Part shown: positions 1-36,639 of the stretch, piece by piece | Numbering within the stretch: position 1 is the first letter of the stretch | Layout: the number at the start of each line of letters is the position of its first letter | Assembly (NCBI GenBank): GCA_002723255.1 | Contig: PBNW01000055.1 | Span: 1-36,639, forward strand | Origin: Pelagibacterium sp. | GTDB lineage: Bacteria > Pseudomonadota > Alphaproteobacteria > Rhizobiales > Devosiaceae | Length of the DNA: 36,639 bases | Reading direction: 5' to 3' | Program-made: the position numbers and the translations under genes | The notes under the pieces: generated by a model | The model's input: only the letters and a program-made list of their open reading frames with translations | What the model was told of the DNA's origin: nothing | The model's database searches: none

Positions 1-42
1 AAGACCCTCGCCCGCCAGCATTTCGGCCGGGACAATCAATGA
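1..42 (+). CDS. C-terminal end of an upstream gene (partial)
   Basis: Frame 1 is open from the window edge to a TGA at 40-42, giving a 13-residue tail (KTLARQHFGRDNQ). The TGA overlaps the ATG of the next gene as ATGA, the usual sign of translational coupling. SMR efflux genes often follow a TetR-type regulator, but 13 residues are too few to identify the family, so the function is unknown. It could also be chance read-through of a leader. Confidence 0.4.
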   Translation, partial: KTLARQHFGRDNQ

Positions 43-365
43 CTTATGTTTTCCTGCTGTGCGCCATCGTCGCGGAAGTGATCGGCACCTCTGCGCTCAA
101 GGCCGCCGACGGCTTTACCAACCTGGTGCCATCGATCATCGTGGTCGTCGGCTATATGGCAGCCTTCTATTTCCTCTCGCTTACCCTGCGCACCCTGCCG
201 GTCGGTATTGCCTACGCCATCTGGGCAGGATTGGGGATCGTGCTGATATCGATTGTTGGCTGGGTGGTCTTCAGGCAGGCACTGGACCTGCCCGCCGTGA
301 TCGGCATGGGGTTGATAATCGCCGGGGTCGTCATCATCAACGCGTTTTCACGCGTGGGGCATTGA
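39..365 (+). CDS. emrE: SMR-family multidrug efflux transporter, EmrE/QacE-like
   Basis: This 108-residue protein has four hydrophobic segments and is close to E. coli EmrE in length and pattern. The membrane-embedded acid that binds proton and drug is E13, in the block AEVIGTSALK. The conserved GIAYAIWAGLG block contains the substrate-contacting W62, and the tail GMGLIIAGVVIINAFSR matches the family's fourth helix. Members work as dimers in the inner membrane and exchange protons for lipophilic cations such as quaternary ammonium compounds. The ATG overlaps the stop of the preceding partial gene, so the two are probably co-transcribed. It converges on the next gene with a 9 bp gap. A SugE-type guanidinium exporter is the main alternative, but the motifs fit the EmrE branch better. 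The exact substrate cannot be read from sequence. Confidence 0.88.
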   Translation: MTYVFLLCAIVAEVIGTSALKAADGFTNLVPSIIVVVGYMAAFYFLSLTLRTLPVGIAYAIWAGLGIVLISIVGWVVFRQALDLPAVIGMGLIIAGVVIINAFSRVGH

Positions 366-374
366 CGGGGGCTG

Positions 375-656
375 CTAGGCTATTTTTGAAAAGCTGGTAT
401 AGCGCTCTTCGAGCTTGGCCTGCATCTCTTTGACCTTGGCGTCCATACGAGCCTGCACGCCCTGCGCTGCGAGTTCGCCAACCCCTTGAATCTGCATGGT
501 CTGCGCGGCCTGAAAGCCGGACGCGAGAGCGCTAGAGCTTGCCTGGAACTCCTGCATCATTTCACGGCGCTTGAGACGAGCAGCTTCCATCTCGTCCCAC
601 GCCGACTGCTTGGGAAGCCAGTTCATCTTCTTGAAACCGGTAACAGCGCTGCTCAT
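375..656 (-). CDS. hypothetical helical protein, last gene of the methylmalonyl-CoA cluster
   Basis: I do not recognise this 93-residue protein. It is rich in Ala, Gln, Glu, Lys and Met with few prolines, and the section from about residue 19 to 88 looks like continuous amphipathic helix, possibly a coiled coil. It has no signal peptide or membrane segment. A longer reading starts with TTG at 704 and overlaps the epimerase gene, but the ATG at 656 is preceded by AGGA seven bases upstream and gives a more compact protein, so I chose it. The gene lies 34 bp behind the epimerase gene on the same strand and is probably in the same transcript. Co-transcription alone does not show a metabolic role. 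Confidence 0.6.
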   Translation of the reverse strand: MSSAVTGFKKMNWLPKQSAWDEMEAARLKRREMMQEFQASSSALASGFQAAQTMQIQGVGELAAQGVQARMDAKVKEMQAKLEERYTSFSKIA

Positions 657-690
657 GCCAATATCCTGGACGAACGCAGTTAATAATTTC

Positions 691-1116
691 TTAGGCAGGT
701 CCAAACTCGGGCTTGACCTCTTCGAGCTCGATCAGCGTACCGTCGAAATCCTTGGGGTGGAGAAAAACCACCGGCAGCCCATGCGCGCCGATTTTTGGCT
801 TTCCATCACCAAGCACCCGCGCCCCACTCTCAGTCAGCCGTCGCACCGCAGCTTTGATGTCGGTGACCTCATAGCAAATGTGGTGCATGCCCCCATCCCG
901 ATTGCGCTCGAGAAATGCCGTGATGGGCGAAGCTTCCCCAAGCGGTGCGAGCAGTTCGACCTTGGTGTTGCCGGTCTCGATAAACACCACCCGCACCCCA
1001 TGCTCTGGCAACTCCTGAACGCCCGAAACGCTCGCACCGAGCATCTCGCGGTAGCGACGGGCCGCGTTTTCGAGATCGGGCACCGCGATGGCGATATGAT
1101 TGACCCGCCCGATCAT
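691..1116 (-). CDS. mce: methylmalonyl-CoA epimerase
   Basis: The 141-residue protein belongs to the vicinal-oxygen-chelate (glyoxalase/bleomycin resistance) fold. It interconverts the (S)- and (R)-methylmalonyl-CoA epimers so that the product of propionyl-CoA carboxylase can enter the mutase. The start [13 protein letters not shown] supplies metal ligand H7. A second HH pair is seen in GMHHICYEV, and the C-terminal ligand is E130 in GTLIELEEV. This is the family's usual length and ligand spacing. Its ATG overlaps the stop of the mutase gene as ATGA, so the two are translationally coupled. The position directly behind the mutase supports epimerase over other VOC enzymes. Confidence 0.95.
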
Positions 1117-3230
1117 CGATTGCTCAGCCTGCCCTCGATGGCATTGAGCACCGAATAGGCCGCATCGAGCACATTGGTGCCCGGTCCGAAAATATCGAGC
1201 ACGCCCGCCTCGCGCAAAAATTCATAATCGCTGCTGGGAATGACGCCGCCGACCACAACAGCCACATCCTTGAGCCCCCGCTCCCTGAGCGCCGCGATCA
1301 GTTCTGGAACCAGCGTCTTGTGGCCCGCCGCCAGCGACGAAACGCCAACCGCATCGACCCCGAGATCTTCGGCATGGGCTGCAACCTCGTGCGGGGTTTC
1401 AAAAAGCGAGCCCATGTGCACCACAAAGCCCAGATCGGCGAAAGCGGTCGCGATCACCTTGGCGCCTCGATCATGGCCGTCCTGCCCCATCTTGGCGATA
1501 AACAGCGCAGGCGCGCGGCCATAAGAGGTCCTGAACCCCTCAATGCGCCGCACAGCCTCCTCATATTGCGGGTCGCCCGCATAGCTTTGGGAGTAGACCC
1601 CTGACAGTACCCGCGTGGTCGCATCGTATCGCCCGAACACATCTTCCATCGCCTGGGAGATTTCGCCCAGAGTGGCGCGAGCCCGTGCCGCCGCCACGGC
1701 GGCATCGAGCAGATTGCCCTCGTCCATCGCCGCATATTCGCGCAGCGCATCGAGCGCCGATTGGCAGCGGACTTCGTCGCGCGTGCGACGGATGGTTTCG
1801 AGCCGGGCGACCTGGCCGGACCGCACCTTTGTGTTGTCGATTTCGAGCGTTTCGATCGCGTCCTCGGCATCGAGCCGGTAGCGGTTGACGCCGACGATGA
1901 TCTCCTCGCCGCGATCGACCGCCGCCTGGCGGATGGTCGCCGCCTTTTCGATGGCCAGCTTGGGTTCGCCCGATTGCACGGCCTTTGTCATACCCCCCTG
2001 CGCCTCGACTTCATCGATCAGCGCTTGTGTCTTTTCGACAAGCTGACGGGTAAGGTCCTCGACGTAGTACGACCCACCCAAAGGATCGACCACATCGGTG
2101 ATTTTTGTTTCGTGCTGCAGGATAAGCTGGGTGTTGCGCGCGATGCGCGAGGAGGTTTCCGAGGGCAGCGCGATCGCCTCGTCGAACGAATTGGTGTGCA
2201 GACTTTGCGTGCCCCCCAAAACAGCGGCCAGCGCCTCATAGGCTGTGCGCACAACATTGTTGTAAGGATCCTGCTCGGTCAGCGAGACGCCCGAGGTCTG
2301 GCAATGGGTGCGCAGCATCTTCGAGCGCGGATCGTTCGCGCCCAGATCGGTCATGATCTTTGACCACAGCGTGCGCGCCGCCCTAAGCTTGGCCACCTCG
2401 ACAAAGAAATTCATCCCGATGCCAAAAAAGAACGACAGCCGGCCGGCAAATTTATCGATATCGAGCCCGCGTGCCTGCGCCGCCCGCACATACTCCATGC
2501 CGTCCGCCAGCGTATAGGCAAGCTCCTGGATCGCCGTCGCCCCGGCCTCGTGCATGTGATAGCCCGAAATCGAGATCGAGTTGAATTTCGGCATGTGCTC
2601 GGCCGTATAGGCGATGATGTCGCCCACGATGCGCATGGAGGGCTCGGGCGGATAGATATAGGTGTTGCGGACCATGAACTCTTTCAGGATATCGTTCTGA
2701 ATGGTCCCCGAGAGCTTTTCGGGGCTCACCCCCTGTTCATCGGCGGCCACGATGAACATGGCCAAAACCGGGATCACCGCCCCGTTCATGGTCATCGATA
2801 CGCTCATCTCATCGAGCGGGATGCCATCGAACAAGAGCTTCATGTCCTCGACACTGTCGATCGCCACTCCCGCCTTGCCCACATCGCCGACGACACGCGG
2901 ATGATCGGAATCGTATCCGCGATGGGTCGCCAGATCGAAAGCGACCGATAACCCCTTCTGCCCACGCTCCAACGCCCGACGATAAAACCGGTTGCTTTCC
3001 TGGGCTGTCGAAAACCCCGCATACTGCCTTATCGTCCACGGCCGGTTGGCATACATCGTCGCCCGCACGCCGCGCGTGAACGGCTCAACGCCGGGGATGG
3101 AACCATCCTCACCCAGATAGACCGGCTCGACCTCGAGCCCGCCATAGTCGCGGCGCAGGCTGTCGAGCGGGGTGTCACGCAATTCCGCGCTGGCGATATG
3201 GGACCAGACATCGCGCGGGGATTTGCCCAT
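1113..3230 (-). CDS. scpA: methylmalonyl-CoA mutase, single-chain adenosylcobalamin enzyme
   Basis: This 705-residue enzyme rearranges (R)-methylmalonyl-CoA to succinyl-CoA. The N-terminal 550 residues form the catalytic TIM barrel, with family blocks such as [12 protein letters not shown] and [20 protein letters not shown]. The C-terminal cobalamin domain carries the DxHxxG motif DGHDRG, placing the cobalt-ligand histidine near residue 586. Both domains are on one chain, as in the ScpA/McmA type, so no separate small subunit is expected. GTG at 3233 and ATG at 3230 are adjacent. GAGG lies seven bases before the ATG, so I favour 3230. The start overlaps the pccA stop. The symbol scpA is used by homology, and mcmA or bhbA would be equally valid. 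No MeaB-type chaperone gene is seen nearby. Confidence 0.96.
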
Positions 3231-5230
3231 CACACCGCCTCAAATTCCATGATGACTGCATCGACTGCCAGCACATCCCCTGCCAAGGCCTTGAGGCTCG
3301 CAACCCGTGCCCTGCGCTCGGCGCGGAGCACATTTTCCATCTTCATCGCTTCGACAATGGCCAAGGGCTGACCTTCCTCGACGATATCGCCCTCGGCCAC
3401 GTCCACGCGGACGACCTGTCCCGGCATCGGGCACAAAAGAAACTGGCTCATGTCGGGCGGCGTCTTTTTGAGCATATGCCGCATGAGGTCGGCCACATGG
3501 GGCATCACCACCTTGGCGATGATATCGGCGCCGCGATAGCGCATGCGAAAGCCAGAGGTCACCCGATCCATCTTTACATGGAGGGTGCGTCCGTCGATCT
3601 CGGTGGTCGTGAGGCTAGCGCCCGGCTGCCAGCCGTCTTCGATTAACAGAGGTTGGCCGTCATCGGTCATCAGCACAAAGGATTCGTCGGATTTAGGGAT
3701 GGAAAAATCCCAACGCTTGTCCCCGATCAACACGCTCCGCTCGGCGATGACATGTCCGCTGCTGAGCGGTGTGGGCTCGATGAAGCCGCGCGTTTCGAGC
3801 TGGAAACTGGCCCGGCAGGCAAGCGCGGCCAGCGTCAGCAACGTATCATCGTCGAGGGCGACACCTGAAAACCCGTCGGGAAATTCATCGGCAATGTAGT
3901 TTGTTGAAAGCAATCCCTCGCGGAAGCGCTGTTGCTGGGTCACCGCCGAGAGGAACGGAATGTTGTTGCCGATGCCGTCGATTTCGAACTGGTCTAGCGC
4001 CACCGCCAGCCCATCCACCGCGTCGATCCGCGTGGGGGCCCAAGTCACCAGCTTTGCCACCATCGGGTCGTAGTAGGGGCTGATCTCGCCCCCTTCATCG
4101 ACGCCCGTATCGTTGCGCACCACGAGATGGGCCGAGGCCTCCGCAGCGGGCGGGCGATAACGCTTGAGCCGCCCTGTCGAGGGCAGGAAATTGCGATAAG
4201 GGTCTTCTGCATAAATCCGCGCCTCGACCGCCCAGCCCTCCAGTTGCACGTCCGCCTGACTCCAGCGCAACGCTTCCCCGTCCGCGATGCGGATCATTTC
4301 CTCGACCAGATCGAGCCCGCTCACCAACTCGGTCACGGGATGCTCGACCTGCAGCCGAGTGTTCATTTCGAGGAAATAGAAATTGCGGTCCCTGTCGACG
4401 ATGAATTCGACGGTTCCGGCGCTGACATAATTGACCGCCTTTGCAAGCGCCACCGCCTGCGCGCCCATTTTCTCGCGCGTCAGAGTATCGAGAAATGGCG
4501 ACGGCGCCTCCTCGATCACCTTCTGGTTGCGGCGCTGGATGGAACATTCGCGCTCGCCCAGATGGATGCAATTGCCCTGCCCATCGGCCAGAATCTGAAT
4601 TTCGATATGGCGCGGCTCTTCGATATATTTCTCGATGAAAATCCGATCGTCGCCAAAGGACGCCGCAGCTTCCGATTTCGAGCGCTCGAAGGCTTCCTTG
4701 ACATCGGCATCCGAACGCGCGATCCGCATCCCTTTTCCGCCACCGCCGGCCGACGCCTTGATCATCACCGGATAGCCGATGGATTTGGCGATTTTGGCCG
4801 CTTCGGCGGCATCAGCGATCAATCCCATATGGCCCGGAACCGTGGACACACCTGCCTCGGCGGCGATTTTCTTGGAGGTGATCTTGTCCCCCATCGCCTC
4901 GATGGATTTGACAGGTGGCCCGATGAAATAGACCCCCTCCTGCCGCAAACGTTCGGCAAAGGCCGGGTTTTCCGAGAGGAACCCATACCCTGGATGCACC
5001 GCCACCGCGCCGGTCTGCTTGCAGGCGGCGACGATCTTTTCAATATCGAGATAGCTTTGCGATGCCGCAGCCGGGCCGATGTAAACGGCTTCGTCAGCCA
5101 TCCGCACATGCAACGCATCCCTGTCTACTTCAGAATAGACAGCAACCGTTGCAATGCCCATATTTTTCGCCGTTTCGATCACCCGGCAGGCAATCTCACC
5201 GCGATTGGCTATGAGGATTTTGCTAAACAT
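3230..5230 (-). CDS. pccA: propionyl-CoA carboxylase alpha subunit (biotin carboxylase plus biotin carrier)
   Basis: The 666-residue subunit carboxylates its own biotin using ATP and bicarbonate. Residues 1 to about 450 are the biotin carboxylase domain, opening with [17 protein letters not shown] and containing the glycine-rich ATP loop [14 protein letters not shown] and the [14 protein letters not shown] block. A middle region (about 460-590) is the linker that binds the beta subunit. The C-terminal biotinyl domain has EAMKMEN with the biotinylated lysine near residue 630. It sits 11 bp behind pccB, and GAGG about nine bases before the ATG is the likely ribosome site. The domain arrangement fits PccA. 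Neighbouring pccB, mutase and epimerase genes make propionyl-CoA the likely substrate rather than acetyl- or methylcrotonyl-CoA. Confidence 0.95.
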
Positions 5231-5241
5231 CTATACGAACC

Positions 5242-6774
5242 TCACAGCGGAATATTCCCATGCTTCTTGATCGGTACATGCGCCTGCTTGTTTTTCAGGC
5301 TCTCGAAGGCCCGCGCCACCCGCCGCCGCGTGTTGTGAGGCATGATGACATCGTCGATGAACCCGCGCTCGGCGGCAACGAAGGGATTGGCGAAGCGGTC
5401 CTCATATTCCTTTGTCCGCGCCGCGATCTTTTCGGCATCGCCCAACTCGGAGCGGTAGAGAATTTCCGTGGCCCCCTTGGCGCCCATCACGGCGATTTCC
5501 GCGCTCGGCCAGGCGTAGTTCACATCGGCGCGGATGTGCTTTGAGCTCATCACGTCATAGGCTCCGCCATAAGCCTTTCGCGTGATCACCGTGACCTTGG
5601 GCACCGTTGCCTCTGCATAGGCGAACAGCAACTTGGCGCCATGCTTGATGATGCCGCCATATTCCTGCGCCACGCCAGGCAGAAAGCCAGGCACGTCAAC
5701 AAAAGTCAGGATGGGAATATCGAAGCTGTCGCAAAACCGGATGAACCGCGCGGCCTTCTTTGAAGCATTGATATCGAGGCACCCGGCCAGCACCATGGGC
5801 TGGTTGGCGACAACGCCCACGCTCTGCCCATTGAGCCGGATAAACCCGATAAGAATGTTGCCCGCGTGATCCTTCTGGAGTTCGAGGAAATCGCCCTCAT
5901 CGGCAATCTTTTCGATCACTTCAGCCATGTCGTAGGGCGTATTGGCGTTGGCCGGGATCAGCGTATCGAGACTGTCTTCGCGCCGGTCGATCTGGTCGTT
6001 GGTGGCAACCCGCGGCGCCTTTTCGCGCGCCGAGAGCGGCAGAAAATCGAACAGCCGCCGCACTTCAAGAAGCGTTTCGATGTCGTTTTCGAACGCCGCA
6101 TCGGCCACCGAAGAGAGTTTGGTGTGCGTTCCCGCGCCGCCCAACTCCTCGGCGGTCACCACCTCATTGGTCACGGTCTTGACCACGTCCGGACCGGTCA
6201 CGAACATGTAGCTGGTGTCTTTCACCATGTAGATGAAATCGGTCATGGCGGGCGAATAGACGGCTCCGCCCGCGCACGGCCCCATAATCACCGAAATCTG
6301 CGGCACCGCGCCCGAAGCCTGCACGTTGCGCCAGAACACCTCCGCATACCCGCCCAGCGAGGCGACGCCCTCCTGAATACGCGCGCCGCCACTGTCGTTG
6401 AGCCCGATCACCGGGGCACCGTTCTGGACGGCCAGGTCCATGATCTTGCAGATTTTCTGCGCATGGGTTTCCGACAGCGAGCCGCCGAACACCGTGAAGT
6501 CCTGCGAAAAGACGTAAGTCAATCGCCCGTTGATCGTGCCCCAGCCGGTCACAACGCCATCGCCGGGGATAATCTGCTCGTCCATCCCGAAATCGCGGGT
6601 GCGGTGGGTGACAAACATGTCGTATTCTTCAAAACTGCCCGGATCGAGCAGCACATCGATCCGCTCGCGGGCGGTCAGCTTGCCCTTGGCATGTTGCGCC
6701 TCGATGCGCCGTGCGCCCCCGCCCTGCCGCGCGTGTTCGCGCTTTTCGTCGAGCGCATCGATAACGTCCTGCAT
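5242..6774 (-). CDS. pccB: propionyl-CoA carboxylase beta subunit (carboxyltransferase)
   Basis: This 510-residue subunit transfers the carboxyl group from biotin to propionyl-CoA, giving methylmalonyl-CoA. It has both crotonase-like halves. The N half shows [23 protein letters not shown] and the oxyanion region [16 protein letters not shown]. The C half shows [10 protein letters not shown] and [18 protein letters not shown] longer reading begins at 6861, but ATG 6774 starts MQDVIDAL, typical for PccB, gives the standard length and is preceded by GGAGGA. The gene is upstream of pccA on the same strand, 116 bp after acuI. That gap probably holds a promoter, but I see no convincing repeat of the TTTGCAAA type known for the PccR regulator of Rhodobacter. 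Confidence 0.96.
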
Positions 6775-6890
6775 GAAATCCTCCGGCAAATACTCCATTA
6801 CCCTATAGCGATCTGGCAAAATTTCGAGAGACTTTCGCCGGGCTCGGTTCGAGACCTGCAAAGGTTTTCCATACCAACGCTAAAGGCAAT

Positions 6891-7880
6891 TTATCCCTTG
6901 GGCGACACGATCACCCGCCCCCTGACCTTCCCGGCCAGAATGTCTTTGGAAATTTCGACGAGGTCCCCAAGGCCCGCTTCGCGCACCATCCGCTCGTAAA
7001 CGCCAAACCCGAACAGGGTGGAAAGCCGGTCCCATGCCGCCATGCGCGCTTCGAAAGGCTGCATCACACTGTCGATGCCAGCCAGCGTTATCCCGCGCAA
7101 GATGAACGGAATGACACTCGCATCCCACCCATCGCCCGCCGCAAGCCCGACCGCGGCGACACAACCGCCCGTGTGGATCTGCTTGAGCATCTCGCCCAGT
7201 GGCGCACCGCCCACACTATCGATCGCCCCAATCCAGCGCGTTGCCAATAGCTTTTTGCCCGTTGGCGCCAGAGCATCACGGCCGACCACTTCGGTAGCCC
7301 CGAGCGCCTTGAGCTCGTCGGTGAGCTCGGCCCGCCCTGTCATGGCGTGAACCTTGTATCCGAGCCGCGCCAGGAGCAGCACCGCCATGGACCCCACGCC
7401 CCCGCCGGCGCCAGTAACCAGAATATCGCCATCGCCGGGCTTGATCTCTTCGGACTTCAGCCGGTTGACGGCCAGCATGGCCGTCAGCCCGGCGGTGCCC
7501 AGAACCATCGCATCGCGGGTCGACATTTCCTTGGGCAACGGCACCAGCCAATCGGCATTGACCCGCGCCCGCGTGGCAAACCCGCCCCAGTGCCATTCCC
7601 CAACCCGCCAGCCGGTCAGCACAACGGCCTGTCCGGGATGATAGCGCTCGTCGGTGCTTTCGATCACACGGCCGGCGAAATCGACACCCCCGACATGAGG
7701 ATAGTCACGGACCAGCCCGCCGATACCTGAAAGCGCCATGCCATCCTTGTAGTTAAAGCCCGCCCAATCGATGCCGACCATCACATTGCCTTGGGGCAAT
7801 CTGCCCTCATCGAGCTCGGTGATCCCGGACGCGACCCTGCCGTCCGCGCCCTTGTCGGTAACCAGTGCTCTAAAACTCAT
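6891..7880 (-). CDS. acuI: acrylyl-CoA reductase, AcuI/YhdH family (MDR oxidoreductase)
   Basis: The 329-residue protein is a zinc-free medium-chain dehydrogenase of the YhdH/AcuI group. AcuI reduces acryloyl-CoA with NADPH to propionyl-CoA. Family marks are MSFRALVTDKG at the start, NYKDGMALSGIGGLVRDYPHVGGVDFAG near residue 45-70, and the nucleotide-binding loop VTGAGGGVGSMAVLLL near 150. The reading frame is open upstream to 8465, but ATG 7880 has GGGAGG before it and matches the family start. Being just upstream of pccB, it would feed propionyl-CoA directly into the carboxylase, which supports the AcuI role. This step occurs in DMSP/acrylate and 3-hydroxypropionate metabolism. A general quinone-type oxidoreductase remains possible without biochemical data. 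Confidence 0.85.
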   Translation of the reverse strand: MSFRALVTDKGADGRVASGITELDEGRLPQGNVMVGIDWAGFNYKDGMALSGIGGLVRDYPHVGGVDFAGRVIESTDERYHPGQAVVLTGWRVGEWHWGGFATRARVNADWLVPLPKEMSTRDAMVLGTAGLTAMLAVNRLKSEEIKPGDGDILVTGAGGGVGSMAVLLLARLGYKVHAMTGRAELTDELKALGATEVVGRDALAPTGKKLLATRWIGAIDSVGGAPLGEMLKQIHTGGCVAAVGLAAGDGWDASVIPFILRGITLAGIDSVMQPFEARMAAWDRLSTLFGFGVYERMVREAGLGDLVEISKDILAGKVRGRVIVSPKG

Positions 7881-7948
7881 GACGCCACCTCCCACAGGCA
7901 TCTCACAGTGATTTGCCGGGCGCGTCCAGTCGCAATCGAGCCGTTCGA

Positions 7949-9709
7949 TCAGAAAGGATGGGCCAGCCGGTCGAGTGGCACGCCGGCGCTGATAATGCCG
8001 CTTGAGATCGTCCGCAGCAGGTCCGGGTCGAGCACATGCTGGCGCAAAGCGGGCATGATGCCCAGCCGCCTGAACCGTTGGCTCGCCAGCAGCCTTGGAA
8101 GATAGGCATTGATGATCTCGGCGTCGCGCAACTGCCCGCCGGCCGCGACCATTACGGCGGTTCCCAGATCGGGAACCGCCGAAACCATGCGTTCCCCCAC
8201 GGCCACCGCCTGGGCATAGTCGCCCTCGCGCAGAGCCCAGAGCGCCGGGACAATCGAATAGAAATCGGGTGGATTGACCTCGACCGACAGAGCCCGCTGA
8301 GACAGGGCCAACGCCGCTTCCCAATTTCCGCTCAGGCCTTCCACATAGCCGTAGTCCGCAAGCACGTCCACCATGGCCGGATTGAGCTGAACCGCCGTGT
8401 TGTAAAAGTCGCGTGAGGCTCCGACCTCCCCGGCCAGGAACGCAACATAGGCTCTTTGTGCCCAATTGAATCCGCTCGTCGGCTCCCGGCCGACCGCCTG
8501 TTCCGCCAACGCGCGCCCGCTCTCGACCAGAGCCGCACCCTCGGCGGTGTCCGTCCCGACGCGCCAGCCTCGGTCAGCGGTCAGAACAGCCAGAATGGCC
8601 GCGCCCTCCGATCTGCCTTCGTCCATTGAATGGCGCGCGCACCGCTCAAGCGCTCCGGCATCAAAGATTGCGCGCCGTTCACGAAACATCCCATATCCGA
8701 CAAGGCACGGATAGGGCTCAAGCACCGGATCGTCTTCAGCGCTGTGCGCCGCAACCCAGATCCGCGCCGCCTTGTGGAGGGGGCCGCGCGGACTGCCGAG
8801 CCTGAGCGAAAACTCTTCCGATACGTCCTGCAAATTCATGCTGGGGGCGCCGTCGCCAAGTGGCACCTCAACTTCAAACGTGGCGACGATCGAGCGTGTC
8901 AGTCCATCCTGCACCAGGATCGAATAGAGAATGCCGCGCGACGACCGCCGCGCCACGCCCGAAAGCACATAAATCGCGCCATTTTCCCGTTCGACGTCTT
9001 CCAGATCGGCCTGCGGCCCGCCATAGGCGGCCGAAAGATCGGCAAACTGGTTGATGTCGGTGACCAGCTCAAGCGCCAGACCCGCAACGAGCGGTGTGCT
9101 GCGCTGGTCGTCAGTGAGATTTTCAAAATCCTCGACAATAACCAGCGGAATCGCCGGCTGAACGACGGCTGACCCCGATGTCGTGCGCTGTCCCAGCTCA
9201 GGCCAGAAATAGAGCGAAGCAAGGAGCAAGAGCGCAGCCGTTGCCCCCGCGACCCATATGGATCGCGATGGCGCCTGTGGCGGCCGGGCTCCAGGTTGCT
9301 CCTCGGTCGCACCGGACGGCTCCTGTGCGTCGTCTCCGACGATAGGGATTGAATCCTCGCGCGGAACGAATTCAGGAACGTAGCGACCGACCGGGAGCAC
9401 GATCCGTATGGGTGCCCTGCCCAGATCGAGTCGGTCGAATTCCTCGATCAGACCCCGCAACCGGCGCGCCTGCACTCTTACGATCGGGTCTGACTGCGGG
9501 TCGAAATCGTCGTCACGTCCAAAAACGTCAACGGCAATGGAATAGGCTTTTACCGAACCTGCGCGCCCCGAAAGCTCTGCCTCAACGATATAGGAAAGAA
9601 AGGCCGACAGCCTTGGAGATCGCTGCATGGGGGCCCAGGCCAGAAGCTCATCGAGCGCTTGGCGAACGGCTAACTGTTCGTCCTTGGCATACACGCGCCC
9701 CTCAGGCAT
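7949..9709 (-). CDS. membrane-anchored protein with conserved N-terminal domain and TPR-like C-terminal region
   Basis: The 586-residue protein has three parts. Residues about 10-115 carry a pattern I know from the N-terminus of many proteobacterial TPR and adenylate-cyclase-like proteins: RSPRLSAFLSYIVE, then YSIAVDVFGRDDDFDPQSDPIVRVQARRLR, then IRIVLPVGRYVPEF. A charged linker follows, then one membrane helix at about 151-169. The middle (about 180-330, VIVEDFENLTDDQ onward) resembles the FlgO/TolB-like domain of such proteins. The C-terminal part from about 430 is alanine-rich helical repeat consistent with TPRs. The frame runs up to 9850, but ATG 9709 has a perfect AAGGAGG four bases upstream. 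It would place the N-terminal domain in the cytoplasm and the repeats in the periplasm. No catalytic domain is visible. It diverges from the receiver gene at 9991, suggesting a signalling role, which is inference. Confidence 0.75.
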   Translation of the reverse strand: MPEGRVYAKDEQLAVRQALDELLAWAPMQRSPRLSAFLSYIVEAELSGRAGSVKAYSIAVDVFGRDDDFDPQSDPIVRVQARRLRGLIEEFDRLDLGRAPIRIVLPVGRYVPEFVPREDSIPIVGDDAQEPSGATEEQPGARPPQAPSRSIWVAGATAALLLLASLYFWPELGQRTTSGSAVVQPAIPLVIVEDFENLTDDQRSTPLVAGLALELVTDINQFADLSAAYGGPQADLEDVERENGAIYVLSGVARRSSRGILYSILVQDGLTRSIVATFEVEVPLGDGAPSMNLQDVSEEFSLRLGSPRGPLHKAARIWVAAHSAEDDPVLEPYPCLVGYGMFRERRAIFDAGALERCARHSMDEGRSEGAAILAVLTADRGWRVGTDTAEGAALVESGRALAEQAVGREPTSGFNWAQRAYVAFLAGEVGASRDFYNTAVQLNPAMVDVLADYGYVEGLSGNWEAALALSQRALSVEVNPPDFYSIVPALWALREGDYAQAVAVGERMVSAVPDLGTAVMVAAGGQLRDAEIINAYLPRLLASQRFRRLGIMPALRQHVLDPDLLRTISSGIISAGVPLDRLAHPF

Positions 9710-9990
9710 GCGGCCTCCTTTGACCAACCCTAGACCTGTTGGTTTTACATGTAAATCGGCAACCCCGTTACCGCCCGTTACGGCTGATAACGTTCCGCCT
9801 GCGCACGAATTGGCCCATATCGCTGAAATCACCGTTGCCTTTGCCGGCATCTGGTGGTTCGGGGCGCCGCGATTGCGGCGGTCTCTTGGCGGAGAGACCT
9901 CTGTTTTTTCCTGTTTGCCGCATGTTTTTTCGCAGTCAGCCAGTTCGTTTCAGACTTGGCCACTCGCGTTTGTTTACTGGTTGGGGGCCA
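9710..9990. promoter_or_regulatory. divergent intergenic region with palindrome and short tandem repeat
   Basis: This 281 bp region separates the divergent membrane-protein and receiver genes. It contains a perfect 12 bp palindrome TTTACATGTAAA at 9744-9755. A 10 bp direct repeat, CCCGTTACCG at 9764-9773 then CCCGTTACGG at 9774-9783, is followed by TAACGTT. ACCAAC near 9723 and GTTGGT near 9738 form an inverted repeat. These lie 35-75 bp upstream of the minus-strand start and could bind a regulator. The right half holds a hairpin pair with a U-run, listed separately. No clear -35/-10 pair could be assigned. Confidence 0.4.
9865..9909 (+). terminator. rho-independent-type terminator upstream of the receiver gene
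   Basis: Two adjacent hairpins end in a U-run. The first is CGCCGC-GATT-GCGGCG (9865-9880). The second is GGTCTCT-TGGCGG-AGAGACC (9880-9899), followed by TCTGTTTTTT to 9909. On the plus strand this is a complete intrinsic terminator, yet no plus-strand gene ends before it. It may end a short RNA starting in 9720-9860 or act as an attenuator in the receiver gene's leader. Confidence 0.6.
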
Positions 9991-10440
9991 ATGACCAGCA
10001 ATGCCACGCTCGAGCCGCTGTTCGTGCTCGTTGATGACCATATTCACTCCGCGCGCCTGATGCGCAGGGCAATGCAGACGGGTGCTTCATCTGCGCGTGT
10101 CGTCTGGATCGGCAACGCCAGACGGGCTGAACGCACGCTCGTCCGTCTTTTTGGATCGGCCGGGTCGCAGCGGCCGGACATGCTGATTGTGGACCTCAAA
10201 TCTCACAGCGGCGCATCAGCTGCGTTCATTGCCCGGATCGGGAACCTCGCCGCCGCGGCGGACGTTCCGATCGCAGCCATTTCAGACATCGGAGCCGACG
10301 AAAGCCGTCAAGCGCTCCTCAAGAGCGGAGCCGACGCTGTTTTCGCCCGCCACCACGAGTTGACCGCCTATCGGGCGGAGATGGTGAAAATAATAGATTT
10401 CTGGGTACGGGAAACCGTCACCTGGCCCATTCGAGCGTAG
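9991..10440 (+). CDS. degenerate response-regulator receiver-like protein
   Basis: The 149-residue protein looks like a stand-alone receiver (CheY-like) domain. FVLVDDHIHSARLMRRAM gives the acidic pair D15-D16. MLIVDLK gives a possible phospho-acceptor D68 at the end of a hydrophobic strand. IAAISDIGADE supplies S98 in the Thr/Ser switch place. The invariant lysine is replaced: GADAVFARH has R120 where receivers have K followed by P. Signalling by phosphorylation may therefore be altered or absent. No output domain follows. The frame is open from 9739, but ATG 9991 has GGGGG just upstream and begins the domain properly. It diverges from the membrane protein at 9709 and is followed by a hairpin terminator at 10468-10534. 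The partner and output are unknown. Confidence 0.7.
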   Translation: MTSNATLEPLFVLVDDHIHSARLMRRAMQTGASSARVVWIGNARRAERTLVRLFGSAGSQRPDMLIVDLKSHSGASAAFIARIGNLAAAADVPIAAISDIGADESRQALLKSGADAVFARHHELTAYRAEMVKIIDFWVRETVTWPIRA

Positions 10441-10467
10441 CCACCGCGTCCCCGGCTGCGTTCGATA

Positions 10468-10534
10468 GGGAGGGATGAGCTCCTTAATGCGTCCCCCAAG
10501 GAACGTGTTGCATTCATTCCTCCCGACCTTTTTT
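10468..10534 (+). terminator. terminator hairpin downstream of the receiver gene
   Basis: GGGAGGGATGA (10468-10478) pairs with TCATTCCTCCC (10514-10524) over 11 bp with a single G-U wobble. GACC and six T residues (10529-10534) follow. The loop is long (35 nt) and can form its own smaller AATGC/GCATT stem. It lies 28 bp behind the receiver stop codon and probably ends that transcript. Confidence 0.5.
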
Positions 10535-10692
10535 CCGGCCCCGTGGCCATTTGCGTTGGTCGCGGCTTGTCCCTCCCTTGCCGCGACTGAAAAGACCGGC
10601 GGACCTAGCGTCCTCGTTTCGCCGGTCTTGATGGGGAGAGGGGCATGCTTATATCTTGCCGGCCGGCACTTGCCGCACCTCTCCCCATTTTT
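10535..10692 (+). ncRNA. candidate small RNA with anti-Shine-Dalgarno loop
   Basis: After one terminator and up to the next U-run, this stretch folds locally as separate hairpins. The stem GTCGCGGC (10559-10566) / GCCGCGAC (10580-10587) is perfect over 8 bp and exposes a 13 nt loop containing CCCTCCCT, which is complementary to ribosome-binding sites. A stem of AAGACCGGCG/CGCCGGTCTT (10592-10629) follows. The 3' end is ATGGGGAGAGG (10631-10641) paired with CCTCTCCCCAT (10678-10688) and then TTTTT to 10692, with palindrome TGCCGGCCGGCA (10657-10668) inside. Alphaproteobacterial small RNAs of the CcsR/cuckoo/ar14 kind also display C-U-rich anti-SD loops. The similarity is in design only, and no transcript evidence is available. 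Confidence 0.4.
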
Positions 10693-10880
10693 CCACCGGC
10701 GCGGCGCATCGTCAGCCAACTTCAAGGGCAGGCTAATTCCCTGTTTTGAAAGCGATCTTTGCCGCGTTGGGTGGCAGGCTTTTACCCAGATTGTTTCAAT
10801 CTGTTAACAAAGGCTTGCCAGACGGTTTCGTCTCAAGCATTCTCCCCATCGTATGCGGCGTTAACGTTCCGGAAACTTCC

Positions 10881-10902
10881 GCGGTTTGGACCGCCGTTTT
10901 TT
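10881..10902 (+). terminator. weak hairpin with U-run upstream of the small exported peptide
   Basis: GCGGT-TTGG-ACCGC is followed by CG and six T residues (10897-10902). The stem is only 5 bp. It ends 24 bp before the ATG at 10927, so it could be a leader attenuator or chance. The nearby GGTTTGGACC sequence adds symmetry. Confidence 0.3.
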
Positions 10903-10926
10903 CCGGACATGTGCGGGGAGGCCACC

Positions 10927-11124
10927 ATGATGACCACACCACGCCTCGTCAGTCTGACCGCGCTTGTGGCCAGCCTGTTCATCGTCATATTGACGATTAC
11001 TCAAGCCAATGGATTGACTGCAACACCCCAGACGGGCGTCACGGCCGTTGCCTGTGTCGAGACAGCAATCGCACCTGATTGTCCGGCATCGGGATCACTC
11101 GTTCAGGCAGTCATCCAGCGCTGA
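10927..11124 (+). CDS. small exported or membrane-anchored peptide
   Basis: The 65-residue product starts MMTTPRLVSLTALVASLF. A hydrophobic segment at about 8-25 follows a single basic residue, like a signal peptide or signal anchor. The remainder is short and has two cysteines (C43, C52) that could form a disulfide in the periplasm. GGGGAG seven to eight bases before the tandem ATG codons is a good ribosome site and decides the start. The same frame is open upstream to 10759 but without a site or codon logic. I do not recognise a family. It stands alone between hairpin-rich DNA and a terminator, on the same strand as otsBA, about 245 bp ahead of otsB. Confidence 0.55.
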   Translation: MMTTPRLVSLTALVASLFIVILTITQANGLTATPQTGVTAVACVETAIAPDCPASGSLVQAVIQR

Positions 11125-11135
11125 CATCATTTTGC

Positions 11136-11174
11136 CCTGGCCGGGGATACCTGGCCAGGTGCCATTCTTTCTTG
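11136..11174 (+). terminator. probable terminator after the small exported peptide
   Basis: CCTGGCC (11136-11142) pairs with GGCCAGG (11153-11159) over 7 bp with a 10 nt loop, 12 bp after the stop codon. The tail is T-rich (ATTCTTTCTTGT) rather than a pure U-run, so efficiency is uncertain. Confidence 0.5.
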
Positions 11175-11225
11175 TGGTATCATATTGCGTCCGGTGACTA
11201 GCCGGTATGCGCGGTTTGCGGTTGC

Positions 11226-11244
11226 GCCGAGGCGCGACCTCGGC
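11226..11244. repeat. 7 bp inverted repeat in the otsB upstream region
   Basis: GCCGAGG-CGCGA-CCTCGGC is a perfect 7 bp stem with a 5 nt loop. It lies about 60 bp upstream of the possible stress promoter and has no U-run. It may be an RNA hairpin or a protein site. Nothing else recognisable is in 11175-11300. Confidence 0.3.
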
Positions 11245-11302
11245 AAGTCTGTATGCATAGGATGATCGGCCACGCCTTGAGTCGATCCATGGCCAGAAAT
11301 CC

Positions 11303-11328
11303 GGAACCCTTTGTCCCGCGTGGACATT
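11303..11328 (+). promoter_or_regulatory. possible EcfG-type general-stress promoter for otsBA
   Basis: GGAAC at 11303-11307 is followed after 17 bp by CATT at 11325-11328. The alphaproteobacterial general-stress sigma factor EcfG recognises GGAAC, 16-17 bp, CGTT, so this has one mismatch in the -10. It would start transcription about 30-35 bp before the otsB ATG. Trehalose synthesis is a known general-stress output in rhizobia, which supports the reading, but short motifs occur by chance. Confidence 0.35.
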
Positions 11329-11369
11329 GAACTGATGGAGCGAACGTCAACAACCAAGCCCCGGAGATT

Positions 11370-12176
11370 ATGCAAAACGCGGTTTCCGCTATCCTGTCCG
11401 CCAGTTCGGGCCCGGTAGCGATCTTCACCGATTTCGACGGTACTCTCGTTGAAATCGCCTCACATCCGGATGCGGTCGTGGTCCCTGAGGACCTGCCCAT
11501 CCGACTTCGTACCCTGTACGCCGCGCTCGACGGTGCTCTTGCCGTTGTCACAGGCCGCTCCATTGCAGCGATAGATGGCTTCCTGCCATCCCAGGCCTTT
11601 TCGCTGACCGGCAGCCATGGCGCCGAATACCGTCACAACGGTGAACAGCAGGCCCCCGAATCCCATCTTGTCGATGACGCCAGAACGATAGCCGACCGTG
11701 TTTCCGATAGTCTGCATGGCGAGAATGGCGTTCTCGTCGAGCCCAAGCCCACCGGTGTCGCCGTCCATTACCGCGCAGCGCCGGAAAAGGGCGCCATCGC
11801 CAGTGCCGCTCTTGCCCGTGCGCTTGATGGATTTCCCGATTTTCATGCCATAAACGGCAAGAAAGTCGTTGAGGCGCGCCCGAAATCGGCCAACAAGGGC
11901 GTTGCGCTTTCCCGATTGATGCAGGTTAACCCGTTTGTCGGCCGCATGCCGATTTTCATAGGTGACGACGTCACCGACGAGGACGGGTTCGCCGCCGCTG
12001 AACGCCTTGGCGGATTCGGCATCAGGATCGGTGAGGAGTCAGAAACTCTCGCGCGGTTTTCCCTGCCCGACATCGCCACGCTCTACAGCTATTTCGACGC
12101 CCTGATCGAGAGGGAACCAAACAACACCGCATCCAATTTTGCGGATCAGGGAATCCAGGAAAGCAGGATCAGATGA
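11370..12176 (+). CDS. otsB: trehalose-6-phosphate phosphatase
   Basis: The 268-residue cytoplasmic enzyme removes phosphate from trehalose-6-phosphate and is a HAD-superfamily member. The nucleophile motif is TDFDGTLVEIA, with D21 as nucleophile and D23 as acid/base. GSHGAEYR is family-specific, and the metal-binding end is FIGDDVTDEDGF. Length matches E. coli OtsB. CCGGAG lies three bases before the ATG. The gene overlaps otsA by the ATGA arrangement at 12173-12176, so both enzymes are made together. Trehalose serves as a compatible solute and desiccation protectant. A possible EcfG promoter lies just upstream. Confidence 0.96.
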   Translation: MQNAVSAILSASSGPVAIFTDFDGTLVEIASHPDAVVVPEDLPIRLRTLYAALDGALAVVTGRSIAAIDGFLPSQAFSLTGSHGAEYRHNGEQQAPESHLVDDARTIADRVSDSLHGENGVLVEPKPTGVAVHYRAAPEKGAIASAALARALDGFPDFHAINGKKVVEARPKSANKGVALSRLMQVNPFVGRMPIFIGDDVTDEDGFAAAERLGGFGIRIGEESETLARFSLPDIATLYSYFDALIEREPNNTASNFADQGIQESRIR

Positions 12177-13702
12177 GCCGTCTCATTGTCGTTTCAAATC
12201 GAATTCCCGGGAAGGCCCCCGCTGCGGGCGGACTTGCCGTTGCCTTGAAGAAGACCCTTTCGGCGCGAGACGGCTTCTGGTTCGGATGGTCTGGAGCATT
12301 CGCCGAAAACCCCAGCCGGGAAGCAAAATTCGAGACCATCGACGGGCTGCAGATCGGCTCGATCGATCTCACCAAATCCGATCACCAAAGCTATTATGCC
12401 GGATTTTCCAATTCGATCCTTTGGCCGGCCTTCCATTTGCGACTCGACCTGACCGACATTCATTCGCACTGGTATGAAGGCTATCGCCGGGTCAACGTCC
12501 AGTTCGCCGAGGCTATCGCCAAGCACATCCAGCCCGATGACATCATCTGGGTGCATGATTACCATCTGATTCCGCTGGCAACAGAGCTGCGCCGGCGCAA
12601 TATCCGCAACAAGATCGGGTTCTATCTCCATATTCCCTTCCCGACCCCTGATGCGCTGAACGCAATTCCCCACCATGAGGAATTGCTGACCGACCTTCTG
12701 GCCTATGATCTGGTCGGGTTCCAGGCGCAGCGCGATGTTGCAGCCTTTAACGAATTCATCGCCCACGAGGAAATGTATCGCCAGGCCGGTGGCACGCCGT
12801 TCGAAATCGAGATGGGAAACACCGTTCTCGAGGCCTTTCCCATAGGGTCCGATCCTGATGCCTTTGCCAAACTGGCCGCCAGCCCCAACGCCCAGAAGAT
12901 GTATAAGCGCGTCGAGCGCTCCATGAACGGCCGAGCCATGATTCTGGGTGTCGACAGGCTCGATTATTCAAAGGGCCTGCCACAGCGTGTCCAGGCCTAC
13001 GAGAAGCTGCTGGAAAACAACGCCAACCTTCGGCGCGCCGTCCACATGATCCAGATCGCCCCGCCCTCGCGCGATACGATCAAGGAATATCAGGTGATCT
13101 CCGACGAGCTGGATTCGGCGGTCGGGAGACTGACGGGCCGCTTTGCCGAACCCGACTGGCTGCCCATAACCTACGTCAAACGTGCCTATTCCCAGGCCTC
13201 GCTGGCCGGACTTTACCGCCTCGCCCGCGTAGGGCTGGTCACCCCGCTACGCGACGGCATGAACCTGGTGGCGCACGAATATGTCGCCTCACAGAACCCG
13301 GAAAACCCAGGGGTTCTCGTCCTCTCGCGCTTCGCGGGTGCGGCCGAGATTTTCCATGATGCGCTCATCATCAATCCCTTCGACACCGACGAAACCGCTG
13401 AAGCCATGCGCCTTGCGATCGCCATGCCGCTCGAAGAGCGCAAGGAGCGCTGGGAGGGCTTGATGAAAGTGGCGCAGACCTACAATGTCGACAACTGGGC
13501 CGACAGCTATCTGGCCGCGCTGACCGGCGAGATGCCGTCTGCCGCAGCCGGCGAGGACGATCCCGACGGCGATCGGGACGGCAAGAGCGAGTTGCTGCCG
13601 CGCGCCGGCGCGCTGGGCCGGCCGGCTACGATGTCAATCGAGCAACGCGCACCGCGCCAGTCCTTCCTGCCATGGCTGCGCTCGGTCTTTTCCGGCACAT
13701 AA
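12173..13702 (+). CDS. otsA: trehalose-6-phosphate synthase (alpha,alpha-, UDP-forming)
   Basis: This 509-residue GT20 glycosyltransferase joins UDP-glucose and glucose-6-phosphate. Visible blocks are SNRIPGKAPAAGGLAVAL at the N-terminal phosphate loop, VWVHDYHLIPL, HIPFPTPD, GVDRLDYSKGLP and the donor-site PLRDGMNLVAHEYVASQ. It is about 35 residues longer than E. coli OtsA. The extra C-terminal tail (from about 460) is polar, with an acidic run GEDDPDGDRDG, and is unlikely to be catalytic. Translation is coupled to otsB by a 4 bp overlap, and AGGA upstream may serve as ribosome site. A strong bidirectional terminator follows at 13711-13738. Confidence 0.96.
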   Translation: MSRLIVVSNRIPGKAPAAGGLAVALKKTLSARDGFWFGWSGAFAENPSREAKFETIDGLQIGSIDLTKSDHQSYYAGFSNSILWPAFHLRLDLTDIHSHWYEGYRRVNVQFAEAIAKHIQPDDIIWVHDYHLIPLATELRRRNIRNKIGFYLHIPFPTPDALNAIPHHEELLTDLLAYDLVGFQAQRDVAAFNEFIAHEEMYRQAGGTPFEIEMGNTVLEAFPIGSDPDAFAKLAASPNAQKMYKRVERSMNGRAMILGVDRLDYSKGLPQRVQAYEKLLENNANLRRAVHMIQIAPPSRDTIKEYQVISDELDSAVGRLTGRFAEPDWLPITYVKRAYSQASLAGLYRLARVGLVTPLRDGMNLVAHEYVASQNPENPGVLVLSRFAGAAEIFHDALIINPFDTDETAEAMRLAIAMPLEERKERWEGLMKVAQTYNVDNWADSYLAALTGEMPSAAAGEDDPDGDRDGKSELLPRAGALGRPATMSIEQRAPRQSFLPWLRSVFSGT

Positions 13703-13710
13703 ACGAAAAA

Positions 13711-13738
13711 GGGCGGCCCGAAAGCCGCCCTCTCTTTT
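13711..13738. terminator. bidirectional terminator between otsA and the sugar ABC operon
   Basis: GGGCGGC (13711-13717), loop CCGAAA, GCCGCCC (13724-13730), then TCTCTTTT. On the opposite strand the same stem is followed by TTTTTCG. It therefore serves both the otsA transcript and the convergent substrate-binding-protein gene. Confidence 0.9.
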
Positions 13739-13761
13739 CGCACTATGGGAAGAAGTGCAGA

Positions 13762-14712
13762 TCAGAATGTCGAATCCGGGAAATAGTAGTTTTCGGCATT
13801 CTCGGGCGTAATCAGCGGTGCACCGAGAATATATTCGCCCGAAACCGGACCGTTCGACGTGAAATGGCTGACGGTCACGTCCATTGCTGTGGCGATCATC
13901 GCGGGCGGATAAAGAACGTCCACCGGAACCAGGTCCGAGCCCTCCATCACCATCTGGATGATTTCCTTCATGCCGGCCCCGCCGACGATGAACAGTTCAT
14001 CCTCGCGGCCCGCCTGGCGCACCGCCTCGATGACACCGAGCGCGATGTCGTCGTCCTGCGCCCAGACACCATCGATGTCAGGGAAGCGCGACAGGAAGTC
14101 CTGCATCACCTCGAACCCATCGTCGCGGTTCCAGTTGGCGTACTGGTTGTCCAGAACGTTGATGCCCGAGCCGTCGATGGTTTCCATGAACGCGTTGAAG
14201 CGCTCGTCATCGATCACCGTCGGGATGCCGCGCAGGATGACGATGTTATCGCCTTCGCCGAGCCGCGAGAGGAAGTATTCGCCCGAGACGGTTCCCAGCG
14301 CGGTATTGTTGCCGGCAACATAAACGTCCTCGATGCCTTCCTGAGACAGGCCACGGTCGACAACCGTTACAAAGACGCCCGATTCCTTGACCATCCGCAC
14401 CGGATCGGTGAGAGGCTCGGACTCGAACGGCAGCACGACCAGCGCGTCGATCTGGTGGATCGAAATCAGATCCTCGAGATCGTTGGCCTGCTGTGCCGGG
14501 CCATCGGCAGCAATCAGCACAATGTCGATCTCGGGATTGGCTTCCTCGATCCGGGTCATGGCCTGCTCTGCATGCCAGTTGAGCCCGCCCGCCCAGCCAT
14601 GAGTGGCCGCCGGAATGGAAACGCCAATGGTGATTTCCTGTGCCGCCGCAGCGGTCACCCCAAGCGCAACGCTGCACAAAGCAGCGCTGGCAATGAGCTT
14701 GAGTGTTCGCAT
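13762..14712 (-). CDS. sugar ABC transporter periplasmic substrate-binding protein
   Basis: The 316-residue protein belongs to the ribose/galactose-type binding proteins (periplasmic-binding family 4). A signal peptide runs to about residue 24, with likely cleavage after TAAAA. The mature protein begins EITIGVSIPAATHGWAGG, followed by family blocks such as IDALVVLPFESEPL and IDGVWAQDDDIALGVIEAV. It delivers its ligand to the permease and ATPase encoded upstream on the same strand. AAGGAGG six bases before the ATG is strong. A 184 bp gap with a repeat element separates it from the permease gene. The ligand is probably a monosaccharide or polyol, but I cannot name it. Confidence 0.9.
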   Translation of the reverse strand: MRTLKLIASAALCSVALGVTAAAAQEITIGVSIPAATHGWAGGLNWHAEQAMTRIEEANPEIDIVLIAADGPAQQANDLEDLISIHQIDALVVLPFESEPLTDPVRMVKESGVFVTVVDRGLSQEGIEDVYVAGNNTALGTVSGEYFLSRLGEGDNIVILRGIPTVIDDERFNAFMETIDGSGINVLDNQYANWNRDDGFEVMQDFLSRFPDIDGVWAQDDDIALGVIEAVRQAGREDELFIVGGAGMKEIIQMVMEGSDLVPVDVLYPPAMIATAMDVTVSHFTSNGPVSGEYILGAPLITPENAENYYFPDSTF

Positions 14713-14763
14713 GATAGTCCTCCTTGGTTGTGTTTCGCGCCTCTCCTCAAGACGCTGCCCCCG

Positions 14764-14783
14764 CCGGCGCGCATTGGCGCCGG
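14764..14783. repeat. GC-rich hairpin between permease and binding-protein genes
   Basis: CCGGCGC-GCATTG-GCGCCGG is a perfect 7 bp stem with a 6 nt loop and no U-run. It stands about 50 bp before the binding-protein gene and directly beside the repeat at 14793-14900. Such intercistronic hairpins can stabilise mRNA ends and help express binding proteins more than their permeases. That role is inference. Confidence 0.4.
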
Positions 14784-14792
14784 TTGGAATTT

Positions 14793-14900
14793 CCAGAGCA
14801 TTTCCGCCATTCTTCGAAGTACTTGAATGCTCTAAGTCTTTGTTTTATCGCGCTTCCGAAACCCGACAAGCAGGTCCCACCTATCCTGGAAACGCTCTAG
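14793..14900. repeat. Hyphomicrobiales-type intergenic repeat (AGAGCRTTTCC ends)
   Basis: The about 108 bp element has inverted ends: AGAGCATTTCC (14795-14805) against GGAAACGCTCT (14888-14898), matching 10 of 11. A third copy of the unit occurs inside as GAATGCTCT (14825-14833). Read on the minus strand, the core GCGATAAAACAAAGACTTAG is one I know from dispersed palindromic repeats common in Rhizobiales genomes. The right end supplies the TAG stop codon of the permease gene, so the repeat touches coding sequence. I see only this copy in the window. Confidence 0.65.
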
Positions 14901-15928
14901 CCCCTGGCCTTCCTGAAGATATTGAGATGGCCAAGATTACCGCGCTGCAGCCAGACGGCAGCGATGATGATCACGCCCTGGACCGCACCGTTGAGATAGT
15001 TCGAGATGATGTCGGTCAGGTTCAGGATGTTGCCGATGGTCGTGAGCATGATCGCCCCGATCACCGTCCCCCCGATCCGCCCGTACCCGCCCTTGAGCAT
15101 GGTGCCGCCAATAATCACGGCCGCAATCGCTTCGAGCTCCCAGAGCACACCTGTCGAGGACGAGGCCGAACCCAGTCGCGGAACATAAATTATGGTGGCG
15201 ATTGAAACGCAAAGCCCCTGGATGACATAGGTCAGCGTTCTGATGCGGTCGACCTTGATCGCCGAATAGCGTGCCACCGTTTCGTTGGACCCGATCGCCA
15301 TGCAATAGCGCCCGAACGCCGTGCGGTTGAGAAGCACCCAGCCCAGCACCGCAACCAGCGCAAACACCAGCACCGGGATGGGAATACCCAGCAGGTTGCC
15401 GTAATAGACGGGGCGATAGGCGTCGCGGATATCGAAGGCCAGCGACAGCGTTCCACCATCGGCGAAATAGGTGACCAGCGAGCGGAAGATACCCATCGTG
15501 CCCAGCGTCACGATAAAGGCCTCGATCTTGCCCTTGGTCGTCATGAAGCCGTTGAGAAAGCCCGCGCCCAGCCCCAGCAGCACAGAAGCCGCACAGCCCA
15601 GCAGCACTGTCGGAACGCCCGTTCCGAGCGTTTCGATGGCCGCGTTCATCACGATAATCATCGCCCCCGAAATCACCGCGGCCATGGAGCCCACCGAAAG
15701 GTCGATCCCGCCTGCTGTGATAACGAAGGTCGCCCCCACCGCGATGATGCCGATAAAGGCCGAGCGCGTGAGAAGATTGGAAATATTGCCCTCTGAGGCA
15801 AAGGCCGGGTTGAGTGCCAGCCCCAACAAGCACAACGCAATCAGCGCCACGAGCGGCCCGAAGGTGTGATAGTCGATCCTGAACCGCTTCTTGGCGGGCT
15901 TTACACCCTCATGCGCTTGCGCGGTCAT
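14897..15928 (-). CDS. sugar ABC transporter permease, RbsC type
   Basis: The 343-residue membrane protein has about eight to ten hydrophobic segments after a short polar N-terminus. Family blocks include [31 protein letters not shown] and LGASSS-like [43 protein letters not shown]. It forms the channel for the neighbouring double ATPase. The frame is open to 16018, but ATG 15928 has AGGGAG seven bases upstream and gives the usual length. It overlaps the ATPase gene by 20 bp. Its TAG stop lies within an intergenic repeat, so the extreme C-terminus (FRKARG) may have been set by the repeat insertion. Confidence 0.92.
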
Positions 15929-17444
15929 CGCCAAATTCTCCCTTGAGCCCTGCGGCATAGCGCATGATTTCTCCCTCTTTGATTTCCGCGCCTTCGAGCG
16001 TTCCCATCCGGCGCCCATCGCGCATCACCACCACCCGGTGAGAAAGCCCGATCACCTCCTGCATCTCCGAGGAGACCACGATGATCGATTTGCCCTCTTT
16101 GGCGAGCGCGGCGATGATGTGATAAATCTGTTGCTTGGTGCCGACATCGATCCCCCGTGTCGGCTCGTCGATGATGACGATTTCCGGCTCGCTCTCCATG
16201 GCCTTGCCCAGCATCAGTTTCTGCTGATTGCCGCCCGAAAGCTGGCCCACGCGAACCGAAGCGTCACGCGCTCTGATATCGAAGCGCCGCGTTGCCCGCT
16301 CCATCGCCTCGACTTCGCTCGCTTCGTTGAGAAAGCCCCCCTTGATGTGGCGCTTGAGCGTCAGGAGCGTGAGGTTTCGCTGCAACCCGATGTTGAGCAA
16401 CAGCCCCTTGCCCTTGCGGTCCTTGGTCATATAGACCAGCCCGGTATCTATCGCCTCCCCGATCGCCGAGAACGCCACGGGCTCACCTCTGAGCCGCACG
16501 GTGCCACCGGTCTTTTCCGAGAGGCCGACGATCGCTTCCATGACCGCAGTGCGGCCCGATCCGATCAGCCCGGCAAATCCCAAAATCTCTCCACGCCGCA
16601 ACGCAAAGCTTACGCCGCGCACGCCCGGCGCCGTAAGCCCTTCCACGTCCAGGATCACCGGTGCGTCGACATCGGGTTCGTTCTTGGGCGGATAAAGATT
16701 GGACAACTCCCGTCCCACCATCATCTCGGCAATGGCGTCCGGGGTGAGATCGCCGGTGTCCACGGTCGCGATCAATTGCCCGTCGCGTAACACGGTGATG
16801 CGATCCGAAAGCGCCATGACCTCGTCGAGCTTGTGCGAAATGAAGACGATGGCTACGCCCTTGGCTTTCAGGCGCCGCACCTGCTCGAAAAAAATGTCGG
16901 TTTCAGCCGATGTCAGAACGGCCGTCGGCTCGTCCATGATGAGGACCCGCGCATCGCGGCTGATCGCCTTGGCAATCTCGACCATCTGCTTGTCGGCAAC
17001 CGAAAGGGTGTTGATGCGCGCATTGGGGTCGATCGACACATGCAGGCCATCGAGAATACGCTGTGCCTCGGCCTGCATTTCGGCCCGACGCAGAAACCCG
17101 TATCGCTTCCATTCACGGCCCAGAAAAATGCTCTCGGCCACGGTCAGGTGCTCGGCGAGATTGAGCTCCTGATGGATAACCACGATTCCGAGCGATGCAC
17201 TTTCCCCGTTGGAGGGAAGCCGGATCGGTTCACCGTCGAGCACGATGGTGCCCGAGGTCGGCTGCTCGATGCCCGAAAGGATCTTGATAAGGGTCGATTT
17301 GCCGGCGCCGTTCTCTCCGATCAGCGCGTGGACCTCGCCTTCGCGAACGTCGAAATCGATGCTGAACAGAACCGGCACTTCTCCAAAGCTCTTGGAAACT
17401 CTGCTGGCTGCCAGAATATGCGGCGTACTGGCGCTATCGGCCAT
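15909..17444 (-). CDS. sugar ABC transporter ATP-binding protein, two-domain RbsA type
   Basis: The 511-residue cytoplasmic protein carries two ABC cassettes. The first has Walker [13 protein letters not shown], signature [11 protein letters not shown] and Walker [13 protein letters not shown]. The second has a divergent Walker [13 protein letters not shown], a good signature [12 protein letters not shown] and Walker [14 protein letters not shown]. This is normal for RbsA/MglA/XylG-type proteins, where the second site is weaker. It is the first gene of the minus-strand operon, followed by permease and binding protein. A GGGGGAGGA ribosome site lies upstream. The operon faces the LacI gene, with operators between. 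The substrate is a sugar by family and by the LacI context. Confidence 0.94.
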
Positions 17445-17505
17445 CCACCAGTCCTCCCCCTATCTCCCACCGGCTCACTGGCCAGCTTCTCCAATTGCCA
17501 ATTTG

Positions 17506-17540
17506 TGTAAACCTTTTCATTTGTCATGTAAAGGTTTACA
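17506..17540. promoter_or_regulatory. paired LacI-type operators
   Basis: Two related 14-mers lie between the divergent ATPase and LacI genes: TGTAAACCTTTTCA (17506-17519, one base off symmetry) and TGTAAAGGTTTACA (17527-17540, perfect around a two-base centre). Their centres are 21 bp apart, two helical turns, so bound dimers would face the same side. Together they form a larger inverted repeat, TTGTGTAAACCTTT (17503-17516) with AAAGGTTTACACAA (17530-17543). A looser third copy, TGTGTATAAACC, starts at 17551. These are probably bound by the adjacent LacI protein to repress the transporter and itself. Confidence 0.75.
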
Positions 17541-17710
17541 CAAGGCCAGATGTGTATAAACCATTGCGTCGGGATTGAGGGTGGCCAAGCCGTTTCCAGG
17601 ATAAGCGGGAACCAACGTCTCCGGTTCGGAAACGCGACAAAAAAAGCGCCCAGCATCCAATGCGTTGAATGGCCGTGCTCCGCAAGGAAGGCATCGGCAG
17701 GGGGAGAGCC

Positions 17711-18736
17711 TTGAGCGCGGTCAAACCAGCAACGATCGAGGATGTGGCATTGATCGCCGGCGTTTCGATCGCCACGGTCTCCCGCGCCCTCAACGAACCA
17801 GGCAAAGTCGCCGACTCCACACGCCGCAAGGTCATAGAGGCCGTGGCCCAGACCGGCTACACGACCAACGCCATGGCGCGCAATCTGCGCACACGGCGTT
17901 CGCACATGATCCTGATCCTGGCTCCCGATGTCGGCGATCCGAACTTTTCCAACATTCTGGTGGGCCTTGAAACCGAAGCCTCAAAGCGCGGCTATGGCGT
18001 CCTGATCGGCAACACGCAGAACGATCCGGTCCGCGAGACCGACTATCTGCGCTTTATCGCCTCCAACCAGGCCGACGGGATCATTCTATTCACCGGCCAC
18101 TTGCCCTTCGGCCTGATCGACAACCAGCCGGGGGCGCGCCTGCCTCCGATGGTCGCCATCAACGAACCGATCCCCAATTCCAGTATTCCCTTTGTCGGCG
18201 TCGACAACATCGAAGGTGCCCGCGTCGCCACCGATCACCTCATCAGCCAGGGGCACCGCGAAATTGCCTTTATCGGTCAGTCCCCGGGCCGTGCCGTTGC
18301 CCAATTGCGCGAGCGCGGCTTTCGCACCGCACTCACGGCGGCCGGCATTTCAGCGCAGACCAGCTTCATACTCGAAGCCGATGGAACCACCGAAAGCGGC
18401 CGCGCAGCGGCCGAGCGCATGTTCGTGCGCGACCGGCTGCCGACGGCCTTTTTCTGCGTCAACGATGCGACGGCGCTGGGGGCGTTGATCGCGCTCACCG
18501 CGCGCGGCTATGACCTGCCGCAAGATTTCTCCGTCATGGGCTTTGACGACATTTCCTTTGCCAGCTTTGTCACGCCGTCCTTGACCACAATGAAACAGCC
18601 CCGCCTCAAGATCGGCGAGGCCAGCATGGACTTGCTGCTCGAAATGCTGGAAGGCGAAAGACCCACCAGCCGCGAAATCCTTCTGCGCTCCGAACTGATC
18701 CTGCGCAATTCGGTCTCTCTGCGCCGCCCGGCCTGA
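17711..18736 (+). CDS. LacI-family transcriptional repressor of the sugar ABC operon
   Basis: The 341-residue protein has an N-terminal helix-turn-helix (ATIEDVALIAGVSIATVSRALN, about residues 7-28) with the hinge-helix region NAMARNLRT near 50-58. A periplasmic-binding-like ligand domain follows (MILILAPDVGDPNFSNIL to the end). I chose the TTG start at 17711 because AGGGGGAG lies four bases upstream and the protein then begins MSAVKPATIEDV, typical for LacI proteins. An ATG at 17669 in the same frame adds 14 basic residues but has no ribosome site. It diverges from the sugar transporter, and operators lie between them. The inducer is probably the transported sugar. Confidence 0.93.
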   Translation: MSAVKPATIEDVALIAGVSIATVSRALNEPGKVADSTRRKVIEAVAQTGYTTNAMARNLRTRRSHMILILAPDVGDPNFSNILVGLETEASKRGYGVLIGNTQNDPVRETDYLRFIASNQADGIILFTGHLPFGLIDNQPGARLPPMVAINEPIPNSSIPFVGVDNIEGARVATDHLISQGHREIAFIGQSPGRAVAQLRERGFRTALTAAGISAQTSFILEADGTTESGRAAAERMFVRDRLPTAFFCVNDATALGALIALTARGYDLPQDFSVMGFDDISFASFVTPSLTTMKQPRLKIGEASMDLLLEMLEGERPTSREILLRSELILRNSVSLRRPA

Positions 18737-18739
18737 CGC

Positions 18740-19120
18740 CTATTGCGCCGCGGGGGTTTCGGTCTCCGCGGGGTCGGCTGCGGGCCCGGTCGCATCCACC
18801 GGAGCGGTTTCAATGGGAGTATCGATGGCTGGCGAATCGGCGCCTTCCGGCTCGGTCACGGCCTCGTCTGTCGGCGCCGGGGTCGGCAACCCCTCAAGGT
18901 CGCTGTCCACATCGCCACCGGCAGCCGGTACGTCCTCGAGCGTAGCGCCGCCATCAGTGGTCGTCGCGGTCTCATCGTAGGTCGCCGTGCTGAACCAGTA
19001 GACAGCCACGAACAGAACGACGATTGCGACCAATCCGTAGATCAGAACACGCGAGTTCATCAAGCGGCTATTGCCCTGCCGCGCTTCGGTCTTGGTAAGA
19101 TCGGGCTTTTCATCGCTCAT
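18740..19120 (-). CDS. hypothetical membrane-anchored acidic protein
   Basis: The 126-residue protein has a polar N-terminus, one membrane helix at about 25-43 (LIYGLVAIVVLFVAVYWF) and an acidic, Ala/Pro/Thr-rich tail of about 80 residues without predicted fold. The tail is likely periplasmic and disordered. I know of no function. A reading from 19231 is open, but ATG 19120 has GAGGG upstream and begins a sensible N-terminus. It converges on the LacI gene with a 3 bp gap and diverges from the purine transporter. High proportions of A, T, P, E and D in the tail suggest low sequence constraint. Confidence 0.6.
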   Translation of the reverse strand: MSDEKPDLTKTEARQGNSRLMNSRVLIYGLVAIVVLFVAVYWFSTATYDETATTTDGGATLEDVPAAGGDVDSDLEGLPTPAPTDEAVTEPEGADSPAIDTPIETAPVDATGPAADPAETETPAAQ

Positions 19121-19323
19121 GGGTGCGTCCCTCATGATTTGAACTCGACCGGAGTTCGTCGGGTCAGGCACAATGCCCATCAGCGGTTTAACGCTTGGCC
19201 CGGCATCACGTTCCACCACCCACTGATGCAAAATTGGGCAAATGAAAAATATCGTTCAACAAGTCACCACCTCATGTGCAATCGGCCTTGCGTGGTGATA
19301 AATGTGACGACATAGTGTTTTTG

Positions 19324-19337
19324 TCCATTTGGTCCAA
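19324..19337. promoter_or_regulatory. operator-like site upstream of the purine transporter
   Basis: TCCATTTGGTCCAA is preceded by TTTTTG and contains the perfect palindrome TTGGTCCAA (19329-19337). It sits 12 bp before the ATG of the transporter ATPase gene. A close relative, ACCACATGGTCCAA preceded by TTTTTT, is at 36079-36092 between uraH and puuE. Across 20 positions the two agree at 16. The shared site suggests one regulator for both purine transcription units. Which regulator is unknown; a GntR-type or MarR-type protein would be possible. Nothing else clear is in 19121-19323. Confidence 0.45.
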
Positions 19338-19349
19338 TTTTGGCGCGTG

Positions 19350-20885
19350 ATGACGGCAAGCGGCTCAGAACCACTGCTGACCCTCAGAGGTCTCACCAAA
19401 TCCTTCGGGAGTTTCAAGGCCAACGACTCCGTTGATTTGCAGGTATTTCCGGGTGAAATCCATGCTCTTCTGGGTGAAAACGGAGCCGGGAAATCCACCT
19501 TCGTCAAAATGCTCTATGGCGCGCTGCAGCCCGACGCGGGCGAGATCGTCTGGCGGGGCAAGCCCGTTTCCATTCCCAGTCCCGCCTTCGCCCGCCAGCT
19601 TGGCGTGGGCATGGTGTTCCAGCACTTTTCCCTTTTTGAAGCGCTCACGGTTGCCGAAAACGTTGCCGTCGCCCTGCCCGGCGACACGCCCATCAAAAAA
19701 GTGGCAGCCGACGTCGAAAAGGTCTCGAAGGAATACGGGCTGCCGCTCAAACCGCACGCCTATGTGCACGACCTTTCGGTCGGCGAGCGCCAGCGCATCG
19801 AGATCGTGCGCTGCCTTTTGGGCCATCCCGACCTCATCATCATGGACGAGCCGACCTCGGTCCTCACGCCCCAGGAGGTCGACGACCTTTTTGCCGTGCT
19901 GCGCAAGCTGCGCGACGAGGGAAAGGCTATCCTCTATATTTCCCACAAGCTCGAAGAAGTAAGGGCGCTGTGCGAACGCGCCACCATCCTGCGCCACGGC
20001 AAGGTCGTTGGCACCTGCATCCCGCGCGATGAAACCGCAGCCTCGATCGCAAAGATGATGGTCGGCGCCGATATCCACCAGATCCGCCCCGCCAAGGCCC
20101 GCGCCCAGAGCGCAGAACCGCTGCTTTCCATCGCCAATCTCTCCATGGATTCCCGCGAGGCATTCGGCACGCCCCTCAATGACATTTCACTCGATCTGTT
20201 TCCCGGCGAAATCGTCGGCATCGCCGGAATTGCCGGCAACGGCCAGTCCGAGCTGTTCGATGTGCTGTCTGGTGAACGCCTTGCCGGGAGGCCTGAACAG
20301 ATAACGCTTTTCGGCCAACCGGTTGGCCATGACGACATCAGCGCCCGGCGCGCCAAAGGCGCTGTCTTTATCTCCGAGGAACGGTTGGGCCACGCCACCG
20401 TCCCCTCACTCTCGCTGAGCGAAAATGTCATCCTCACCCGCTACCGGGTCAATCCGGACCTCAGATCGGGCATGTTCCTCAACCGCGGCAAGGCCAAGAG
20501 CCTGCTCGACACCATCGTCAAAGCCCTCGACGTGCGCAAAAGCGCGTCCGACCCGGCGGCCCAGTCCCTCTCGGGCGGCAATCTGCAGAAATTCATCATC
20601 GGACGCGAAGTGCTCGAAGATCCCAAAGTGATCATCGTCAACCAACCCACCTGGGGTGTCGACGCCGGATCGGCCGCCCGTATCCGCCAGACCCTTGTCG
20701 ATCTCGCCCAGGACGGCGCCGCCATTCTGGTCATCAGCCAGGACCTTGATGAACTTTTCGAATTCACCGACCGCCTCGCCGCCATCGCCGAAGGCCGCCT
20801 CTCCGATTTCGCGCCAGTCGCCCAGACCGACCGCAACGCCATCGGACTCAAGATGTCGGGCATTTTCGAAGGCCAGCCCGCATGA
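19350..20885 (+). CDS. purine/nucleoside ABC transporter ATP-binding protein (BMP-associated, two-domain)
   Basis: The 511-residue protein has two ABC cassettes. The first has Walker [13 protein letters not shown], signature LSVGERQRIEI and Walker B LIIMDEPTSVLT. The second has the degenerate Walker A GIAGNGQSELFD, signature LSGGNLQKFIIG and the altered Walker B VIIVNQPTWGVD, where the usual D-E is N-Q. That replacement is common in this YufO/NupO-type group. Cassette 1 is thus the likely hydrolysis site. The start is uncertain: ATG 19350 has no clear ribosome site, and GTG 19347 and TTG 19329 are alternatives. It heads the operon of two permeases and a BMP-type binding protein, with a 4 bp overlap to the first permease. 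Confidence 0.93.
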   Translation: MTASGSEPLLTLRGLTKSFGSFKANDSVDLQVFPGEIHALLGENGAGKSTFVKMLYGALQPDAGEIVWRGKPVSIPSPAFARQLGVGMVFQHFSLFEALTVAENVAVALPGDTPIKKVAADVEKVSKEYGLPLKPHAYVHDLSVGERQRIEIVRCLLGHPDLIIMDEPTSVLTPQEVDDLFAVLRKLRDEGKAILYISHKLEEVRALCERATILRHGKVVGTCIPRDETAASIAKMMVGADIHQIRPAKARAQSAEPLLSIANLSMDSREAFGTPLNDISLDLFPGEIVGIAGIAGNGQSELFDVLSGERLAGRPEQITLFGQPVGHDDISARRAKGAVFISEERLGHATVPSLSLSENVILTRYRVNPDLRSGMFLNRGKAKSLLDTIVKALDVRKSASDPAAQSLSGGNLQKFIIGREVLEDPKVIIVNQPTWGVDAGSAARIRQTLVDLAQDGAAILVISQDLDELFEFTDRLAAIAEGRLSDFAPVAQTDRNAIGLKMSGIFEGQPA

Positions 20886-21976
20886 GGCTTGAACTCACCA
20901 AACGCGGCAAACCCTCCCGCGCCCTGCAATTTCTCTCTCCGCTGATCGGGCTGGCTCTGGCGGTGCTGACCGGGGCGATCATGTTCGCCATTCTGGGCAA
21001 AGACCCGCTGGCGGCTCTCTACGTCTATTTCATCGAACCGCTGACCGAGCTGTGGTCGATCCACGAACTGCTCATCAAGGCCGCGCCGCTCATCCTGATG
21101 GGGGCCGGGCTTTCGGTCTGCTACCTCTCCAACAACTGGAACATCGGCGCCGAGGGCCAGTTCATCATGGGGGCGTTGGCCGGATCGATATTCCCGGTCC
21201 TGTTCACCGATTTCCAGAGCCCGCTCGTCCTGCCCCTGATGATGGCGTTCGCCATCGTCGGCGGTGCTCTGTGGGCCGGCATTCCGGCGCTGCTCAAGGC
21301 CAAATTCAATACCAACGAAATCCTCGTGAGCCTGATGTTGGTCTATGTGGCCGAGCTGATCCTCGACTATCTGGTGCGCGGCCCCTGGCGCAATCCCGAG
21401 GGCATGAATTTCCCCGAGTCCGTGCGCTTCCATGACTTCGCGCGCATTCCCGAGCTGATGCCCGCCGATGGCCGTGCCAATTGGGGCATCGCCATTGCCA
21501 TCATCGTTGCCATCGCCATCTGGATCATGCTGTCGCGCACGCTCAAAGGCTTTGAAATCAAGGTGCTCGGCACCAGCCCGCGCGCCGGCAAATTCGCCGG
21601 GTTCGATGCCAAGAAAATGATCTTTTTCTCTTTCCTCCTGGCTGGTGGCTGTGCCGGGCTGGCCGGCATCATCGAAGTGGCCGGCGCCTCGGCCCAGCTC
21701 CGCCCCATTATCTCGCCCGGCTACGGGTTCACCGCCATCATCGTTGCGTTCCTTGGCCGCCTCAATCCGCTCGGCGTGATCGTTGCCGGGCTCGTTCTCG
21801 CGCTCACCTATCTCGGCGGAGAAGCCGCGCAGATCTCGCTCGGGCTGTCCGACAAGGTGGCGCGCGTCTTTCAGGGCGCGTTGCTGCTCTATATCCTGGC
21901 CTGCGATACGCTGATCCACTACAGCGTCCGTTTCGCCCGTACGCCAAAGGCATCGGGGAGCGCCGCCGATGCTTGA
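20882..21976 (+). CDS. purine/nucleoside ABC transporter permease 1
   Basis: The 364-residue membrane protein belongs to the branched permease family paired with BMP-type binding proteins (NupP/YufP group). It has roughly nine hydrophobic segments. Family blocks are ELLIKAAPLILMGAGLSVCYLSNNWNIGAEGQFIMGALAGS and KFNTNEILVSLMLVYVAELILDYLVRGPWRNP, both typical. It pairs with the second permease to make the channel. The ATG overlaps the ATPase stop (ATGA), and its own end overlaps permease 2 by 8 bp, so the genes are translationally coupled. Downstream purine deaminases support a purine base or nucleoside substrate. Confidence 0.93.
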   Translation: MRLELTKRGKPSRALQFLSPLIGLALAVLTGAIMFAILGKDPLAALYVYFIEPLTELWSIHELLIKAAPLILMGAGLSVCYLSNNWNIGAEGQFIMGALAGSIFPVLFTDFQSPLVLPLMMAFAIVGGALWAGIPALLKAKFNTNEILVSLMLVYVAELILDYLVRGPWRNPEGMNFPESVRFHDFARIPELMPADGRANWGIAIAIIVAIAIWIMLSRTLKGFEIKVLGTSPRAGKFAGFDAKKMIFFSFLLAGGCAGLAGIIEVAGASAQLRPIISPGYGFTAIIVAFLGRLNPLGVIVAGLVLALTYLGGEAAQISLGLSDKVARVFQGALLLYILACDTLIHYSVRFARTPKASGSAADA

Positions 21977-22883
21977 GTCGATCCTTCTCACCATCATCAC
22001 CGCCGCAACGCCTTTGTTACTCGCCGCCATCGGCGAACTCGTCGTGGAACGCTCCGGCACCCTCAATCTCGGCGTCGAAGGCATGATGGTCATGGGCGCC
22101 GTCGGCGGTTTCGTAGGCATGATCGTTACTGGCAACCCGTTCGTCGGGGCTCTGGTCGGCATGCTGTTCGGCACGGCCCTCTCGCTGCTCTTTGCCGTCC
22201 TGACCCTGACGCTTGCCACCAACCAGTATGCCACGGGCCTGGCCCTCACCATTCTGGGCCTGGGGCTATCGGGGCTGATCGGCGAACCCTATGTCGGTCG
22301 CTCCGCCGTCCGCATGCCGGTTCTCGACATACCCGGCCTGTCCGACATCCCGATCGTGGGTCGCTTGCTGTTCGGTCAGGACATTATCTTCTACATTTCC
22401 ATAGCGCTGGTCGTCGGTGTCGCCTGGTTCCTGTTCAGGACCAAAAAGGGCCTTACCCTTCGCTCCATCGGTGACAACCCGCAATCGGCCCATGCGCTCG
22501 GCATCAAGGTCATCCGCTACCGCTATGTCGCAGTTCTGTTCGGCGGTGCCTGTGCGGGACTGGCCGGCGCGCATCTTTCGCTCGTTTATACACCGCAATG
22601 GACCGAGAACATGTCGGCGGGCCGCGGCTGGATTGCGCTGGCACTGGTGGTCTTTGCCTCCTGGCGTCCGGGTCGGGTGCTGGCGGGGGCATATCTGTTC
22701 GGCGCGGTATCTATCGGTCAATTGCACGCCCAGGCGCTGGGGATCGCCATTCCGTCCCAGTTTCTCTCGGCGCTCCCATATCTCGCTACCGTCCTCGTTC
22801 TGGTCCTGATTTCCCAGAACCGGCGGCTGACGCTGATCAACACCCCGGCCTCGCTCGGCAAGAGCTTTGTGCCGGATCGCTAA
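21969..22883 (+). CDS. purine/nucleoside ABC transporter permease 2
   Basis: The 304-residue membrane protein is the partner permease (NupQ/YufQ group), shorter than permease 1 as usual. Marker blocks are LLLAAIGELVVERSGTLNLGVEGMMVMGA near the N-terminus, LTLATNQYATGLALTILGLGLSGLIG, and GRGWIALALVVFASWRPGRVLAGAYLFG near the C-terminus. It has about eight hydrophobic segments. The gene overlaps permease 1 by 8 bp and is followed 30 bp later by the binding-protein gene, which has its own good ribosome site. Confidence 0.93.
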   Translation: MLESILLTIITAATPLLLAAIGELVVERSGTLNLGVEGMMVMGAVGGFVGMIVTGNPFVGALVGMLFGTALSLLFAVLTLTLATNQYATGLALTILGLGLSGLIGEPYVGRSAVRMPVLDIPGLSDIPIVGRLLFGQDIIFYISIALVVGVAWFLFRTKKGLTLRSIGDNPQSAHALGIKVIRYRYVAVLFGGACAGLAGAHLSLVYTPQWTENMSAGRGWIALALVVFASWRPGRVLAGAYLFGAVSIGQLHAQALGIAIPSQFLSALPYLATVLVLVLISQNRRLTLINTPASLGKSFVPDR

Positions 22884-22913
22884 ACCATAAGAACTTTTAA
22901 GGAAGGGACACTC

Positions 22914-23987
22914 ATGAAAACGCTCCTCTCAACCCTTGCGGCAGCCACGGCGCTGTCGATGACCCTCACTCCCGTAGCCATGGCGCAGGACGAGCCTGTC
23001 GAAGCCTGCTTTGTCTATGTCGGTTCGCACACCGATGGCGGCTGGAGCCAGGCCCACGACATCGCCCGCCTCGCTGTCGAGGAAGAATATGGCGACGCTG
23101 TCGAAACCCGCTATATCGAAAACGTCGCCGAAGCGACGTCCGAAGGCGCTATCGAGCGCATGGCGCGTTCGGGGTGCGACATCATCTTCACCACCTCGTT
23201 TGGCTTCATGGACCCCACCGTTGCCGTTGCAGAGCGCTTCCCGGACGTCCTGTTCGAACACGCCACAGGCTACAAGACCGCACCCAATGTCTCGGTCTAC
23301 AATTCGCGCTTCTATGAAGGCCGCTACATCCAGGGCGTCATCGCCGCCTCGATGTCGGAAGCCGGAATTGCCGGTTACATCGGCTCGTTCCCCATCCCCG
23401 AAGTGGTACAGGGCATCAACGCCTTCATGCTCGGCGCGCAGTCGATCGACCCCGATTTCGCCGTCAAGGTGGTCTGGGCCAATTCCTGGTACGATCCCGG
23501 TGCGGAAGCCGACGCCGCCAAGGTCCTGATGGATCAGGGCGTCGATATCATCACCCAGCACACCGACTCCACCGCCCCCATGCAGGAAGCCGCCGCCCGC
23601 GGCATCAAGGCGTTCGGCCAGGCGTCCGACATGATCGAAGCCGGCCCCGAAACCCAGCTCACGGCCATCGTGGACACCTGGGCGCCCTACTACATCGAAC
23701 GCGTCGGCGCGGTGATCGACGGCACCTGGGAAACCTCAGACACCTGGGACGGTCTGGCCGATGGCATCCTGACCATGGCGCCCTACACCAATATGCCTGA
23801 AGAGGTCGCCGCACTGGCCGAAGAGACCGAGGAAGCCATCAAATCCGGCGAACTCGTCGTCTTCACCGGCCCGATCACCAAACAGGACGGCACCGAGTGG
23901 CTCGCCGAAGGCGAACAGGCCGATGATGGCACTCTGCTGGGCCTCAACTTCTACGTCGAAGGCGTGGACGACCAGCTTCCCGAGTAA
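22914..23987 (+). CDS. BMP-family purine/nucleoside-binding periplasmic protein
   Basis: The 357-residue protein is of the basic-membrane-protein (BMP/PnrA) family, whose members bind purine nucleosides or bases. A signal peptide ends near residue 24 (PVAMA then QDEP). No lipobox cysteine is present, so it is a soluble periplasmic protein rather than a lipoprotein, as usual in proteobacteria. Family features are VYVGSHTDGGWSQAHD near the start and CDIIFTTSFGFMDPTVAVAERFPDVLFEHATG. AAGGAAGGG upstream gives a strong ribosome site. It is the last transporter gene, and a strong hairpin terminator lies 22 bp behind. Ligand identity (base or nucleoside) is not decidable here. Confidence 0.94.
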   Translation: MKTLLSTLAAATALSMTLTPVAMAQDEPVEACFVYVGSHTDGGWSQAHDIARLAVEEEYGDAVETRYIENVAEATSEGAIERMARSGCDIIFTTSFGFMDPTVAVAERFPDVLFEHATGYKTAPNVSVYNSRFYEGRYIQGVIAASMSEAGIAGYIGSFPIPEVVQGINAFMLGAQSIDPDFAVKVVWANSWYDPGAEADAAKVLMDQGVDIITQHTDSTAPMQEAAARGIKAFGQASDMIEAGPETQLTAIVDTWAPYYIERVGAVIDGTWETSDTWDGLADGILTMAPYTNMPEEVAALAEETEEAIKSGELVVFTGPITKQDGTEWLAEGEQADDGTLLGLNFYVEGVDDQLPE

Positions 23988-24009
23988 GCAGAAAAACCGG
24001 TCGATCGAA

Positions 24010-24040
24010 AGCGGCGGCAGCAATGCCGCCGCTTTTGTTT
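24010..24040 (+). terminator. terminator after the purine transporter operon
   Basis: AGCGGCGGCA (24010-24019), GCAA tetraloop, TGCCGCCGCT (24024-24033), then TTTGTTT. The 10 bp perfect stem with a GNRA-type loop and U-run is a strong intrinsic terminator. Because adenine deaminase follows only 57 bp later, it may reduce rather than fully separate transcription. Confidence 0.88.
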
Positions 24041-24096
24041 CTTGACCCTGCCCCCGCCCCGCGACACCCTGAAGCAAGACCAAGGACAGACAGCCG

Positions 24097-25806
24097 ATGA
24101 CCGACGCCGCCACTCTCGCCCGCATGATCCGCGCAGGACGTGGGCTCGACCCTGCCGATCTGGTCGTCAAAAACGTCAAACGGCTTGATATCGTGACCGG
24201 CGAGATCATCCAGACCGATATCGCCATCGTCGCCGATCGCATCGTCGGCACTCATGGTGCCTATGAAGGCAATGCCGAAATCGACGGCGCAAGCCGTTTC
24301 GCCGTGCCCGGCTTTATCGATACCCACCTCCATATCGAGTCCTCGCTGGTCACCCCGCTCGAATTCGACCGCTGTGTGCTGCCCCACGGGGTGACGACCG
24401 TCATCTGCGACCCGCACGAAATCGCCAATGTGCTGGGGGCCAAAGGCATTCGCTATTTTCTCGATTGCGCCGAACGCTCGATCATGGACATGCGCATCAA
24501 TCTCTCCTCCCGCGTGCCGGCCACACCGTTCGAGACGGCAGGCGCACGGCTTGAGATCGACGATTTGTTGCGTTTTGCCGATCATCCCAAAATCATCGGC
24601 CTTGCCGAGATGATGAATTTCCCCGGCGTCATCAATGGCGATCCAGCCATTCTGGCCAAGCTCGAAGCCTTCCAGCACCGGCATATGGACGGCCACGCGC
24701 CCCTGCTGTCGGGCCTCGACCTCAACGCCTATCTCGCCGCCGGTATCCGCACCGATCACGAAGCGACCAGCGCCAAGGAGGCCCGCGAAAAGCTATCCAA
24801 AGGCATGGCCATCCTCATTCGCGAGGGTTCGGTGTCAAAAGACCTCGACGCACTTGCGGAAATACTCGACGCCAACACCTCGGCCTTCGTTGCGTTGTGC
24901 ACCGACGACCGCAATCCGCTCGATATCGCCGAAGAAGGCCATCTCGATTCCTCGATCCGCCGCCTGATCGCGCATGGCTGTCCGGTTCACCACGTCTATC
25001 GCGCCGCTTCCCATTCTGCAGCCCGCATTTTCGGCCTCAAGGATCGCGGCCACGTTGCGCCGGGCTGGCGCGCCGACATTGCCCTGCTCGACAGTCTTGA
25101 AGACTGCCACGTCTCCGATGTCGTTTCGGCCGGTCGCCTCGTCACCGAAGCGCTCTGGGCAACCCGCGAACAGATAAGTCCGGTCGGGCTCGATTCCATG
25201 AAGGCAACGCCGGTGGAGCCTTCGGCCTTCATCACCGCCCCCAATCCCGACAAGAACGAAGTCCCGGTAATCGGCGTCAAACCCGGCCTTATCCTCACTT
25301 TCCGCGAAAGCGCGGCCCTCGCCAGCGACGAAGCCGGCCTCAAACCGGATACAAGTGCCGACGTCATCAAGGTGGCAGTCATCGAAAGGCACGGCATCAA
25401 CGGCAATATCGGCCGGTCCTTCGTCAAGGGCTTTGGCCTCAAACGCGGCGCCATCGCCTCGTCAGTCGGCCATGACAGCCACAACATCACCGTGGTCGGC
25501 GTGACCGATGAAGACATGGCCCTGGCCGTCAATCGCCTCATCGAAATCGGCGGAGGGTTTTCCGTCGCCTGCGAGGGCGAAATCCTCGCCGATCTTGCCC
25601 TGCCCATTGCCGGACTGATGAGCCCGGAACCCTTCGAGATCGTCACCGAACATCTAGAGCATCTGCGCCACGCGGCAAAAGCGCTCGATTGCACTCTGCC
25701 CGAACCCTTCCTTCAGGTCGCTTTTCTTGCACTTCCCGTCATCCCGCATCTGAAAATGACCGACAACGGCCTGTTTGACGTCGACAAGTTCGATTTCGTC
25801 TCGTGA
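24097..25806 (+). CDS. ade: adenine deaminase
   Basis: The 569-residue amidohydrolase converts adenine to hypoxanthine and ammonia. The metal-binding HxH is in PGFIDTHLHIESS (H77, H79). Further adenine-deaminase blocks are VICDPHEIANVLG, MNFPGVINGD, GHAPLLSGLDLNAYLAAGIRTDHE and CTDDRNP. The C-terminal domain GRSFVKGFGLKRGAIASSVGHDSHNITVVG is specific to this family and separates it from other amidohydrolases. AAGGA upstream and ATG 24097 fix the start. It sits directly after the purine transporter, so imported adenine would enter the xanthine pathway encoded further on. Confidence 0.96.
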   Translation: MTDAATLARMIRAGRGLDPADLVVKNVKRLDIVTGEIIQTDIAIVADRIVGTHGAYEGNAEIDGASRFAVPGFIDTHLHIESSLVTPLEFDRCVLPHGVTTVICDPHEIANVLGAKGIRYFLDCAERSIMDMRINLSSRVPATPFETAGARLEIDDLLRFADHPKIIGLAEMMNFPGVINGDPAILAKLEAFQHRHMDGHAPLLSGLDLNAYLAAGIRTDHEATSAKEAREKLSKGMAILIREGSVSKDLDALAEILDANTSAFVALCTDDRNPLDIAEEGHLDSSIRRLIAHGCPVHHVYRAASHSAARIFGLKDRGHVAPGWRADIALLDSLEDCHVSDVVSAGRLVTEALWATREQISPVGLDSMKATPVEPSAFITAPNPDKNEVPVIGVKPGLILTFRESAALASDEAGLKPDTSADVIKVAVIERHGINGNIGRSFVKGFGLKRGAIASSVGHDSHNITVVGVTDEDMALAVNRLIEIGGGFSVACEGEILADLALPIAGLMSPEPFEIVTEHLEHLRHAAKALDCTLPEPFLQVAFLALPVIPHLKMTDNGLFDVDKFDFVS

Positions 25807-25852
25807 TCGCGCATGGCTTGATTAAGCCACTTTCCCTCTTATCTTTTAGGGC

Positions 25853-26239
25853 ATGACCAAAGAGCGGACCCGCCTCGAACGCCTGTTCCTTCGCCTCGAA
25901 GCGCGCTTTCCGCGCTTTGCGATGGTGATTTACGTCTTGCGCCAGCCTTGGGCCATGCTCATTCGCATTCCACTGGGCATCCTGTTGTGCCTAGGCGGCA
26001 TTGCGTCCTTTCTCCCGATTCTCGGCATCTGGATGCTACCGCTCGGCCTGTTGTTGCTGGCCATCGACCTGCCTTTCCTCCAGCGCCCAATGAACGGAAT
26101 CATCTTGCGCGGCGAACGCCAATGGGACCTCTGGCGCCGCAGCCGACGCGACCGGAAATCAGGGCAGAATACCTCAGATAGCAAGAAAAAGGCACAGCAG
26201 GATCCGCGCCTTTCCGACAAGCGCGAAGATTATCGCTGA
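25853..26239 (+). CDS. small membrane protein of unknown function (PGPGW-like)
   Basis: The 128-residue protein has a basic N-terminus (about 1-35), a hydrophobic hairpin at about 37-67 ([38 protein letters not shown]) split as two membrane helices, and a strongly basic, polar tail. The pattern of a glycine/proline turn between two helices resembles the PGPGW small membrane protein group, though the exact motif is not present. Function is unknown. Its last 10 bp overlap the end of glcB on the other strand, and it may be co-transcribed with ade, 46 bp upstream. No signal for membrane export beyond the helices is seen. Confidence 0.65.
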
Positions 26240-28398
26240 GCCTTCTTTTCGGCCCGCTTGGCGTGCAAGAGCGGTTCGGTGTAGCCAGACGGCTGCTCGA
26301 CCCCTTCAAGCGCCAGCGCCAATGCGGCCTGAAAGGCGATCGAGTGCTCCGGATCGTCACTCATCGCCTCATACCCCGGATCGCCCGCATTCTGTTCGTC
26401 GACGACCCTGGCCATCCGGGTGAAGGTGGCCACCACCTCGTCCTGGGTCACCACCCCATGCCAGAGCCAGTTGGCAATCGCTTGCGATGAAATGCGGCAG
26501 GTCGCGCGGTCTTCCATAAGCCCCACATTGTTGATGTCGGGCACTTTCGAGCACCCCACTCCCGCATCGACCCAGCGCACAACATAGCCCAGGATCCCCT
26601 GGGCGTTGTTTTCGAGTTCGCGCTGGATCTGCTCGGGCGAAAGCGATGCAGGATCGAGCACCGGCATAGAGAAGAGCTCGGTCAGCGTCGGAATGGGTTC
26701 GTTGTGCCGGCGTTTTTGCGCTTCGAACACGTCGACCTCATGATAATGCAGCGCGTGCAGCGTTGCCGCCGTCGGCGAGGGCACCCAGGCGCAATTGGCG
26801 CCCGATCTGGGGTGGCCGATCTTCTGCTCCATCATCGCCGCCATATCGTCGGGCCGGGCCCACATGCCCTTGCCGATCTGGGCACGGCCCGTCAGCCCGC
26901 AGGCAATCCCGATGGTGACGTTGCGATCCTCGTAGGCCCCAATCCAGCGCTCGGCCTTGATCTGGTCCTTGAGCAGCACCGGGCCGGCCTCCATGGACGT
27001 ATGGATTTCATCGCCCGTCCGGTCGAGAAACCCGGTATTGATGAAAAACACCCGCTCGCGCGCCGCATAAATGCAGGCCTTGAGATTGGCCGATGTCCGG
27101 CGCTCCTCGTCCATGATGCCAATCTTGATTGTGTTGAGCGGCAGTCCGAGGATTTTTTCCACCTCCCCGAACACATTGCACGCAAACAGCACCTCGGTCG
27201 GCCCGTGCATCTTGGGCTTGACGATATAGATCGAGCCGGTTGTGGAATTGGCCTTCCGCTTGAGGTCGTGCAGGGCGCAAAGCGTGGTGATCGCTGCATC
27301 CATCAGCCCCTCCCCGATCGGCTGCCCCTCCGCATCGAGGATGGCATCGGTCGTCATCAGATGCCCGACATTGCGCACCAGCAGCAGCGCGCGACCCTTG
27401 AGGTTGAGCGACGATCCATCCGGCGCCGTATAGACCCGGTCAGCATTGAGCGTCCGCGTTACGCTCTTGCCGCCCTTTTCGAACGTATCGGCCAGATCGC
27501 CCTTCATCAGCCCCAGCCAGTTGCGATAGACCCCGACCTTGTCCTCGGCATCCACCGCCGCGACCGAATCCTCGCAGTCCTGAATTGTGGTCAGCGCGCT
27601 TTCGATGACAACATCGGCAAGATGAGCCGGATGGTCCTTGCCCACCGGATGGCTGGCGTCGATCACCAGCTCGACATGCAGCCCGTGATGCTTGAGCAGG
27701 ATCCGCAGCAGGTCGCCATCGCGTGAATAGCCAGCGAACGCCTCGGGATAAGCCAGTTTCGCCGGACCATCCTGGCTTTCGATCACCAGTCTGGCGCCAT
27801 CGCCCGATGTATCGACCCCATACCGCGTCACGGCCCAATGCTTGACCCCGAGCAGCGGAAACGCCTCATCGAGAAAATGCCCGGCCCGCGCAAACACCTC
27901 CGCACCGCGCCTGGGATTGTACTCACGCCCCGGCGCCAGCTCGCCTTCCCGCGCAATCACATCGGTGCCGTAAAGCGCATCGTACAGGCTGTCCCAGCGC
28001 GCATTGGCAGCGTTGAGCGCATAGCGGGCATTGGAGACCGGCACAACAAGCTGCGGCCCGCTGATCGAGGCGATCTCGGGATCGAGATTTTCGGTTTCGA
28101 TCCGAAAATCCTCCGGCTCGTCTTCGAGATATCTGATCTCGCGCAGGAACGCTTCATAAGCCGCCGGATCCCGCGTTGCCGGACCATTGTCGCGATGCCA
28201 GTCATCGATCTGGTTCTGCATGCGGTCGCGGATTTCCAAAAGCTCGCGATTGCCCGGCATATAGGCCGCAACCATCTCGGCAAACCCTGCCCAGAAACGA
28301 TCCGACGCGAGATCGAGCCCCTTTAGTGCCTCAGTCTCGACAAACCCCGCAAGCCGTTCATCGACCTGCAAACCGGCCCGTTTGACATAGCTGCTCAT
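26230..28398 (-). CDS. glcB: malate synthase G
   Basis: The 722-residue enzyme condenses glyoxylate and acetyl-CoA to malate. The monomeric G form is recognised by length and by the blocks [68 protein letters not shown] and [21 protein letters not shown]. The frame is open to 28536, but ATG 28398 has GAGGAGAG about five bases upstream and begins MSSYVKRAG. It lies 88 bp behind guaD on the same strand. In this setting it would consume glyoxylate released from allantoin breakdown, besides a role in glyoxylate or C2 metabolism. No isocitrate lyase gene is in the window. Its 3' end overlaps the convergent small membrane protein gene by 10 bp. Confidence 0.96.
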
Positions 28399-28457
28399 CG
28401 GCTCTCTCCTCATCGTTTCCTGATCGGGTACCGGACGCGCCCCGTTTCGCCAAGCAG

Positions 28458-28478
28458 TCGTGGAAAACCCTTCCACGA
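28458..28478. repeat. inverted repeat between guaD and glcB
   Basis: TCGTGGAA (28458-28465), AACCC, TTCCACGA (28471-28478) is a perfect 8 bp inverted repeat, with another TGTGGAAA just to its right. No U-run follows on the minus strand. It lies 60-80 bp upstream of glcB and could be an operator for malate synthase or an intercistronic hairpin. Confidence 0.4.
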
Positions 28479-28486
28479 TGTGGAAA

Positions 28487-29791
28487 TCAGCGCAATCTCG
28501 CCTTGGCGGCCTCGCCCGCCACATAGGTCTCGGCAATCACCCGGTCATCCCCGCATGTCTGGAGCAAAAACAGCTCCTCGGACAGGCTTTCCACCTGCTC
28601 CATCTTGAGCGTCATATGGGGCAGGGCTCGGGCGTCGAGCACCACGATATCGGCATCGCTCCCTGGCTCCAGCGTACCGATGGTATGCTCAAGCGATAAG
28701 GCCCGCGCATTGCCCAGCGTCATCATGAAAAAGCTCTCGAGCGGCGAGAGGCGCTGGCCGCGCAATTGCAGCACCTTGTACCCTTCGTCGAGCGTGCGCA
28801 GCATGGAATAGGATGTCCCACCGCCCACATCGGTCGCCACCCCGATCCGCACATTGGATTCCATCAGCCGCTCGCGGTCGAACAGCCCCGACCCGATGAA
28901 CAAATTCGATGTCGGGCAGAACACCGCCACCGATCCGGTCTCCGAAAGCGCTTCGATTTCCCGATCGGTCATGTGAATGCAATGGCCGAGCAATGTCTTG
29001 GGCCCGAGAAGGCCGTAATGCTCATAAACCCCGACGTAGTCCGGCAAATTGGGAAACAGCTCCCTGATAAATTCGATCTCGCCCAGGCTCTCGTTCACAT
29101 GCGTCTGCACATAGGCATCGGAAAATTCGCGCACCAGGTCCTGGGTCATCTCCATCTGCGCATGGGTGGAGGTCAGTGCGAACCGCGGCGTGATCGCGTA
29201 ATGCAGCCGCCCGACGCCATCCCATTTCTCCAGCAATGCCTTGCTTTCGTCATACCCCCGCTGCGGCGTATCGAGCAGCCCTTGGGGCGCATTGCGGCCC
29301 ATCATCACCTTACCGGCGACCATTCGCATGCCGCGCTTTTTCGCCTCAGTGAAAAACGCATCCACCGATTCCGGATGCACCGAGCAATAGACCGCCGCCG
29401 TCGTCGTCCCGTACCGCACCAGTTCGTCACAGAACAGCGAGGCGATCCGCGCCGCATGCTCGGCATCGGCAAAGCGCTGTTCCTCAACGAATGTATAGGT
29501 GTCGAGCCATTCCAAGAGGTCCTTGGCATAGGACCCGATGACCTGCATCTGCGGATAATGGATATGGGTGTCGATAAACCCCGGCAGGATCAGCCCGGGC
29601 CGATGGTCGATCACCTCTGCCTTGGGCGCGACGAGCTTCAGCCCATCATTGTATTCGCCCGTCGAGACGATCCGGCCCTGATCGACAACCACCGCCCCAT
29701 CCTCGATATAGCGGTAGCTGTCGTGATCGTCCGGCCCCGATGGCTCGGAATTGAAGCTCAATACGCGACCGCGCAGAATCTTTGCGGTCAC
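28487..29791 (-). CDS. guaD: guanine deaminase
   Basis: The 434-residue zinc amidohydrolase turns guanine into xanthine and ammonia. The metal site starts in [28 protein letters not shown] (H76, H78), where HYPQ and LLEWL are typical of guanine deaminase. Further blocks are EERFAD-like [40 protein letters not shown] and the late metal aspartate in [17 protein letters not shown]-like [16 protein letters not shown]. The start is GTG 29791, overlapping the puuD stop as GTGA, with GGGGAG upstream. It is the last of the six minus-strand purine genes before glcB and feeds xanthine to the Xdh enzyme. Confidence 0.95.
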
Positions 29792-31017
29792 AGGCTCCGC
29801 TCCCCGGTCACCGACTGGTACCAGACGGACAGCATCTGTCGCTCCTCATCGGTCATGAACGACACGTTTCCCGGCGGCATGGCGTGGCTGCGGGCAGACT
29901 GGATGTAGATTTCCCGCGCGTGTTGGGCGATCAGGTCAGGCGTATCGAGCCGTACATCCTTGGGCGCCATATGCACGCCCTCATAGGCCGGCTCGGCCGC
30001 GTGGCACATCGAGCAGCGGCCAAGCACGATCTGGGATGCCTGCTGAAAATGAGCATCATCCATGAACGCTTGCGATGTCTGGCTCACGCTCCCGGCTTCC
30101 GCCTGCCCCCTGGGATAGCTCGAAAGCCAGATAATCCCGATAAATAGAACAAGCGCCAGCGCAAACGTCCAATATTCGCGCCGTCCGGTCGCATGCATGG
30201 TGTTAAAGAAATGCCGGATCACCACCCCGATCAGAAAGATCAGCCCGGCAATCGCCCAGCTGTATTCTGTGGCGAACGCCAGTGGATAGTGGTTCGAGAG
30301 CATGAAGAACAACACCGGCAGCGTCAGGTAATTGTTGTGCACGCTGCGCTGCTTGCTCTGTGCCCCCAGTGCCGGATCGGGCGCCTCGCCCGCCTTCATC
30401 GAAGCGACGATTTTCTTTTGATTTGGAATGATGATGAAAAAGACATTCGCCGACATGATCGTCGCCGTGAACGCGCCCATATGCAGGAAGGCGGCGCGAC
30501 CGGTAAACACCTGCATATAGCCCCACGACATGGCCAGCAGGATCAAGAACAGGATGATCATCAGCCCGTTCTGACTCTTGCCCAGAACCGATTTGCACAA
30601 CAGATCGTAAAGCACCCAGCCGAGAGCAAGCGAGGCCAGCGAAATGGCGATCGCCACCGGCGCCTCGACATCGAGTACCGTACGGTCGATCAAAAACAGG
30701 TCGGCGCCCGCGTAATAGACGATGATAAGCATCGCGAACCCGGTCAGCCAGGTCGAATAACTCTCCCATTTGAACCAGATCAGGTGCTCGGGCAGGTTTG
30801 GCGGCGCCACCATATATTTGTTGATATGGTAGAACCCGCCCCCATGCACCTGCCACTCCTCACCCTGCACGCCCGCGGGCAGACCGGCATGCTTGCGCAG
30901 CCCAAGATCGAGCGCGATGAAATAAAACTACGAACCGATCCACGCGATCCCCACGATCACATGGCTCCAGCGCACGGCAAACGCCATCCATTCCCAAAAC
31001 AGCGTGAAATCAGTCAT
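29788..31017 (-). pseudogene. puuD: urate hydroxylase/oxidase PuuD with an in-frame amber stop at codon 30
   Basis: Read from ATG 31017, the gene encodes 409 codons of a PuuD-type membrane urate oxidase (urate to 5-hydroxyisourate). Codons 1-29 give MTDFTLFWEW onward to IAWIGS, then TAG at 30928-30930, then FYFIALDLGLRK in the same frame. The family normally has a serine there (IGSSFYF), so a TCG to TAG change of one base explains it. All else is intact: about eight membrane helices, HGGGFYHI near residue 60, and a C-terminal cytochrome c domain with CSMCH at about 335-339 and MPPGN as a candidate distal ligand region. A restart at GTG 30870 (codon 50) would lose the first helix and has no good ribosome site. 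It could be a true pseudogene, suppressed amber, or a sequencing error. The gene lies between xdhC and guaD. Confidence 0.85.
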
Positions 31018-31043
31018 TTATCGTTTTGCCCCAACTCTAAACC

Positions 31044-31847
31044 TTATCCGGCCAGCGCCCGTAAAATCTCTGCCGCCGTAAGCGCCGCGATCACCTCGGG
31101 TCGCTTGTCATGAACATCGGCCCCGCCGATCGGCATAGCAAGCCTTTCGACCATTTCCGTATCCAGCCCCATGTCCGAAAGCCAGCTTTTGAAGGTGGCC
31201 TTTTTGGTTTTCGAGCCGATCATCCCCACATATGCCGCATCCCCACGCATCAGCGCTTCCGAAGCGACCAGAAAATCGAGCCCATGATCGTGGGTGAGAA
31301 CCACAAAGCACGAGCCCTTCGGCGCCTCGCGCACCAGCGCTTCGGCCACTGGAACGTGCCGCGCTTCCACCCCGTGCGGCACCTTGGCAATTTCGGCTGC
31401 ACGATTGTCCACAACCAGCGTGCGCAACGGCAAAAGCGATAAGGCCTGACCCAGCGCGTTGCCCACATGCCCTGCCCCGAACACATAGACATGGGGCCGC
31501 GCCATATAAGCCCGTTCGGCCCGCACCCGCACATCCTGAGCAACATCGGCATCGACCGCCCGCATACCGATGGCCACGCGACCGCCACAGCATTGCCCGA
31601 TCTCGGGCCCGAGCGGGATATCGAGGGCCGCTGCGGCTTCCCCTGAAGTCAGCGCCTCGCGTGCCCTCGCGATAGCCAGAAATTCGAGTTGACCACCGCC
31701 GATGGTGCCGATTTCGTTCTCGGACGAAACCACCATCCACGCCCCCGCCTCGCGCGGCGTTGAGCCCTTTGCTTCTGTCACTTCGACCAGAACGGCCTGC
31801 CTGTGGCGGTCGAGGAAATCGCGCAATTGTTGCGGCGTTACGCTCAC
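31044..31847 (-). CDS. xdhC: xanthine dehydrogenase accessory protein XdhC
   Basis: The 267-residue cytoplasmic protein binds molybdenum cofactor, helps its sulfuration and inserts it into xanthine dehydrogenase. The N-terminal part has VLVEVTEAKGSTPREAGAWMVV and IGGGQLEFLAI with GQCCGGRV, all typical of XdhC/CoxI. The C-terminal Rossmann part begins VYVFGAGHVGNALGQAL and contains YVGMIGSKTKKATF. The start is GTG 31847, overlapping the xdhB stop as GTGA. It is followed by puuD after 26 bp. Length matches the family. Confidence 0.95.
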   Translation of the reverse strand: MSVTPQQLRDFLDRHRQAVLVEVTEAKGSTPREAGAWMVVSSENEIGTIGGGQLEFLAIARAREALTSGEAAAALDIPLGPEIGQCCGGRVAIGMRAVDADVAQDVRVRAERAYMARPHVYVFGAGHVGNALGQALSLLPLRTLVVDNRAAEIAKVPHGVEARHVPVAEALVREAPKGSCFVVLTHDHGLDFLVASEALMRGDAAYVGMIGSKTKKATFKSWLSDMGLDTEMVERLAMPIGGADVHDKRPEVIAALTAAEILRALAG

Positions 31848-34180
31848 CGCCCTGCCGCCTCGCGCTTTATTCGCTCGATGGTCATCAGCACCCGTTCGGG
31901 CGTGGCCGGTGCATCCATGCGCGGGGCGATCTTGTAGTCGGCAACGCTTGCCGCCGCCATCGAGAGCGCTTCGAACACCGAGAGCGCCAGCATGAAGGGC
32001 GGCTCACCCACTGCCTTGGAACGGCGAATAGTCGGGGCGCTGTTGGCCGACCATTCGGCCAGCTTTACCTCAAATATCCTGGGGACGTCAGACACCACGG
32101 GGATCTTGTAGGTTGAAGGCGCGTGTGTGCGCAATTGCCCCTTGTCGTCCCACCACAATTCCTCGGTGGTCAGCCACCCCATGCCCTGGATGAACCCGCC
32201 CTCGATCTGCCCGATATCAATCGCCGGATTGAGCGATTTGCCCACATCGTGCATCACATCGACGCGCTCCACCATGTATTCCCCGGTCAGGCTGTCGACC
32301 ACCACTTCCGAACACGCAGCACCATAAGCGAAATAGAAGAACGGCTGGCCCTTGCCCGCCGCTCGGTCCCAGTGAATGTCGGGCGTCTTGTAAAACCCTG
32401 CAGCCGAGAGCTGCACGCGGGCCAGATAGGCCTGATCGATGAAATCGGCCCAGTCATAACGCTGGTTGCCCACCATCACGCAATTGGGCTCGAAGCTGAT
32501 GGCGTCCTCGGGCACGTTGAACTTGTCCATCGCGAACCGGACCAGCCGGTCCTTGATCTGCTCGGCGGCATTGGCAGCGGCCATGCCGTTAAGGTCCGAT
32601 CCAGAGGAAGCCGCAGTGGCCGATGTATTAGGCACCTTGCCGGTCGTCGTTGCGGTAATCTTGACCTTGTCGAGATCGATCTGGAAGCAATCGGCCAGAA
32701 CCTGCGCCACCTTGACGTAAAGCCCCTGCCCCATCTCGGTGCCGCCATGGTTGAGATGGACCGACCCATCGCGATAGACATGGACCAGCGCCCCGGCCTG
32801 ATTGAAGGCCGTCATGGTAAAACTGATCCCGAACTTGACCGGCGTCAGCGCTATGCCGCGCTTGAGGACATTGGACGTCCTGTTGAACGCAATGATCTCC
32901 TCGCGCCGCCGGCGATAGTGCGAACTCGCCTCGAGCTCATCCACCACCCGTCCGATGATGTTGTCGGTTACGGTCTGATGATAGGGCGTGAGATTGCGGT
33001 CGGTTTCGCCATAAAAATTGGCCCTGCGGATATCGAGCGGGTCCTTGCCCAGCGCGTAGGCGATGTCCTCGATCCAGCGCTCGCAGCCCACCATGCCTTG
33101 CGGCCCGCCGAACCCGCGGAACGCAGTGTTGGAAACCGTGTTGGTCTTGAGCGGTTTGGATTTGAGCCGCACATTGGGGTAGAAATAGGCGTTGTCGGCA
33201 TGAAACAGGGCCCGGTCGGTCACCGGCCCCGAAAGATCGGCCGAGAACCCGCACCGCGCGGCAAATACCGCATCGACCGCCTCGATCCGGCCCTCATCGT
33301 CATAGCCGACTTCATAATCGACAACGAAATCATGCCGCTTGCCGGTGGCGATCATGTCGTCGTCCCGATCGGGCCTGATCTTGACGGCGCGATTGAATTT
33401 CTTGGCCGCGATGGCAGCAACCGCCGCAAAAAGATTGCTCTGGGTTTCCTTGCCACCAAACCCGCCGCCCATGCGCCGGACCACGACATTGACGGCGTTG
33501 GATGGCACGCCCAGTGCGTGGCCCACCATGTGCTGGACTTCGCTCGGATGCTGGGTGGAGGAATGAACGGTCACCTCGTCATCCTCGCCGGGTATCGCCA
33601 TGGCGATATGGCCTTCGAGATAGAAATGGTCCTGTCCGCCCATTTCCATGGTGCCTTTAACCCGGTTTTTGGCAGCCACCATGCCCGCCGCCACATTGCC
33701 CCGTTCAAGCGTCATGCCCGGAGTCACCAGCGCTCCCCCTGCCTCGCGCGCCGCAGCGACATCGAGTGCAAAGGGCAATTCGGTGTAGCTCACCTGCGCA
33801 AGCCTGGCCGCCCGCCGCGCCGCTTCGCGCGTCGTCGCGACCACAGCAAACAGCGGCTGCCCGAAAAATTCGACCCGCGTTTCGGCAAAGATCGGCTCGT
33901 CATGCTTGCCGGGCTGGGAAATGTCGTTATGCCCGGGCACGTCCGCGGCTGTCAGCACCCCGACCACGCCGGGCGCCTGCCGTACCGCTTCGAGCGCCAG
34001 CGACTGAATTTCCCCATGCGCGTTGGTGGAAAGACCCAGATAGGCATGCAGCGTTCCCGCGGGTTCAAGCATGTCATCGATATATTCGGCCGTTCCCGAT
34101 ACATGCTTGTGCCCGGAATCGTGCTTTTGCGGCACATGCACCCCGCCGCTTATCGTGGCTTTGGTGTCGAGCGCTGTCAC
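31844..34180 (-). CDS. xdhB: xanthine dehydrogenase molybdopterin-binding subunit
   Basis: The 778-residue large subunit holds the molybdenum cofactor and oxidises hypoxanthine and xanthine to urate. Visible blocks are HKHVSGTAEYIDDM near the N-terminus, MGGGFGGKETQ, RGFGGPQGM, LNHGGTEMGQGLYVKVAQV, SAATAASSGSDLNGMA and the catalytic glutamate region KAVGEPPFMLALSVFEAL close to the end. Length is that of bacterial XdhB. The start is GTG 34180, touching the xdhA stop (TAGTG), with AGGTGG upstream. It is coupled to xdhC downstream. Xanthine dehydrogenase is favoured over CO dehydrogenase or aldehyde oxidase by its neighbours guaD, puuD, uraH and puuE. Confidence 0.96.
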   Translation of the reverse strand: MTALDTKATISGGVHVPQKHDSGHKHVSGTAEYIDDMLEPAGTLHAYLGLSTNAHGEIQSLALEAVRQAPGVVGVLTAADVPGHNDISQPGKHDEPIFAETRVEFFGQPLFAVVATTREAARRAARLAQVSYTELPFALDVAAAREAGGALVTPGMTLERGNVAAGMVAAKNRVKGTMEMGGQDHFYLEGHIAMAIPGEDDEVTVHSSTQHPSEVQHMVGHALGVPSNAVNVVVRRMGGGFGGKETQSNLFAAVAAIAAKKFNRAVKIRPDRDDDMIATGKRHDFVVDYEVGYDDEGRIEAVDAVFAARCGFSADLSGPVTDRALFHADNAYFYPNVRLKSKPLKTNTVSNTAFRGFGGPQGMVGCERWIEDIAYALGKDPLDIRRANFYGETDRNLTPYHQTVTDNIIGRVVDELEASSHYRRRREEIIAFNRTSNVLKRGIALTPVKFGISFTMTAFNQAGALVHVYRDGSVHLNHGGTEMGQGLYVKVAQVLADCFQIDLDKVKITATTTGKVPNTSATAASSGSDLNGMAAANAAEQIKDRLVRFAMDKFNVPEDAISFEPNCVMVGNQRYDWADFIDQAYLARVQLSAAGFYKTPDIHWDRAAGKGQPFFYFAYGAACSEVVVDSLTGEYMVERVDVMHDVGKSLNPAIDIGQIEGGFIQGMGWLTTEELWWDDKGQLRTHAPSTYKIPVVSDVPRIFEVKLAEWSANSAPTIRRSKAVGEPPFMLALSVFEALSMAAASVADYKIAPRMDAPATPERVLMTIERIKREAAGR

Positions 34181-35637
34181 TATGCCACCTCGTGCCGAAC
34201 GATATGGCTCGGCCCTTCGACGGTCTCGAAATAAAAGCGCTTGAGAAGATTTTTCGCCGCCAGCATCCGATAATCAGCACTGGCCCGCCAGTCGGTCAGC
34301 GGCTGGAAATCCTCTTCGAATTTACCCAACGCCGCCTCGACCGTTTCCAGCGTCCAGGGCTTGCCGATCAGCGCCGCCTCGATAGCCTTTGCCCGCTTTG
34401 GGGTCGCGGCCATGCCGCCATAGGCGATGACTGCCGTCGCCACCACGCCATCTGCAATTTTCACCCGAAAGGCACCGAGCGTTGCTGTGATATCCTCATC
34501 GCGCCGCTTGGTGACCTTATGCACCCCGAACAGCTCATCGGTACCCGGCACGGGCACCGAGACGCTTTCCACGAACTCACCCTTCTCCCGGTCCTGCTTG
34601 CCATAGGCGATGAAGAAATCCTCCAGTTTCACCAGCCGCCGAACACCGCCCCTGCGGAGCGTAACCTGCGCTCCCAGCGCGATCAGCGGCGGTGGGGTAT
34701 CGCCGATCGGCGAACCATTGGCGATATTGCCGCCGATGGTTCCCATCGCCCGCACCTGCGCCCCGCCGATCCTGTCAAACAATTCGACCATCTGCGGAAT
34801 ATGGACGGCAATGATCTCGAACGCCTTGGCGTAGCTAACGCCGGCCCCGAAAACGATCCGTCCGTCCTCGACGGACACTTCCCCCATCAGGTGGCCGATA
34901 ATCACAACCGGGGCGATCTCGCGCATGAACTTTGTGACCCACAGCCCCACATCGGTCGCGCCAGCAACGATCGTCGCCTCGGGCATCGCCTCGAGCACCG
35001 CCGCAAGATCATCGACATCGGCGGGGATGATCGTCTTGCCGCGCGTTCCCTCGACCACCACCCGTCGCCCGTCCTCGAGCTCGGTCAAATTCGCAAGGAT
35101 CTCCCCACGCTCCTTGTTGAGCGCATCTTCGAGCACCGAGCCATAATTGGACACCGCCTGGGCCGCGCGCACGATGGGGGCATAACCCGTGCAGCGGCAC
35201 AGATTGCCCTGCAAGGCCTTTTCGATCTCGGGAACGGATGGATTGGGATTGGCCAGCCACAGCCCGTAAAGGCTCATCACGAACCCCGGCGTGCAGAACC
35301 CGCACTGGCTTCCATGGTAGTCGACCATGGCCTGTTGCACCGGATGCAAGTTGCCATCGGCACCCTTGAGATGCTCGACGGTCACCACATGCGCGCCATC
35401 CAGCATCGAAACCAGCATTATGCACGCATTTGCAGGCAAATATCGCACAACTCCACCACTTTTACGGCCAACAATGACGGTACAGGCCCCGCAATCTCCC
35501 TCAGCGCAGCCTTCCTTGGTGCCCCGCAGGACACGGTCCAATCGCAGGAAATCGAGCAGCGTCCGGTCCGGCTCAAGCGTGTCCAGCTCGACCAGATTAT
35601 CGTTGAGATAGAAGCAGATAGCGGTGCGCGGGTCCAA
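34180..35637 (-). CDS. xdhA: xanthine dehydrogenase small subunit (2Fe-2S and FAD)
   Basis: The 485-residue subunit passes electrons from the molybdenum site to NAD+. The N-terminal ferredoxin domain has C44, C49, C52 (KEGCAEGDCGACTV) and C72. The second cluster has C112, C115, C147 and C149 (QCGFCTPGF, NLCRCTGYAP). From about 190 the FAD domain follows with IVAGATDVGLWVTKF and MGTIGGNIANGSPIGDTPPPLIALGA. Both clusters are complete. The start is TTG 35637, supported by GGGAG six bases upstream and the closeness of the uraH stop (2 bp). I see no better ATG before the first conserved block. It is followed directly by xdhB. Confidence 0.96.
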   Translation of the reverse strand: MDPRTAICFYLNDNLVELDTLEPDRTLLDFLRLDRVLRGTKEGCAEGDCGACTVIVGRKSGGVVRYLPANACIMLVSMLDGAHVVTVEHLKGADGNLHPVQQAMVDYHGSQCGFCTPGFVMSLYGLWLANPNPSVPEIEKALQGNLCRCTGYAPIVRAAQAVSNYGSVLEDALNKERGEILANLTELEDGRRVVVEGTRGKTIIPADVDDLAAVLEAMPEATIVAGATDVGLWVTKFMREIAPVVIIGHLMGEVSVEDGRIVFGAGVSYAKAFEIIAVHIPQMVELFDRIGGAQVRAMGTIGGNIANGSPIGDTPPPLIALGAQVTLRRGGVRRLVKLEDFFIAYGKQDREKGEFVESVSVPVPGTDELFGVHKVTKRRDEDITATLGAFRVKIADGVVATAVIAYGGMAATPKRAKAIEAALIGKPWTLETVEAALGKFEEDFQPLTDWRASADYRMLAAKNLLKRFYFETVEGPSHIVRHEVA

Positions 35638-35639
35638 GC

Positions 35640-35996
35640 TCAGCTCCCGCGATAGGTCGAATAGCCGAAGGGAGAGACCAGCAACGGCACATGATAATGC
35701 GCCTGGCTGTCACTCACCCTGAAATCGACTGCCACCACGTCGAGAAATTCGACGGCTTTGCCGTTGATTCTGCTGAAATATTCTCCGACATGGAAGTTCA
35801 GCCGGTAGGCCCCTTCCGCCAATGATTCCCCCTCCAGCAAAGGCCCGTCGCACCGCCCGTCATCATTGGTGACCACCGACCGCTCGAACACTGCCGCCTC
35901 GCCATTTACCCTGTAAAGATCGATGGTCATTCCCTTCGCAGGGGTCCCGTTCGCGGTATCTAGAACGTGGGTCGTCAGCCGTCCGGTTGTGGTCAT
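35640..35996 (-). CDS. uraH: 5-hydroxyisourate hydrolase (transthyretin-like)
   Basis: The 118-residue enzyme hydrolyses 5-hydroxyisourate, the product of urate oxidation, to OHCU. It begins MTTTGRLTTHVLDTANGTPAKGM, where the histidine in TTHVLD (H10) is an active-site residue. It ends in HYHVPLLVSPFGYSTYRGS with the conserved YRGS tetrapeptide. Length is typical. The frame is open to 36146, but ATG 35996 has GGAG upstream and matches the family start. No N-terminal signal is present, so it is cytoplasmic. It heads the minus-strand purine operon and diverges from puuE. The next enzyme, OHCU decarboxylase (UraD), is not found in the window. Confidence 0.96.
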   Translation of the reverse strand: MTTTGRLTTHVLDTANGTPAKGMTIDLYRVNGEAAVFERSVVTNDDGRCDGPLLEGESLAEGAYRLNFHVGEYFSRINGKAVEFLDVVAVDFRVSDSQAHYHVPLLVSPFGYSTYRGS

Positions 35997-36078
35997 GCCT
36001 GCTCCAAGCGCCATTGGATTTTCCCCAACTATCAACCCAAAAATTGCCCTGCGAAAGGGGGCGGGCACAGAATTTTTT

Positions 36079-36092
36079 ACCACATGGTCCAA
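36079..36092. promoter_or_regulatory. operator-like site in the uraH/puuE divergent promoter
   Basis: ACCACATGGTCCAA lies inside a larger imperfect palindrome bounded by AATTTTT (36071-36077) and AAAAATT (36091-36097). The core ACCA-CA-TGGT is symmetric. It is 53 bp before puuE and 83 bp before uraH and so could control both. Its partner is at 19324-19337, upstream of the purine transporter. The rest of 35997-36144 shows no assignable -35/-10. Confidence 0.45.
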
Positions 36093-36144
36093 AAATTTGT
36101 GTCTAAGGTACGCTCCTGTTTGTCTGCCCGTCATGGAGTACGCC

Positions 36145-36639
36145 ATGCGTTATCCCCGCGATCTGGCCGGATACGGCCCCAACCCACCCCATGCCAATTG
36201 GCCCGGCGGCGCCAATATCGCGATCCAGTTCGTCCTCAACTACGAAGAGGGCGGGGAAAACAACATCCTGCATGGCGATGAGGCCTCCGAAGCCTTTCTG
36301 GCCGATGTGGTGGGCGCCGCGCCCTGGCCCGGTGCGCGGCACTGGAACATCGAATCCATGTATGAATATGGTGCCCGGGTCGGTTTCTGGCGGCTGCACA
36401 AGCTGTTCACGCAGAACAACCTGCCCGTTACGGTCTATGGCGTTGCCACCGCGCTGATGCGCGCGCCGCAGCAGGTGCAGGCCATGCTCGACGCCGATTG
36501 GGAAATCGCCTCCCATGGCTATAAATGGGTCGAGCACAAGGACATGGAGCGGCAGGACGAAGCGGCCCAGATCGCCGAAGCAGTAAGGCTGCACACCGTC
36601 GCGAGGGGAACGCGGCCGCTCGGCTGGTACACGGGGCGT
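36145..36639 (+). CDS. puuE: allantoinase PuuE, polysaccharide-deacetylase type (partial, runs off the window)
   Basis: The visible 165 residues start MRYPRDLAGYGPNPPHANWPGG, the recognisable beginning of metal-independent allantoinase PuuE. NIAIQFVLNYEEGGENNILHGD follows, then RHWNIESMYEYGARVGFWRL, PVTVYGVATAL and WEIASHGYKWVEHKD, all family blocks. It hydrolyses allantoin to allantoate. An in-frame ATG at 36133 exists, but ATG 36145 has TGGAG seven bases upstream and fits the family start. It diverges from uraH. In some relatives a UraD domain is fused to PuuE or lies directly after it. The missing uraD may therefore be just beyond the window. Confidence 0.95.
   Translation, partial: MRYPRDLAGYGPNPPHANWPGGANIAIQFVLNYEEGGENNILHGDEASEAFLADVVGAAPWPGARHWNIESMYEYGARVGFWRLHKLFTQNNLPVTVYGVATALMRAPQQVQAMLDADWEIASHGYKWVEHKDMERQDEAAQIAEAVRLHTVARGTRPLGWYTGR

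What the first reader, a model, noticed from the sequence alone, without database searches (positions are those of the whole stretch)
30928..30930. Single amber codon interrupts an otherwise intact puuD in a complete urate pathway
Reading from ATG 31017, codon 30 is TAG exactly where the family has serine (IGS-stop-FYF). The remaining 379 codons, including the heme motif CSMCH and the coupled GTGA junction with guaD, are undamaged. A one-base TCG to TAG change explains it. Lack of further decay suggests a very recent mutation, a sequencing error, amber suppression or a restart downstream. If real, the strain would stall at urate although all neighbours are kept.
Basis: partly seen in the sequence, partly recalled or inferred. 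Interest (0 to 1): 0.75.

Follow-up and report, generated by a model that had tools for sequence, protein, structure and literature searches.

The report
Strain-specific stop codon in urate oxidase
One draft genome of a Pelagibacterium bacterium carries a single early stop codon in its only recognisable urate oxidase gene, which another genome of the same species keeps intact; this looks like an ordinary, recent gene-breaking mutation (or, less likely, a consensus error) and not a new mechanism.

Summary
In detail: codon 30 of puuD (30928-30930, minus strand) is TAG; the other 408 codons, the CSMCH motif and the guaD overlap are intact. The window is contig C55 of a Pelagibacterium draft genome, 84.4% complete. 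All 110 other loci read have serine there. The decisive comparison is a 99%-complete genome of the same species, G061: 99.0% identical over this stretch, 14 base differences in puuD, and a serine codon one substitution away. The stop is therefore private to this genome. No rescue was found in the assembled part: no second PuuD, PF01014 uricase or HpxO over cut-off; no CUA tRNA among 33 readable of 34 tRNA hits; RF1 present; TAG used as a normal stop. Codon positions of private changes show no error signature, though private transversions are somewhat frequent; a real mutation is favoured, not proven. Strain-specific gene breaks occur both ways, so this is ordinary. "Complete pathway" is overstated: puuE is cut by the contig end and uraD was not found in the assembly.

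The parts
29788..31017 (-). puuD, membrane-bound cytochrome c urate oxidase gene, interrupted at codon 30
   Evidence: 409-codon frame with one internal TAG; Urate_ox_N 3e-120 on the part after the stop; 94% aa identity to G008, G009 and G011
30928..30930 (-). TAG at codon 30, serine in relatives; private to this genome
   Evidence: 110 of 110 other loci read have Ser; the same-species genome G061 has a Ser codon
30931..31017 (-). the 29 codons before the stop
   Evidence: translation
29788..30870 (-). longest listed frame after the stop, from a possible restart codon (GTG, codon 50), 360 aa, lacking the first helix
   Evidence: ORF list; 21 of the 157 positions at least 98% conserved lie in residues 1-49
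30001..30015 (-). CXXCH heme motif (CSMCH, residues 335-339), intact
   Evidence: sequence and translation; alignment
28487..29791 (-). guaD, guanine deaminase, start codon overlapping the puuD stop
   Evidence: TIGR02967 8.8e-170
31044..31847 (-). xdhC, xanthine dehydrogenase accessory protein
   Evidence: TIGR02964 9.3e-89
31844..34180 (-). xdhB, xanthine dehydrogenase molybdopterin subunit
   Evidence: TIGR02965, 1344.8 bits
34180..35637 (-). xdhA, xanthine dehydrogenase small subunit
   Evidence: TIGR02963 4.7e-188
35640..36146 (-). uraH, hydroxyisourate hydrolase, the step after PuuD
   Evidence: TIGR02962 4e-39
36112..36639 (+). puuE (allantoinase), cut by the contig end; fused to uraD in G061; start codon not established
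   Evidence: TIGR03212 model positions 1-163 of 297; G061 L225:16225-17865 matches TIGR03212 and TIGR03164
24097..25806 (+). ade, adenine deaminase, in the same purine cluster
   Evidence: TIGR01178 1.5e-178

Best explanation
A recent nonsense mutation, private to this strain or to the majority of the population sampled, has inactivated puuD. Shown: a single-base difference from the same-species genome puts TAG where that genome and the other homologues read have serine; the rest of the gene has no gap and no other stop; no other urate oxidase family was found in the assembled part of the genome (84% complete). Inferred: translation ends after 29 residues, so neither the membrane domain nor the heme domain is made and urate is not oxidised. 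Xanthine dehydrogenase would then leave urate as an end product, and guaD, whose start overlaps the puuD stop, may be translated less because the coupling is broken. The gene is probably needed only when purines are the nitrogen source, which is why such a loss can appear.
For: Same-species genome G061 (listed as 99% complete) is 99.0% identical over 1701 bases with 17 mismatches and no gaps; puuD differs at 14 bases in 14 codons: the stop, 10 synonymous and 3 missense codons (118, 341, 361). Seven of seven other Pelagibacterium-group sequences aligned (G061, G008, G009, G011, G007, G010, G001) have Ser, so the stop is derived in G000. Over 29,107 coding sites in 21 hand-picked window genes polarised with G009, G000-private changes fall 47:137 at codon positions 1+2 versus 3, against 41:118 for G061 (Fisher p = 1.0); with two outgroups 35:67 against 29:48 (p = 0.75). 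So there is no surplus of error-like changes. Strain-specific breaks are ordinary here: 2 further ambers inside genes among 173 compared and candidate breaks in the other direction among 181. No rescue found. A puuD deletion in Agrobacterium fabrum abolished growth on urate and urate consumption (PMC4562309, abstract and passages seen).
Against: No reads are available, so the base call cannot be checked. The genome is an incomplete draft. The change is a transversion, and private transversions are more frequent in G000 than in G061: 69 of 184 against 44 of 159 with one outgroup (p = 0.065) and 36 of 102 against 14 of 77 with two outgroups (p = 0.012). Most G000 transversions (52 of 69) lie at third codon positions, as real changes do, and the share at positions 1+2 is not higher than in G061 (17 of 69 against 14 of 44, p = 0.52), but the excess is unexplained. 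Loss of urate oxidation was not tested.
Confidence: 0.78

Rival explanations
1. Consensus or assembly error: the strain has a normal serine codon and the draft contig carries one wrong base.
For: Draft, 80 contigs, 84.4% complete; no reads; nothing else in the gene is damaged; three genes in about 231 kb aligned carry strain-specific ambers; surplus of private transversions in G000 (p = 0.065 with one outgroup, 0.012 with two).
Against: G000-private changes have the same codon-position profile as those of G061 (47:137 against 41:118, p = 1.0), so errors cannot be frequent in this contig; net frameshifting indels are few (4 of 173 genes, three of them at codons 1, 12 and 47 of frames whose start is uncertain).
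Confidence: 0.17
2. Amber suppression or read-through: TAG is decoded as an amino acid, and full-length PuuD is made.
For: Downstream frame undamaged; the three nonsense changes accepted as lying inside genes are all TAG.
Against: No CTA anticodon among the 33 tRNA hits with a readable anticodon (one further hit unreadable). A tRNA-shaped TCTAR...GTTCRA pattern gave 4 hits in G000, of which ARAGORN calls only a normal tRNA-Glu a tRNA; in G061 it gave 3, one identical to that tRNA-Glu, two not examined further. RF1 is present with no stop inside. TAG ends 36 of 165 aligned genes. Codon usage alone predicts 58-61% of new stops to be TAG, so three of three has a chance of 0.19-0.22. The three codons in G061 stand for three different amino acids (Ser, Glu, Gln). 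No RNA structure stands out after the stop.
Confidence: 0.03
3. Restart at a downstream codon (for example GTG at 30870) gives a shorter working PuuD.
For: A 360-codon frame exists.
Against: It lacks the first helix; R16, H19, W26, G28, S29, S30 and F31 are among positions at least 98% conserved in 100 sequences, and residues 1-49 are about as conserved (21 of 49) as residues 50-295 (115 of 246). Helices I, II, V and VI are described as the conserved core (PMC4562309, passage). The alignments of the 80 loci begin at query residue 1 or 3.
Confidence: 0.02

Closest known systems
PuuD, cytochrome c urate oxidase (COG3748, DUF989, Pfam Urate_ox_N), Agrobacterium fabrum Atu2314
   Same: Same family, same domain order, CXXCH motif, purine-degradation neighbourhood (PMC4562309 passages)
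   Different: Interrupted by TAG at Ser30 in this genome
puuD of same-species genome G061
   Same: Same flanks, 409 codons, 14 base differences
   Different: Serine codon at position 30, intact
Ordinary strain-specific nonsense pseudogenes of bacteria (category recalled, from no call)
   Same: Single stop, no further disabling change, close relative intact, gene probably conditionally dispensable
   Different: Nothing that was measured here sets it apart

Membership tests
PuuD urate oxidase | Urate_ox_N (DUF989) membrane domain | tested here: met
   3e-120, profile positions 27-294 of 295 from the part after the stop alone
PuuD urate oxidase | C-terminal cytochrome c with CXXCH and distal Met | tested here: met
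   C335, C338, H339 and M380 are among positions at least 98% conserved in 100 sequences and are present here; that such residues bind heme is from PMC4562309 (passage)
PuuD urate oxidase | Uninterrupted reading frame giving the whole protein | tested here: not met
   TAG at codon 30
PuuD urate oxidase | Oxidises urate | not testable with these tools
   needs an assay
Recent nonsense pseudogene | Close relatives intact at the site | tested here: met
   Ser in G061 and in 110 of 110 other loci
Recent nonsense pseudogene | No further disabling changes | tested here: met
   no gap and no other stop against G061
Recent nonsense pseudogene | Stop present in the cells, not only in the consensus | not testable with these tools
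   no reads held
Amber-suppressed or recoded gene | A tRNA with CUA anticodon | tested here: not met
   none among 33 readable of 34 hits in the assembled part; the genome is 84.4% complete, so absence is not shown for the rest
Amber-suppressed or recoded gene | TAG not used as a normal terminator, or RF1 lost | tested here: not met
   TAG ends 36 of 165 aligned genes; prfA at 503.3 bits against a cut-off of 423.25

The most novel reading that the evidence does not exclude
This strain carries an amber-reading tRNA in the unassembled part of its genome, so that PuuD and at least two other amber-bearing genes (a chemoreceptor and a 1118-residue protein) are still made full length.
Probability: 0.02. 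Interest if true: 0.55.

Novelty: new member of a known kind. Interest (0 to 1): 0.12.

Why it matters
If real, the strain would be a natural loss of urate oxidase inside an otherwise kept purine-degradation cluster, so it might release urate and could serve as a natural control for PuuD function. It does not change any general understanding. Its practical lesson is that a single stop in a draft genome can be placed quickly with a genome of the same species.

Tried and rejected
One search flagged one TAG in the distant G045 hit; at codon 30 that gene has serine (locus L111), so it is not the same event, and I did not place its TAG. For HpxO the model had no control genome over its cut-off, so that negative rests on the score gap alone (best 69.5 against 500 bits, 9 sub-threshold matches).

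A first scan for broken genes against G009 and a first count against G061 (185 frames, 11 nonsense, 9 net frameshifts) were full of antisense shadow frames. I scanned 18 of the affected G061 frames with Pfam: 12 have no match. The 6 with a match are an HD-domain protein, an ABC transporter, an arginyl-tRNA synthetase-like protein, a Na/Ca exchanger, a frame with a weak TPR match under cut-off, and a frame with a DUF4168 match (L265:5004-5939) whose one-base difference I did not resolve. I replaced these counts by a codon-usage gene caller (173 genes, 4 nonsense, 4 net frameshifts), which by itself is no proof that a frame is a gene. Of the 4 nonsense, one lies at codon 6 of an upstream extension of xdhB and was not counted as a break. 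Of the 4 net frameshifts, only the one near the C-terminus of the ABC transporter (codon 566 of 618) looks like a change inside coding sequence; the others lie at codons 1, 12 and 47 of frames whose start is uncertain. The reverse count gave 4 nonsense and 3 net frameshifts in 181 genes; the nonsense lie at codons 30, 5, 4 and 35, and some may be start-site artefacts; one of the 3 frameshifts is the same ABC-transporter difference seen from the other side.

RNA folding after the stop showed less structure than most shuffles (z = +1.56, 194 of 200 shuffles fold at least as well), so no recoding element is suggested. No PDB chain sequence matches G061 PuuD at E up to 0.1. Paper searches, seen as listings: PuuD + urate oxidase + cytochrome c gave 3 papers, of which I read passages of one; Pelagibacterium + urate gave one paper, on tick microbiomes; four terms on premature stops in metagenome-assembled genomes gave none. 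Structure prediction was not run, because it would not separate mutation from error.

Full report
Observation. The minus-strand frame from ATG 31017 is puuD. It has 409 codons, one of which, codon 30 at 30928-30930, is TAG. The part after the stop alone matches Pfam Urate_ox_N at 3e-120. The CSMCH motif and the overlap of the puuD TGA with the guaD GTG are intact.

Where it lies. The window is the whole of contig C55 (36,639 bases) of a genome of 3,020,114 bases in 80 contigs, 84.4% complete. The best named relatives of its PuuD are in Pelagibacterium (P. luteolum 91%, P. lacus 88%; best of all a metagenome-assembled Rhizobiales genome, 93%). The 11 other genomes of the same genus carry it at 74-94% identity. 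A match was found in 48 of 61 genomes searched, own included, one of them weak.

Chance. I read codon 30 in 111 loci: the window's own copy has TAG and the other 110 have serine. These loci come from two searches that partly hold the same genomes. One search gave loci for 30 of its 49 listed matches, and one search kept 80 of 549. With identical proteins removed, S30 is at least 98% identical in 100 sequences. So the stop sits at a near-invariant residue.

The same-species genome. A genus-wide search brought up G061, labelled same species, 3.9 Mb in 2 contigs, 99% complete. Its puuD region is 99.0% identical (17 mismatches, no gaps, in 1701 bases), and it has a serine codon at position 30, one substitution from TAG. 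Within puuD the two genomes differ in 14 codons: the stop, 10 synonymous and 3 missense. Outgroups polarise the stop as derived in G000; of the missense changes, codon 361 and probably codon 118 changed in G000 (between Glu and Asp) and codon 341 in G061. There is no sign of long decay.

Mutation or error. Over 29,107 coding sites in 21 window genes polarised with G009, changes private to G000 split 47:137 between codon positions 1+2 and 3; those private to G061 split 41:118 (p = 1.0). Random consensus errors would load positions 1 and 2. With two agreeing outgroups and 19,661 sites the counts are 35:67 and 29:48 (p = 0.75). A result that points the other way: transversions are more common among G000-private changes, 69 of 184 against 44 of 159 (p = 0.065), or 36 of 102 against 14 of 77 with two outgroups (p = 0.012). 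They lie mostly at third positions (52 of 69), and their share at positions 1+2 is not raised (17 of 69 against 14 of 44, p = 0.52), so they look like real changes, but the excess is unexplained and the stop is itself a transversion. Errors are thus not frequent in this contig; one error at this base cannot be excluded.

How unusual is a broken gene here? In 230,679 aligned bases between G000 and G061, 173 genes called by codon usage were compared: 1431 synonymous and 395 missense codons, 4 nonsense, 4 net frameshifts. Three of the nonsense lie inside genes: puuD; a 716-residue chemoreceptor (codon 169; MCPsignal and HAMP); and a 1118-residue protein without a clear family (codon 290). In the reverse comparison 181 genes gave 4 nonsense in G061, all within 35 codons of the called start, and 3 net frameshifts. 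The numbers are small and start sites uncertain, so a modest excess of breaks inside genes in G000 can be neither shown nor excluded. That the three are all ambers fits codon usage: 58-61% of single-step new stops are expected to be TAG, which gives 0.19-0.22 for three of three.

Could the gene still work? Assembled tRNAs: 34 hits; ARAGORN named no CTA anticodon, with one tRNA-like hit unreadable. Release factor 1 is present, and TAG ends 36 of 165 aligned genes in G000. A restart at GTG 30870 would lose the first 49 residues, which are about as conserved as the rest of the membrane domain. No second urate oxidase was found: one PuuD, no PF01014 (the model found 2 of 14 control genomes), HpxO-like hits far under the cut-off (best 69.5 against 500 bits; no control genome reached the cut-off). 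All these negatives concern the assembled part only.

The pathway. xdhA, xdhB, xdhC, uraH, guaD and ade are intact frames in the window. puuE runs off the contig end. In G061 the same gene is a puuE-uraD fusion of 546 residues, and uraD was not found in the G000 assembly, most likely because of the contig break.

Consequence (inferred). A puuD deletion in A. fabrum stopped growth on urate and urate consumption (PMC4562309; abstract and passages only). By analogy this strain should stop at urate. Loss of translational coupling might also lower GuaD. Neither was tested.

Verdict. A real feature of the sequence, ordinary in kind: a private nonsense mutation (about 0.78) or a consensus error (about 0.17), with little room for suppression or restart. 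The odds are my judgement; no call computes them.

Noticed in passing
L213 (G000:C80:1-20000), about 15.6 kb, and L211 (G000:C75:1-20000), about 11.8 kb; positions worked out by hand: Two more strain-specific amber codons inside genes that are intact in G061: a chemoreceptor (codon 169 of 716) and a 1118-residue protein of no clear family (codon 290).
   Followed up: partly
L213:12825 (G000:C80): A one-base difference (one base fewer than in G061) near the C-terminus (codon 566 of 618) of an ABC transporter with membrane and ATPase domains; the frame in G000 ends at 612 residues.
   Followed up: partly
L167:11368-11442 (-), G000:C54: A weak tRNA-like gene (42.8 bits) whose anticodon ARAGORN could not read ('gc'); similar DNA in 5 of 13 genus genomes including its own, two of these over fewer than 40 bases, and not in G061.
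   Followed up: partly
window 36112-36639 and L225:16225-17865: puuE is cut by the contig end; in the same-species genome it is fused to uraD in one 546-residue frame.
   Followed up: yes
window 9909: A T-run one base shorter than in G061, upstream of the ATG at 9850; it may alter only an N-terminal extension of the frame.
   Followed up: partly
window coding genes: Changes private to G000 hold more transversions than those private to G061 (36 of 102 against 14 of 77, p = 0.012); cause unknown.
   Followed up: partly
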